A stretch of 40,052 nucleotides of DNA, from the IMG/VR virus record IMGVR_UViG_3300047491_000169, positions 1-40,052 of that record, one strand, 5' to 3'. The notes under the pieces are model-generated. The model was not told where the DNA came from. It ran no database searches and worked only from the letters and a program-made list of their open reading frames with translations. This document shows positions 1 through 40,052 of this stretch, one piece after another (within the stretch, counting starts at the first letter, position 1; every line of letters starts with the position of its first letter). This DNA is from a virus. A program made the translations under genes and the position numbers.

Positions 1-127
1 ATCACCAGAGCTGATCCAGCCGTAGCCCTTGAGACGTTCACCCGCAGGGCGAATCTCAGAGAAGTCTAGGACTAGCTTCTTAGCTGGGTAAGGGTGGGCA
101 AGGATCTTACCTACAGACTTAGCCCAG
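1..127. repeat. Terminal overlap of a circular contig, left copy
   Basis: Bases 1-127 are identical to 39926-40052. The reductase reading frame continues through the junction, so this is the same locus read twice. A length of exactly 127 matches a commonly used assembly k-mer, so it is best read as an assembly overlap, not a biological terminal repeat. Confidence 0.95.
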
Positions 128-657
128 GCTTCAGCAGAGTCACCTACCTTGATAGTCCAAACACCACTCTCAAAGGTTTCTACGTTAGTCTCTACGCCAC
201 CTTTGGTTGTGCGATTAGAACGTACCACTTCCAGTTCTTTAATCGGGAAACGGAAACCCGTAAGCTGCCCCACGATAGGGCGAAAGCCAACACCGCAACC
301 CTGCAATAGTAACCACAGGACATCGACAGCATCTTGAACGGTTTCAACATGAGTGAAGCTACAGTTGAACTGAGAGGCTTCTCTAGTTTGTGCAACATTA
401 GTTCCTCCAAGCCAGAGGGTACGACCAGACACCAGTACCTTACGGTCTAGCATTAGCTGGCGCAGTTCCTCTAGTTCAGCATTGGTATGGTACCCATCAT
501 AGCTAGGAGCTGCTCTACGCCACAGCCACATCTGGTGACTAATGACTCGATCAACGGTTTGTTCCCAGCTCTCGAATACATTGCCTTCCTCATCTAGAGG
601 TCGGTTATAGGTACGTCTTGTAATTAGTTGTGCCCGTAGGCTTGTGTTATCGCTCAT
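1..657 (-). CDS. nrdJ: Class II ribonucleotide reductase, N-terminal 219 codons
   Basis: This is the first third of an adenosylcobalamin-dependent ribonucleotide reductase that reduces ribonucleotides, probably triphosphates, to deoxy forms in the cytoplasm. The gene is cut by the window edge and continues at 39925-38609, giving 657 residues in all. The ATG at 657 opens with MSDNTSLRAQ. The FNCSF motif places Cys99 where the first active-site cysteine (C119) of the monomeric Lactobacillus leichmannii enzyme lies, and it is followed by a CGVGF loop. The start overlaps the end of the MazG-like gene by 11 bp. It is the last gene of a deoxynucleotide-supply block. I saw no small subunit or activase, as expected for class II. 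The family assignment is secure. Triphosphate preference is inferred from similarity to the monomeric type. Confidence 0.95.
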   Translation of the reverse strand, partial: MSDNTSLRAQLITRRTYNRPLDEEGNVFESWEQTVDRVISHQMWLWRRAAPSYDGYHTNAELEELRQLMLDRKVLVSGRTLWLGGTNVAQTREASQFNCSFTHVETVQDAVDVLWLLLQGCGVGFRPIVGQLTGFRFPIKELEVVRSNRTTKGGVETNVETFESGVWTIKVGDSAEAWAKSVGKILAHPYPAKKLVLDFSEIRPAGERLKGYGWISSGD

Positions 658-958
658 CCCCACTACCCTGTAGTTTGTTTCGGTTCTTTCGGCTGTTCAG
701 CTTCTCGATGTTCATGCTCCCGATTTCGTCTAAGCCAAAACCAAAGTCTGTTGCGATTGCTGCTACGAACCATAAGATGTCTCCGAGTTCTTTCTTAACC
801 ATGTTCACATCCACATTTCCGTTGTTGTCACGGATAGCCTTAGCAAACAGGCTATGGAGTTCACCTACTTCACCGCTTAGACCCAGCATCGAGTAACGCT
901 TATCGGCAGACTCTAAGCGGAAGGTCATAGCTGCGTTCTGGTAATCACAGAGATGCAA
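647..958 (-). CDS. MazG-like nucleotide pyrophosphohydrolase
   Basis: A 103-residue all-alpha NTP pyrophosphohydrolase-like protein. The Mg-binding signature E-x2-E then E-x2-D is visible as GEVGEL (residues 27-32) and KKELGD (55-60), with the usual DYQ near the N-terminus. The start is a TTG at 958, chosen because AAGGAG lies 7 nt upstream and because it keeps the DYQ motif; the next Met (residue 11) would lose it. The gene overlaps the DUF3310-type gene upstream by 14 bp and the reductase downstream by 11 bp, so translation is probably coupled. Relatives clear non-canonical nucleotides or alter (p)ppGpp, but the substrate cannot be read from sequence. In this block a nucleotide-pool role is likely. 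Confidence 0.85.
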   Translation of the reverse strand: MHLCDYQNAAMTFRLESADKRYSMLGLSGEVGELHSLFAKAIRDNNGNVDVNMVKKELGDILWFVAAIATDFGFGLDEIGSMNIEKLNSRKNRNKLQGSGDER

Positions 959-1202
959 TGTAGTTCTCCTTCATACGCTTAACGTAGTGTTCAAGCTTCT
1001 CTAGGTCTTCCAGAGGCTTACCCTTGAAGCGGTAACGGAGCAGATACTTCAGAGCATTACCTTCGTAGAAGTCCATCTCCCACGCATCGATGATGTCCCA
1101 AGGCTGGATAGCAGCCTGGTAATGTGAACCACCTACTTGGTAGGTCTTAGAGGCTTGTTCTTCAGCCTGACGATCAAACATTGCGCTGATACCATCACTC
1201 AT
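945..1202 (-). CDS. DUF3310-type protein (T7 gp1.7-related domain)
   Basis: An 85-residue protein with the conserved block YQVGGSHYQ, IQPWDIIDAW, and then EGNALKYLLRY and EDLEKLEHYV. This pattern is typical of the DUF3310 family. T7 gp1.7, a nucleotide kinase, carries this domain, but this protein is much shorter than gp1.7, so kinase activity is not assured. The ATG at 1202 has AAGGA 6 nt upstream. It lies 2 bp after thyX and overlaps the MazG-like gene, within a run of nucleotide-metabolism genes. Family membership is well supported. Biochemical function is not. Confidence 0.8.
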   Translation of the reverse strand: MSDGISAMFDRQAEEQASKTYQVGGSHYQAAIQPWDIIDAWEMDFYEGNALKYLLRYRFKGKPLEDLEKLEHYVKRMKENYIASL

Positions 1203-1204
1203 AG

Positions 1205-1897
1205 TTATTCCTTATTCATCAATGCTTCCCAAGATTCAGGGAAGAGGTTCGTCATATATTTGTTTACTGCCTTAGCAATCTCTTGGGTCTCACGCTGGGT
1301 GTGACTGTCTAGGCGTAGCTGACACATACGTGCCCAGGCATAGAGAGTCCCTGTCCAGATCCACTCAGTCATAAGGTTCTGAGGTAGGAGCATCCGTGCC
1401 TGTTCAGGGCAGATACCTCCAACAATCATTCCCTTGTATAGAGAATCCAGATGACGGACGTACCGCTTGGCTGCATCCATGTAGCAGTCAGAGCCATGCA
1501 CGTAGTCATCCTTAGAGCCTTGCTTCAGGTTCTTGTCACGGCCTCGCCACCCCTCAGGGAAGTAGAACTCTGGGTCACTATCAACATACCTACGGCTCAC
1601 CTCATTCCAGCTAAAGCCAACTGTGTGTTTAATCAGTTGACGAGCTACGAAGATAGGAGCCTTCACACGGAACTTAACCGTGCAATGGCTAAAGGGAGAC
1701 CAATGGTTATGGGTCGATAGATACTTCATTAGTTTCTTATCGTTATCAGAAAGAAACTTTTGACCACTATGAGGAACACCTGAGGGGTGGAAGCTCCAGT
1801 CACTCTCTTTATGGAATGACACACGAGCTGCATTAACTACATCAAGGTCAGTACCCATGTGATCTACATAGGTGACTGACATATCAACCGAGCGCAT
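1205..1897 (-). CDS. thyX: Flavin-dependent thymidylate synthase ThyX
   Basis: A 230-residue FAD- and NADPH-dependent thymidylate synthase that methylates dUMP to dTMP using methylenetetrahydrofolate. The NAARVSF block sits near residue 22, and the signature region reads KHTVGFSWNEVSRRY. The canonical RHRX7S motif is altered: K and T replace the two arginines, and there is one extra residue before the serine. I recall the same form in other phage ThyX proteins. The C-terminal half contains an SHTQRETQEIA segment typical of the family. It overlaps a small membrane gene upstream by 14 bp and lies 2 bp from the DUF3310-type gene. It forms a dTTP supply line with the reductase. Assignment is firm. 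Confidence 0.93.
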   Translation of the reverse strand: MRSVDMSVTYVDHMGTDLDVVNAARVSFHKESDWSFHPSGVPHSGQKFLSDNDKKLMKYLSTHNHWSPFSHCTVKFRVKAPIFVARQLIKHTVGFSWNEVSRRYVDSDPEFYFPEGWRGRDKNLKQGSKDDYVHGSDCYMDAAKRYVRHLDSLYKGMIVGGICPEQARMLLPQNLMTEWIWTGTLYAWARMCQLRLDSHTQRETQEIAKAVNKYMTNLFPESWEALMNKE

Positions 1898-2009
1898 AGG
1901 CTACTCCCATCTCGATGAATCCAGCCGTTGCATATCCAGTACAGAACAGTACATAGCAACACATGAGCAATACTCCAAACTCACCTACAGTTACATCTTT
2001 ACGAAACAT
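1884..2009 (-). CDS. Small putative membrane protein, 41 aa
   Basis: A 41-codon frame with ATG at 2009 and TGA at 1884-1886. The product begins MFRKDVTVGEFG and contains a hydrophobic, cysteine-rich stretch (VLLMCCYVLFCTGYA, about residues 13-27) that could span the membrane once. A GGAG element lies about 7 nt before the ATG. It overlaps the exonuclease gene by 11 bp and thyX by 14 bp, the tight packing seen across this block, which supports it as real. I do not recognise a family. It could be a lysis accessory or host-takeover peptide, but nothing in the sequence decides this. Confidence 0.6.
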   Translation of the reverse strand: MFRKDVTVGEFGVLLMCCYVLFCTGYATAGFIEMGVAYALG

Positions 2010-2799
2010 TTTTAGGACTCCAAAGAATTACCTTACGACCCTTGAAGTCGTAATCACTTGCCTGACATATACGTGCTACTCGTGCCTGTACTAAGGCATC
2101 CTCTTCGGTGAGACCTTTGGATTCATAGGTAGCTACTATGGCTTTCCACGCTACATCCTTAAACTCATCTAGGATGGGTGAACTAAAGTCACTTCGTGCT
2201 TGCTCTAGAATCTTCTCAGCTCTTACCTTGCCAATACCAGGACAACCCTTGTAGTTATCCGTAGGATCACCTGTAAGAACCTGGGTAAAGAAGTAATAGT
2301 CCCCCTCATCTTTGGTAACTAGGTGAGGCTTATCGTCTTTACGTGGGTTATAGAGCCACCCTGGGATTTGCTTTAGATCCTTGTCTTCGGAGACTACGAT
2401 CTTCTTCCCAGGGATAACCTTAGAGGTTGCCAAGATACCCATCACATCATCCCCCTCTAGGGTAGGGCGTTGATAGATTGCTTTAGGGTATTGGCGGGTT
2501 AGCCATTCACGAACCGACTTCAGATAGATAGGACGCTTGATGTCCTTACGGTTCTCTTTATAGCTAGGCAGTACAGACAGTCTGAAGTTTTCTTCTGAGG
2601 GACAGCTTAGGGCTAAGATTAACTTAGTACCCCCAAGCTTCTGCATGAGATCCCCAAGGTACTCATCAACCTGAACACATACGTGGTCGAAGTTATCTAG
2701 TATCTGTAAGGGTTGCTCATCATCAAAGCAGAAGTTTTCTTCAGCAGCAGCAGCGAACTTGTAGGCGACTATATCCGCATCTACAAGTAGTGTTGTCAT
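1999..2799 (-). CDS. 5'-3' exonuclease, T7 gp6 / flap-nuclease type
   Basis: A 266-residue metal-dependent 5'-3' exonuclease. It begins MTTLLVDADIVAYKFA with the first catalytic Asp in LLVDAD. Further acidic sites occur in EGDDVMG (about 115) and VSEDKDLKQIPG (about 137). The helix-three-turn-helix DNA-binding region reads GDPTDNYKGCPGIGKVRA (about 177-194). T7 gp6 is about 300 residues, so the length fits. In T7 it removes RNA primers, degrades host DNA to nucleotides and helps recombination. The start forms an ATGA overlap with the preceding gene. Its place with DNA polymerase and primase-helicase supports a replication role. Confidence 0.92.
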   Translation of the reverse strand: MTTLLVDADIVAYKFAAAAEENFCFDDEQPLQILDNFDHVCVQVDEYLGDLMQKLGGTKLILALSCPSEENFRLSVLPSYKENRKDIKRPIYLKSVREWLTRQYPKAIYQRPTLEGDDVMGILATSKVIPGKKIVVSEDKDLKQIPGWLYNPRKDDKPHLVTKDEGDYYFFTQVLTGDPTDNYKGCPGIGKVRAEKILEQARSDFSSPILDEFKDVAWKAIVATYESKGLTEEDALVQARVARICQASDYDFKGRKVILWSPKNVS

Positions 2800-2990
2800 T
2801 GCAGTTGGATCTTTGTAGCTTCTTCTACAGCTTTGTCATCAACTGTATCCAGCATATCCAGGATAGCAGCCATCATTGCAGCAGCATTAGACACAGACGG
2901 GTCGTTGTCCTTAGCTGTATCGGTACGTTTCATTTCAACGGAGACACTCTTGTTGTCTTCGTTATCAGTAATAATCAATGTGAACTGCAT
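2796..2990 (-). CDS. Hypothetical protein, 64 aa
   Basis: A 64-residue acidic protein that starts MQFTLIITDNEDNKSVSVE, so it opens with a short beta-rich segment. A helical acidic C-terminal half follows (AAAMMAAILDMLDTVDDKAVEEA). An AAGGA sequence precedes the ATG at a good distance. The start overlaps the previous stop as TGATG, and the end overlaps the exonuclease start as ATGA, so it is almost certainly translated as part of the operon. No family recognised. Confidence 0.7.
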   Translation of the reverse strand: MQFTLIITDNEDNKSVSVEMKRTDTAKDNDPSVSNAAAMMAAILDMLDTVDDKAVEEATKIQLQ

Positions 2991-3190
2991 CAGTCTTTCC
3001 TTGTCTTTTTAAGCGAACGGATACGCTCACCAGCAGATGTGCCGTGAGTGGCTGTTACTGCTTTGGCGCAGCGTTCCCGTTCGTTTTGTTTGATTGCATC
3101 CACCACCTTGTAGAACTCAGCCAGGTGGTCAGCTATCTTTTCTAGTAATTGGGCTTGTTCAAGCAGCCGCTTTAACTCGTCACTTTCCAC
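2990..3190 (-). CDS. Hypothetical protein, 66 aa, GTG start preferred
   Basis: A short, charged, helical protein (ESDELKRLLEQAQLLEKIADHL, then ERERCAKAV and a basic tail RIRSLKKTRKD). The reading frame is open up to a TTG at 3241, but that would overlap the holin gene by 62 bp and has no ribosome site. The GTG at 3190 gives an 11-bp overlap and is preferred, although its AAAGG is very close. The N-terminal part may form a coiled coil. No membrane segment, and no family recognised. Its position next to a holin candidate could mean a lysis role, but its lack of a signal or lipobox argues against a spanin. Confidence 0.55.
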   Translation of the reverse strand: MESDELKRLLEQAQLLEKIADHLAEFYKVVDAIKQNERERCAKAVTATHGTSAGERIRSLKKTRKD

Positions 3191-3557
3191 TACCTTTACC
3201 CAGATAGAACATCGTGCGTTCCCCGAATAGGTAGAAGCCAATGACTGAAGCCATGTTGTCTATTTCACTTCCGGCTGTACCTACCGCATGGGCATAAGCC
3301 CAGGCCAGGAGTACCACTACAACAACAAAGGGACGCTGGAGTTTGCGGATAGCTTCTACCCAGGGGTAAGTCTCACCACCTGAGTCAGCCTGGGAGATAG
3401 CCTGATACATCTTCAGGTCTGTCTCTTTGAGCTTTGCATACTCTTCTACGTTAGCTGGCTTCACCTGGTCTGGTGTAATCCAGCGATTGATAGCAGCCTT
3501 ACCTGCCTCCATGGCGAGTGGTACTAGCCCTGCCACTAGGGTAATAGGATCAAACAT
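3180..3557 (-). CDS. Putative holin, 3-TM (GTA-holin-like) family
   Basis: A 125-residue membrane protein. A weakly hydrophobic N-terminal segment (ITLVAGLVPLAMEAGKAA) is followed by a charged middle (EEYAKLKETDLKMYQAISQ), then a strong transmembrane helix (RPFVVVVVLLAWAYAHAV, about 77-94) and a last hydrophobic stretch near VIGFYLFGERTMFYLG. This order matches the 3TM holin family first noted in gene transfer agents, where the invariant feature is a YPWVEAIRKLQRP-like sequence before the TM helix. It would permit the amidase at 7504-7941 to reach peptidoglycan. It lies between DNA polymerase and exonuclease, away from the T7 holin position, where a second candidate is found (19808-20035). 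Confidence 0.7.
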   Translation of the reverse strand: MFDPITLVAGLVPLAMEAGKAAINRWITPDQVKPANVEEYAKLKETDLKMYQAISQADSGGETYPWVEAIRKLQRPFVVVVVLLAWAYAHAVGTAGSEIDNMASVIGFYLFGERTMFYLGKGSGK

Positions 3558-3870
3558 CCATGTTCTCCTGTAGATAACCTATACCCAGCGAAGTGATTCG
3601 CCAGGTGTTATCAAAGTAGTTATCGGGACGGCGTGTAGTGATGTAGTACATCGAGGCAGCTTGAGCCACGAAGACTGCATACTCACGGGCAAAGTTCGAT
3701 GAGACTTTGAACCCGTCTAGATACGCCTTGTTAATTACATCAATGAGTTTCTGCCCAGTTGGTTCCCACCTTGTACTCTCCGGTAATGGGAATTCTGAAG
3801 TCGAACTCTCTGCCAGCTTCAGCAAAGCTTTCAATGGCAAGTCTGCCAACTTCGTCAGCAATTTCTTCAT
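3550..3870 (-). CDS. Hypothetical protein overlapping the end of DNA polymerase
   Basis: A 106-residue frame whose 5' third lies inside the polymerase gene in another frame: with the chosen ATG at 3870 the overlap is 131 bp. That ATG is preceded by AGGTGGA about 5 nt upstream. No ATG, GTG or TTG lies in frame after the polymerase stop, so an overlap is hard to avoid unless a rare codon is used. The C-terminal part (SNFAREYAVFVAQAASMYYITTRR, WRITSLGIGYLQ; quoted in separate blocks) looks like a folded conserved domain and resembles proteins I have seen in other T7-like phages without known function. It overlaps the holin start by 8 bp. Confidence 0.6.
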   Translation of the reverse strand: MKKLLTKLADLPLKALLKLAESSTSEFPLPESTRWEPTGQKLIDVINKAYLDGFKVSSNFAREYAVFVAQAASMYYITTRRPDNYFDNTWRITSLGIGYLQENMDV

Positions 3871-5482
3871 CACATTCCACCTGTATTTCGTCATGTATCC
3901 ATGCAACCTGCTGGACACGATCACCCCATCCCTTGTCTGCAATAGCGCAGTCAAAGAAGATGAGAGCTTGTTTAGCTATGAGGGCACCGGCTGACTGGAG
4001 TAAGGTGTTCAATGCAGCGTGTGATGATCGAACATGAAGTAGTCTTCCATCGAGACCCTTCAAAACCTTATCCTTCTCAGCTTTAGCCTGTACGTTTTCA
4101 ACCAGCTTCTTCAGAGCAGGGAGCTTCTTCAGGAACTTCTTCTTAAGCTTTAGCCCTTCCTCTGCACCCTTGCCGATGATCTTCCCAATCTTCTCGTTAC
4201 CTGCCCCATAGAGGAAGGCATAGATAAAGGTCTTAGCATCGTTACGGGTAGGTAACCCAGCAGCCAGTTGATTCTCCGTATGGATGTCACCCTCTAAGAG
4301 GATCTTCCCGTAGGCACCGTCATCCCACTTAGCCATGTAGTGAGCCAGACAGCGAAGCTCTAAGCCTGACAAGTCAGCACCCACTAACTTCCTACCCTTA
4401 GGCACCTTGAAGAGGGAACGACAGTCCCAGCCATAAGGTGCAGCTACCGAAGGTACTTGAGCCAGGTTAGGGTTGTTATGGGTAGCCCGTCCTGTCACAG
4501 CACCATTGGTAATAACTGAACCGTGGATACGGTCTGTCTTATCTACCTGCTTCAGCCATGCCTGTTCACCCTCAGCGATCTGACCAATACGTTTCTCTAG
4601 CATGAAGTATTCAGCCAGCTTGGTAGCTTCTGGATAGTCCAGCTTAGAGAGAATCGTTTCATCCACCTTAGGCTGACCAGCAGGGGTAAAGACCTCAGGC
4701 TTCCAGCCATACTTCTTTATCAGTCGCTGGGCAATCTGCTGTCTGCTGCTAGGGTTGAACTCAATGACCTTAGCCTTGAGGGGTTTGCCAGTCTTCTCGC
4801 TAACCCGTTCAATCACCATAGGTTCAAAGGTGTCCTGCATCTCACGGAGGATTGCATCACGCTTAACTGCCAGCTCACCATAGAGCTTGGCTGCTGATTG
4901 AATATCAAACAGGAAGCCATAGCGTTCCTGTCTGGAGATCAACTCAGCAACCTCTCGTTCTAGATCAAGAGCCTGACGGCTATAGTTCTTAGAGAGCAGC
5001 TTGTCGTACAGCTTATGGGTAACCTCAACGTCCTGAATACAGTAGTCAATCATCTCCTGGGATAGCTCATCAAAGCCACCCTGGTAGTTATCTTTGTATT
5101 CACCTAGACGGTGACCCCAGGCTTCAAGTGAGTGAGACCTGAAGAGTTTCCCAGGGAGCTTACCTTGTGCCATGAGTTTCGTATCGATCTCTGCTAGTTC
5201 TGCATAGATCAATCTAGACATCACCAGGGTGTCATCTATCTGGAGGATGTGTGGCATCCGAAACTCAGGATAGATTTTCTTGATTACTGGTAAGTCATAC
5301 TTGATGATGTTGTGCCCAACAATATGTGTATAAGTTGGGATCTTGCGTATAGCCAATAGCTTGTCGTATGGATCGGTGGCAACAGTAACCTCACCAGTCT
5401 CTGTATCTTTCAGGACTAGGCAATGGATGGTTGTAACGGATTCAAGAAAGCCATTGGCTTCGATGTCTAATATCAAAGCCAA
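3740..5482 (-). CDS. T7-type family A DNA polymerase
   Basis: A 580-residue replicative polymerase with 3'-5' exonuclease. Exonuclease residues are Asp6/Glu8 (LDIEANGF), Asp63 (NIIKYDLP) and Asp151 (IQDVEVT). Polymerase motif A is ADLSGLELRCLAHY with Asp370, motif B is RNDAKTFIYAFLYG (Lys417, Tyr421) and motif C is WIHDEIQVE with Asp531. Compared with T7 gp5 (704 residues), the stretch between about 219 and 242, where T7 holds its 76-residue thioredoxin-binding segment, is reduced to some 20 residues. The start is a TTG at 5482 with GGGAGA about 6 nt upstream; there is no nearby ATG. The stop region overlaps the next gene. Assignment is firm. Confidence 0.97.
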   Translation of the reverse strand: MALILDIEANGFLESVTTIHCLVLKDTETGEVTVATDPYDKLLAIRKIPTYTHIVGHNIIKYDLPVIKKIYPEFRMPHILQIDDTLVMSRLIYAELAEIDTKLMAQGKLPGKLFRSHSLEAWGHRLGEYKDNYQGGFDELSQEMIDYCIQDVEVTHKLYDKLLSKNYSRQALDLEREVAELISRQERYGFLFDIQSAAKLYGELAVKRDAILREMQDTFEPMVIERVSEKTGKPLKAKVIEFNPSSRQQIAQRLIKKYGWKPEVFTPAGQPKVDETILSKLDYPEATKLAEYFMLEKRIGQIAEGEQAWLKQVDKTDRIHGSVITNGAVTGRATHNNPNLAQVPSVAAPYGWDCRSLFKVPKGRKLVGADLSGLELRCLAHYMAKWDDGAYGKILLEGDIHTENQLAAGLPTRNDAKTFIYAFLYGAGNEKIGKIIGKGAEEGLKLKKKFLKKLPALKKLVENVQAKAEKDKVLKGLDGRLLHVRSSHAALNTLLQSAGALIAKQALIFFDCAIADKGWGDRVQQVAWIHDEIQVECDEEIADEVGRLAIESFAEAGREFDFRIPITGEYKVGTNWAETH

Positions 5483-5508
5483 GGTATCTCTCCCTATCGA
5501 GTAGATTG

Positions 5509-7101
5509 TTAGAAGTCTGAAGGCTCCATCAGGGCAGCAGCTTCACCTTCGAGTAAGCGTCCGGTTGTCGGTACGTAGCAGAGTTCACCTGCAATACCAG
5601 TCACGCCTGTGTAACGGTTCTTTAGAATCCGTACAGTCGTGCGGTTTGCATCGTCACTCTGTTGGTTACGTTCTAGACCAATGACAATATCGCTGAGTTG
5701 AGCAATCGCAGCAGAGCCACGTAGTTGGCTAAGGCTGGTGGTATGACCATCTTCATGGCCTTTATCACCAGTCGGTCTGCGTAGATGTGATACCAGGATC
5801 ATGCCTACGCCTGTCTCTTCAACGAGGCAGCGTAGCTTGGTCATGGTGTTATCTATCAGACGGCGTTCATCACCTTCGCCAATACCTGATACAACAATCG
5901 ATATGTGGTCAAGCACAATCCAACGACAGCCGCAGCCATGAGCCAGGTACCTAATACGATTGATAAGGTTGTCGCTGTCGCTACTCCCAAAGTGATCGTA
6001 CAGATAGAGATGACCAGATCCGGCAGTCGCATCCCAAGCTTGCTTAAGTACATCTTCCTCAACTCCATCTCGACTGATATGAAGAGGCCGTCCAACCTCG
6101 ATAGACATGAATCCAAGAACTGTTCTACGGATATTTTCTTCCAGAGCCACATAGCCTACGGTCTCCCCTTCTTTCAATAAGTTGTAAGCAACCTCTCGAC
6201 AGAAGAGAGACTTGCCAATACCTGAACCAGCAGTCACGGTGACTAGCTCACCTCTACGGATACCGTTCAGGAATGTGTTGATGTTTTGCCAGGGATACGG
6301 AGAACCCATTAGGGTTTCCTCACGCATCACGATGTCCCAGGTATCAGCACCAGAAACAACACCATCAGGTCTGAATGTCTTAGCACCCCAGATAGCATCG
6401 ATAATCTCTGCACCCTTATCAGCCATGTGTACTTCATTGGCATCCTTTAGGGACAGCGTTGCTACCTTGCACTTACCTGGAGTAAATAGCACGGCACATT
6501 CTTTAGTTGCCTTGCGTCCAGGCTCATCCATATCAAACATCAAGATGACTGAATCAAAACCTTCGAGCCACTCTAGGTTTCTCTGGATAGCTGACTTAGC
6601 AGATTGAGCACCTGAAGGTATCGAAACAACTGGGTATTTGTTACCTTGAAGTTGCGATACGGTCATGCAATCAATCTCACCCTCGGTGACTACAACCATC
6701 TTGCCTTTGTCACGCCAGAGGTGTTGCCCAAAGAGTTCGACTTCCTTGCTGTTACCCAGCCACTTGAAGTCTTTGCTGGAGTTACGGATATGCTGGGCTA
6801 CGAGCTGACCATCTTTGTAGTACGGGGCTACCTGCCAGCGTTGATCCTTGTACTGGGCTACGGCATAACCAAACTTCTTACAGGTATCAATGGTGATCCC
6901 ACGCTTGGGTAGGGCAACAAACTCTAGGTCATTCAGTAGTTCAGTCATACGCTTCATCTTAGGTTTAACCAGGGATTCCCCGTCCTGGGGTGGAGTTCGC
7001 TTGTCACAAGAGAAGCAATGGCTCCAGCCCTCATCGTTAATCGACAGGGCATCGGAGCTTCCGCAGTCAGGACAGGGTAGGTGAGTCTGTGCCCAGCCCA
7101 T
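5509..7101 (-). CDS. Primase-helicase, T7 gp4 type
   Basis: A 530-residue bifunctional protein that unwinds DNA at the fork and lays RNA primers. The N-terminal zinc finger has Cys10, Cys13, Cys29 and Cys32 (CPDC, then CFSC). The TOPRIM core shows VVVTEGEIDCM (catalytic Glu) and ILMFDMDEPGRKA (DxD). The RecA-like helicase has Walker A GSGIGKS, Walker B RWIVLDHISIV, and a later VSHLRRPTGDKGHEDG segment typical of gp4/DnaB enzymes. T7 gp4A is 566 residues. The start forms a TAATG-type overlap with the HTH gene. It acts with the polymerase and single-stranded DNA-binding protein encoded on either side. Confidence 0.97.
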   Translation of the reverse strand: MGWAQTHLPCPDCGSSDALSINDEGWSHCFSCDKRTPPQDGESLVKPKMKRMTELLNDLEFVALPKRGITIDTCKKFGYAVAQYKDQRWQVAPYYKDGQLVAQHIRNSSKDFKWLGNSKEVELFGQHLWRDKGKMVVVTEGEIDCMTVSQLQGNKYPVVSIPSGAQSAKSAIQRNLEWLEGFDSVILMFDMDEPGRKATKECAVLFTPGKCKVATLSLKDANEVHMADKGAEIIDAIWGAKTFRPDGVVSGADTWDIVMREETLMGSPYPWQNINTFLNGIRRGELVTVTAGSGIGKSLFCREVAYNLLKEGETVGYVALEENIRRTVLGFMSIEVGRPLHISRDGVEEDVLKQAWDATAGSGHLYLYDHFGSSDSDNLINRIRYLAHGCGCRWIVLDHISIVVSGIGEGDERRLIDNTMTKLRCLVEETGVGMILVSHLRRPTGDKGHEDGHTTSLSQLRGSAAIAQLSDIVIGLERNQQSDDANRTTVRILKNRYTGVTGIAGELCYVPTTGRLLEGEAAALMEPSDF

Positions 7102-7316
7102 TACAGCGAGTAGTGTGCGTAGCGTTGGCCTGTAGCATCAGCTCGTAGCTGAGTCTGGATCTTGAACCCAGCTTCCTTCAGCTCAGAGATACGCTTAGGC
7201 AGACAGCGAACCTTATAGACAGCACCGGCTTCTACCGGAGTGATGTGACCGTATTGCTTCAGGTGATCCAGTACCAGTTGGGTCTGGGGCTTAAGATGCT
7301 TAGTAACTTTTTTCAT
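7101..7316 (-). CDS. Small winged-helix / HTH protein
   Basis: A 71-residue DNA-binding-like protein. After a basic start (MKKVTKHLKPQTQLVLDHL), the segment YGHITPVEAGAVYKVRCLPKRISELKEAG reads as helix-turn-helix (given here as blocks YGHITPVEAG and VRCLPKRISELKEAG), then a wing ending GQRYAHYSL. This matches the short HTH proteins common in phages (HTH_39-like, from memory). AAGGAGAACT precedes the ATG. It heads the primase-helicase gene with a one-base overlap and follows a 187-bp gap with a large hairpin. It might be a transcription regulator, including one for lysogeny, but no target is evident. Confidence 0.7.
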   Translation of the reverse strand: MKKVTKHLKPQTQLVLDHLKQYGHITPVEAGAVYKVRCLPKRISELKEAGFKIQTQLRADATGQRYAHYSL

Positions 7317-7427
7317 AAAGTTCTCCTTAAAAGGTTGGGGTGGGGTACTCGCTACGTCCGGTGTTCATCTGATAGACCTCGCTACCCGACAAGACACCAC
7401 CTGGCATCCGCTTTCCCCCTACTGCTT

Positions 7428-7477
7428 ACCTGTGTTTTACACATCAGCCCTGCCCGAAAGCAGGAAGTGTCACAGGT
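7428..7477 (-). promoter_or_regulatory. Long interrupted hairpin between amidase and HTH genes
   Basis: Nested inverted repeats: 7428-7434 pairs with 7471-7477 (ACCTGTG/CACAGGT), 7439-7442 with 7467-7470 (ACAC/GTGT), and 7449-7453 with 7460-7464 (CCTGC/GCAGG) around a 6-nt loop. This gives 16 pairs with internal bulges and no T tract. It fits a processing site such as the RNase III sites of T7, or a weak terminator. The rest of the 7317-7503 gap shows only the ribosome site of the HTH gene. Confidence 0.55.
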
Positions 7478-7503
7478 GTGTTCAACTAGATTTTGAAAAG
7501 GTT

Positions 7504-7941
7504 CTAGGCAACCTTGTTGTCAGATACACCTGACCACCAGCTCTTAACGTCAAAGCTAGGACAGGCTTTCTTCACGCCTGGGAAGTCACGATGACCCAGA
7601 ATCTCAGCCTTTGGATACCGCTTAAGGAGTTGCTCAAGTAGTTCTTCCAGGGCATTGAACTGTTCTGGGGTGAAGTTGTTCTCAGGGTTATTCTTTTTAT
7701 CGACACCACCTGCTAGGCAGATGCCAATAGATCCGGTGTTGTGGTTCTGCACATGGGCACCGATCTCCTCCTCTTCACGACCCTTCTCAACTACACCATC
7801 ACGCTTGATGACATAGTGATAACCGATCTTGAAGAAGCCTCGTTGTCGGTGCCAGCGATCAATCACAGCAGCGTCAACATAGACATTCGGAGGGGAAGCG
7901 GAGCAATGCACGACCAAGTGATTGATCGGACTATTTTTCAT
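7504..7941 (-). CDS. N-acetylmuramoyl-L-alanine amidase (T7 lysozyme type)
   Basis: A 145-residue zinc amidase that cuts the bond between muramic acid and the peptide. Zinc ligands correspond to His12 (LVVHCSAS), His117 (LGHRDFPG) and Cys127 (KKACPSFD), with Lys125 and the Tyr in GYHYVIKRDG as catalytic helpers, closely following T7 gp3.5 (151 residues). The ATG at 7941 is chosen because it forms an ATGA overlap with endonuclease I and has AAAGGA upstream; an in-frame GTG lies eight codons earlier. In T7 this protein also binds and restrains the phage RNA polymerase; whether that holds here is inference. It needs a holin for access to the wall. Confidence 0.95.
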   Translation of the reverse strand: MKNSPINHLVVHCSASPPNVYVDAAVIDRWHRQRGFFKIGYHYVIKRDGVVEKGREEEEIGAHVQNHNTGSIGICLAGGVDKKNNPENNFTPEQFNALEELLEQLLKRYPKAEILGHRDFPGVKKACPSFDVKSWWSGVSDNKVA

Positions 7942-8357
7942 TTCCGTTTCTTTTCCTTTAGCCACATAGTTGGGATTGCTTTATCGGCATATTCAAAGCC
8001 GTACTTTTCACACCACATGGCGTAACTTGTTTTGGATTGTTTGCTGATACGGGTTCGGGAGTTACTGAAGACAAACCGAATGTCCAGGTTAGGGTGTTGT
8101 TCCTTAACCAGGAGATGCTTCTGTCTGTCAGCAGTAACGAATCGTCCCTTTGTCTCGATGATGATTCCGTTAGGCAACACAAAGTCTGGGGTGTAACGAG
8201 CCTTACGAGCTGGCTTGGTGTAATGAATCACCTCCTCCTCGTACTTCGCTTGTACCCCAGCGTGTGCCAGTTGGTCGGCTATCTTTTCCTCAAGACCTGA
8301 GCGATAGCCTTCCCGAATACCCCGTGCCTCAGAAGTCGTCTTCGTCTTCTTCAGCAT
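7938..8357 (-). CDS. Endonuclease I, Holliday-junction resolvase (T7 gp3 type)
   Basis: A 139-residue structure-specific endonuclease that resolves branched DNA and breaks down host DNA. Catalytic residues are visible as Glu23 (RSGLEEK), Asp58 (YTPDFVLPNG), Glu68 and Lys70 (IIETKGRF); HLLVKEQHP and DIRFVFSNSRTRI continue the T7 gp3 pattern, and T7 gp3 is 149 residues. The ATG at 8357 overlaps the single-stranded DNA-binding gene by 29 bp. The frame is open further upstream (to 8447), but that part is the other gene read out of frame. There is no clear ribosome site, so translation may depend on coupling. Confidence 0.95.
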   Translation of the reverse strand: MLKKTKTTSEARGIREGYRSGLEEKIADQLAHAGVQAKYEEEVIHYTKPARKARYTPDFVLPNGIIIETKGRFVTADRQKHLLVKEQHPNLDIRFVFSNSRTRISKQSKTSYAMWCEKYGFEYADKAIPTMWLKEKKRK

Positions 8358-8955
8358 CAGCAGTTGTAGTGTTAGAGGTTGCTTCAGGGGCAACGTAACC
8401 TTCTTCCTCACCGAAGCCATACGATGAACCGTTACCACCTTCACCACCGGAGACCAGGTTGATTACCTGAACTGCCTTAAGGCGAAGCGATACACCAGCA
8501 CCAGCCATAGCCGTGTAGTACGGGATAGCATTGAAAGCTACTCGCAGAGTGCTACCACCCCAGATACCTGTATCAACAGGGAAGGGTTTGTTAGCAGAGT
8601 CGAACAGCTTTGGTGCGTTAGGGAATGAGGTACCGTCTTTGCCGGTGATCTTCGCCTTGCACTTGAAGTTGAAGACGATGTTGCCGGTCTCATTACCTTG
8701 GTCATCCACCTCTTCGGTGTATGGTTTAGATGCAGCCTTGATCTTCTTGCCAGGGTTCTTTTCCTTAGCTGTCTCTTGAGATTGGGCATAAGCCTGATCC
8801 AGTTGAGCGATCAAGTCCTGGGCTTCCTCAGAAGGAATAGCCAGTTTGACTGAGTATTCACCGTCCACATTGAACTTGGTGTCTGGCTTATTCAGCTTAG
8901 GCCAGATTGCATTTCCCGCTGGAGTCTTCAGCAAGGGGAGCTTTTGAGCTGCCAT
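8329..8955 (-). CDS. Single-stranded DNA-binding protein (T7 gp2.5 type)
   Basis: A 208-residue protein that coats single-stranded DNA and contacts polymerase and primase-helicase at the fork. The N-terminal OB-fold region (TPAGNAIWPKLNKPDTKF, DGEYSVKLAIP) and the central block FNFKCKAKITGKDG match T7 gp2.5 (232 residues). A Gly-rich linker leads to an acidic tail ending DAEEDEDDF, with the terminal aromatic residue that in T7 gp2.5 is needed for protein contacts. The ATG at 8955 follows an AAAGGAT element. The end overlaps endonuclease I by 29 bp. Confidence 0.93.
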   Translation of the reverse strand: MAAQKLPLLKTPAGNAIWPKLNKPDTKFNVDGEYSVKLAIPSEEAQDLIAQLDQAYAQSQETAKEKNPGKKIKAASKPYTEEVDDQGNETGNIVFNFKCKAKITGKDGTSFPNAPKLFDSANKPFPVDTGIWGGSTLRVAFNAIPYYTAMAGAGVSLRLKAVQVINLVSGGEGGNGSSYGFGEEEGYVAPEATSNTTTADAEEDEDDF

Positions 8956-8974
8956 AAAATATCCTTTAGTGGAA

Positions 8975-9181
8975 TTATTGGTTTGCGTAATAACTGTCTA
9001 GTGCCTTGTCTTCCAGAAACAGGAAGTCAAAACCTTCAGCCATGATCTTTAGTGCAAGGTCGCTGGGGGCAGTCTCGCCCTTGTTCCAGAACTTACGAGC
9101 CTTACTAAGCAGTTGCTTCTGATACGGATTCATATCGTCTGTCCTTTTACGAAGGTACTTGGGTAGGGGTGGGTACTTCAT
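8975..9181 (-). CDS. Hypothetical protein, 68 aa
   Basis: A basic small protein (MKYPPLPKYLRKRTDDMNPYQKQLLSKA, read as MKYPPLPKYLRKR then NPYQKQLLSKARKFW) with an acidic, aromatic C-terminal half (EGFDFLFLEDKALDSYY). It starts by an ATGA overlap with the preceding gene and ends 20 bp before the single-stranded DNA-binding protein. It lies just after the RNA polymerase in the class where T7 keeps small host-takeover genes. No family recognised. Confidence 0.65.
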   Translation of the reverse strand: MKYPPLPKYLRKRTDDMNPYQKQLLSKARKFWNKGETAPSDLALKIMAEGFDFLFLEDKALDSYYANQ

Positions 9182-9441
9182 AGTTCGTTGTAGATGTACT
9201 GTTTGACTGCACGAATGTGGGCGTTCTTGCCATCGTTGAAGGCATCGAACATCACGTGTGCTGCTTTATCGAGTACCTCTCGTGGCTCACACTTGTATCT
9301 CTCGCACAGCAGCAGGAAGAGCATCCCTGCCGCCGTGACTTGAGAACCTGGGTTGTCGTTCTGCATCGCTGAGATCAGCTTGAAGACCGTCTCCGAGGCG
9401 TGAGCTGTACCTATGAAATTGATTTGATCTCTAAGGTTCAT
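9178..9441 (-). CDS. Hypothetical protein, 87 aa
   Basis: A helical protein starting MNLRDQINFIGTAHASE, with a middle block AAGMLFLLLCERYKCEPREVL and AHVMFDAFNDGKNAHIRAV (each under 22 residues; shortened here to AAGMLFLLLCERY and AHVMFDAFNDG). An alternative ATG four codons upstream (9453) lacks a ribosome site, whereas GGAAAGGAG abuts the ATG at 9441; neither is ideal. It is the first gene after the phage promoter at 9467-9490 and overlaps the next gene as ATGA. I recognise it only as a type seen in other phages. Confidence 0.65.
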   Translation of the reverse strand: MNLRDQINFIGTAHASETVFKLISAMQNDNPGSQVTAAGMLFLLLCERYKCEPREVLDKAAHVMFDAFNDGKNAHIRAVKQYIYNEL

Positions 9442-9466
9442 GCTCCTTTCCATTCGGACTGTTGTT

Positions 9467-9490
9467 CATAGCAATTGTGGGTGTTTTATT
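9467..9490 (-). promoter_or_regulatory. Phage RNA polymerase promoter P1 (candidate)
   Basis: On the minus strand it reads TAAAACACCCACAATTG followed by CTATG. The same element occurs at 11998-12020, 17278-17297 and 38536-38557, always intergenic and facing the genes. The part ACCCACAATTG aligns with ACTCACTATAG of the T7 promoter, which would put the start at the final G. It sits right after the RNA polymerase gene, like T7 phi1.1, so it may also serve as the replication origin. Confidence 0.75.
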
Positions 9491-9514
9491 AAATTGCTCC
9501 TGTAGTGCAACTAT

Positions 9515-11965
9515 TCAGGCGAAGAAATACAAGGCTTCCCGTACTTGCTCTAGGTCAAAGTCACCACGAACTAGCGGAGCAGGTAAACGATCTGCTAGTT
9601 CAGTTGGTACTTGATCCACAAGCTGCTGCCTAAACCTAGCTAGTTGATCCACCTCGTACATCTCGATGAACTTCTCTCGCAAGGTGATAGCCATCTCCTG
9701 TACGTCACAAGCGTGGGTGCCATAAGAGTCATGCACCATAGCGAATCCTGTAATGCCAGCATCCAGCATCCCATTCACCGTAGCCATCATATGTGCTGCA
9801 TCGAAGGAGTGAATCACGTTAGGGCTAATACCCAGAGCATTACGTCTAGTGTTCTGCTTTTTCAGGGGATCATAGACAAGTGTACGGACACGGTAGTTAC
9901 CAACCGTTGTATCCAAACGCCTCTCCTTTACGTTGCGATAAGACTGCATAACAGGTAATCCAACAGGGGTAGTCCAACGTACAGGCAATCCATTTTCACT
10001 AACGACATGGGCACACTCCATCAACCAGCCCATGACTTTAGGTGCAGCTTCCACCGTGGTACCAATATGCTTGATGATTAACTCAGACAGATACTTCAGG
10101 TGATCGAAGTCCTGCTGACCATCAGGTACACCCAGCCACTCACGGAACTTACCATCGGTAGCCTTATGTAGATCCTCCTTGAGCTGCTCTAGCATCCCGT
10201 ACTTGGTAGCCCCGTAGCTGACTGTCATCACGTTACGTTTGACTACGCTGCGTTTAATCTTGCCCTGCCATAGCATTGCCAACTCGTTACCATTCTTAGC
10301 ATCTTCAGCTACATCATGGGCTACTGCATCAGCTACCGTCTGGTAGATGTCAGCAGGTTTCTGAGCGTCCACTAGGTTGGTATTGATTGCACCGTAGCTA
10401 TCCAAAGCCAAGGCACTAAGGTGCTGAAGCCCATTACACGACCCGTCTAAGCTAACCGGAAGGTGGCATGGGTAGTCTGCTCCATGCTCAAGGTAATCAG
10501 CATAGGCAAAGCAAGCGGCTAGAAATTGCCAAGCCTTACCGCCACCATCAGCTTCAGTCCAGAACAGGTTACCCAGAGGATCATTAGCCACAGCTTTGAT
10601 CTGTTCTTCGTGCATCATTGTCCAGAGGATACGGTCTTCGTAGCTCACCTTATCCACACCAAAGCAGTTCGCTAGGTGGATACGTAGCCAGGTCAAACCA
10701 GTCTCACCCAGAGGTTTACCTTCAGCAAACTCCAGCAAACCTTTAGCTGCATCCTGCCCTTGTGGGTTAAGTACACCCACGACTGGATACATACGACCAC
10801 GCCAGTCCATCTGATAGGGGAACCAGAACTGTTCATAGTTCTTCAAACGATCAGCACAGTTGATGATCTTCAGTAGGGCTACGATCTTTGACTGACGGCG
10901 ATTGTTGCTGTCACGAATACGCTTACGCTCTACCTTGAACTGCTCCCATTCCTCCTTGTGATTGTCTCGGTATTCCTTAACAGTTTCCTTAGTGGAATCT
11001 TCTGGTAAGCCTCCTGGCAATGGGTTGAGTTCGATAATCTCCCGTGAAGGTAGACCAGCCAGAGTAGAACTAGATTTCCATAGCTCTAGGAGTACCTCGT
11101 AAACACGTTTGTTGAGCCGCCAAGGGGTTTCCTGCATAGCGTTGATGCTGCGATATACCTCAGGCATAGAAACGTGCTGTAGCTCTTCTAAATACCCTGT
11201 GTTACGGGTCTTAATCAGGGGCAGACGTTGCGTGACATACCCGCCATTAGTCGGGGTAGACCAAGGTGCAGGTTTAATAACCATAGGCATATATACAGGG
11301 TTCATTAACTCACAGCGTGAATGTAATTCCTTAAGCTGTTCCATAGCTTTAGGTGTAGCTTTAATCAACGTAGGTTTATTCAGACTAATTGTTCTTACTT
11401 CTATTAACCCTGTTACCTGTTCAAAGATTTTAATTAAAGCTGTACCAAGAATTAACTTAGCATCATGTTTGAATCTAGGTCTTTCAATACCGGCTATCTT
11501 AGTGTAGTTCTTCATACACTTAGCTTGATAATGTTCAATAGAAAATTTACTGACCTTTTTAGTGGCTCTCTTGAAGAAGTCTGGATTAGTAGTTTTGAAT
11601 TTAGTTAAAACAATATGGTCTTCAATGTTCTGACCAATTCTAATTGCTACAGTATTAACTGTACCTTCAGAAGATAAACAGTTTAAGATTGTTTTAGAAG
11701 TTATATATGCTACTGTTTCAGGATCTGTATCACGTAAGTAAGATATAGAAATACTTTTCTTACCTGGCTTCCCATTATAAGTTGATTCAACTAATTCTTT
11801 TATAGCTGACGCTAAAGGTTTAATAGCATTAACCATAAAGAATCTTTGAGGTGTCATCATGGTTTCAGCTTTATTAACCATTGCTTCAGTTAATTGTTTC
11901 CGGTATCGGTTAATACCTTCTTCAACCATCAAAGTCTCAAGTTCTAGTTGGTCTTGTAGATCCAT
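9515..11965 (-). CDS. Single-subunit RNA polymerase, T7 type
   Basis: An 816-residue DNA-dependent RNA polymerase (T7 gp1 is 883). Motif A is PVSLDGSCNGLQH with Asp507, motif B is VVKRNVMTVSYGATKYG with Tyr584, and motif C is AMVHDSYGTH with Asp746; the C-terminus ends in FFA as in the T7 foot. The first 220 or so codons are clearly more AT-rich than the rest. The gene is flanked by near-identical promoter copies (9467-9490 and 11998-12020) and by an identical 12-mer (9503-9514 and 12066-12077). It is probably first transcribed by host RNA polymerase from 12073-12101, then by itself. Function is certain. Confidence 0.98.
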   Translation of the reverse strand: MDLQDQLELETLMVEEGINRYRKQLTEAMVNKAETMMTPQRFFMVNAIKPLASAIKELVESTYNGKPGKKSISISYLRDTDPETVAYITSKTILNCLSSEGTVNTVAIRIGQNIEDHIVLTKFKTTNPDFFKRATKKVSKFSIEHYQAKCMKNYTKIAGIERPRFKHDAKLILGTALIKIFEQVTGLIEVRTISLNKPTLIKATPKAMEQLKELHSRCELMNPVYMPMVIKPAPWSTPTNGGYVTQRLPLIKTRNTGYLEELQHVSMPEVYRSINAMQETPWRLNKRVYEVLLELWKSSSTLAGLPSREIIELNPLPGGLPEDSTKETVKEYRDNHKEEWEQFKVERKRIRDSNNRRQSKIVALLKIINCADRLKNYEQFWFPYQMDWRGRMYPVVGVLNPQGQDAAKGLLEFAEGKPLGETGLTWLRIHLANCFGVDKVSYEDRILWTMMHEEQIKAVANDPLGNLFWTEADGGGKAWQFLAACFAYADYLEHGADYPCHLPVSLDGSCNGLQHLSALALDSYGAINTNLVDAQKPADIYQTVADAVAHDVAEDAKNGNELAMLWQGKIKRSVVKRNVMTVSYGATKYGMLEQLKEDLHKATDGKFREWLGVPDGQQDFDHLKYLSELIIKHIGTTVEAAPKVMGWLMECAHVVSENGLPVRWTTPVGLPVMQSYRNVKERRLDTTVGNYRVRTLVYDPLKKQNTRRNALGISPNVIHSFDAAHMMATVNGMLDAGITGFAMVHDSYGTHACDVQEMAITLREKFIEMYEVDQLARFRQQLVDQVPTELADRLPAPLVRGDFDLEQVREALYFFA

Positions 11966-11997
11966 CTTATCTCTCCTAATGGTATAGCTATGCAGGT

Positions 11998-12020
11998 CAT
12001 AGCAATTGTGGGTGTTTTAC
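11998..12020 (-). promoter_or_regulatory. Phage RNA polymerase promoter P2 (candidate)
   Basis: It carries the same minus-strand core as P1 (TAAAACACCCACAATTG, then CTATG), 33 bp before the RNA polymerase start codon. It would let the polymerase transcribe its own gene. Its identity with P1 over 21 bp is the strongest evidence that the element is functional. Confidence 0.75.
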
Positions 12021-12072
12021 TATTTGTTACACTAACGAAGGCATCATGCTACCAGAAGCCTACGATAGTGCA

Positions 12073-12101
12073 ACTATATTTCTGAGCAAAAATTGACACA
12101 A
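12073..12101 (-). promoter_or_regulatory. Host sigma70-like promoter toward RNA polymerase gene
   Basis: On the minus strand, TTGTGT and TATAGT are separated by exactly 17 bp (12096-12101 and 12073-12078). It lies 108 bp upstream of the RNA polymerase ATG and would give host-driven expression of the polymerase. The -35 box lies inside a tandem 12-bp repeat (12089-12112), a possible control point. Confidence 0.55.
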
Positions 12102-12112
12102 AAATTGGCACA
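12089..12112. repeat. Tandem 12-bp repeat over the -35 region
   Basis: AAAATTGACACA is followed directly by AAAATTGGCACA (one mismatch). It covers the -35 box of the minus-strand promoter and sits between it and the divergent plus-strand promoter, a natural operator position. Confidence 0.6.
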
Positions 12113-12134
12113 ATCCTTCAAGTGAAATCTTAAG

Positions 12135-12163
12135 TTGCACTTCAGGAAAACTTTTGATATAGT
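12135..12163 (+). promoter_or_regulatory. Plus-strand sigma70-like promoter facing the tRNA-Gln core
   Basis: TTGCAC at 12135-12140 and TATAGT at 12158-12163 are 17 bp apart on the plus strand. All genes run the other way, so this promoter has no phage gene to serve. It points at the tRNA-Gln 5' half 47 bp downstream, with a small hairpin (12182-12194, TGGCT/AGCCA) in between. Confidence 0.6.
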
Positions 12164-12209
12164 CCTAGTCCTTGCTAGTCATGGCTTTGAGCCAGGTCTA
12201 ACAAAGTGT

Positions 12210-12251
12210 TGGGGAGTCGCCAAGCTGGTTAAGGCACCGGATTTTGATTCC
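12210..12251 (+). other. attP core: 5' half of a tRNA-Gln(UUG) gene
   Basis: 42 bp on the plus strand match the start of a bacterial tRNA-Gln gene: acceptor strand TGGGGAG, D arm GCC...GGC with AAGCTGGTTAA loop, then CCGGA, the anticodon loop TTTTGAT (anticodon TTG), and TCC. After 12251 the sequence departs from tRNA: the anticodon stem is not closed and no T arm or full acceptor pairing follows. A partial tRNA near an integrase is the standard mark of a phage attachment site. Integration at the host gene would rebuild a full tRNA with a phage-derived 5' end. Confidence 0.85.
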
Positions 12252-12290
12252 TCTGCATGAACTCTTCGAGTACGCTTCCCGCTTTATTTA

Positions 12291-12497
12291 TCAATTACTT
12301 AGCGTATCTCCCAACGAAATATCCCCTAGCTTTTCTGGCACAGTTTCGTCACAAGACTCAGCATCATTCACGCCAGAAGTTTCTACCTTAGTGGAAGCTT
12401 TCTTTTTACCAAAGATTAAGTCGTAGTTATTACGATAGTTCTCATTAGACTGGCGAGTTTGAATTGCATCCCCAGTAATATCGTTAATTGCTGCCAT
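12291..12497 (-). CDS. Conserved hypothetical phage protein, 68 aa
   Basis: A 68-residue protein. Its N-terminal part, MAAINDITGDAIQTRQSN followed by YRNNYDLIFGKKK, resembles a small protein often found in phages (ITGD near the start, then a Y-x3-YDxIFGKK block), whose role is unknown to me. The C-terminal half is acidic and Ser/Thr-rich, probably disordered. AAAGGAG precedes the ATG by 5 nt. It is the last gene before the attachment core, and a plus-strand transcript from 12135-12163 would be antisense to it. Confidence 0.75.
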   Translation of the reverse strand: MAAINDITGDAIQTRQSNENYRNNYDLIFGKKKASTKVETSGVNDAESCDETVPEKLGDISLGDTLSN

Positions 12498-12591
12498 GTT
12501 TTTCTCCTTTGTTAATGTGGCCTAAGAAAGCACCAAAGATAAAGACTGCAAGTGTGATTAGGGTTAATACCCAGATAGGTATATAGATCAT
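12484..12591 (-). CDS. Small single-span membrane protein, 35 aa
   Basis: A 35-codon frame with one clear transmembrane helix (PIWVLTLITLAVFIFGAFLG, about residues 5-24) and a short basic tail (HINKGEKHGSN). The start overlaps the previous stop as ATGA, and the end overlaps the next gene by 14 bp. Coupling and the perfect hydrophobic span support a real gene. Function unknown; superinfection exclusion or lysis control would fit a protein of this shape, but this is speculation. Confidence 0.6.
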   Translation of the reverse strand: MIYIPIWVLTLITLAVFIFGAFLGHINKGEKHGSN

Positions 12592-12737
12592 TTAATGTTC
12601 AACCATAAGCCAACCTGAGCAAACGCATAGCCTGTCCAGATCATTCCGTTAGAGACTTCTCCCTTGCTCCATTGAAGAACCCCTACGATTAAATAGCCGA
12701 TGCCTGTAGCACCAACAATTAAGTGTTCAGCACTCAT
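12588..12737 (-). CDS. Small membrane protein, 49 aa
   Basis: A 49-codon frame beginning MSAEHLIVGATG. Two hydrophobic segments (LIVGATGIGYLIVGVLQW and MIWTGYAFAQVGLWL) are separated by a short polar loop (SKGEVSNG), suggesting a two-span hairpin. It overlaps the gene upstream by 4 bp (ATGA) and the gene downstream by 4 bp. An AAGGAGC sequence precedes its ATG. No family recognised. Confidence 0.6.
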   Translation of the reverse strand: MSAEHLIVGATGIGYLIVGVLQWSKGEVSNGMIWTGYAFAQVGLWLNIK

Positions 12738-12967
12738 TTCATGCTCCTTATGGCTGCGGCGCACTCGTCTGCTGCATCACCTTTCCAAATTGCTTCATCG
12801 CTTCTACCGCGCCATTCCATCATGGCGCACACCTTCGCTGCTTTCTCTTTCGTTGCCTCTGCTACTAGGGCGGCGAAGTGAATTAAGTTGATAGTCATGT
12901 CCGGCATCGTTCTGTGTTGTTCAATTCCAGCCTCTCGTGCCATGCGAATGATTTCGTCTTGTGTCAT
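12734..12967 (-). CDS. Conserved hypothetical phage protein, 77 aa
   Basis: It starts MTQDEIIRMAREAGIEQH, continues with FAALVAEATKEKAAKVCAM and ends DAADECAAAIRSMK. This layout (MTxDEIIRMAREAG, then a phenylalanine-centred helix with a Cys, then CAAAIR) is frequent in phages of proteobacteria, always without known function. ATGA overlap with the integrase gene upstream and with the small membrane gene downstream. It is part of the integrase transcription unit. Confidence 0.75.
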   Translation of the reverse strand: MTQDEIIRMAREAGIEQHRTMPDMTINLIHFAALVAEATKEKAAKVCAMMEWRGRSDEAIWKGDAADECAAAIRSMK

Positions 12968-13980
12968 GCTGCTCTCCTTTTCTCTAGTAAATCTTTAGCC
13001 TGATTAAGTTTCATATTGGTCATCTTTGCGTATCTCAGAGTGGTCTCAATACTCTTATGACCGAGCCACTCTTTAACGGTATAAATATCCACACCAGCTT
13101 CCAGTAGTCGGGTGGCACAGGTGTGCCTACAGGTGTGTAATACCCATTCAGAGTCTTCGATAGAGTTAGCTTCTCTAAAGTCTTGCATTAGCTTGCAAGC
13201 GATGTTCTTATTGAGCGTAGGAAATGCCCCTGAGCCTTGCGCTAACCCCTCTAGAATCGATTTAACTCGGTCAGTCATAGGTATGCCTCTCCCCTCATCA
13301 TTTTTAGTGCGTTCAAAACGAACATAGCCAGACTGAGTGACATCTTTACCCGTGATACGGAGTGCTTCACTCAAACGTGCCCCAGTATCAAAAAGAATGA
13401 CAACAAGATCAGCCATCTCAGGCTTAGGGCAGTTCTTAAACCACTCAATCATTCGATCTTCTTCCTCGTAGGTGAACACACGGGTACGTGCATTACGCTC
13501 AGGGAGAAGCTTGAAGGTAGGGATAGTCAGCTCTACATCCCACTCATCCTTTGCGATGTGCATCACAGAGGACAGGACAGCTAACTTACGATTGATCGTG
13601 CCATTGGCTAGCCCAGTCTCCATAAGATCCTCTTTAAGCTGGGCTACGGTGGAGCTAGAGATGGTCTTTAGGATTACTTCACCACCTACAAGCTTCTTAA
13701 GCTGCTTGGCTATGGTGTTGTACCCAGACCAATCCTTATTGCCATCCCAGGTTGTACGTAAAGCACGCTCTAAAGCTACGGATAGGGTCATCTCCTTTAC
13801 CGCAGATGCCACCTTAGTGGAATCAATAGATAGCACAAGGCCACCATTTACCCCAGCTAGTAGCTCCTTCGCTTTAGCTTTTGCTTCTCGCTTGCTGCTG
13901 GTATCCAGAGAGATACGCTTACGCTTGCCCTCTATGGTTGCATCGAGATACCAGAAGTCATCTCTAAGATATAGCTTCAT
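12964..13980 (-). CDS. int: Tyrosine-family integrase
   Basis: A 338-residue tyrosine recombinase for site-specific integration and, with a helper, excision. An N-terminal arm-binding-like region (residues 1-60) precedes a core-binding SAM-like domain (about 65-160) and the catalytic domain. Catalytic residues: Arg202 (DTGARLSEAL), Lys226 (ERTKNDEG), His282 and Arg285 (LHTCRHTCATR), His308 (WLGHKS) and nucleophile Tyr317 (TTLRYAKM). All are present, so it should be active. It overlaps the winged-helix gene by 17 bp. The tRNA-Gln core lies 713 bp downstream. The order integrase then RNA polymerase is that of temperate T7-like phages such as cyanophage P-SSP7. Confidence 0.96.
   Translation of the reverse strand: MKLYLRDDFWYLDATIEGKRKRISLDTSSKREAKAKAKELLAGVNGGLVLSIDSTKVASAVKEMTLSVALERALRTTWDGNKDWSGYNTIAKQLKKLVGGEVILKTISSSTVAQLKEDLMETGLANGTINRKLAVLSSVMHIAKDEWDVELTIPTFKLLPERNARTRVFTYEEEDRMIEWFKNCPKPEMADLVVILFDTGARLSEALRITGKDVTQSGYVRFERTKNDEGRGIPMTDRVKSILEGLAQGSGAFPTLNKNIACKLMQDFREANSIEDSEWVLHTCRHTCATRLLEAGVDIYTVKEWLGHKSIETTLRYAKMTNMKLNQAKDLLEKRRAA
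13839..13854 (+). repeat. 16-bp element, copy 1 (inside integrase gene)
   Basis: GGCCACCATTTACCCC. It matches the two intergenic copies at 14359-14374 and 14536-14551 in the same orientation, with at most two differences (positions 1 and 5). This copy codes for AGVNG in the integrase. Confidence 0.6.
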
Positions 13981-14338
13981 TTAAGAACCTCACTCCTGAA
14001 ATAAACATACGTTCACGAATCTCTTTACCAAACTTGGTTAGGTGCAGATACTTAACTCGTCTATCTGTTTGATCGTGTACGTATTCACACAAGGCAAAAC
14101 CACCATCCTTACGAAGCTTTGAGGATGCTGTGAGAATCTGACAATTACGGGTAAGTGTTGCTGACGATAGATCAGGGAACAGCCTACCCATATCAGAGAC
14201 TTTAGGCGGTGTCTTTTCATTGATTGCAAGGAAGAACAGCACAGTATGTAGAGGAACATCAGCACCCCCGATAGCATCACGGAAAACCATAAGGCCATCA
14301 CGGAGCGTCTGTTCATACATTGCTTGGTTAATACTCAT
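13964..14338 (-). CDS. MarR-like winged-helix protein, candidate lysogeny regulator
   Basis: A 124-residue protein with the shape of a MarR-type winged helix. VPLHTVLFFLAINEKTPPKV would be the first helices, SDMGRLFPDLSSATLTRNCQ the helix-turn-helix (about 48-67), and GFALCEYVHDQTDRRVKYLH the wing with its D-x-DRR-like sequence, followed by LTKFGKEI, the typical opening of the dimer helix. It is cotranscribed with the integrase (17-bp overlap). Copies of a 16-bp element lie within its upstream region (14359-14374, 14536-14551), so autoregulation is plausible. Fold assignment is likely; a repressor role is inference. Confidence 0.75.
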   Translation of the reverse strand: MSINQAMYEQTLRDGLMVFRDAIGGADVPLHTVLFFLAINEKTPPKVSDMGRLFPDLSSATLTRNCQILTASSKLRKDGGFALCEYVHDQTDRRVKYLHLTKFGKEIRERMFISGVRFLNEAIS

Positions 14339-14339
14339 A

Positions 14340-14480
14340 TCATCTCTTACTTAAAGTAAGCCTCCATTTACCCCACAGCACTAAGTAGCCATCAGGTAAG
14401 CGTGAAATGTCTAGTTGAAAGGAGAAGGGCAGATCGTCCTGCTCCACACATAGATCAAAAATTACAAAATTCAAGTACAT
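14340..14480 (-). CDS. Hypothetical protein, 46 aa
   Basis: A 46-codon frame, ATG at 14480 with GAGGT 5 nt upstream, stop TGA at 14340-14342, one base before the winged-helix gene start. The product begins MYLNFVIFDLCVEQDD and ends with YLVLWGKWRLTLSKR; it looks like a small mixed beta protein. The second 16-bp element lies inside it. No family recognised. The tight junction with the winged-helix gene supports translation. Confidence 0.5.
   Translation of the reverse strand: MYLNFVIFDLCVEQDDLPFSFQLDISRLPDGYLVLWGKWRLTLSKR
14359..14374 (+). repeat. 16-bp element, copy 2
   Basis: AGCCTCCATTTACCCC, within the 46-codon gene just upstream of the winged-helix gene. It shares the exact 11-mer CCATTTACCCC with copies 1 and 3. 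Confidence 0.6.
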
Positions 14481-14656
14481 TTTAACCTCAGTTTTTATTA
14501 TTTGTTGCACTTGAGTAAATAGTTATCTCTAAACGAGCCACCATTTACCCCTAGGTGTGTTTCGTTACGTAATCAAGTCTAGCCCCTGACAGTCTCACCA
14601 GATGAGCCTCTCGTTTTACACATAACGAATTACATGACAACAGCATCGCACATTAA
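14481..14656. other. Intergenic gap upstream of the regulator unit
   Basis: A 176-bp stretch without a gene. It holds copy 3 of the 16-bp element and an AT-rich segment (14481-14515) before the 46-codon gene. I could not find a sigma70-like pair with acceptable spacing on the minus strand. A promoter for the regulator-integrase unit would be expected here. Confidence 0.4.
14536..14551 (+). repeat. 16-bp element, copy 3
   Basis: AGCCACCATTTACCCC, intergenic, about 55 bp upstream of the 46-codon gene. It is the best placed of the three to act as an operator. Confidence 0.6.
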
Positions 14657-14905
14657 TTAGCTGTTTAGATAACCGCTTGATTCATCTAAACAATCTAGAT
14701 TAATTAGCCATGATTCGGGGATAGGTATCTCTGCTTTTACCTTACGATTGCCGGTAACAACGAAGCGCACATGGCCTATATGAAAATGACCCTTTCCGTA
14801 TTGGTTGAAGCGCACATGATGGGGCACGGCGATCTTGTAGGGTGTCCCCTCTAGTTGCATTAAGGCAGAGGATTGGTTGATCTGTGAGCGTGTAGGTGAG
14901 CGCAT
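14657..14905 (-). CDS. Hypothetical protein, 82 aa
   Basis: An 82-residue protein, probably beta-rich in the middle (PYKIAVPHHVRFNQYGKG, FHIGHVRFVVTGNRKVKAEI) with a short acidic end. A GGGGT element precedes the ATG at 14905, two bases after the previous stop. Several histidines and basic residues could suit nucleic-acid binding, but no known motif is present. It belongs to the early block of small genes. Confidence 0.65.
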   Translation of the reverse strand: MRSPTRSQINQSSALMQLEGTPYKIAVPHHVRFNQYGKGHFHIGHVRFVVTGNRKVKAEIPIPESWLINLDCLDESSGYLNS

Positions 14906-14907
14906 GG

Positions 14908-15069
14908 TTACCCCTTGGCCTTGATGTGGTTAATGGCATCGGCAACAAGATCCTCAGCAACAGACAACCCCCGCAATAGATGCAGGTGAATGTTCTGGCA
15001 GTCCTCTAGATCGTAATAGGCCGATTCAAGTAGTTCGGCAACTTGTTGAAGCTTTTCGAGGGTGGTCAT
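14908..15069 (-). CDS. Hypothetical protein, 53 aa
   Basis: A 53-residue helical, acidic protein (MTTLEKLQQVAELLESAYYD, DCQNIHLHLLRGLSVAEDL). The frame is open to 15174, but the ATG at 15069 has AGGAGAG about 6 nt upstream and the upstream part reads as non-coding sequence. It ends two bases before the next gene. No family recognised. Confidence 0.65.
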   Translation of the reverse strand: MTTLEKLQQVAELLESAYYDLEDCQNIHLHLLRGLSVAEDLVADAINHIKAKG

Positions 15070-15139
15070 TTTGTTCTCTCCTAGTAATGGACAAAGCTGC
15101 CCCCATAGCACCCCCGAAGAGGTGCTAAAGGTGAAGCTC

Positions 15140-15313
15140 TTAGCCTTGGGTGATCTCATCTTCAAGCCAAGCAATCTTGGCCTTCTGTTCTTCTAAGAAT
15201 TCCCCTAAGGTTTCAAACTCGCTGAACCCTTCAAGCTTTAGGGAGAGCAGGTTCTCGTTCTCTTCTATCAGGTCGCACAGATCAAAATAAATCTCTTGGA
15301 TGGTCGTCTGCAT
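15140..15313 (-). CDS. Hypothetical acidic protein, 57 aa
   Basis: A short acidic helical protein (MQTTIQEIYFDLCDLIEENE, then LGEFLEEQKAKIAWLEDEI), possibly a coiled coil. The ATG at 15313 is preferred over an in-frame codon at 15331, since AAGGGG lies 7 nt upstream and it starts 3 bases after the previous stop. Strong negative charge is common in phage early proteins that bind host enzymes, but there is no specific evidence. Confidence 0.65.
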   Translation of the reverse strand: MQTTIQEIYFDLCDLIEENENLLSLKLEGFSEFETLGEFLEEQKAKIAWLEDEITQG

Positions 15314-15315
15314 GA

Positions 15316-15633
15316 TTAAGCCCCTTCCCAAATAGACTTGCCGTTGAGGTGTAACGTGCCCTTAATGCTCTTTAGATCAGCACCTAAAGCACGGAGGCGT
15401 GAGCGTGTAGTCATTGAAGGCCAACGGCATAGAGTGCTAATGCATACCTCTAGCGGCTTGTCTTGGTGATGCCAGAACTCAGCAATCAGGTTATTGTGTA
15501 AATACACCTCAGAGCGTGACCCGTAGGGATTGCCACTCTCTGCCGCTGATATGAAATAAACAGAGGTGTTGTCCTTGTGCCAGTCTCTCTTTTCGGTAAC
15601 AGCCTGAAGCATCTCTTTTTCGATCTTACGCAT
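15316..15633 (-). CDS. Conserved hypothetical early protein, 105 aa
   Basis: It starts MRKIEKEMLQAVTEKRDW and includes TSVYFISA, SEVYLHNNLIAEFWHH, STLCRWPSMTTRSRLRALG and a final HLNGKSIWEGA. The order KIEKxMLxA, V-Y-L-H-N, TTRSRLxALG is one I recall from small proteins of other T7-like phages, all uncharacterised. AAAGGAGG stands before the ATG within the repeated leader sequence described separately. In the early operon. Confidence 0.75.
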   Translation of the reverse strand: MRKIEKEMLQAVTEKRDWHKDNTSVYFISAAESGNPYGSRSEVYLHNNLIAEFWHHQDKPLEVCISTLCRWPSMTTRSRLRALGADLKSIKGTLHLNGKSIWEGA

Positions 15634-15664
15634 GATAAATCCTCCTTTAATACAACTATTAGAT
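15634..15664 (-). repeat. Repeated early-gene leader, copy A
   Basis: The minus-strand sequence TCTAATAGTTGTATTAAAGG leads into AGG and the start codon. The block TGTATTAAAGGAG recurs in copies B (15977-16006) and C (16335-16362), each ending at a start codon. Confidence 0.6.
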
Positions 15665-15784
15665 TTTGGTCAAAGCATCAACACACAGCCACACCCACAC
15701 GAAAGCAATAAAGCCATAGGTGTAGAGGTTGCGCTCTGTCTTTTGTTTCTGTAGGAAGCTTGGGGTCATCTTGTAATCACGCAT
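15659..15784 (-). CDS. Small membrane protein, 41 aa
   Basis: A 41-codon frame, ATG at 15784 with AAGGAG 8 nt upstream, stop TAA at 15659-15661. A charged N-terminal half (MRDYKMTPSFLQKQKTERN) is followed by a tryptophan-rich hydrophobic helix (YGFIAFVWVWLCVDAL) likely to span the membrane once. Its stop lies in the conserved junction shared with other early genes. Unknown function. Confidence 0.6.
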   Translation of the reverse strand: MRDYKMTPSFLQKQKTERNLYTYGFIAFVWVWLCVDALTKI

Positions 15785-15796
15785 GGTAAATACTCC

Positions 15797-15976
15797 TTAT
15801 CGTTCGTAAGCGTCTAAGTAATCATTCAGGGCATCTTCTACTGTCTCCCCCAGATGAGATTCACGGCGTAGCTCTTGAACGTCCTCATCTGTGAAGGTGT
15901 AGCCCATTTGTAATGAACAAGCCTTTACTTCGCTGTTACTTGCTTCGGATAGATAGAGTTGAAATTCTTTAAGCAT
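15797..15976 (-). CDS. Hypothetical acidic protein, 59 aa
   Basis: A 59-residue protein (MLKEFQLYLSEASNSEVKA, MGYTFTDEDVQELRRESHLG, then VEDALNDYLDAYER). The frame is open to 16063 but the ATG at 15976 has AAAGGAG 8 nt upstream, and the upstream extension would run into the previous gene. Acidic, helical, in the early operon. Not recognised. Confidence 0.65.
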   Translation of the reverse strand: MLKEFQLYLSEASNSEVKACSLQMGYTFTDEDVQELRRESHLGETVEDALNDYLDAYER

Positions 15977-16006
15977 GACAAATACTCCTTTAATACAATT
16001 ATTAGA
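15977..16006 (-). repeat. Repeated early-gene leader, copy B
   Basis: It reads TCTAATAATTGTATTAAAGG then AG on the minus strand, including the stop codon of the upstream gene. It differs from copy A at one position up to the ribosome site. Confidence 0.6.
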
Positions 16007-16334
16007 ACGAACGATAAACGATTGAACGGCCTTCATCTGTCTCACCAAGGAAAGCACATTCATCCTCTAAGTGAGCTTTAACAGTCTCAAAGCGTTCGCT
16101 GTCGTCTTCGCATCCATCCAGATCAATCGAATAATAGTGGGCGATGTCTTCAACAGTATCCTCAGAGAAGTCGCAACAGATAGCAATCACATCAAGCTCA
16201 AGATCCTCACCGCTGTCTGCTTCCCATTGTTCTAGGTAGTCAAACAGAATGGTCAATCCCTCATAGCTGAAGTTGTCAGGGCGAAGAGCTTCAAAAGCTT
16301 GCTGGAATGTGCCGAATCGTACTGTCTGTTTCAT
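16002..16334 (-). CDS. Acidic early protein, 110 aa
   Basis: It is the first gene behind the early promoter. The 110-residue product is strongly acidic (YEGLTILFDYLEQWEADSG, EDLELDVIAICCDFSEDTVE, DLDGCEDDSERFE). A block SYEGLxxLFDYLEQ-E-x-D-x-GEDxELDVIAICCD is shared, as I recall, with uncharacterised proteins in many phages and bacteria. The position matches T7 gene 0.3 (Ocr, an acidic DNA mimic that blocks restriction), but I see no sequence similarity to Ocr, so anti-restriction is only a guess from charge and place. AAAGGAG 8 nt before the ATG. Confidence 0.75.
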   Translation of the reverse strand: MKQTVRFGTFQQAFEALRPDNFSYEGLTILFDYLEQWEADSGEDLELDVIAICCDFSEDTVEDIAHYYSIDLDGCEDDSERFETVKAHLEDECAFLGETDEGRSIVYRSF

Positions 16335-16362
16335 GGTAAAGGCTCCTTTAATACAGGTTTAG
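16335..16362 (-). repeat. Repeated early-gene leader, copy C
   Basis: TCTAAACCTGTATTAAAGG on the minus strand, then AG and the start codon of the first early gene. It shares TGTATTAAAGGAG with copies A and B. Confidence 0.55.
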
Positions 16363-16402
16363 AAGTAGCACCGGATGTCCTTATCCTGTGCCATTAGGAA
16401 TG

Positions 16403-16431
16403 AATATACTCCACTAGAGGAGGCATTGCAA
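16403..16431 (-). promoter_or_regulatory. Early sigma70-like promoter with spacer palindrome
   Basis: On the minus strand TTGCAA (16426-16431) and TATATT (16403-16408) are exactly 17 bp apart, preceded by an A-rich stretch like an UP element. It faces the first early gene 69 bp downstream. The spacer contains CTCCACTAGAGGAG (16409-16422), a palindrome at 12 of 14 positions, a typical place for a repressor operator. Confidence 0.7.
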
Positions 16432-16530
16432 GCTTTTTTTCATGTTTTTATGCAAATAGTCTGGCATCCCTTATGCGGTAAGGCTTTGGCTATCCTGCAA
16501 GGTGATTGCATAAGAGACGATTAAGGGAAG

Positions 16531-16657
16531 CTTGAGGATGTGTTGAAGGTGAGGGCAGAGGATTGGTTGAGGTGGTGTTGAGGATTGGTTGAGGATGTGT
16601 TGAGGGTGTCCCTTAGATGTCCTTAAGATGTCCCTTAGATGGGTTGAAGGTGTCCCA
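16531..16657. repeat. Low-complexity direct repeats, TTGAGGATG / GTGTCCCTTAGATG
   Basis: Irregular repeats of TTGAGGATKNGTTGAGG units (from 16531) are followed by GTGTCCCTTAGATG, GATGTCC and GATGTCCCTTAGATG. The plus strand is purine-rich in the first part. No codon-like pattern on either strand. It sits between the late terminator and the early promoter, where T7-like phages have end sequences. Confidence 0.65.
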
Positions 16658-16661
16658 ATAG

Positions 16662-16725
16662 AAAAAAATCCCAAAGCACATATAAGCCTAAATTGGTATG
16701 ACCAATCTTGGGGCTATGCTTTGGG
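16662..16725 (-). terminator. Strong intrinsic terminator, right-end region
   Basis: Nested stems: 16670-16678 pairs with 16717-16725 (CCCAAAGCA/TGCTTTGGG), 16685-16688 with 16712-16715, and 16692-16697 with 16701-16706 (ATTGGT/ACCAAT). On the minus strand the stem is followed by a run of seven T. It would stop late transcripts after the terminase and small right-end gene before they enter the early region. The plus-strand side ends in TTCTTTT, so it may work both ways. Confidence 0.8.
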
Positions 16726-16953
16726 TTACTTCTTTTACACCTAAACGGATTCAGTATCCGGTGCGCTTGCTTTAATTGCAGGGGTTAGGGCGATCTATGA
16801 CAGGTTGAATGTGCCATTACCCTCGATCTAAGGGGAGTGCCCCCTATAGGTAGGGCGATAATGATTAGTTTAGGGTGTAGCTTTAGAGGGTACAGGGGGG
16901 AAGTGCGGGAGAAATATATCGGTGTACCACTTCAGAATTTTGTAGCAAAACCT
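16726..16953. other. Non-coding part of the end region
   Basis: A 228-bp stretch with no supported gene. It contains a repeated TAGGGCGAT (16786-16794, 16851-16859), a small hairpin AGGGG/CCCCT near 16830-16844, and a G-rich segment to about 16910. Together with 16432-16661 it is the most gene-poor part of the genome and the best candidate for the packaged terminal repeat. Confidence 0.45.
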
Positions 16954-17094
16954 TTAGTACCTCTCAAAGCTCACCTTAACCACACCTTGTCGTACATCTT
17001 CAAGCGCACTCTCGTAGCCATTCCTCCAGGCTGCGTGATAGGACATCCAAACAACAGCTAAGACAATACCTATACCTATGATCTTACCTACCAT
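16954..17094 (-). CDS. Small membrane protein, 46 aa, T7 gp19.5 position
   Basis: A 46-codon frame, ATG at 17094 with AAGGAG 8 nt upstream, TAA at 16954-16956. The N-terminal segment MVGKIIGIGIVLAVVWMSYH is a strong transmembrane or signal-anchor helix; the rest (WRNGYESALEDVRQGVVKV) is soluble. It is the last gene before the genome-end region and follows the large terminase, the same place as the small T7 gene 19.5 product, but I see no clear sequence identity with it. Confidence 0.6.
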   Translation of the reverse strand: MVGKIIGIGIVLAVVWMSYHAAWRNGYESALEDVRQGVVKVSFERY

Positions 17095-17104
17095 CCTAGA
17101 CACT

Positions 17105-17264
17105 CCTTAAGATAACCTATAGCTATCTTCAAGCTTACTCTAGTTACTACTACTTTACTTACTGATAGAGATTCATCTTAGAGTTTCAGCTATAGGATTA
17201 CTTTAGGAGAACCTAAAGTTGTGTTTAAGTTCATCCTAAAGCTTACCTATAGTTAATCTTTAGG
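17105..17264. repeat. Array of CCTAAAG/CCTATAG heptamers (T7 SR-like)
   Basis: Eight CCTWWAG heptamers on one strand or the other: 17105-17111 (CCTTAAG), 17116-17122, 17190-17196, 17201-17207, 17212-17218, 17235-17241, 17246-17252 and 17258-17264. Gaps of 4-5 bp separate many neighbours (17190/17201/17212 and 17235/17246/17258). T7 DNA carries imperfect CCTAAAG heptamers with about 5-bp gaps next to its terminal repeats. Confidence 0.75.
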
Positions 17265-17277
17265 TTTCTCTTCCCAC

Positions 17278-17297
17278 CAACTATGGGTGTTTTATTA
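17278..17297 (-). promoter_or_regulatory. Phage RNA polymerase promoter P3 (candidate)
   Basis: Minus-strand TAAAACACCCATAGTTG, one of four copies. It lies 44 bp after the terminase stop, like the T7 phiOR promoter, which is used for end replication and transcription into the right end. It faces the small membrane gene and the heptamer array. Confidence 0.7.
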
Positions 17298-17340
17298 TTG
17301 AATCAGTACGTATGTCGTGTCCCATAAGGGTTTCAGGTCT

Positions 17341-18999
17341 CTAGACCACCACCCAGAGACTATCTTGGGCTTTGTTCCCCAAGACCCCCTCTGCAAACCT
17401 GTCTAGTTCCTCCTGAAGCATCCTATCGTTGTGTTCAGATACCAGACTGTCTTGATCCCTAGCCATACTCTCTACCCAGTAATTAACACCCATAGAGAAA
17501 GCTTCAAGTCTATCGTCATGTGATAAGGCTCCCCTATCTTTAGTGATATGGGTAAGCTGATACATCGCTTGATAATCCCTTGAAGGTACCTCTGCATCAC
17601 TCTTGATGACTCTCTCATCAACAACTATGCGGTGTTGGTTCAAGGCTGGTTCAAGAGTGTCAATGATCCGCTTCTCTTTCTGTCCTGTGTGGTGAATCTC
17701 TTCAATAGCACAGGGGTAGATACCTGCCATGACGGGTTTAAGGAGTTGAGTGAACATACCATCACCGAAGTTAGACTCGATGAGGACTAGGTTGCACTTA
17801 TGTTCTAGGGCAACCAGAGACAACTTCTTAAGGTTATCCTCATGGTAGCCCCCAAAGAGACCACCTGAAGCTGTCCAGTAGATGATCCCGTTACACATCT
17901 TGGTGACTGCATAGCCCAGTTCATCCTTACCTCGACCTGCTGGGTCAATAGTCAGGACAGAACCTGTGTATTCAGTCCACTCATCAGACACCCATAGGGG
18001 TTGATGGTATCTGTCACCACGGAATCCTACGTTAGGTAGGTCATCCCTACAGAGTTCCTTAGAGGCACCCCAGACTACCTTAACAGGACACTTATCCTTG
18101 TCTAGGGTAAGCACACAGAAGTCAGCTAGTTTGAGGGGATACTTCTCAGCATCTGATAGAGAGGTGTCCAACATGAACTGTAGAGCAAACCCAGAGCGTC
18201 CATAGGATGCCTCACGCTCTAGAAGATCATCACTAGAAAACCTTTGGGGGTCTGTAGGGAGCCATAGACAATCTCCAGGTTGCTCATCAAACTTTTGAGC
18301 AATGATAGGTGCCAGTCTATGACCATAGCTAATCCTTTGCTTTTCATCTCTGGGGTACCTTGCTGGCCAGATACGGGCTTCATAGCCACGTTTCTCTAGT
18401 TCAAGGTAAATCGATTCTTCTGTCTGTGGGGTACCCAGGTAAACAATACGTCCACCTGGAGCCAGGACAGCATCAAACTCTTTAACAATCTCTCCGAGCT
18501 TCTCTCGTTGTGTCTGGGTTACCGAGTTGTTCAATGATTCAACGTCATCGGCAATGATGAGGTTAGCTCGTGACCCCGTAAGCTGCCCTGTGATACCTAT
18601 AGATTTAACTGAAGGTGCATGGGAAGCTTTAGCCGGAGCTACGTCAAAGGCAATGTTTGAGTTTCTTTGGTCATCCTTCGGGATCAGGTGTTGAAGGATG
18701 GGCATATCGTTAATCAGACGCTTGGTAAAGATACTGAAGTCATCTGAACGAGTCTTTGAAGCTGATACCACCAGGATCTTTGTCTGGGGATTCATCAGCA
18801 ATGACCAGCATACGAAGGCTGAAGTGACCCAGGACTTACCAACACCTCGGAAAGCCTGAATAATGACTCGCTTACGAGCGATGTCTTGCAGATAGTCTGC
18901 TATGTCGTACTGAATAGGGGTAGGCTGGGGGAGATTAAGGTGCTTCCATACGAGGTACAGGAAGTTCTTAAAGTCCTTTAGCCGAGGATCTATAGAAAT
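17341..18999 (-). CDS. Large terminase subunit (T7 gp19 type), ATT start
   Basis: The packaging motor and nuclease, 552 residues (T7 gp19: 586). Walker A is QAFRGVGKS (about 48-56), Walker B LIIADDVE (Asp151/152), and VKSIGITGQLTGSRAN, YLGTPQTEE and LQFMLDTSLSDAEKYPL follow T7 closely. The RNase H-like nuclease shows LTIDPAGRGKDE, LIESNFGDGM and LSHDDRLEA. The reading frame upstream of the first Met (18801) encodes the essential ATPase N-terminus, yet contains no ATG, GTG or TTG back to the stop. AAGGAG lies 6 nt before an ATT at 18997-18999, which fits the T7 alignment and is taken as the start. Confidence 0.9.
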   Translation of the reverse strand: MSIDPRLKDFKNFLYLVWKHLNLPQPTPIQYDIADYLQDIARKRVIIQAFRGVGKSWVTSAFVCWSLLMNPQTKILVVSASKTRSDDFSIFTKRLINDMPILQHLIPKDDQRNSNIAFDVAPAKASHAPSVKSIGITGQLTGSRANLIIADDVESLNNSVTQTQREKLGEIVKEFDAVLAPGGRIVYLGTPQTEESIYLELEKRGYEARIWPARYPRDEKQRISYGHRLAPIIAQKFDEQPGDCLWLPTDPQRFSSDDLLEREASYGRSGFALQFMLDTSLSDAEKYPLKLADFCVLTLDKDKCPVKVVWGASKELCRDDLPNVGFRGDRYHQPLWVSDEWTEYTGSVLTIDPAGRGKDELGYAVTKMCNGIIYWTASGGLFGGYHEDNLKKLSLVALEHKCNLVLIESNFGDGMFTQLLKPVMAGIYPCAIEEIHHTGQKEKRIIDTLEPALNQHRIVVDERVIKSDAEVPSRDYQAMYQLTHITKDRGALSHDDRLEAFSMGVNYWVESMARDQDSLVSEHNDRMLQEELDRFAEGVLGNKAQDSLWVVV

Positions 19000-19198
19000 G
19001 ATAGACTCCTTAGTGGATATATATGCCCCTACGATGAACGTAAAGGGGGCTAGGAGAGGCGATCAGGGTCAAAGGTAGGTTACCCTACGAGTAACACCTG
19101 ATCGTTTGTCCTAGAGAAGCTTTTGGTATGTCTAAATTTGTACAGATAATCGACATATAGCCGACTACGTGTACAAAATCTGGTGCAATTTATGCACA
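19000..19198 (-). promoter_or_regulatory. Structured leader of the large terminase gene
   Basis: A 199-bp gap with no gene. It holds a nested hairpin at 19061-19103 (GATCAGG/CCTGATC with inner GTTAC/GTAAC) and a perfect 8-bp inverted repeat TTTGTACA/TGTACAAA at 19137-19144 and 19170-19177. T7 places its spanin gene between the terminase subunits; none is seen here. A processing site or translation control of the terminase is possible. Confidence 0.5.
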
Positions 19199-19453
19199 TT
19201 AGTTCAGAGTTCTAAGCTCATCTTCAATCTGTTCAAAGGGCAGGAAGACTTTCTCCAGCTCTTTAACATTTTCATTCTCACGGCCTAGAGATTCGATACC
19301 GTTATCCTTAAGGAACTGTCTAGCTACGTTAAGGATTGCAGCGTTTCGTACCTTGTTGCCGTCTTTGTCGAGGTTCTCCTTTCGGATTTCCTCTGTCAGG
19401 ATCTTGGCTAGTTGCCCGTGTAGATCCCCTAGTTCTTTGTTTGTTGCTGCCAT
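19199..19453 (-). CDS. Small terminase subunit (T7 gp18 type)
   Basis: An 84-residue DNA-recognition subunit of the packaging machine (T7 gp18: 89). It reads MAATNKELGDLHGQLAKIL, then NAAILNVARQFLKDNGIE and LEKVFLPFEQIEDELRTLN, where the ILNxxxxFLKDNxI block and LPF are the recognisable family signature. It overlaps the end of the HExxH gene by 125 bp in a different frame. The large subunit follows after a 199-bp structured gap. Confidence 0.9.
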   Translation of the reverse strand: MAATNKELGDLHGQLAKILTEEIRKENLDKDGNKVRNAAILNVARQFLKDNGIESLGRENENVKELEKVFLPFEQIEDELRTLN

Positions 19454-19793
19454 GTAAGTCCTTTACTAACTTCTCGAACTTATCTTCAGTCAGGTAAGAG
19501 CCAAGCTCAGGGTTGTCCTGGAGCAAAGCTATGAGTCCTGTAGCAAGATGGTGAACCTGGTGTTCAGTCATCTCTAGACCCATTGAGAGGTCTATAGCGT
19601 GGATAAGCTCATGCAGAACGGTGTCTGCTTCTTCTACTGGGGTCAGGTTGTCTGCAACATTGATGACCTGGCTGTAGTAATCGATATGCCCAAAGTCATG
19701 TTGGTCTGCTAGAACAGAACCCTTCACATAGTTAATGAGAAAGGTTCTGCCCATCAGACGAACAGCCTCAGGTCTGCGTATAGGAGCAGCCAT
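19329..19793 (-). CDS. HExxH metallopeptidase-like protein
   Basis: A 154-residue protein with a zinc-protease motif HELIHAID at 61-68, and a likely third ligand Glu77 in EMTEHQVHH. The region VINVADNLTPVEEADTVLHE reads like the ImmA/IrrE or phage metallopeptidase families. Residues 113-154, inside the overlap with the small terminase gene, are very basic and low in complexity (RTRGSTRATSQDPDRGNPKG) and are probably disordered. Its place between holin-like and terminase genes is constant in some T7-like phages as I recall. Substrate unknown: it could act on a host protein or in virion maturation. Confidence 0.7.
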   Translation of the reverse strand: MAAPIRRPEAVRLMGRTFLINYVKGSVLADQHDFGHIDYYSQVINVADNLTPVEEADTVLHELIHAIDLSMGLEMTEHQVHHLATGLIALLQDNPELGSYLTEDKFEKLVKDLHGSNKQRTRGSTRATSQDPDRGNPKGEPRQRRQQGTKRCNP

Positions 19794-19807
19794 GAGTGTT
19801 CCTTAAG

Positions 19808-20035
19808 TTACAGCATTAGGGTCTTGAGTACCTTGATGATCCCAATCTCGTTAGAGATGAAGGTTAAAGCACCACCAATGGCTAACCACTTGATCTGCTG
19901 AAGAGTCTTCTCGATTGCATTGAGAGAATCTTTAAGCATCTTTGAGGTGTTGCTTAGTTCCTTGAGGTCTTCAGCGTGACCTTGCACGATGATCTCAAGC
20001 TTGAGTAAGCGTTGGTCTATGGAGGTGTCATTCAC
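19808..20035 (-). CDS. Holin-like membrane protein, T7 gp17.5 position
   Basis: A 75-residue protein with an amphipathic coiled-coil N-terminal half (IDQRLLKLEIIVQGHAEDLK, EKTLQQIKW) and one C-terminal transmembrane segment (LAIGGALTFISNEIGII). The layout resembles the XhlA/hemolysin family of holin-associated proteins. It sits after the tail-fibre genes and before the terminase genes, exactly where T7 keeps its holin gp17.5. ATGA overlap with the gene upstream. Together with 3180-3557 it gives two candidates for membrane permeabilisation; they may act as holin and partner. Confidence 0.6.
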   Translation of the reverse strand: MNDTSIDQRLLKLEIIVQGHAEDLKELSNTSKMLKDSLNAIEKTLQQIKWLAIGGALTFISNEIGIIKVLKTLML

Positions 20036-20247
20036 GGAAGGGTCTCCACAAACGTAGAGACTTCTTCCTGCGTCATCACATTGCCATCGGCATCCTGAAG
20101 TTCAGCACCAGCGAGTACGTCTTTCTTGAACTGCTGGTAGTCGGTGTTGGCGGGGTCGAATGGGATGAACATTTCTTTAGAAATAAGACAAACCACATTT
20201 GGGGTCGTTTGACCTAAACCAAAGATAAACAGTTTATATTTTTGCAT
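20032..20247 (-). CDS. Tail-fibre assembly-type small protein
   Basis: A 71-residue protein (MQKYKLFIFGLGQTTPNV) with IPFDPANTDYQQFKKDVLAG, a phrase common to phage proteins encoded beside tail fibres (FIPxDPANxDYQxFxxWxxxG). Those are treated as fibre-associated or chaperone-like. It directly follows the second receptor-binding protein with no gap. The exact role is unproven. Confidence 0.7.
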   Translation of the reverse strand: MQKYKLFIFGLGQTTPNVVCLISKEMFIPFDPANTDYQQFKKDVLAGAELQDADGNVMTQEEVSTFVETLP

Positions 20248-21261
20248 TTATAACTCCGCTGTTGCTTGAAATGCTGGGTACCATGTTCCTGCGCCACCTT
20301 GGTTTCCACCGCTAACAGCGCATAGCATTGATATATATTGGGCATTAACACCGACATACGCAAAATTGGAAGCCGTAAATGTTGCGCCACTTTCGTAATA
20401 CGTCGTAGAGCTTCCTGTAGTTGCAACAGCCGGGGCGCTTCGCATTGTAACCGGAAGCAATGCACCGCAATAAGCATTTGGCCCATAATGAAATGACGCG
20501 TAGTTTTGCATCCCGTTTAGGGACGTTTGATAATACCGCTGACACAACGCCAGTTCAGTACCATACGGGCGCACTTCAAACGGCGTGGCAACAGAGCCTT
20601 TTTCCAGTTGGACTTCGTACAGCTCGAAGTAGTTGCTGGTGCTGTCCACAAAGTTGACTTGCGATACACCTGACGGATACCAAGTACCAGCACGACCAGA
20701 GCCAGCGACAAGCGTGATGTTTAATCCAAGTCGAGCAGCGTTATCTGCTGTGATCGAGGAAGGCATCGTGAATGTTTTGGTGAAAGTCTCGACTGCACCC
20801 GTGCCAGCACAAGTAATGTACTGCGGTGTTCCATAAGACGATCCGGTGTAGTCATATATAAACAGGCCATAGTTGCCAGCTTTGTTGGTTTTCACCTTGA
20901 AGCTAACTGTCGCTTGTTGACCTGCAAGATCAAAGCAATTTAAGCCTTCAATGATCTGACGGATACTTGTTGAAGCAATAGAAGATGGTGAAGCGTTAGC
21001 CGTTGCAGTTACATAGCGTTGTCCAAGACCACCAGAAACTTGAGATACGGTAATAGCACCAGAGTCGCCAGAGTTTGCAACAGCCAGCGCAAAGCGATCC
21101 AGCGTGTAGGTGTTGTTTGTTCCAGAGGCGATCGGAAGGCTTGAAAACGATGTACCGCGCTGGGCGATCATTCCATTACCATTGATGATTCTATTGCGGA
21201 ACATCAAGGAACCTGCATCATAGGCTCCATGAAGTTCCGCACCTTTGCGTGATCTAGTCAT
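20248..21261 (-). CDS. Second receptor-binding / tail fibre protein
   Basis: A 337-residue beta-rich protein. The start FRNRIINGNGMIAQRG and the middle YTLDRFALAVANSGDSGAIT are typical of phage fibre tips, as is the block FELYEVQLEKGSVATPFEVR followed by GTELALCQRYYQT, which in many fibres links a carbohydrate-binding jelly-roll domain (about 25-230) to a short C-terminal tip domain. It lacks the N-terminal T7 gp17 attachment domain, so it must bind the virion through another protein. High Gly/Ser/Thr content. It probably decides host range together with the main fibre. Confidence 0.85.
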   Translation of the reverse strand: MTRSRKGAELHGAYDAGSLMFRNRIINGNGMIAQRGTSFSSLPIASGTNNTYTLDRFALAVANSGDSGAITVSQVSGGLGQRYVTATANASPSSIASTSIRQIIEGLNCFDLAGQQATVSFKVKTNKAGNYGLFIYDYTGSSYGTPQYITCAGTGAVETFTKTFTMPSSITADNAARLGLNITLVAGSGRAGTWYPSGVSQVNFVDSTSNYFELYEVQLEKGSVATPFEVRPYGTELALCQRYYQTSLNGMQNYASFHYGPNAYCGALLPVTMRSAPAVATTGSSTTYYESGATFTASNFAYVGVNAQYISMLCAVSGGNQGGAGTWYPAFQATAEL

Positions 21262-21263
21262 GC

Positions 21264-21569
21264 TTAGACCTCCGCTTGTTGTGCAGCCTGTTGAGCGGCT
21301 TGTGCCTCAGCTAGAGCCTCAGCTTCTGCCTGACGTTGAGCAGCAGTCTTCACCAGACCCAGTTCAAACGCACGGGCAACGATAAGTTCCTTCGACTGAG
21401 GGATAGGCTCACCGACTGCTAGGAAGTTCTCAACAGCGATCTTTACGATCTCGTCAATGGCTACTCGACAGCGTTCATGTACTGCGTTCTGAATCCAATC
21501 GTCTTGGGAGAGAGCAGCGAAAGAGAGTGCAGCGTCTTCGGCTGCGGTAAGGGTAATTTGATAGTTCAT
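21264..21569 (-). CDS. Conserved hypothetical protein between fibre genes
   Basis: A 101-residue helical protein: LTAAEDAALSFAALSQDDWI, NAVHERCRVAIDEIVKIAVE, then IPQSKELIVARAFELGLVKT and an Ala/Glu/Gln tail (EALAEAQAAQQAAQQAEV). The NAVHERCRxAIDEIV block is frequent in small proteins beside phage fibre genes. The role is unknown; a structural adaptor is one option. It stands between the main fibre and the second fibre with gaps of 15 and 2 bp. Confidence 0.75.
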   Translation of the reverse strand: MNYQITLTAAEDAALSFAALSQDDWIQNAVHERCRVAIDEIVKIAVENFLAVGEPIPQSKELIVARAFELGLVKTAAQRQAEAEALAEAQAAQQAAQQAEV

Positions 21570-21584
21570 ATAGTTGTCCTTAAG

Positions 21585-23759
21585 TTAGCCGATTAAGCAT
21601 CCAGAAAAGCTATCCCAGCCGCCATGAAGTCCACCATGTTCTAGATAGAGAGTGACCGTATCGTTTGCGGCAAGGTTGAGGATTATGTTGACGTTGTGTC
21701 GCAAATAACTATCGTTTTTGACGTAGCTATTCATCTGGCTTACACCATTTTTACGAATAGAAACATTTGAGGGGTCACTTGCGGCTGAACTCATGCCAGA
21801 AAATCCGAACCAATATCTACCAGCCACAGGAGCAGTAAATGTATTATTTCCGTTCCAATGATTCCCAACATTAACGTAGGTTACTGAAAAAGTAACAGTA
21901 TTAGCACCAACAAAACTTGGGTTTCCAGCAACACAAAACGCTGGCTGATATGGCTTCGTGACTCGACCAGAGGAGTCAGCCCTTAAGTACTCAATTGCAT
22001 CATTACCAAGAGTAATGTAACCACCACTACCATCGCTATTATTAGCGGTGAGTCGCATTGTTCCGCTACGTAATTCAAGAGGCAAGTTCTGGCTATAGGC
22101 ATCATTTACCGAGGAAAGCGTTACACCACTAGGAAGTTGAACGGGATTTCCCGAAACTAGATTTTTATTGGTGCCAATCTTCTTCTGGACAAACTTCGCA
22201 TCAGCAGCAGCTTGACTATAGGTATCAGCCACTTGGAAGTTACCAAAGGCATACACCCTTAGTTCATCTCCAGCAGCAGCTCCAGAAGCCAAGACAACAC
22301 TAGACCCAGTAGAAGCCGTGAAGTCCACGCCATTCTTCAAGTCGATACCATTCAGCGTGACAATGAGTGCCCCGACTGTATAGACAAGGTTTACACCAGC
22401 AGCATCATTACCTGAGAAGGTAGTCTGACCAGCCGTAGCGGTGTAGTTGAAAACAGCTAGGGTGGCTACAGAGGCACTAGAGGCATCAATCCAGCCACTA
22501 CCAGTAAAGACTCGCATCTTCCCAGTCGTGGTATTGAAGTACAAAGCACCAGTTACTAGGGCATTGCCATCATTATCCAGCGTAGGATCAGCAGTCTTCT
22601 GACCAAGGTAACGGTCATCGAAGTTATCTAGAGCAGTTGCAGCGGCAGCAGCAGAGTTAGCTGCGGATACTGCGGAAGCAGCAGCTTCAGACGCTTTGGT
22701 TGTAGCTGTAGAAGCCTGAGTAGTAGCTGTAGTTGCACTTGCAGACGCTTCAGCGGCCTTAGTGGTAGCTGTAGTAGCTGAAGTACCAGCCGAAGTTGCG
22801 CTAGAAGCAGCATTAGTAGCCGAAGTAGAAGCTTGAGATGCACTCGAAGCTGCACTTGTAGCTGAACCAGAGGCACTTGAAGCAGAACTAGCTGCATTAG
22901 TAGCCGAAGTTGCTGCACCAGTTGCACTATTAGCAGCCTGGGTAGCACTACCAGCAGCATCAGAAGCCTTAGTAGTAGCTGTTACTGCACTAGCAGCAGC
23001 TTCATTAGCCTTCGTAGTAGCCGTAGCTGACGAAGTAGAAGCTGAACTAGCACTAGAGGCAGCAGCAGCAGCCGAAGCAGCAGCATTAGTCTCACTTGTA
23101 GCAGCAGCGTTCTTGCTATTGGTTGCAGACGTAGCCGAAGATGCAGCCGAGGTAGCTGAGGCAGAGGCTTCAGAAGCTTTTGTAGAGGCAGTTGCAGCAG
23201 AACCTGAAGCAGAAGCTTGAGATGCAGCCGAAGCATTAGCCGAAGCTAGGGATTCAGCAGCTTTAGCAGTTGCTGTAGCAGCCTGAGCTGTAGCTTGACT
23301 GAGCTGACTCGACATGGCGTTCTCAGCCCATGTCTTAGTAACAGCATCTTGAGCATTAACTGGATCAGCTAGGTTCTTAATGCGTTTGCTCTTGGCATCA
23401 AAGACACCATCAGTAGCCAATGCAATGTTTGCATCTACGGCATCAGTAGCTTCCTGAGCCAGGAAGAAGTTTTGGTTTGAGTCAGCATCAAGGATGTCTT
23501 GCGTAAGCGTAGAACCATCCTGAAAGTCCACCAGACGAGCCGATGGGCTGGACTTACGGCGAATATCGACAGTTAATCCTGTGCCTGGTGCAGTCACAAA
23601 CGTGATAGCACTAGAGCTAGTCCAGGTGTAGTCGGTACCTACCGTCTTCAGTACATTGTTAATCCGTACCTCTACGTGTTCCTTAGAGATATACGGAAAA
23701 GGTACCGAGAAGGTAACAGTAGAACTATTACCCACATATTGAACATAAGAGTAAGCCAT
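21585..23759 (-). CDS. Tail fibre with T7 gp17-type anchor and C1q-like tip
   Basis: 724 residues. The N-terminal 150 residues (YVGNSSTVTFSVPFPYISKE, VEVRINNVLKTVGTDYTW, LTQDILDADSNQNFFLAQEA) match the T7 gp17 anchor that binds the tail. Residues about 150-390 are almost only Ala, Ser and Thr with periodic Lys/Asn, a long repetitive shaft. A region around 390-590 leads to a tip (about 605-724) whose blocks NVGNHWNGNNTFTAPVAGRY, VSIRKNGVSQMNSY, NLAANDTVTLYLEHGG and final FSGCLIG fit a C1q/TNF-like trimeric domain. It should recognise the host surface. Confidence 0.93.
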   Translation of the reverse strand: MAYSYVQYVGNSSTVTFSVPFPYISKEHVEVRINNVLKTVGTDYTWTSSSAITFVTAPGTGLTVDIRRKSSPSARLVDFQDGSTLTQDILDADSNQNFFLAQEATDAVDANIALATDGVFDAKSKRIKNLADPVNAQDAVTKTWAENAMSSQLSQATAQAATATAKAAESLASANASAASQASASGSAATASTKASEASASATSAASSATSATNSKNAAATSETNAAASAAAAASSASSASTSSATATTKANEAAASAVTATTKASDAAGSATQAANSATGAATSATNAASSASSASGSATSAASSASQASTSATNAASSATSAGTSATTATTKAAEASASATTATTQASTATTKASEAAASAVSAANSAAAAATALDNFDDRYLGQKTADPTLDNDGNALVTGALYFNTTTGKMRVFTGSGWIDASSASVATLAVFNYTATAGQTTFSGNDAAGVNLVYTVGALIVTLNGIDLKNGVDFTASTGSSVVLASGAAAGDELRVYAFGNFQVADTYSQAAADAKFVQKKIGTNKNLVSGNPVQLPSGVTLSSVNDAYSQNLPLELRSGTMRLTANNSDGSGGYITLGNDAIEYLRADSSGRVTKPYQPAFCVAGNPSFVGANTVTFSVTYVNVGNHWNGNNTFTAPVAGRYWFGFSGMSSAASDPSNVSIRKNGVSQMNSYVKNDSYLRHNVNIILNLAANDTVTLYLEHGGLHGGWDSFSGCLIG

Positions 23760-23782
23760 GTTGTACCTGTGAAAGGAATTGA

Positions 23783-23820
23783 GGGAGCTGCTTGTGAGTC
23801 AAGCGAACGAATAGGCTCCC
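23783..23820 (-). promoter_or_regulatory. Hairpin between gp16-like and tail-fibre genes
   Basis: GGGAGC (23783-23788) pairs with GCTCCC (23815-23820) and inner GCTTG (23790-23794) with CAAGC (23800-23804). No T tract follows on the minus strand, so it is more like a processing site or attenuator than a terminator. It fills the 69-bp gap before the fibre gene. Confidence 0.5.
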
Positions 23821-23828
23821 CCAAAGGT

Positions 23829-26800
23829 TTATTCATTAACTGGATTTACCGGAAGTCCCATGAGGCCATTAGCCTTGTTGGTCTTCTGAGTAATAAACTT
23901 CTGAGCTAGAGCTGGGTCTTCACCAATCAGGCGATACCAAGCTGCTTTCTTGTAGCTGTTGAAGATTCGCATTAGGGTGAACTCTTTGCCACCTGGGTAA
24001 TACTCTTCACCGTTATTAACGCCTTCCGTTAAAGTCTCCCAGTTACGGGCATTAACGGCATCGGTCATAACCTGGTGCATATTCTTACCATCAGCTCCAG
24101 GTTCCTTAGTCATAAGAACCATGAAGCGATCATATTGCTCAGGCGAGAGATCAATCCCATACATTCTCTTAGGAGGATGCTTAAAGGATGCAAGCTTCAG
24201 ACGAGATAACTCATTAGCTACCGGATCATTAACCTCAGTCTTCGTATAGAAGGGAGAGGCAATATCAATACCCATACCACCTTCATAGACGATAGGATCA
24301 CCAGTCAGAAGGTTACGGTGTGGTGGTAGTGTCGAAGAGAACCCAGGGATGGTAGCCATAATGCGATCTACATACCCATTAACTTCACGGGCAGTATCAT
24401 CACCATAGGCACGATTCATCTGATTACGGAGACCAGCGTAAGGAATGAAAGCACTTGTCATGCTTGCAGCCCACTTCTCTAGGGCATCTGTTTGACCACG
24501 TTTTGCTGCATCGATAGCACCGATAGTGTTAAAGATACCTTGGAGGTAAGTCTTTGAACCAAGGTTATTAACCAGAGAAAGGGTAGCAGCATAAGCAAAC
24601 TCGTCACGTGTAAACTCATCGATGTTTCCAGAGAGATTCTTATAGTCAGCCATGAGACCCAGGAAGAGACCAATAGGATCTAAGCGGTTATAAGCTACCC
24701 ACTTGTCACCAATCTTGATGGAGTAAGGCTGGATACCAGCTACTTCCTTCTGAGCCTTGGTCATCTGTGGGAGACCACCAGTAATCACTTCGTTATCTGC
24801 TAGGTAGCTACCCAACATGAGTGCAGTAGCACCCATAGTCTGTTTAGCAATCAGCATATCCGCTTCACGACCACCAGCCTTAAGAGTCTGCACAGCTTGT
24901 TGATTCATCAAGCCCAGTACAGGCATACGCTCCCAAGCGTACTTAAGGATATTGGTAGGGGTCTTAACAAACGGGATAATGAAGTGGAGACCTGGGACAA
25001 GAGCTTTACCATTCAGACCTTCATTCTTAGCAGTCTGTAGCCAGATACCCATGCGGTCTAAAGCACCACCATCCTTCTCTAGAGACTTAGCGAAGACAGC
25101 ATCAGTAGCATCTTCGTGAGCCTTAGTCATTAGCTGCTCAGGAGGATCGTTAATTAGCTCTGCTACACGATCCAGGAAGCGTTGACCATAGAGACCTTCT
25201 TCCTTAGCCATACGAGTAGCGTTCTGACGTAGGGAAGCACGGACATTGACCTGCTTAAAGACGTTATCTTCAAACTGGAGAGCCATACCAGGTACACGGA
25301 TAACTGAACCTAAGCCATTTACTAGACGGCCTAGCATTGTGTCAGCGTTAGCTCCAAGGTTACCGGCTGTAATAGCTGGCTCAAAGAAAGCCCCACCATC
25401 AACCTTAGCACCACCGAAGTTACCTACTTCACTCAGCTTACCTTCTCGCATCAGACGAACGATGTCCATCAGACCTTCAGTAAGACCATGAGCCTGTGCT
25501 ACAGCTTCATTGAAGTCAGCAGCATCTAGGTCACTACCTAGCATACGGCGAGTCTTACCTACAGCAGAGGCAATACCAGTTTCTGCAACACCTGCTAGAG
25601 AACGTACAGAGTTACCAATGATGTTCGTAGCGTGTGTAATCGGCCCCGATAGGATAGAGTTGGTAAAGACTTCCTGAAGCATATCCAGGGAACGTACCCA
25701 ACCACTCTTACGGATCATCTGGTTCATCTTGACCGGATCATCAGCCAGCTTAATGATGGAATTAGCAAACTCCATATTCAGCTTATCGCCACCGAAGTGT
25801 TCGATTAGGCTACCTAGCTCATCCTTAGTGAATCGTGCATCCTGCGTAGTGATACGCATAGCACCTAAGGCACGGGCAATCTCAGTCTGAGTACCCTTAA
25901 GCTGTGCCTGAATCTCACCGTGGATCATCGCTTGCTTACGAAGGGCAAGGAGAGCCAACTGTTTATCTTCAGGAGAAGCTGTAAGAGATACGCTCAGTTC
26001 ACGGGCACGTTGGGCTAGATCAACAAGTGCATTAGATGACTTGTTAAGCATGATCCGACCAGCAGTTACTCGCTCTGCCAGGACACCAGTATCGGTATAG
26101 AGGGACTCAATGTTCTTAGCATTAGAACCAATCTCATCAGCGAACTGACTGATCTGCTCAAAGCTGACCTTACCACGAGTAGTCTTCTCAACAGCTCCCT
26201 TAATGGAATCACTAAAGGTGTTAATCATCGACCTGATCTGGTCAGGAGCATCGATGTTATTGAAGTTGAAGTCGATACCCTTGGTTGCTTCTGCATCTAG
26301 GTGTTCACCACGGTTAAGCTTACCTACAACATCATCAAGCTCGGTTGCCGACACCTTGAGATTAACTATAGGAGCAGCTTCAACTGCGGCTTTGGTTGGA
26401 AGAATCTCAACCAACTGTCTTGTAGAACCATCTTCGTAAAGAGTCTTTAGGAACTTTTCACCTTCTTCTTTCGGGAAGAATTGCATAGCATCTAATTTGC
26501 TAGCTTTCCCTTCATTAAGAAGAGTTTCGTGAACCTTCCGAGCTGGTTTTGTTGATTCAACCCCAGCAAGTAACTTATACCCTTTTGAATTAGCATAGTC
26601 AGCCAGGGTGGTATAGAAGGTACTTCCCAATCCTGAGTAATCTTTACCATCATTAGAGATGTATCTAATCCCTAACCACCCAGGAAAATCAGAATCAGAA
26701 AAGAGGTTGGCTTGATACTGAATCTTTCCATTGGTATCAACTAAGTCAAGAGTATGGTTCTCCCCGTTAGTCCTTACTGATACATTAAAGTCACCTTGGG

Positions 26801-27878
26801 GAGTCTTTAATACCTGAGGGCTTCCATCAAACTTTAACGCTGACGAATCTTTAGGAAGAACACCAGCAGTCTCAGGGGACACCGTATGAGGAACTGGCGG
26901 GTTATCCATAGCCTGACGAGCTGCTCGAAGGGATTCGATGTCATAAGCACTTCCGGTCTTAGTGAGGTGATCTCCTAATTCCTTACTTACTTTTACTTCA
27001 GCCTGTGTACCACCAGCCTTAGCTGCATCATCAGCAGCTACGATAATGTTATCTAGCTCGGTCTTAATAGACTCTGTTGCTATCTTCTTATCGGTAGAGA
27101 ACTTAAGGGCATCCAGAGGATTCACACCATTCTCTACAAAGTGAGACTTAGCTGCTTTAATTGCCTTGAAGATACCGTTAAGGGCTACATCTCCAACAAC
27201 ACCTAAAGCTGCATTTTCCAGCGAGTTCTTAAAGCGTCCCTCGATAGCTGAATCCATAGGATCAGCAGCAAGGTATTCCGATACTGGGTTCTTAGCCCAG
27301 GCAGGAAGGTTGTCATTAAGCATATTGCTCAGACGTTCTTCCTTAGGGTCTAGACTGAAGAAGGCACCAGCAGCACCTGCGGCAGCACCTTCAGCAATCA
27401 TCCCAGCTTTGGTTAGAGCAGCAGCTCCAGACAAACCACGGACAGCTTTAAGAGCAGGAATGAACCCCGTAAGGAACTCAGTCGTAGCATAAGCAAAGTT
27501 AGCTAGACCTTCAGTTGGCTTAGGGGCATCTGGGGATAGATCAATACCATCCTGGGCATAACCACGTACACCAGTAGCTTTGTACTGATCGTACATACGC
27601 TGTTGTTCTTCAGTACGTAGGTTAATGACGTTATCGTTTAACCAGTTAGCTACATCATCGATAGCGTTAAAGGTGTTTCGTACACCAGCTTTACCACCTT
27701 CGTAGATAGCCTTACCGACACCCATCGGTTCTTGTTGAGGTGACTGACCAGAGCCGGTGATGGTGATATTAGGTACTTCGCTTTGTTGGCGAAGAGCTGC
27801 CATCTCGCTATCAAAAGCAGCATTAGATTGTGCTGCTCGGTTGGCTTGGTAGTCACCAGTCCAATCATTGTTACTCAT
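23829..27878 (-). CDS. Internal virion protein D, gp16-like ejection protein
   Basis: 1349 residues (T7 gp16: 1318). It takes the gp16 place after gp14- and gp15-like genes. It would form part of the tube that carries DNA through the cell envelope. Alanine-rich hydrophobic segments (AALTKAGMIAEGAAAGAAGA, about 150-170) and a C-terminal half with TNSILSGPITHATNIIGNS and FVKTPTNILKYAWERMP resemble large phage ejection proteins. I do not see the N-terminal lytic transglycosylase domain of T7 gp16. A block at about 335-490 (GLGSTFYTTLADYANSKGY) looks like a GNAT-type fold and its DNA is more AT-rich, suggesting an insertion. Confidence 0.9.
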   Translation of the reverse strand: MSNNDWTGDYQANRAAQSNAAFDSEMAALRQQSEVPNITITGSGQSPQQEPMGVGKAIYEGGKAGVRNTFNAIDDVANWLNDNVINLRTEEQQRMYDQYKATGVRGYAQDGIDLSPDAPKPTEGLANFAYATTEFLTGFIPALKAVRGLSGAAALTKAGMIAEGAAAGAAGAFFSLDPKEERLSNMLNDNLPAWAKNPVSEYLAADPMDSAIEGRFKNSLENAALGVVGDVALNGIFKAIKAAKSHFVENGVNPLDALKFSTDKKIATESIKTELDNIIVAADDAAKAGGTQAEVKVSKELGDHLTKTGSAYDIESLRAARQAMDNPPVPHTVSPETAGVLPKDSSALKFDGSPQVLKTPQGDFNVSVRTNGENHTLDLVDTNGKIQYQANLFSDSDFPGWLGIRYISNDGKDYSGLGSTFYTTLADYANSKGYKLLAGVESTKPARKVHETLLNEGKASKLDAMQFFPKEEGEKFLKTLYEDGSTRQLVEILPTKAAVEAAPIVNLKVSATELDDVVGKLNRGEHLDAEATKGIDFNFNNIDAPDQIRSMINTFSDSIKGAVEKTTRGKVSFEQISQFADEIGSNAKNIESLYTDTGVLAERVTAGRIMLNKSSNALVDLAQRARELSVSLTASPEDKQLALLALRKQAMIHGEIQAQLKGTQTEIARALGAMRITTQDARFTKDELGSLIEHFGGDKLNMEFANSIIKLADDPVKMNQMIRKSGWVRSLDMLQEVFTNSILSGPITHATNIIGNSVRSLAGVAETGIASAVGKTRRMLGSDLDAADFNEAVAQAHGLTEGLMDIVRLMREGKLSEVGNFGGAKVDGGAFFEPAITAGNLGANADTMLGRLVNGLGSVIRVPGMALQFEDNVFKQVNVRASLRQNATRMAKEEGLYGQRFLDRVAELINDPPEQLMTKAHEDATDAVFAKSLEKDGGALDRMGIWLQTAKNEGLNGKALVPGLHFIIPFVKTPTNILKYAWERMPVLGLMNQQAVQTLKAGGREADMLIAKQTMGATALMLGSYLADNEVITGGLPQMTKAQKEVAGIQPYSIKIGDKWVAYNRLDPIGLFLGLMADYKNLSGNIDEFTRDEFAYAATLSLVNNLGSKTYLQGIFNTIGAIDAAKRGQTDALEKWAASMTSAFIPYAGLRNQMNRAYGDDTAREVNGYVDRIMATIPGFSSTLPPHRNLLTGDPIVYEGGMGIDIASPFYTKTEVNDPVANELSRLKLASFKHPPKRMYGIDLSPEQYDRFMVLMTKEPGADGKNMHQVMTDAVNARNWETLTEGVNNGEEYYPGGKEFTLMRIFNSYKKAAWYRLIGEDPALAQKFITQKTNKANGLMGLPVNPVNE

Positions 27879-27880
27879 CG

Positions 27881-29557
27881 TTATTTAGCCTTTTGCTTAG
27901 GAGCTGTGCTCTGGACAAACCACTTCCAGTAAGCCAACTCCCTGTCCTTAATCTTTGGATCAATAGAGTTGTTCTGGACGGCTGCATCAAAGTCAGCGAA
28001 GCTCTTGAACTTGGTGTAGTAAATCTGGAAGGTTGGATCATTGAACATCCCGTTATTCCGATAGACTTCTTCAGTCTTCTGGATACGGGTAGCTGCTTCG
28101 ATAGGGTTCTCCCCATTAGCTACAGCTTCATCTAAGGCAACCATTGCCAGTTCTCTACGAGTGCGTAGAGCAGTACCAATACGACCATCAGTATCAGGAA
28201 CAGTATCTGGAGCCTTCACGGGAAGGGCACCAATAAGACCTGCACCACGCTTATATTCAGCAGACTCAAAGAGCTTCTTATCTACAGAACGACCACGAGA
28301 GGTGAGACTGAGAAGCTGACCAGCCTGTGCTACGTTCCAGTTCTTACCAATACCATCAGCGATCTGAGTCTCATCAAGCTGTCCTTTGATTGCACGGGAA
28401 GCAGCAGCATTGAAAGCTGAACTACCACCACCTTCACCATCACCACTCTTCTTAACATTAGAGATATGACGGATACGGGCACCTAAGCTTTCCCAGAAAC
28501 CAGGAGTAACCAGGTTAGGGTCAGCTTTACGAGCAGCATTAAGCTTGGAGAAGGCAGCACCTGGGCTACCACTAATAGCAGCGTTCAAGACATCAGCTTC
28601 TAGAGAGCGTTGAGCATCAGTACGAGCAATCTTGTCAGCACCTTCCTGGGCATTAGCCTTCTTAAGGGCGACCGCATCAGCAGCGATTAGAAGATTCTCT
28701 ACAGACTTAGCAGACTTAGCTACAGATTCCTTATAAGCAATCCCAGGGGTGCCATCTTCACGAGGGCTATAGAAGCTGTTGAGGACACGTTTAGCACCCT
28801 CAGGGTCTTCACCCTTGTTGATGTATTGCTCTACAGAGGACAGCAGATACTCGTCATACTCTTTGTTAGACATCCCGTAAGCCTTTTGAAACTCAGCTTT
28901 ACGAGTTGTCATTAGCTCAGGAGTCCAACCTTTCTTAAAGTCAGCATGGAGGATGTTCGTGATGTTAGCGTTCTTAGCATCTCGAATATCAGCTACCTTT
29001 TCCTTAGCACCAGTTGTTATAAGTTCGTTAAGGGTAGGGTTCAGGGTCTTCATCATGCCTTCTGTAAAGGCACCATCGGTGATCCCTGAAGCGTTCTTCT
29101 TCATCCAGTTAGCAACCCACTCGTTAGTGGTCATGCTATTTCGTTGAGGGTCATTCTCCCAATCAACGAGGATTTGTTCAGTAGCCTTCTGACCCTGCTC
29201 AATGCCAGCCATAGTCATATAACCACGCTGGAAGGCAGGAGAGGAGAAGAAGCCTAGCTCTTTAGATTCCTTAGGATCTAGACCAGATTCCTGTACACGA
29301 GCTGCTTGACCCTGGTAGTAGTCCTCTTCATTCTTAGCTGCAAAGGCAGTCTGCATCAAACGGCCTAGCTCAGGGTTAGCCTCAGCAAAAGCTAAAGCTA
29401 GACCCGCAGCATCGGACTGTGATGGAGTAATGAAGGTGTTTACTGGACGAGCATTAACCTCCATTCGTCTAAAGGTAGAGGTATCGTACTTGTGTTGATC
29501 TTCGGAAGTCTGAACTATCTGCCGTACTGGATTATTCTGTGTATTCTTCCTTGGCAT
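27881..29557 (-). CDS. Internal virion protein C, gp15-like
   Basis: 558 residues, shorter than T7 gp15 (747). It is assigned from its place between gp14- and gp16-like genes and from the helical, Ala/Lys/Glu-rich content typical of this ejection protein (SDAAGLALAFAEANPELGRL, GFFSSPAFQRGYMTMAGIEQ). In T7, gp15 with gp16 forms the channel across the periplasm. The gene starts one base into the end of the gp14-like gene and ends 3 bp before the gp16-like start. A phrase ANPELGRLMQTAF recalls the N-terminus of gp15 proteins I have seen. Confidence 0.88.
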   Translation of the reverse strand: MPRKNTQNNPVRQIVQTSEDQHKYDTSTFRRMEVNARPVNTFITPSQSDAAGLALAFAEANPELGRLMQTAFAAKNEEDYYQGQAARVQESGLDPKESKELGFFSSPAFQRGYMTMAGIEQGQKATEQILVDWENDPQRNSMTTNEWVANWMKKNASGITDGAFTEGMMKTLNPTLNELITTGAKEKVADIRDAKNANITNILHADFKKGWTPELMTTRKAEFQKAYGMSNKEYDEYLLSSVEQYINKGEDPEGAKRVLNSFYSPREDGTPGIAYKESVAKSAKSVENLLIAADAVALKKANAQEGADKIARTDAQRSLEADVLNAAISGSPGAAFSKLNAARKADPNLVTPGFWESLGARIRHISNVKKSGDGEGGGSSAFNAAASRAIKGQLDETQIADGIGKNWNVAQAGQLLSLTSRGRSVDKKLFESAEYKRGAGLIGALPVKAPDTVPDTDGRIGTALRTRRELAMVALDEAVANGENPIEAATRIQKTEEVYRNNGMFNDPTFQIYYTKFKSFADFDAAVQNNSIDPKIKDRELAYWKWFVQSTAPKQKAK

Positions 29558-30063
29558 TATTTCTTCCCTTGAGACCCAATGTAAGCAGTAGAGAGGCCAC
29601 TAGCAATCTGAAGACCCGTACCAACCAGGGTAGGAGCTTTATTCCTAGCCATGTTCACAGCGTTCTGTGATTCGGTATAAGCCGATAGTTTGTTCACATC
29701 ACTCTGCTTCAGGGCACTTGTCTTATTAGCCTGGATGGTTGCAATGTCAGTACCTTCTTGGAACTCACTATCCTGGAGCAGAAGATCCTGGGTGATACCT
29801 AAGGCACCTGATTCACCAGCAATGACACGTAGCTTTCCCTGCTCTATCTGAGCAGCCTTAGCCCGTTCATTCATGTCATTGGCAGCTTGCTTTTCAACCT
29901 CTTTATCCTGCTCATTGATTTGCATCATTTGCAGGGCATAGTTGTTATTAGCAGCATCTTGAGTTGCAGCTACCATCTGCTGACCTGCGCTATAAGAAGC
30001 TACAGCAGAACCAGCAGCGGCAGTCGCAGCAACAATGGCTGCAATTTCAAGACCAGTACACAT
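29557..30063 (-). CDS. Internal virion protein B, gp14-like
   Basis: 168 residues (T7 gp14: 196). It starts with Met-Cys and an Ala-rich hydrophobic segment (GLEIAAIVAATAAAGSAVAS), then a long helical region (MQINEQDKEVEKQAANDMNE, IEQGKLRVIAGESGALG) and a final hydrophobic stretch (LVGTGLQIASGLSTAYIG). T7 gp14 has the same MC start, hydrophobic ends and IGES block, and forms the pore in the outer membrane during ejection. It overlaps its neighbours on both sides by one base. Confidence 0.9.
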   Translation of the reverse strand: MCTGLEIAAIVAATAAAGSAVASYSAGQQMVAATQDAANNNYALQMMQINEQDKEVEKQAANDMNERAKAAQIEQGKLRVIAGESGALGITQDLLLQDSEFQEGTDIATIQANKTSALKQSDVNKLSAYTESQNAVNMARNKAPTLVGTGLQIASGLSTAYIGSQGKK

Positions 30064-30506
30064 TATTGGATCTCCTTCATAAACACCGATCCAACGATTG
30101 AGTAGCCCATACGTTCGTACAAGCGGCCTACACCTTCGATATTTCCACCTACGGAGATACCAGGACGGATCTGTTTAGCACCCTTCTCGATAGCCCACTT
30201 GGAGAATGAATCAATCAGCTTAGGAGCAGCCATACCACCACGGGCATCCTTGGTCACAAAGAGACCAATATCAGTTGCCAGGAAGTCATACGAGAAGTAA
30301 GGTTGATATAGGAACCCTGCAATGAATCCGGTGATCTTTGCATTGTCTTCACAGCAGAAGACGATCCCGTAACCCATGAGGTTCTTCACATATTCTTTAG
30401 TCTTCTCTACGTCAAACGTAAGAGAGTCAAAGTTACTTTCTAAGTGCATCTCCTGCCCAAGATCAACCAGGGCAGGGATGTCAGCTTCAGTTGCTACACG
30501 AATCAT
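30063..30506 (-). CDS. GNAT-family acetyltransferase, gp13 position
   Basis: A 147-residue GNAT-fold protein. It begins MIRVATEADIPALVDLGQEM, has a central strand DIGLFVTKDARGG where an acetyl-CoA pyrophosphate loop (R-G-G-x-A) is expected, and ends with VGRLYERMGYSIVGSVF, the usual GNAT C-terminal helix and strand. It lies where T7 has gene 13 (internal virion protein A), between tail tubular protein B and gp14. Similar proteins in this place in other T7-like phages are, as I recall, annotated either way. A structural role cannot be excluded. It overlaps tail tubular B by 4 bp. Confidence 0.85.
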   Translation of the reverse strand: MIRVATEADIPALVDLGQEMHLESNFDSLTFDVEKTKEYVKNLMGYGIVFCCEDNAKITGFIAGFLYQPYFSYDFLATDIGLFVTKDARGGMAAPKLIDSFSKWAIEKGAKQIRPGISVGGNIEGVGRLYERMGYSIVGSVFMKEIQ

Positions 30507-32536
30507 GGAAGTCTCCTAGAGAGAGTTGAAAGCACAGCTTCCCATTCGGCAGCTTGCAGATAGCAGGGGAGGTAACTATCGTTAATAAGATCGATAGTCA
30601 GACCCTTAGTGTCGGAATAGACGGGAGCTTTAAGAGAACCTGAAGCAACAGGAATAGAGCCAAGCTCAGTTACACCCACCTCTTGACCAGTAAAGACGTA
30701 CTTGTAGGTATCCCGATTCTTAGGGGTAACCTCCATACGCAAGTAGCCGGTGTTGTTATAGAGAACCTCTAGGTTCTTCAACATCAACTGATAGTGGCTC
30801 ACTACAGACTTGTCAGAGTTATCCCTAAAGAAGATCTCTGAGAAGCGATAACGCATCGTATAGGGGCGACCAAAGTAAACCTGGAGGCCAGAGTAGTCAC
30901 CGTTAGCTGTAGCTGTAGTAGAGGAAGGACGAGACAAGGTAAGCACTACACCTGCCTGGTACCCAAAGCCACCTCCAAGTACACCCTGTACGTTAGCTTC
31001 AGGGTATGGAAGAGTCCACGTAGTCTTGTTGGTAGCTGAGTTATAGGTACCTGTGAGCTTCTTCTTACGATCCAGGTGTACTAAGACACCCATATCGTTA
31101 TCAATAATGCCAGCCTGGATGTTGATTACTTCAAGGTAAACACCATCAGTACGTTGGATAACCAGGTACAAGTAGTTGTTAATACAGGCACCATTGAGGA
31201 TCTTATCGTTCTCATCGAACTTCCAGACACTCCATGAGGACTGAATCTTCTGGTCATCAGCACCCCAGTAGAACTTATACACGTGCATCTCATTACGGTT
31301 GATACCGTTCAGAGTAAACAGAATGTCTTCTGAAGAGCTACCAATGATTCGATAGACATCACCTGGGACATACTTAGGTACGTGAGAGGTAATATCAGAA
31401 GCATCGTTGGTGTAGGTTAGAGGCTGGACAAAGTATTCACGGATACCTGTGTAGTTGCCACGGTTCACAGCGAAGTACAGATCCTGACCAATACCAATAG
31501 GAGGACAGTCAGGGTTAATCTCAAACTCAGTAACAGCGTTGATGTTTACAGTCTTAGGGGTCAGTAGATCACGAGCTGAAAGCTGGAACTGAACTTGATC
31601 CGAGAAGAGCATCAAAGAGGTGTTAAAGGGGACTGCATGACGAATGATGGATACCTTGGTGTGATTCACCGAGACATCAATAGGGTCAGAGTCCAGGATG
31701 TTGGTAGCAGTCTCAACGAAGAAGTTAAAGAACTCACCAGCACGGGAGAAGATGACATTCTCATCAGCACAGAAACCTAAGCGGTTACGGTGGAAGAAGA
31801 CATCGTTGATATAGCGGCCTACAAAGGAAGGTAGTGGGTTACGCTTATCGTTACCTACGATCCGTGGTTCCCAGGATACTTGCTGGAAAGTAAAGGTTCC
31901 ATCAGAGTTACGTACCAACTGATGAGGCATTGTGCCCCCATCAATGTTTGTAGAAAGACCAGGCTTAATAGTTTCTCGCCATACTGCTCCATCCCAGCGG
32001 ACATAGTACGAGTCAAAGTCATTGTTGGAGTCTCCAGAGACTTCCCAAATATCGTTTGTAGCGTTGCCTGAGGTGGGTAGATCAGTAAAGCGTTGCTTGC
32101 TACCCTTCACGCTGCCACCTGAGGTAGCACCTGTCATAGCTACTTTGGAGTCTTTATTAACGATAAAGGTGTAGTCAGCAACAGTAATAGCAGAGAAGCC
32201 ATACTGCGGATAGGAACTACTTAGGTATCCTTTCCCATTAGGGAAGTTCACGGTCATAGCTGCACCGTAGAAGTCAAATACCTTTAGGTCACCATTGGTA
32301 ATAATCAGGATGTATCGTTCACTTGAGTCACGATTCATCACATGGACGTATGCTTCACTAGCATCTACATCCAAGAGTTTCGCTAGATGGTTTGTGGGTG
32401 GACGCTTCTTTAGACCCTCTACAATAGAGCTATAAGCGTTCTCTTGAAGCTCGCATTGGGTCGGCAAGCGTAATGCGGCAGCCTGTTGCGAAACCCCTTG
32501 GTAGAGGTTAGGTATAGGTCTATTGACGAAAGCCAT
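30503..32536 (-). CDS. Tail tubular protein B (gp12-like nozzle)
   Basis: 677 residues (T7 gp12: 794). The start AFVNRPIPNLYQGVSQQAAAL is the family hallmark (quoted as FVNRPIPNLYQGVSQQA), followed by CELQENAYSSIVEGLKKRPP. It forms the nozzle of the short tail below the adaptor. GRYINDVFFHRNRLGFCADE and VSVNHTKVSIIRHAVPF are also conserved blocks. It overlaps tail tubular A by one base and the GNAT gene by four. Assignment is firm. Confidence 0.95.
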   Translation of the reverse strand: MAFVNRPIPNLYQGVSQQAAALRLPTQCELQENAYSSIVEGLKKRPPTNHLAKLLDVDASEAYVHVMNRDSSERYILIITNGDLKVFDFYGAAMTVNFPNGKGYLSSSYPQYGFSAITVADYTFIVNKDSKVAMTGATSGGSVKGSKQRFTDLPTSGNATNDIWEVSGDSNNDFDSYYVRWDGAVWRETIKPGLSTNIDGGTMPHQLVRNSDGTFTFQQVSWEPRIVGNDKRNPLPSFVGRYINDVFFHRNRLGFCADENVIFSRAGEFFNFFVETATNILDSDPIDVSVNHTKVSIIRHAVPFNTSLMLFSDQVQFQLSARDLLTPKTVNINAVTEFEINPDCPPIGIGQDLYFAVNRGNYTGIREYFVQPLTYTNDASDITSHVPKYVPGDVYRIIGSSSEDILFTLNGINRNEMHVYKFYWGADDQKIQSSWSVWKFDENDKILNGACINNYLYLVIQRTDGVYLEVINIQAGIIDNDMGVLVHLDRKKKLTGTYNSATNKTTWTLPYPEANVQGVLGGGFGYQAGVVLTLSRPSSTTATANGDYSGLQVYFGRPYTMRYRFSEIFFRDNSDKSVVSHYQLMLKNLEVLYNNTGYLRMEVTPKNRDTYKYVFTGQEVGVTELGSIPVASGSLKAPVYSDTKGLTIDLINDSYLPCYLQAAEWEAVLSTLSRRLP

Positions 32537-33120
32537 TATCGATCCATTATTTGAAAGACATCGTAGTTCTCTGCCATGTTGTAATCAGAGGTGGAGGCAT
32601 CAGCAGCCAGGGCACCAGCACGAGCAGCCCACTCTTCTTCTTCCGTAAAGGCGTTGATGTCTGTCGAAGACAGGAACCTACGCTGGAAGAATCGAGCAGC
32701 ACGAATAGCGATGTATCTACGAACCTGCTCTGGGATTTGCTCAAAGGGCAGGAAGAAGGTCATATCGAACCGGAGTGGTTCAGTAAACACCCATGAACGG
32801 GTCTTCCGGTCATACATCCGGTCACCACGTTGTACAGGGTCAGCCCTGCCGATGAGGTCATCTACAAGGTCTAGCTTAAGAGTGTTCGGGGGAACTACTA
32901 GATGTCCGTCAGTAGTCAGCGGGAGAGGGTAGTCATACTCAGTATTGAAGTTCCAATCCTGAGACTGCACCTCACGGGAAATATCATGCAGAACCTGACG
33001 AGCAATATCTACATTGGCTAGACCAGCCACATCAAGAGAGTTCACAGGGTTTTCACCCACAACTCCCAGAATAATGTTTACTGCTTCCAGTTCTGAAGTC
33101 GGTGTTAATGCGAGAGCCAT
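32536..33120 (-). CDS. Tail tubular protein A (gp11-like adaptor)
   Basis: 194 residues, near the T7 gp11 length (196). It begins ALTPTSELEAVNIILGVVGE and has NSLDVAGLANVDIARQVL, LPLTTDGHLVVPPNTLKLD and YIAIRAARFFQRRFL, all typical of the gatekeeper/adaptor ring that joins portal to nozzle. It is the first gene after the capsid terminator, so its expression depends on read-through. Assignment is firm. Confidence 0.95.
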   Translation of the reverse strand: MALALTPTSELEAVNIILGVVGENPVNSLDVAGLANVDIARQVLHDISREVQSQDWNFNTEYDYPLPLTTDGHLVVPPNTLKLDLVDDLIGRADPVQRGDRMYDRKTRSWVFTEPLRFDMTFFLPFEQIPEQVRRYIAIRAARFFQRRFLSSTDINAFTEEEEWAARAGALAADASTSDYNMAENYDVFQIMDR

Positions 33121-33137
33121 AGGGAATCCATATATAC

Positions 33138-33168
33138 AAAAACCCCCCTTAGGTAATCCTAAGAGGGG
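33138..33168 (-). terminator. Intrinsic terminator after the capsid gene
   Basis: On the minus strand CCCC, one mismatch, then CTTAGG pairs across an ATTA loop with CCTAAG and GGGG, followed by TTTTTG. Paired ends are 33143-33146/33165-33168 and 33148-33153/33158-33163. It corresponds in place to T7 Tphi, which lets part of the transcripts through to the tail genes and raises capsid over tail expression. Confidence 0.85.
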
Positions 33169-33191
33169 TTAGGGGTTTAGCTAAAGACTAA

Positions 33192-34118
33192 TTAAGCAGT
33201 CTTCAGTTCAACAGCAGCTTCTGGCCGGAGAACCCCGTGGCCAGCAGCATACTTAGCTACGATCAGGGTACCTTGACGGCGAATGTCATACTGCGATTCA
33301 GTTGCCATATCCATCAGCTTGACGGTACCAACAGCAGACTTGTGCATCACGAGACCAACGGTGTTCGTGAAGTTGCCTTGGTAAGTCGATACACCCGTGG
33401 TGATGTTCGAGTTAGGCAGGTGAACCGTCTTAACGATTTCGATACCGCCAACCTTCAGAACATTACCTTCCGAGATCGAACCTTGACCGCCGTACCATTG
33501 GTTGATAACCGTGGTATTTTGAGCCAGCAGGTAGTATTGAGCAGGACGGAAGTAAGCAGCACGGTCTTCACCAGGAACCGACTTCTCATCCAGAGCTTGA
33601 GCAGCAGCGAACAGACCCGAAGCCAGTACAGCAGCATCGCTACCATACGAAGCGTTAGTCAGCGAGCTACCACCGTCACCACCAGTAAAGGTAGCAGCCG
33701 AGCGAGCAGCCAGAACACCAACTTGAGCTACGTTCTTATCGTACTGATAAGCCAGAGCCAGGCCAGCTTCCTTCGAGTAGATACCACGTACATCGTAGTG
33801 GTTCATTGCTTCATCGATGTTCGAGATGAAAGTCGAAGCCAGGAGCAGACCATCAATGGTGATGACCTTCTCTTGCATTGGGATTACATCACCAACGATT
33901 TCTGCACCAGGGGTGTGGTAAGCAGCCGAAGTACGCCAGGTTGCTGGGAACTGAGCCGACTTGCCAGAGCTGATCGAACGCTGTTGAGTACGATCCTTGA
34001 ATACAGTTGCCTTCTCGAAAGCGGCTAGAACTTCACCAGAGAATACCTTGAGAAACAGAGCTGTGTTGTCGCTGCCACCTTGGACTAGACCAAGACGGCT
34101 AGGAGTTGCGTTTGCCAT
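33192..34118 (-). CDS. Major capsid protein (gp10A-like)
   Basis: 308 residues (T7 gp10A: 345), HK97-fold shell protein. It starts MANATPSRLGLVQGGSDNTA and has LFLKVFSGEVLAAFEKATVF, SISSGKSAQFPATWRT and GLLLASTFISNIDEAMNHYD, the typical T7-type capsid blocks. AGGT precedes the ATG. No slippery site and frameshift extension like T7 gp10B is evident after the stop. An intrinsic terminator follows within 60 bp. Its codon choice looks more strongly biased than its neighbours (frequent GTA/GAC/TTC pairs with few rare codons), as expected for the most abundant protein. Confidence 0.97.
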   Translation of the reverse strand: MANATPSRLGLVQGGSDNTALFLKVFSGEVLAAFEKATVFKDRTQQRSISSGKSAQFPATWRTSAAYHTPGAEIVGDVIPMQEKVITIDGLLLASTFISNIDEAMNHYDVRGIYSKEAGLALAYQYDKNVAQVGVLAARSAATFTGGDGGSSLTNASYGSDAAVLASGLFAAAQALDEKSVPGEDRAAYFRPAQYYLLAQNTTVINQWYGGQGSISEGNVLKVGGIEIVKTVHLPNSNITTGVSTYQGNFTNTVGLVMHKSAVGTVKLMDMATESQYDIRRQGTLIVAKYAAGHGVLRPEAAVELKTA

Positions 34119-34316
34119 TTTATTTGTTACCTGTATAGAGATTTGAGAGAGGGTTGTTTAGAACTCTCAGTACATCTCCACACTCCACACACAAGATTGT
34201 CCTACCTCGGTAGGGTCACGGTTGTTATGTGATTAGTACGTTACGTTCTTAAAAGGGTGGGAGACACCACGATTGATGTCCCCCTAAAACTACTTAGGGA
34301 AGGAGGAGACCCTAAG
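34119..34316. other. Gap between scaffold and capsid genes
   Basis: 198 bp without a gene. It contains an inverted repeat CCTAC/GTAGG with a 4-nt loop near 34202-34215, a GAGAG/CTCTC pair near 34145-34170, and CCCTAA/TTAGGG at 34282-34299. No T tract and no copy of the phage promoter is present, unlike T7, which has phi10 here. Stems may stabilise or process the capsid message. Confidence 0.4.
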
Positions 34317-35177
34317 TTAGAAAATGTCGCTGCGTTGTAGTCGTTCTACAACTTCAGCTCGGTAAGCTGGGTCACGCTCATATCGTGCATCCTTAATCGC
34401 ATCTACGTATTGGGTGCGAGACATGAACGGTTTAACAACTTCACCAGACGAATTGGTACTGCCCATTAGCTGACGCTTTGGGGAATAGCCATTAGCACTC
34501 TCGTACTGAGCTTTAAGCGCACCTACGGCGAACTTAATTACATCAGGGTCACGAGAAGCAACAGCATTGTTGTAGGCTTGGAGTTGGCCTGGGGTCATGT
34601 TTGTACGTGCCCATTCAGCCATCTCTTTATAAGTTTCTCGCCCACCAACCATGTCCATAGCTTCGCCTTCAAACTTCTCAGCTAAAGCATATTGACCTTG
34701 CACATAGGCATCTACGGTTTCTTTTGGAATACCTGCCTTAGCCAAAGCTTCATAGCTCTTTGGCGTTAAACCACCCAGGGCATTGTATTCCTGAGTGAGT
34801 GCATCAAAGTCGATACCTTTTGAAGTGACCAGCTCACGAGCTTGTTGCTCATTTTCTACTTGGGGTACTTCCTTGTTAGGTTGATCTTCAGTTGCCTTGT
34901 CTTCTACTTGAAGGGACTTCTGAGGATCTTCCTGAGATTGGGTCTGAGCCTTCGGTTGGCTCAGTTTCTTTTCAAGTTCAGAGTAGCTCTTAGCCATTGC
35001 TTCCACATTGACTGAGCCATCTTCATTCATAAACTTCTTAGGTACACCTGGTTGATCCGCAGCGGGATCTCGGTGTGTTTGACCTGCTTGAACTGCTGCT
35101 TCACCCTTAGCTGCCATCTCTTCGATGTACGCTGGGTCTTCTGGAGTCAGTTCAGGTTGAATGTTTAGTTGTTCCAA
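34317..35177 (-). CDS. Capsid assembly (scaffold) protein, gp9-like
   Basis: 286 residues (T7 gp9: 307). Acidic N-terminal half (QPELTPEDPAYIEEMAAKGE, FMNEDGSVNVEAMAKSYSEL), linker rich in Gln/Glu, a middle YALAEKFEGEAMDMVGG and a C-terminal AQYESANGYSPKRQLMG that are typical of T7-type scaffolds. It guides shell assembly and leaves before DNA enters. The start is a TTG at 35177, supported by AAGGAGG 7 nt upstream; the first in-frame ATG lies 17 codons later without a ribosome site. Confidence 0.93.
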   Translation of the reverse strand: MEQLNIQPELTPEDPAYIEEMAAKGEAAVQAGQTHRDPAADQPGVPKKFMNEDGSVNVEAMAKSYSELEKKLSQPKAQTQSQEDPQKSLQVEDKATEDQPNKEVPQVENEQQARELVTSKGIDFDALTQEYNALGGLTPKSYEALAKAGIPKETVDAYVQGQYALAEKFEGEAMDMVGGRETYKEMAEWARTNMTPGQLQAYNNAVASRDPDVIKFAVGALKAQYESANGYSPKRQLMGSTNSSGEVVKPFMSRTQYVDAIKDARYERDPAYRAEVVERLQRSDIF

Positions 35178-35199
35178 TTAGTTTCCTCCTTATCGGAAC

Positions 35200-35343
35200 T
35201 TAGTAATCAATACGGACAGTACCGTTGTCCATCGTGGTGACTTTGGCACCAGCAGGAACTTCCGGTTTAACGACCTTAGGCTCTGGCTTCTTAGCCACTT
35301 CAGCCTTCTCGACTACTACTTCTTTAATTTCTTCTTTAGCCAT
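35200..35343 (-). CDS. Small Lys/Glu/Pro-rich protein, 47 aa
   Basis: A 47-codon frame, ATG at 35343 with AAGGA 5 nt upstream, TAA at 35200-35202. The product (MAKEEIKEVVVEKAEVAKK, PEPKVVKPEVPAGAKV, ending DNGTVRIDY) is a charged, disordered peptide with a structured-looking end. It stands between portal and scaffold, where T7-like phages often have a small gene. It could be a minor head or decoration component; unproven. Confidence 0.65.
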   Translation of the reverse strand: MAKEEIKEVVVEKAEVAKKPEPKVVKPEVPAGAKVTTMDNGTVRIDY

Positions 35344-35345
35344 AC

Positions 35346-36944
35346 TTATCCTTGCATTGTTCCCTGCTGTTGCAGGGCAGCTTGTTGAGCATTGGAGGCA
35401 ATATCTGCCAGACCATTAACTGCATTAGGGATAGCTGCTTGCATCATTGCAGCCTGTTGTGCAGCTTGAGCTTCCTGAGCAATCTGTTCTTTGGTCTTAA
35501 CCAGGTTGTTCGTATCGATACCAATCGAAGCCCCAACACGAGACATGATCTCGTCAATGTTGAGGTACTGAGCAGCACCCAGTTGGGTAGCCAGTTGAAC
35601 GAAGGTATGCAGACGTTCTAGATCCTGTGAACGACCAATAGCTTCCATACCAGTAATGATTGCTGGCTTAACGATTCCCTTAGGTAGCTTCGGGATAGCC
35701 TTGTTACGTTGCAGACGCTCTAGGAGAATCAATAGCAACGGAAGCTGGAACTCTTGGGTGAGTACGGAGTAGATACCACCAAGGGCATCTTCCAACTCAC
35801 GAGCCATGTAACGGATCTCTTCAGCAGTTACACGTTCACCTGGACGCTGGATAGCGGTATTCAGGAGGAAGGCATAACCTAAGCGATCAGTAATCTTGCC
35901 AGCGGTATCAAGGGCTACACGGAAGTCTGCTGTCTTATTAGCCTGGAGTGAGGTGACATCTTGTGCCATACCTGTAATCACAGCCAGGTTCTTAGACTCA
36001 ACCAAGTCTTTCTTCTTAGTCATCCCGTTAGGGTTCACCATGAACACAAGCTTGGCAGCAGCAGCAGAACCTTCGACAATAGCTTTGGTCAGACCTTCAA
36101 GTGACTTTAGATCACCCAGGTACTCTTCGACATAGCTACGTCCGTAGTCTTCGTTATCAACTGCAATCAGTCGTAGGGGGAGGTAGGGGAGCTTCTCTTT
36201 AGGGTAGAGAGCGTAGGAGCCTTCTAGGACTACACCATTGATCTCCTGATATACCTCGTACTTCTCGTCTTCATCAGACTTCTCGATACGGGTATAGAGG
36301 GCAATGTTCGTAGTGGTGTCATCTGAATAATCCAGACCAACACTCTTTAGGACATCCTCAGGTAGTGTCTCAGGATTCACTTCTTCCTTAACCACGATCT
36401 CCATGATGTTACCCATAGTATCTCTACGTACAACGTAGCGATCCATACGGAACACACGAATCTGGTTAGTCTTTTCAGGAAGGTGAATGAGAACATTACC
36501 GGAACAGATCAACTGCTTCATTGCCTCGAAGATGACCATACGTGCATTAGACGAATTGAGATCATCCATAGCAGTACGTTCGATAGAAGCCAAGATAGCT
36601 TCTACTTCTCCACGAGCAGCACCAAACTCCTTCAGAACTTCATCAGAAACCTGAAGCTTGAAGAACGGCTGATTGGGTGGGAGAAGGGCAAGTAGTAGTT
36701 TAGATGCCAGGGTATTAACCCCACGGGCACCAATGCCTTGGTAAGGCGTAGTAAATTTCGTTGTGTTGTTGTGCCCAGCAATAGGCATCAACATAGGGAT
36801 GGTGTACTTGGCACAATCTCGTGCCCGATTCAGATGTGGGAAGCGGACGGATTCTAGGTGTGCATAGCGAGATGCAGCAGTACCGTCTTCTTTAACTTCG
36901 TTTTCTTCATCTGATCTGACTGACACCCGATTGATTTCAGCCAT
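35346..36944 (-). CDS. Portal (head-tail connector) protein, gp8-like
   Basis: 532 residues (T7 gp8: 536). The blocks ARDCAKYTIPMLMP, TKFTTPYQGIGARGVNTLAS, KLLLALLPPNQPFFKLQ, GNVLIHLPE and QRPGERVTAEEIRYMARELE are classical for the T7 connector, the twelve-fold ring through which DNA is packaged and ejected. A Gln/Ala-rich tail (EAQAAQQAAMMQAAIPNAV) ends the protein. The gene lies 2 bp before the 47-codon gene. Assignment is firm. Confidence 0.97.
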   Translation of the reverse strand: MAEINRVSVRSDEENEVKEDGTAASRYAHLESVRFPHLNRARDCAKYTIPMLMPIAGHNNTTKFTTPYQGIGARGVNTLASKLLLALLPPNQPFFKLQVSDEVLKEFGAARGEVEAILASIERTAMDDLNSSNARMVIFEAMKQLICSGNVLIHLPEKTNQIRVFRMDRYVVRRDTMGNIMEIVVKEEVNPETLPEDVLKSVGLDYSDDTTTNIALYTRIEKSDEDEKYEVYQEINGVVLEGSYALYPKEKLPYLPLRLIAVDNEDYGRSYVEEYLGDLKSLEGLTKAIVEGSAAAAKLVFMVNPNGMTKKKDLVESKNLAVITGMAQDVTSLQANKTADFRVALDTAGKITDRLGYAFLLNTAIQRPGERVTAEEIRYMARELEDALGGIYSVLTQEFQLPLLLILLERLQRNKAIPKLPKGIVKPAIITGMEAIGRSQDLERLHTFVQLATQLGAAQYLNIDEIMSRVGASIGIDTNNLVKTKEQIAQEAQAAQQAAMMQAAIPNAVNGLADIASNAQQAALQQQGTMQG

Positions 36945-36954
36945 CAGTTATTCC

Positions 36955-37467
36955 TTAAATTCCGAGACCACCCATACCACCAGGGCTACCTAGACCTTGA
37001 CGGCCTCGTGAAGCACCCATTGGATTCATGCCGGTGTCGATTCGGAGGCTGCTCTTACCAGTTGCATTAGCAGCTACAAGTTTTGGGGATTGGGCAGCAT
37101 ACTCTGCATCAGATTGTGTCTTAGCAGCAGCGGCAGCATCAGCAGCAGCTTTCTCTTGTGCAGCCTTAGCCGCAGCATCAGCAGCAGCTTTCTCTTGTGC
37201 AGCTCGTGCAGCAGCAGCTTCTTGTGCAGCTTGAGCAGCAGCCTGGGCAGCAGCTTGTTCAGCAGCACGTTGAGCAGCAGCAGCTTCTAGTTCTGCAATA
37301 CGTTGATTCTGTTCTTCGATCTGTTGACGAGCAGCAGCTTCAGCAGCACCATTATCGCCACCACCTCCACCGCCACCACCACAGTACAGCTTCATACGTC
37401 CAGCTTCAGGAGCAAAGGCACCTAGGTGAAGCTCAGGGATTCCCATGAGGAGATGTGTACGCTTCAT
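36955..37467 (-). CDS. Virion-associated protein with poly-Gly and Ala-rich coil (gp7.3-like)
   Basis: 170 residues. MKRTHLLMGIPELHLGAFAP leads to a run of eight glycines after a Cys (LYCGGGGGGGGDN), a long Ala/Gln/Glu/Lys-rich coiled coil (about 40-120), and a C-terminus GKSSLRIDTGMNPMGASRG. The SSLRID ending followed by a Gly-rich tail is what I associate with T7 gp7.3-type tail/virion proteins encoded just before the portal. It is a paralogue of the next gene upstream (37477-37875), sharing the IPxLxLxAF start, the Gly run with DN, the coil and the S-L-x-ID end. Confidence 0.65.
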   Translation of the reverse strand: MKRTHLLMGIPELHLGAFAPEAGRMKLYCGGGGGGGGDNGAAEAAARQQIEEQNQRIAELEAAAAQRAAEQAAAQAAAQAAQEAAAARAAQEKAAADAAAKAAQEKAAADAAAAAKTQSDAEYAAQSPKLVAANATGKSSLRIDTGMNPMGASRGRQGLGSPGGMGGLGI

Positions 37468-37476
37468 GGGGTTTCC

Positions 37477-37875
37477 TTAGACGGTAGCCGAGAGGCCAGT
37501 AGCAGCATCGGTGCTTAATGCACTAGCACGTTTAGCGTTAGCTTGTTTGACTGTAGGAGCCAGGTCGATAGTCAGGGAAGTCTTACCCTTTTTGCTGGCA
37601 TCAGTATTACCGGCAGTAATCGTAGGGTCAGTACCAGTTGTCTCTTGTGACGAGACATTAGGACTTACAGCCTGTTGAACTTGTGATTGGGCACCACTAG
37701 CCATCGAAGCTTCTAAGTCACGGATCTTTTGATTCTGGGATTGAAGTTGGTAGAGCAGGGCACTATTATCACCGCCACCACCTTTACCACCTTCGGGTTT
37801 GATCTTCTTATCACCGCAATGGGTGAAAGCCATCAATGGGAGATCAGGGATGTCCAACAAGAGACAGGGATTCAT
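37477..37875 (-). CDS. Paralogue of the gp7.3-like protein
   Basis: 132 residues. MNPCLLLDIPDLPLMAFTHC, then PEGGKGGGGDN, a short coiled coil (LLYQLQSQNQKIRDLEASMA), a Ser/Thr/Gln-rich linker and GKTSLTIDLAPTV. The same order of elements as in 36955-37467 points to an ancient tandem duplication. The coil is much shorter and not Ala-rich. Probably a minor virion or tail-assembly protein. It overlaps the next gene upstream by 32 bp. Confidence 0.65.
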   Translation of the reverse strand: MNPCLLLDIPDLPLMAFTHCGDKKIKPEGGKGGGGDNSALLYQLQSQNQKIRDLEASMASGAQSQVQQAVSPNVSSQETTGTDPTITAGNTDASKKGKTSLTIDLAPTVKQANAKRASALSTDAATGLSATV

Positions 37876-38311
37876 GTTTAGGTCTTTCTAAGCTGAGGAC
37901 ATAAATATCAACTAACTCGTTTCCCTGGAGATGGGCTTTAGGTATGCAAGCATCTAGCGTTAGGCCAATCTTCTGCCAAAGCTTTGCTAGGGTTGGGTAC
38001 TGGGTATAGGCAATCAAACGCTCTACACCTAAGCCCCACCCTAGGGGTAAACACTCTTTAGCTACAGACCGTAGGCGAAGACCGTTTCCCATGACATGAA
38101 CCTCCAACAGTTTGGGGTTCCTCAAGACACATCTAAAAATCACTCCAGCTTCCTTGTCTCCAATCAGGTATTGGTCACCGGAGATAACATCACGGGCTAT
38201 GGATGTCAGAGCATCTAATTTAGTAAAGCCTTCTTTAATATCTTCGGGGACTAAATATGACCAGACAAAATCCTGTACCCAGGGATCACTTATTTTTAAT
38301 AATTGAGCCAT
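37844..38311 (-). CDS. GNAT-like protein of the early morphogenesis block
   Basis: 155 residues. SDPWVQDFVWSYLVPEDIKE and DQYLIGDKEAGVIFRCVL are followed by KLLEVHVMGNGLRLRSVAKE, WGLGVERLIAYTQYPTLAKL and LWQKIGLTLDACIPKAHL. The second half resembles the C-terminal part of GNAT acyltransferases (x-V-x-x-x-x-x-x-L-W-x-K-x-G-x). Similar proteins occur before the portal gene in other T7-like phages without known role. Enzyme activity is not established. Confidence 0.6.
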   Translation of the reverse strand: MAQLLKISDPWVQDFVWSYLVPEDIKEGFTKLDALTSIARDVISGDQYLIGDKEAGVIFRCVLRNPKLLEVHVMGNGLRLRSVAKECLPLGWGLGVERLIAYTQYPTLAKLWQKIGLTLDACIPKAHLQGNELVDIYVLSLERPKHESLSLVGHP

Positions 38312-38313
38312 GA

Positions 38314-38502
38314 CTACAGAACCTCTGGTAAACCATCTTCAGAGTCATCTTTAGTTAATACTATAAGTTTATCTATAAGTGATCTTATACCTGCCTTAAA
38401 CCATATCTCTCTATCAGTATCTGTAAGGGAAGGATGTAAAGGAGGGTAAAGCTTGTCTAACTCTTTAATAAGATCTATAGAGTATGTAGGAAGTTGTTCC
38501 AT
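38314..38502 (-). CDS. Conserved small protein, first morphogenesis gene
   Basis: 62 residues: MEQLPTYSIDLIKELDKLYP, then DTDREIWFKAGIRSLIDKL and an acidic end. The pattern PTYxIxLIxxLDxxxP followed by D-R-E-I-W-x-x-A-G-x-R is common in T7-like phages at this place (near T7 genes 6.5-7) but has no known function. It lies directly after promoter P4 and ends 2 bp before the next gene. Confidence 0.75.
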   Translation of the reverse strand: MEQLPTYSIDLIKELDKLYPPLHPSLTDTDREIWFKAGIRSLIDKLIVLTKDDSEDGLPEVL

Positions 38503-38535
38503 AGTTGTTCCTTTAGGAAGGTTAGAAAACCTTTC

Positions 38536-38557
38536 CTAGCAATTATGGGTGTTTTAT
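38536..38557 (-). promoter_or_regulatory. Phage RNA polymerase promoter P4 (candidate)
   Basis: Minus-strand TAAAACACCCATAATTG followed by CTAGG, 34 bp before the first morphogenesis gene. It would drive the late block. A CCAGGG/CCCTGG inverted repeat (38558-38563, 38578-38583) lies just upstream in transcription, after the reductase stop; it may end part of the reductase transcripts. Confidence 0.75.
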
Positions 38558-38608
38558 CCAGGGAGATGTCGTGTAATCCCCCTGGAACCCTTATGCTTAC
38601 TAGGTTTG

Positions 38609-40052
38609 TTACCGAATTGGACAGGCACCACCAGCACATTCATCCATCTGTAGCTCTTCGAGGGTATTTGCCTCTTCAAGATTCAATGGTTGGAGTGTCT
38701 GGAAATAGGTTTCATATTGCTCTTTAGTTACTACTTCTTGAGGCAAATATAAATAACCTAAATCCTTGGCTGATTTAGTTGGGTCTGCTCTGAAAAGAAA
38801 ACTAACCCCAACGTAAACATCCCAGTTTTCAATTAACCAGTTAATAATATCTTCTATTTCATCAACTGAATAACTAATAGTGGCTGAGACATTTTGCTGA
38901 CACCAACTCTGCATTAACATTTTATAACGCTCAAGTTGATTAACAGCCGACTCTAGATTAACCTCAAGTTCTTTACCATTCATATTAACTTTGTCGAATG
39001 GAACGTCATCCCAACATACTGGGAAAGTAATAAGAACTGATTCAGGATCTACTGGATTATCGACAACTTTGTAACCAGCAGCACGGCATTGGGGAACCAA
39101 AGGGTCATGCTTAGAGAAGTTCACATTGTTGAAGACATACTTACCTAAGGGCTTATGAACCCCCTCAGTAGTGTCCATGATTTTTGAGAGAGTTCCTGAG
39201 GGCTTAACGGTGGTGACATTCTTAGGGCGTGGTAACCCAAGCTCGTCAGCCATCCCGTAAGCTCCCGCAGTAGCCGTTCGGTTGAGGTCTTCGTAGTCGT
39301 AAGCTTTAAGGTCAGGTCTCCGCACGATACCAGTAAGTCCAACACCACAGAGTCGGAGGAACTCGTTGTTAAGGTGCCAGGCTTCCTGGAGGATGCCATC
39401 ACGTAGATCCACACAGGTCTGCCGGAAATTTGCCCTAGCAGCAAGGTGTATAGCTCTTCGCAGTCCTGAAGAGTCTCCTTTGAATTTGCCAACATCCACC
39501 TCAGTTAGGTTACAGAAGCTCTTGTTACCCAGCAGAATCTCAGCACATGGGTTGCATCCCTTAAACCAAGGGGCACGTTTAGCTGCTGTCTGGGCATTGA
39601 TAAAGCCAGGCTCAGAACCACCAGCCTCAACCATCAGGTCGAAGATGTGCTGGAGTTGTTCTTTAGTTGGCTTACTCTTGAAGAGCAGAGAGTTATTGGA
39701 TTGACCACGTTGAGGGTTAGATAACCAGTAGTCTTTCTTAGCGGTAGCAAACTCTTCCCACTCGTCTTCACCATAGTTAAACAGAGCAATCTCTGCACTA
39801 CGGCGAGAGCTGAGGATCGTACCCATCCAGTTCACAATGTCCAGGATGTCGATACGAGTCAGCAGGGAGCCAGCTCGTTTGTTCAGGATCTGGAAGATAG
39901 CTGTATAGGCTTTGGTAATAGCAGCATCACCAGAGCTGATCCAGCCGTAGCCCTTGAGACGTTCACCCGCAGGGCGAATCTCAGAGAAGTCTAGGACTAG
40001 CTTCTTAGCTGGGTAAGGGTGGGCAAGGATCTTACCTACAGACTTAGCCCAG
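38609..40052 (-). CDS. nrdJ: Class II ribonucleotide reductase, C-terminal part
   Basis: This is the rest of the reductase; the frame joins 1-657 across the circle (39926-40052 repeats 1-127). Counting from the ATG at 657, the catalytic loop NPCAEI gives Asn344, Cys346 (thiyl radical) and Glu348, and SFCNLTE gives Cys357. The 11-residue distance between the two cysteines equals that of C408 and C419 in L. leichmannii reductase, with Cys99 as partner. The C-terminus CAGGACPIR has the CxxxxC pair (649, 654) that passes electrons from thioredoxin-type donors. The last 170 or so codons are more AT-rich than the rest. All catalytic residues are present. Confidence 0.95.
   Translation of the reverse strand, partial: WAKSVGKILAHPYPAKKLVLDFSEIRPAGERLKGYGWISSGDAAITKAYTAIFQILNKRAGSLLTRIDILDIVNWMGTILSSRRSAEIALFNYGEDEWEEFATAKKDYWLSNPQRGQSNNSLLFKSKPTKEQLQHIFDLMVEAGGSEPGFINAQTAAKRAPWFKGCNPCAEILLGNKSFCNLTEVDVGKFKGDSSGLRRAIHLAARANFRQTCVDLRDGILQEAWHLNNEFLRLCGVGLTGIVRRPDLKAYDYEDLNRTATAGAYGMADELGLPRPKNVTTVKPSGTLSKIMDTTEGVHKPLGKYVFNNVNFSKHDPLVPQCRAAGYKVVDNPVDPESVLITFPVCWDDVPFDKVNMNGKELEVNLESAVNQLERYKMLMQSWCQQNVSATISYSVDEIEDIINWLIENWDVYVGVSFLFRADPTKSAKDLGYLYLPQEVVTKEQYETYFQTLQPLNLEEANTLEELQMDECAGGACPIR
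39926..40052. repeat. Terminal overlap of a circular contig, right copy
   Basis: Identical to 1-127. With the overlap removed, the reductase is one uninterrupted frame of 657 codons plus stop. Confidence 0.95.

Follow-up and report, generated by a model that had tools for sequence, protein, structure and literature searches.

The attachment site of a T7-like phage may rebuild a single-copy host tRNA-Gln gene and supply its promoter

Tyrosine integrases that target a tRNA gene are usually described as copying its 3′ half, which leaves the gene under the promoter it already has. What, then, would transcribe the tRNA if a phage carried the 5′ half instead? We addressed this question on a 40,052-nucleotide viral sequence (IMG/VR virus record IMGVR_UViG_3300047491_000169; the whole stretch is referred to below as the window), in which an earlier note, made from the sequence alone, had singled out such a half together with a promoter in front of it. 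The features on which the analysis relies are collected in Table 1.

The window carries 127-bp direct terminal repeats (1-127 = 39926-40052) and is therefore most likely a complete free-phage genome of ~39.9 kb, with a G+C content of ~46–47%. Judged by its genes, it is most likely a complete T7-like temperate phage: the T7-type RNA polymerase (RNAP) expected of an Autographiviridae-type phage is present, and so is a tyrosine integrase gene (int) that adjoins RNAP and is preceded by a regulator gene. Terminase, head-tail adaptor, tail-fibre proteins and ribonucleotide reductase are encoded as well. The phage attachment site (attP) sits between int and RNAP, and the int–attP–RNAP order and direction are those of the temperate T7-like phages P-SSP7, HTVC105P, LUZ100 and YIMV22061; in the first three of these, MarR genes occupy the position that matches the small regulator of the window. 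Separately, a small protein encoded at 15316-15633 on the minus strand matches the Pfam family Kyano_Gp96 (PF23790, E 6e-15), which is named after Kyanoviridae.

Table 1. Features of the window around attP, with positions counted from its first letter (strand "." where the feature is palindromic)
Feature	Position	Strand	Evidence or remark
attP common core, nt 1-42 of tRNA-Gln(UUG), TGGGGAGTCGCCAAGCTGGTTAAGGCACCGGATTTTGATTCC	12210..12251	+	exact match, single
-35 box TTGCAC of candidate tRNA promoter	12135..12140	+	3/6 to consensus TTGACA
Extended -10 TGA-TATAGT of candidate tRNA promoter	12155..12163	+	start expected near 12170
46 bp from -10 to tRNA nt 1	12164..12209	+	position only
Terminator-like hairpin, would end plus-strand transcripts entering from the core	12376..12401	+	weak; inside opposite-strand ORF
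Palindrome O2, AAGTTGCACTT, over -35 of candidate tRNA promoter	12132..12142	.	WAGTTGCACTW pattern
Palindrome O1, TAGTTGCACTA, over -10 of RNAP-side promoter	12066..12076	.	WAGTTGCACTW pattern
Palindrome O3, TAGTTGCACTA, directly behind RNAP gene	9503..9513	.	16 bp before second phage-type promoter copy
Candidate host-type RNAP promoter TTGTGT-17-TATAGT	12073..12101	-	weight-matrix score 7.9; divergent from candidate tRNA promoter
Candidate phage-RNAP promoter AAAACACCCACAATTGCTATGA before RNAP	11997..12018	-	repeated in window
T7-type single-subunit RNA polymerase gene, 816 aa	9515..11965	-	PHROG 414, E 3.9e-240, full length
Tyrosine integrase gene (int), 338 aa	12964..13980	-	PHROG 1, E 5.6e-53; PF00589, E 7.4e-21
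Small transcriptional regulator directly upstream of int	13964..14338	-	PHROG 9665 'transcriptional regulator', E 2.2e-9

The attachment core had been read as the 5′ end of tRNA-Gln(UUG), and this reading holds. The core reproduces nucleotides 1-42 of the tRNA without a mismatch, covering its 5′ half through the anticodon loop plus three pairs of the anticodon stem, and it is identical at 42/42 positions to the tRNA-Gln(UUG) genes of many Betaproteobacteria, Methylophilaceae, Rhodocyclales and Alcaligenaceae included. It occurs once in the window and never in shuffled sequence. The identity breaks off exactly after TTGATTCC: the phage continues with TCTGCATG where the tRNA reads GGCATGC. Matching a host tRNA from nucleotide 1 and stopping at nucleotide 42, short of the tRNA 3′ end, the core is a 5′ half and not a conventional 3′ half. 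A pattern made of the inner 32 nt of the core found at least 118 loci in GTDB genomes, nearly all of them in Betaproteobacteria. Neither ARAGORN nor Rfam at its gathering cutoff detects a whole tRNA in the window, and folding of the half-tRNA transcript gave nothing beyond shuffles. The polarity of the core is consistent with the earlier proposal that integration would give the host gene a phage-derived 5′ side. The accompanying remark that this is not the end which most phages copy is correct in general, but not for T7-like temperate phages, in which 5′ halves are common.

The host is probably a betaproteobacterium of the Methylophilaceae, as judged from the G+C content of the window and from its RNAP, for which, in the genomes searched, a prophage from the Methylophilus family gives the best match (43%, 631 bits); weaker matches come from Pseudomonadota (579 bits), Burkholderiales (506 bits) and sequenced phages (at most 533 bits among the matches listed). 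Searches of 20, 187, 399 and 398 genomes with the RNAP of the window returned distant prophages and none of the window phage. Host prophage searches with a T7-type RNAP covered Methylophilaceae, Burkholderiales and Pseudomonadota as well as one additional class, and again yielded distant prophages only. In 17/17 candidate-host genomes tRNA-Gln(UUG) is single-copy, a copy number which suggests that the gene is essential for the host. An ORF ends no more than 60 nt upstream of it in 62 of the 110 loci checked. At one locus this ORF is ispE (TIGR00154, 265 bits; L016), and at another (L042) the order is lolB-like, ispE-like, tRNA-Gln, a hairpin with a T run, prs-like and rplY-like, these protein genes being named from their sequences and not by family search. 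The order ispE–tRNA–prs is the Methylophilaceae context, with tRNA-Gln(UUG) commonly lying directly behind ispE. No promoter-like site precedes tRNA-Gln in 13 Methylophilaceae-type upstream regions (mean z for sigma70-like sites −0.40); the mean z for the upstream regions of all 111 hosts is 0.35. Since the single-copy tRNA-Gln lies directly behind ispE, an insertion would cut it off from the upstream operon. Both this context and the absence of a promoter-like site before the gene in Methylophilaceae speak for the earlier interpretation.

Does the phage offer a substitute? The TTGCAC-17-TATAGT boxes that the earlier note had described upstream of the core are indeed in place. The −35 box is poor, but the extended −10 is good: TATAGT (12158-12163) matches the consensus at 5/6 positions and is preceded by TG at 12155-12156. 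Because its −35 box reaches only 3/6, the site is missed by a consensus scanner that demands 4/6 per box. With a weight matrix that takes the extended −10 into account it scores 9.4, whereas shuffling its own 100 bp gives 4.7 ± 1.6 (p = 0.009). It is the third-best sigma70-like site on the plus strand of the 40 kb. Four plus-strand sites in the 40 kb reach 9.4, which translates into a chance of ~0.005 for a 55-bp interval; for a site at this place, p is about 0.005–0.01. The region 11900-12420 holds no other plus-strand site scoring 7 or more. As the large ORFs nearby are all on the minus strand, the candidate promoter faces no phage gene, just as had been claimed. The stretch between the −10 box and the first tRNA nucleotide would be a transcribed leader for RNase P to remove.

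The weak TTGCAC box may have a second function. It is part of a palindrome, AAGTTGCACTT, of which further copies lie at the promoter of RNAP and behind that gene, and it may therefore act as an operator. The pattern WAGTTGCACTW, with at most one mismatch, is found 10 times in the window against 3.5 expected, and 0/100 shuffles reach 10. We considered that these palindromes could be arm sites for the integrase; that a third perfect copy is located behind RNAP (9503) favours a transcriptional operator. O2 is thus likely to be the operator of a phage regulator, and as the divergent promoters share an overlapping palindrome, such a regulator may set both. The candidate phage-type promoter AAAACACCCACAATTGCTATGA recurs on the minus strand exactly at 9487, with two mismatches at 38555 and with five at 17293. 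The corresponding AAAACACCCAYAATTGCTAKGA-like repeat (minus strand; 9466-9487, 11997-12018, 17272-17293 and 38534-38555) is probably the promoter of the phage RNA polymerase, and one copy precedes the RNAP gene itself, as in LUZ100.

An integrase alignment and four single integrases yielded ~280 loci of relatives; viral contigs searched for the 41-nt core, for a less strict version of it and for peptides of the window integrase yielded none. We detected 5′ halves with a tRNA descriptor and reference halves, the descriptor producing one hit in 1.19 Mb of composition-shuffled sequence. The arrangement is not unique. A tRNA 5′ half is also present in P-SSP7, in pelagiphages and in further T7-like phages: P-SSP7, HTVC105P, HTVC134P, S-CBP1 and many IMG/VR phages have one, from tRNA-Leu, -Arg or -Trp, between int and RNAP. 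In a first set of 21 representatives, the window included, the 100 bp upstream of the half on the tRNA strand are enriched in sigma70-like sites, with a mean z of 1.60 (above 1.64 in 10/21), as compared with −0.31 on the opposite strand and 0.20 and 0.11 in the downstream flank (Wilcoxon p = 1.2e-4, 2.4e-3 and 5.9e-4), the rows being not fully independent as three are P-SSP7-like. Fifteen related phages that have no tRNA between int and RNAP give a mean z of −0.21 (94 segments scored; p = 9e-5 against the 5′-half set). In 14 relatives that carry a whole tRNA at this place the mean z is 1.51 in the sense and 0.01 in the antisense direction. Within the P-SSP7 lineage, down to 67% integrase identity, a TATAAT block and the tRNA half are kept and the flanks vary. 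A good upstream site is absent from the Methylophilaceae tRNA-Leu phages of this set, from one further phage (L171) and from S-CBP1.

Two further integrase searches produced a second set, in which 73 of 116 loci have a sense half, falling into 22 independent clusters of which ~20 are Synechococcus-type. These 22 clusters display no upstream enrichment (z 0.15 sense, −0.06 antisense); the Synechococcus group has a z of −0.03 with a wider range. As the second set did not repeat the result, the enrichment, although clear in the first set, does not hold for all relatives when a generic matrix is used. Synechococcus phages (L140, L393-L457), those of the second set among them, keep TGnTAnnnT ~60 bp upstream of the tRNA-Leu half and have a conserved GAGTCCNATCGCTGGAATCC directly before it; these blocks may be a leader, an integrase site or a promoter. 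In most of these relatives RNAP follows downstream on the promoter's strand and could be served by it as well. We considered that RNAP, and not the tRNA, is the target of the enriched promoters; the lack of enrichment in the control phages without a tRNA argues against this, as does the window promoter, which faces away from RNAP. G253 and the integrase matches of G087 on C53 and C151 were set aside, as they had no readable attachment site or were unrelated integrases.

Core identity, gene order, promoter boxes, enrichment in one set of relatives and a single-copy host gene are all observed. Their best explanation, to which we assign a probability of roughly two in three, is that attP of this T7-like phage rebuilds the single host tRNA-Gln(UUG) gene and supplies its candidate promoter. 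From these observations we infer how the window phage would integrate, how the promoter would act and how it would be regulated. Recombination by the integrase between the 42-bp core and the anticodon region of the single tRNA-Gln(UUG) gene of the host would produce a rebuilt gene that consists of a phage leader, phage nucleotides 1-42 and the host 3′ half; since the phage copy holds tRNA nucleotides 1-42, the gene would acquire a phage 5′ side and the mature tRNA would be unchanged. Insertion would cut the host tRNA off from the ispE operon, and it is for this loss that the phage would place an extended −10 promoter before tRNA nucleotide 1. Pointing away from the phage genes, this candidate promoter would transcribe the rebuilt tRNA in the lysogen and might extend to prs, the next gene. 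What was the 5′ side of the host gene, with its own 5′-half tRNA, would now be read into phage DNA past 12252, antisense to the lysogeny genes. The candidate tRNA and RNAP promoters would form a divergent pair under the same palindrome, both perhaps set by a phage regulator. Here lies the main weak point of the proposal, as the regulator may either repress or activate the tRNA promoter in the lysogen: a repressor bound to the −35 palindrome during lysogeny would shut the promoter exactly when it is needed.

It is unlikely, if worth serious consideration, that the plus-strand site is a chance occurrence or a regulator site, with the tRNA transcribed by leakage from other phage promoters or viable lysogens arising rarely or never. 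The poor −35 box within the repeated palindrome AAGTTGCACTT and the second set of relatives would fit this, as would the finding that the T7-like cyanophages P-SSP7 and S-TIP37 integrate at a tRNA-Leu half, as shown experimentally, without forming stable lysogens (PMC8776855). However, the score of the whole site is among the top four on the plus strand of the 40 kb, the first set shows an enrichment before its 5′ halves that is absent from the matched controls, and 11900-12420 holds no further plus-strand site with a score of at least 7. Considerably less probable is that, in the free phage, the promoter makes a short plus-strand RNA running through the half tRNA as far as the hairpin at 12376-12401 or past it; this RNA would be antisense to the int side of the operon, and the promoter would precede the half only by coincidence. 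All genes there are on the minus strand and the terminator-like hairpin would suit such an RNA, but the site is also found in relatives that have the half on the int strand, where the RNA would not be antisense to int. Finally, we regard it as very improbable that the core was not selected for attachment and is what remains of a whole phage tRNA-Gln gene after decay of the 3′ half: whole tRNA-Leu genes at or near attP in many relatives and a weak match of a 71-position tRNA model to 12210-12269 would agree with it, but that relaxed Rfam match reaches 14.6 bits, far under the 29-bit cutoff, the 42-nt identity is exact and stops abruptly, and the 5′-half format recurs in the tRNA-Leu, -Arg and -Trp copies of relatives.

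The tRNA half is oriented differently in the window than in most relatives. The tRNA half is on the int strand in 20/20 relatives of the first set, and its upstream side is therefore int, whereas in the window the half is on the strand opposite to int, with the promoter region of RNAP upstream of it. We found one other phage with the polarity of the window (L448), in which a tRNA-Leu 5′ half lies antisense to int, near 1574-1613 on the minus strand. The common type can be seen integrated in a genome of the family of Methylophilus (G087), where host DNA is followed by the tRNA-Leu 5′ half and then by phage DNA leading into RNAP; of this prophage the RNAP-side junction alone is assembled, the int-side junction being missing from the assembly. 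In this layout the host promoter faces RNAP, whereas in the layout of the window it would face the int side in the antisense direction, toward the hairpin at 12376-12401. Among the tRNA-Leu halves of the G087 type, four phages (L131, L148, L157 and L162) keep CACCCG(G) directly after the half with varying neighbours, and this motif is complementary to the tRNA 5′ end CGGGTG.

P-SSP7, S-TIP37 and the pelagiphages resemble the window in gene order, and P-SSP7, HTVC105P, S-CBP1 and HTVC134P also have a 5′-half attP core. They differ in that the half is on the int strand, so that the host promoter would face RNAP, and they use tRNA-Leu or -Arg and not tRNA-Gln. Integration at 5′ halves has been described as seldom in bacteria; the archaeal pTN3-type integrases of Thermococcus use the 5′ half of tRNA-Leu as attP, with 41 bp shared, and the rebuilt tRNA loses its original promoter and is expressed from sequence of the element (PMC8371274, PMC5495485). 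However, pTN3 is an archaeal plasmid whose int is disrupted on integration, whereas int of the window, with the core outside it, would stay intact, and the promoter candidate of the window is a dedicated bacterial-type site. Islands and prophages specific for dusA replace the 5′ end and promoter region of the gene with element sequence bearing putative −10 and −35 boxes (PMC4482086), but their target is a protein-coding gene and not a tRNA. The mycobacteriophages Fionnbharth and Gaia offset the loss of an essential host tRNA and supply a promoter (PMC10865867). The tRNA they bring is complete, and their core, of only ~10 bp, leaves the host gene unrestored, in contrast to the core of the window, whose 42 nt would rebuild it; the two marks of such tRNA-dependent lysogeny, a whole tRNA of the same isotype and a short non-rebuilding core, are both absent from the window. 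Our literature search, which was incomplete, found no paper that describes, for T7-like phages, a core of 5′-half polarity or a tRNA promoter of phage origin, and this is weak evidence of novelty.

Tentatively, and with less confidence than for the window itself, one could generalise that a T7-like lineage captures the 5′ half of an essential tRNA together with a dedicated promoter, such that integration would amount to an exchange of promoters: the tRNA would come under phage control and the host promoter would pass to the phage. In the P-SSP7 type, where that promoter would face RNAP, this could explain integration without stable lysogeny, and the reversed orientation of the window would avoid it. 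If true, an essential host tRNA would depend on viral DNA in every lysogen of a common marine and freshwater phage lineage, and loss or repression of the prophage would be tied to host viability. Because the two wirings differ in whether RNAP is faced by the host tRNA promoter, the puzzle of why T7-like phages integrate without stable lysogeny becomes directly testable.

Other attachment layouts occur among these phages. LUZ100, HTVC200P, MedDCM-S28-C10 and YIMV22061 (L126, L133, L136 and L122) carry a whole tRNA-Leu(UAA) antisense to int, and elsewhere near int only a short anticodon-loop match of the GACTTAAAA type. In the literature this layout is taken for a remnant of imprecise excision; tRNA-dependent lysogeny would account for it. 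A T7-like prophage of Pseudomonadota fits tRNA-dependent lysogeny as well (G934:C7; L324/L325, 119976-120004 and ~161413-162700). Here the host tRNA-Leu(UAG) is split, with its 5′ half at the RNAP side and its 3′ half at the int side, neither of them restored, and the prophage carries a whole, different tRNA-Leu(UAG) antisense directly upstream of int; the split host half and the whole phage tRNA are the only two UAG 5′ halves in the genome that match the pattern. Lastly, a T7-like prophage in the family of Methylophilus (G069:C1; L127-L129, ~1168884-1209300) sits in the conventional 3′-half manner at tRNA-Leu(UAG), and related integrases therefore use the 5′ half, the 3′ half or a whole tRNA.
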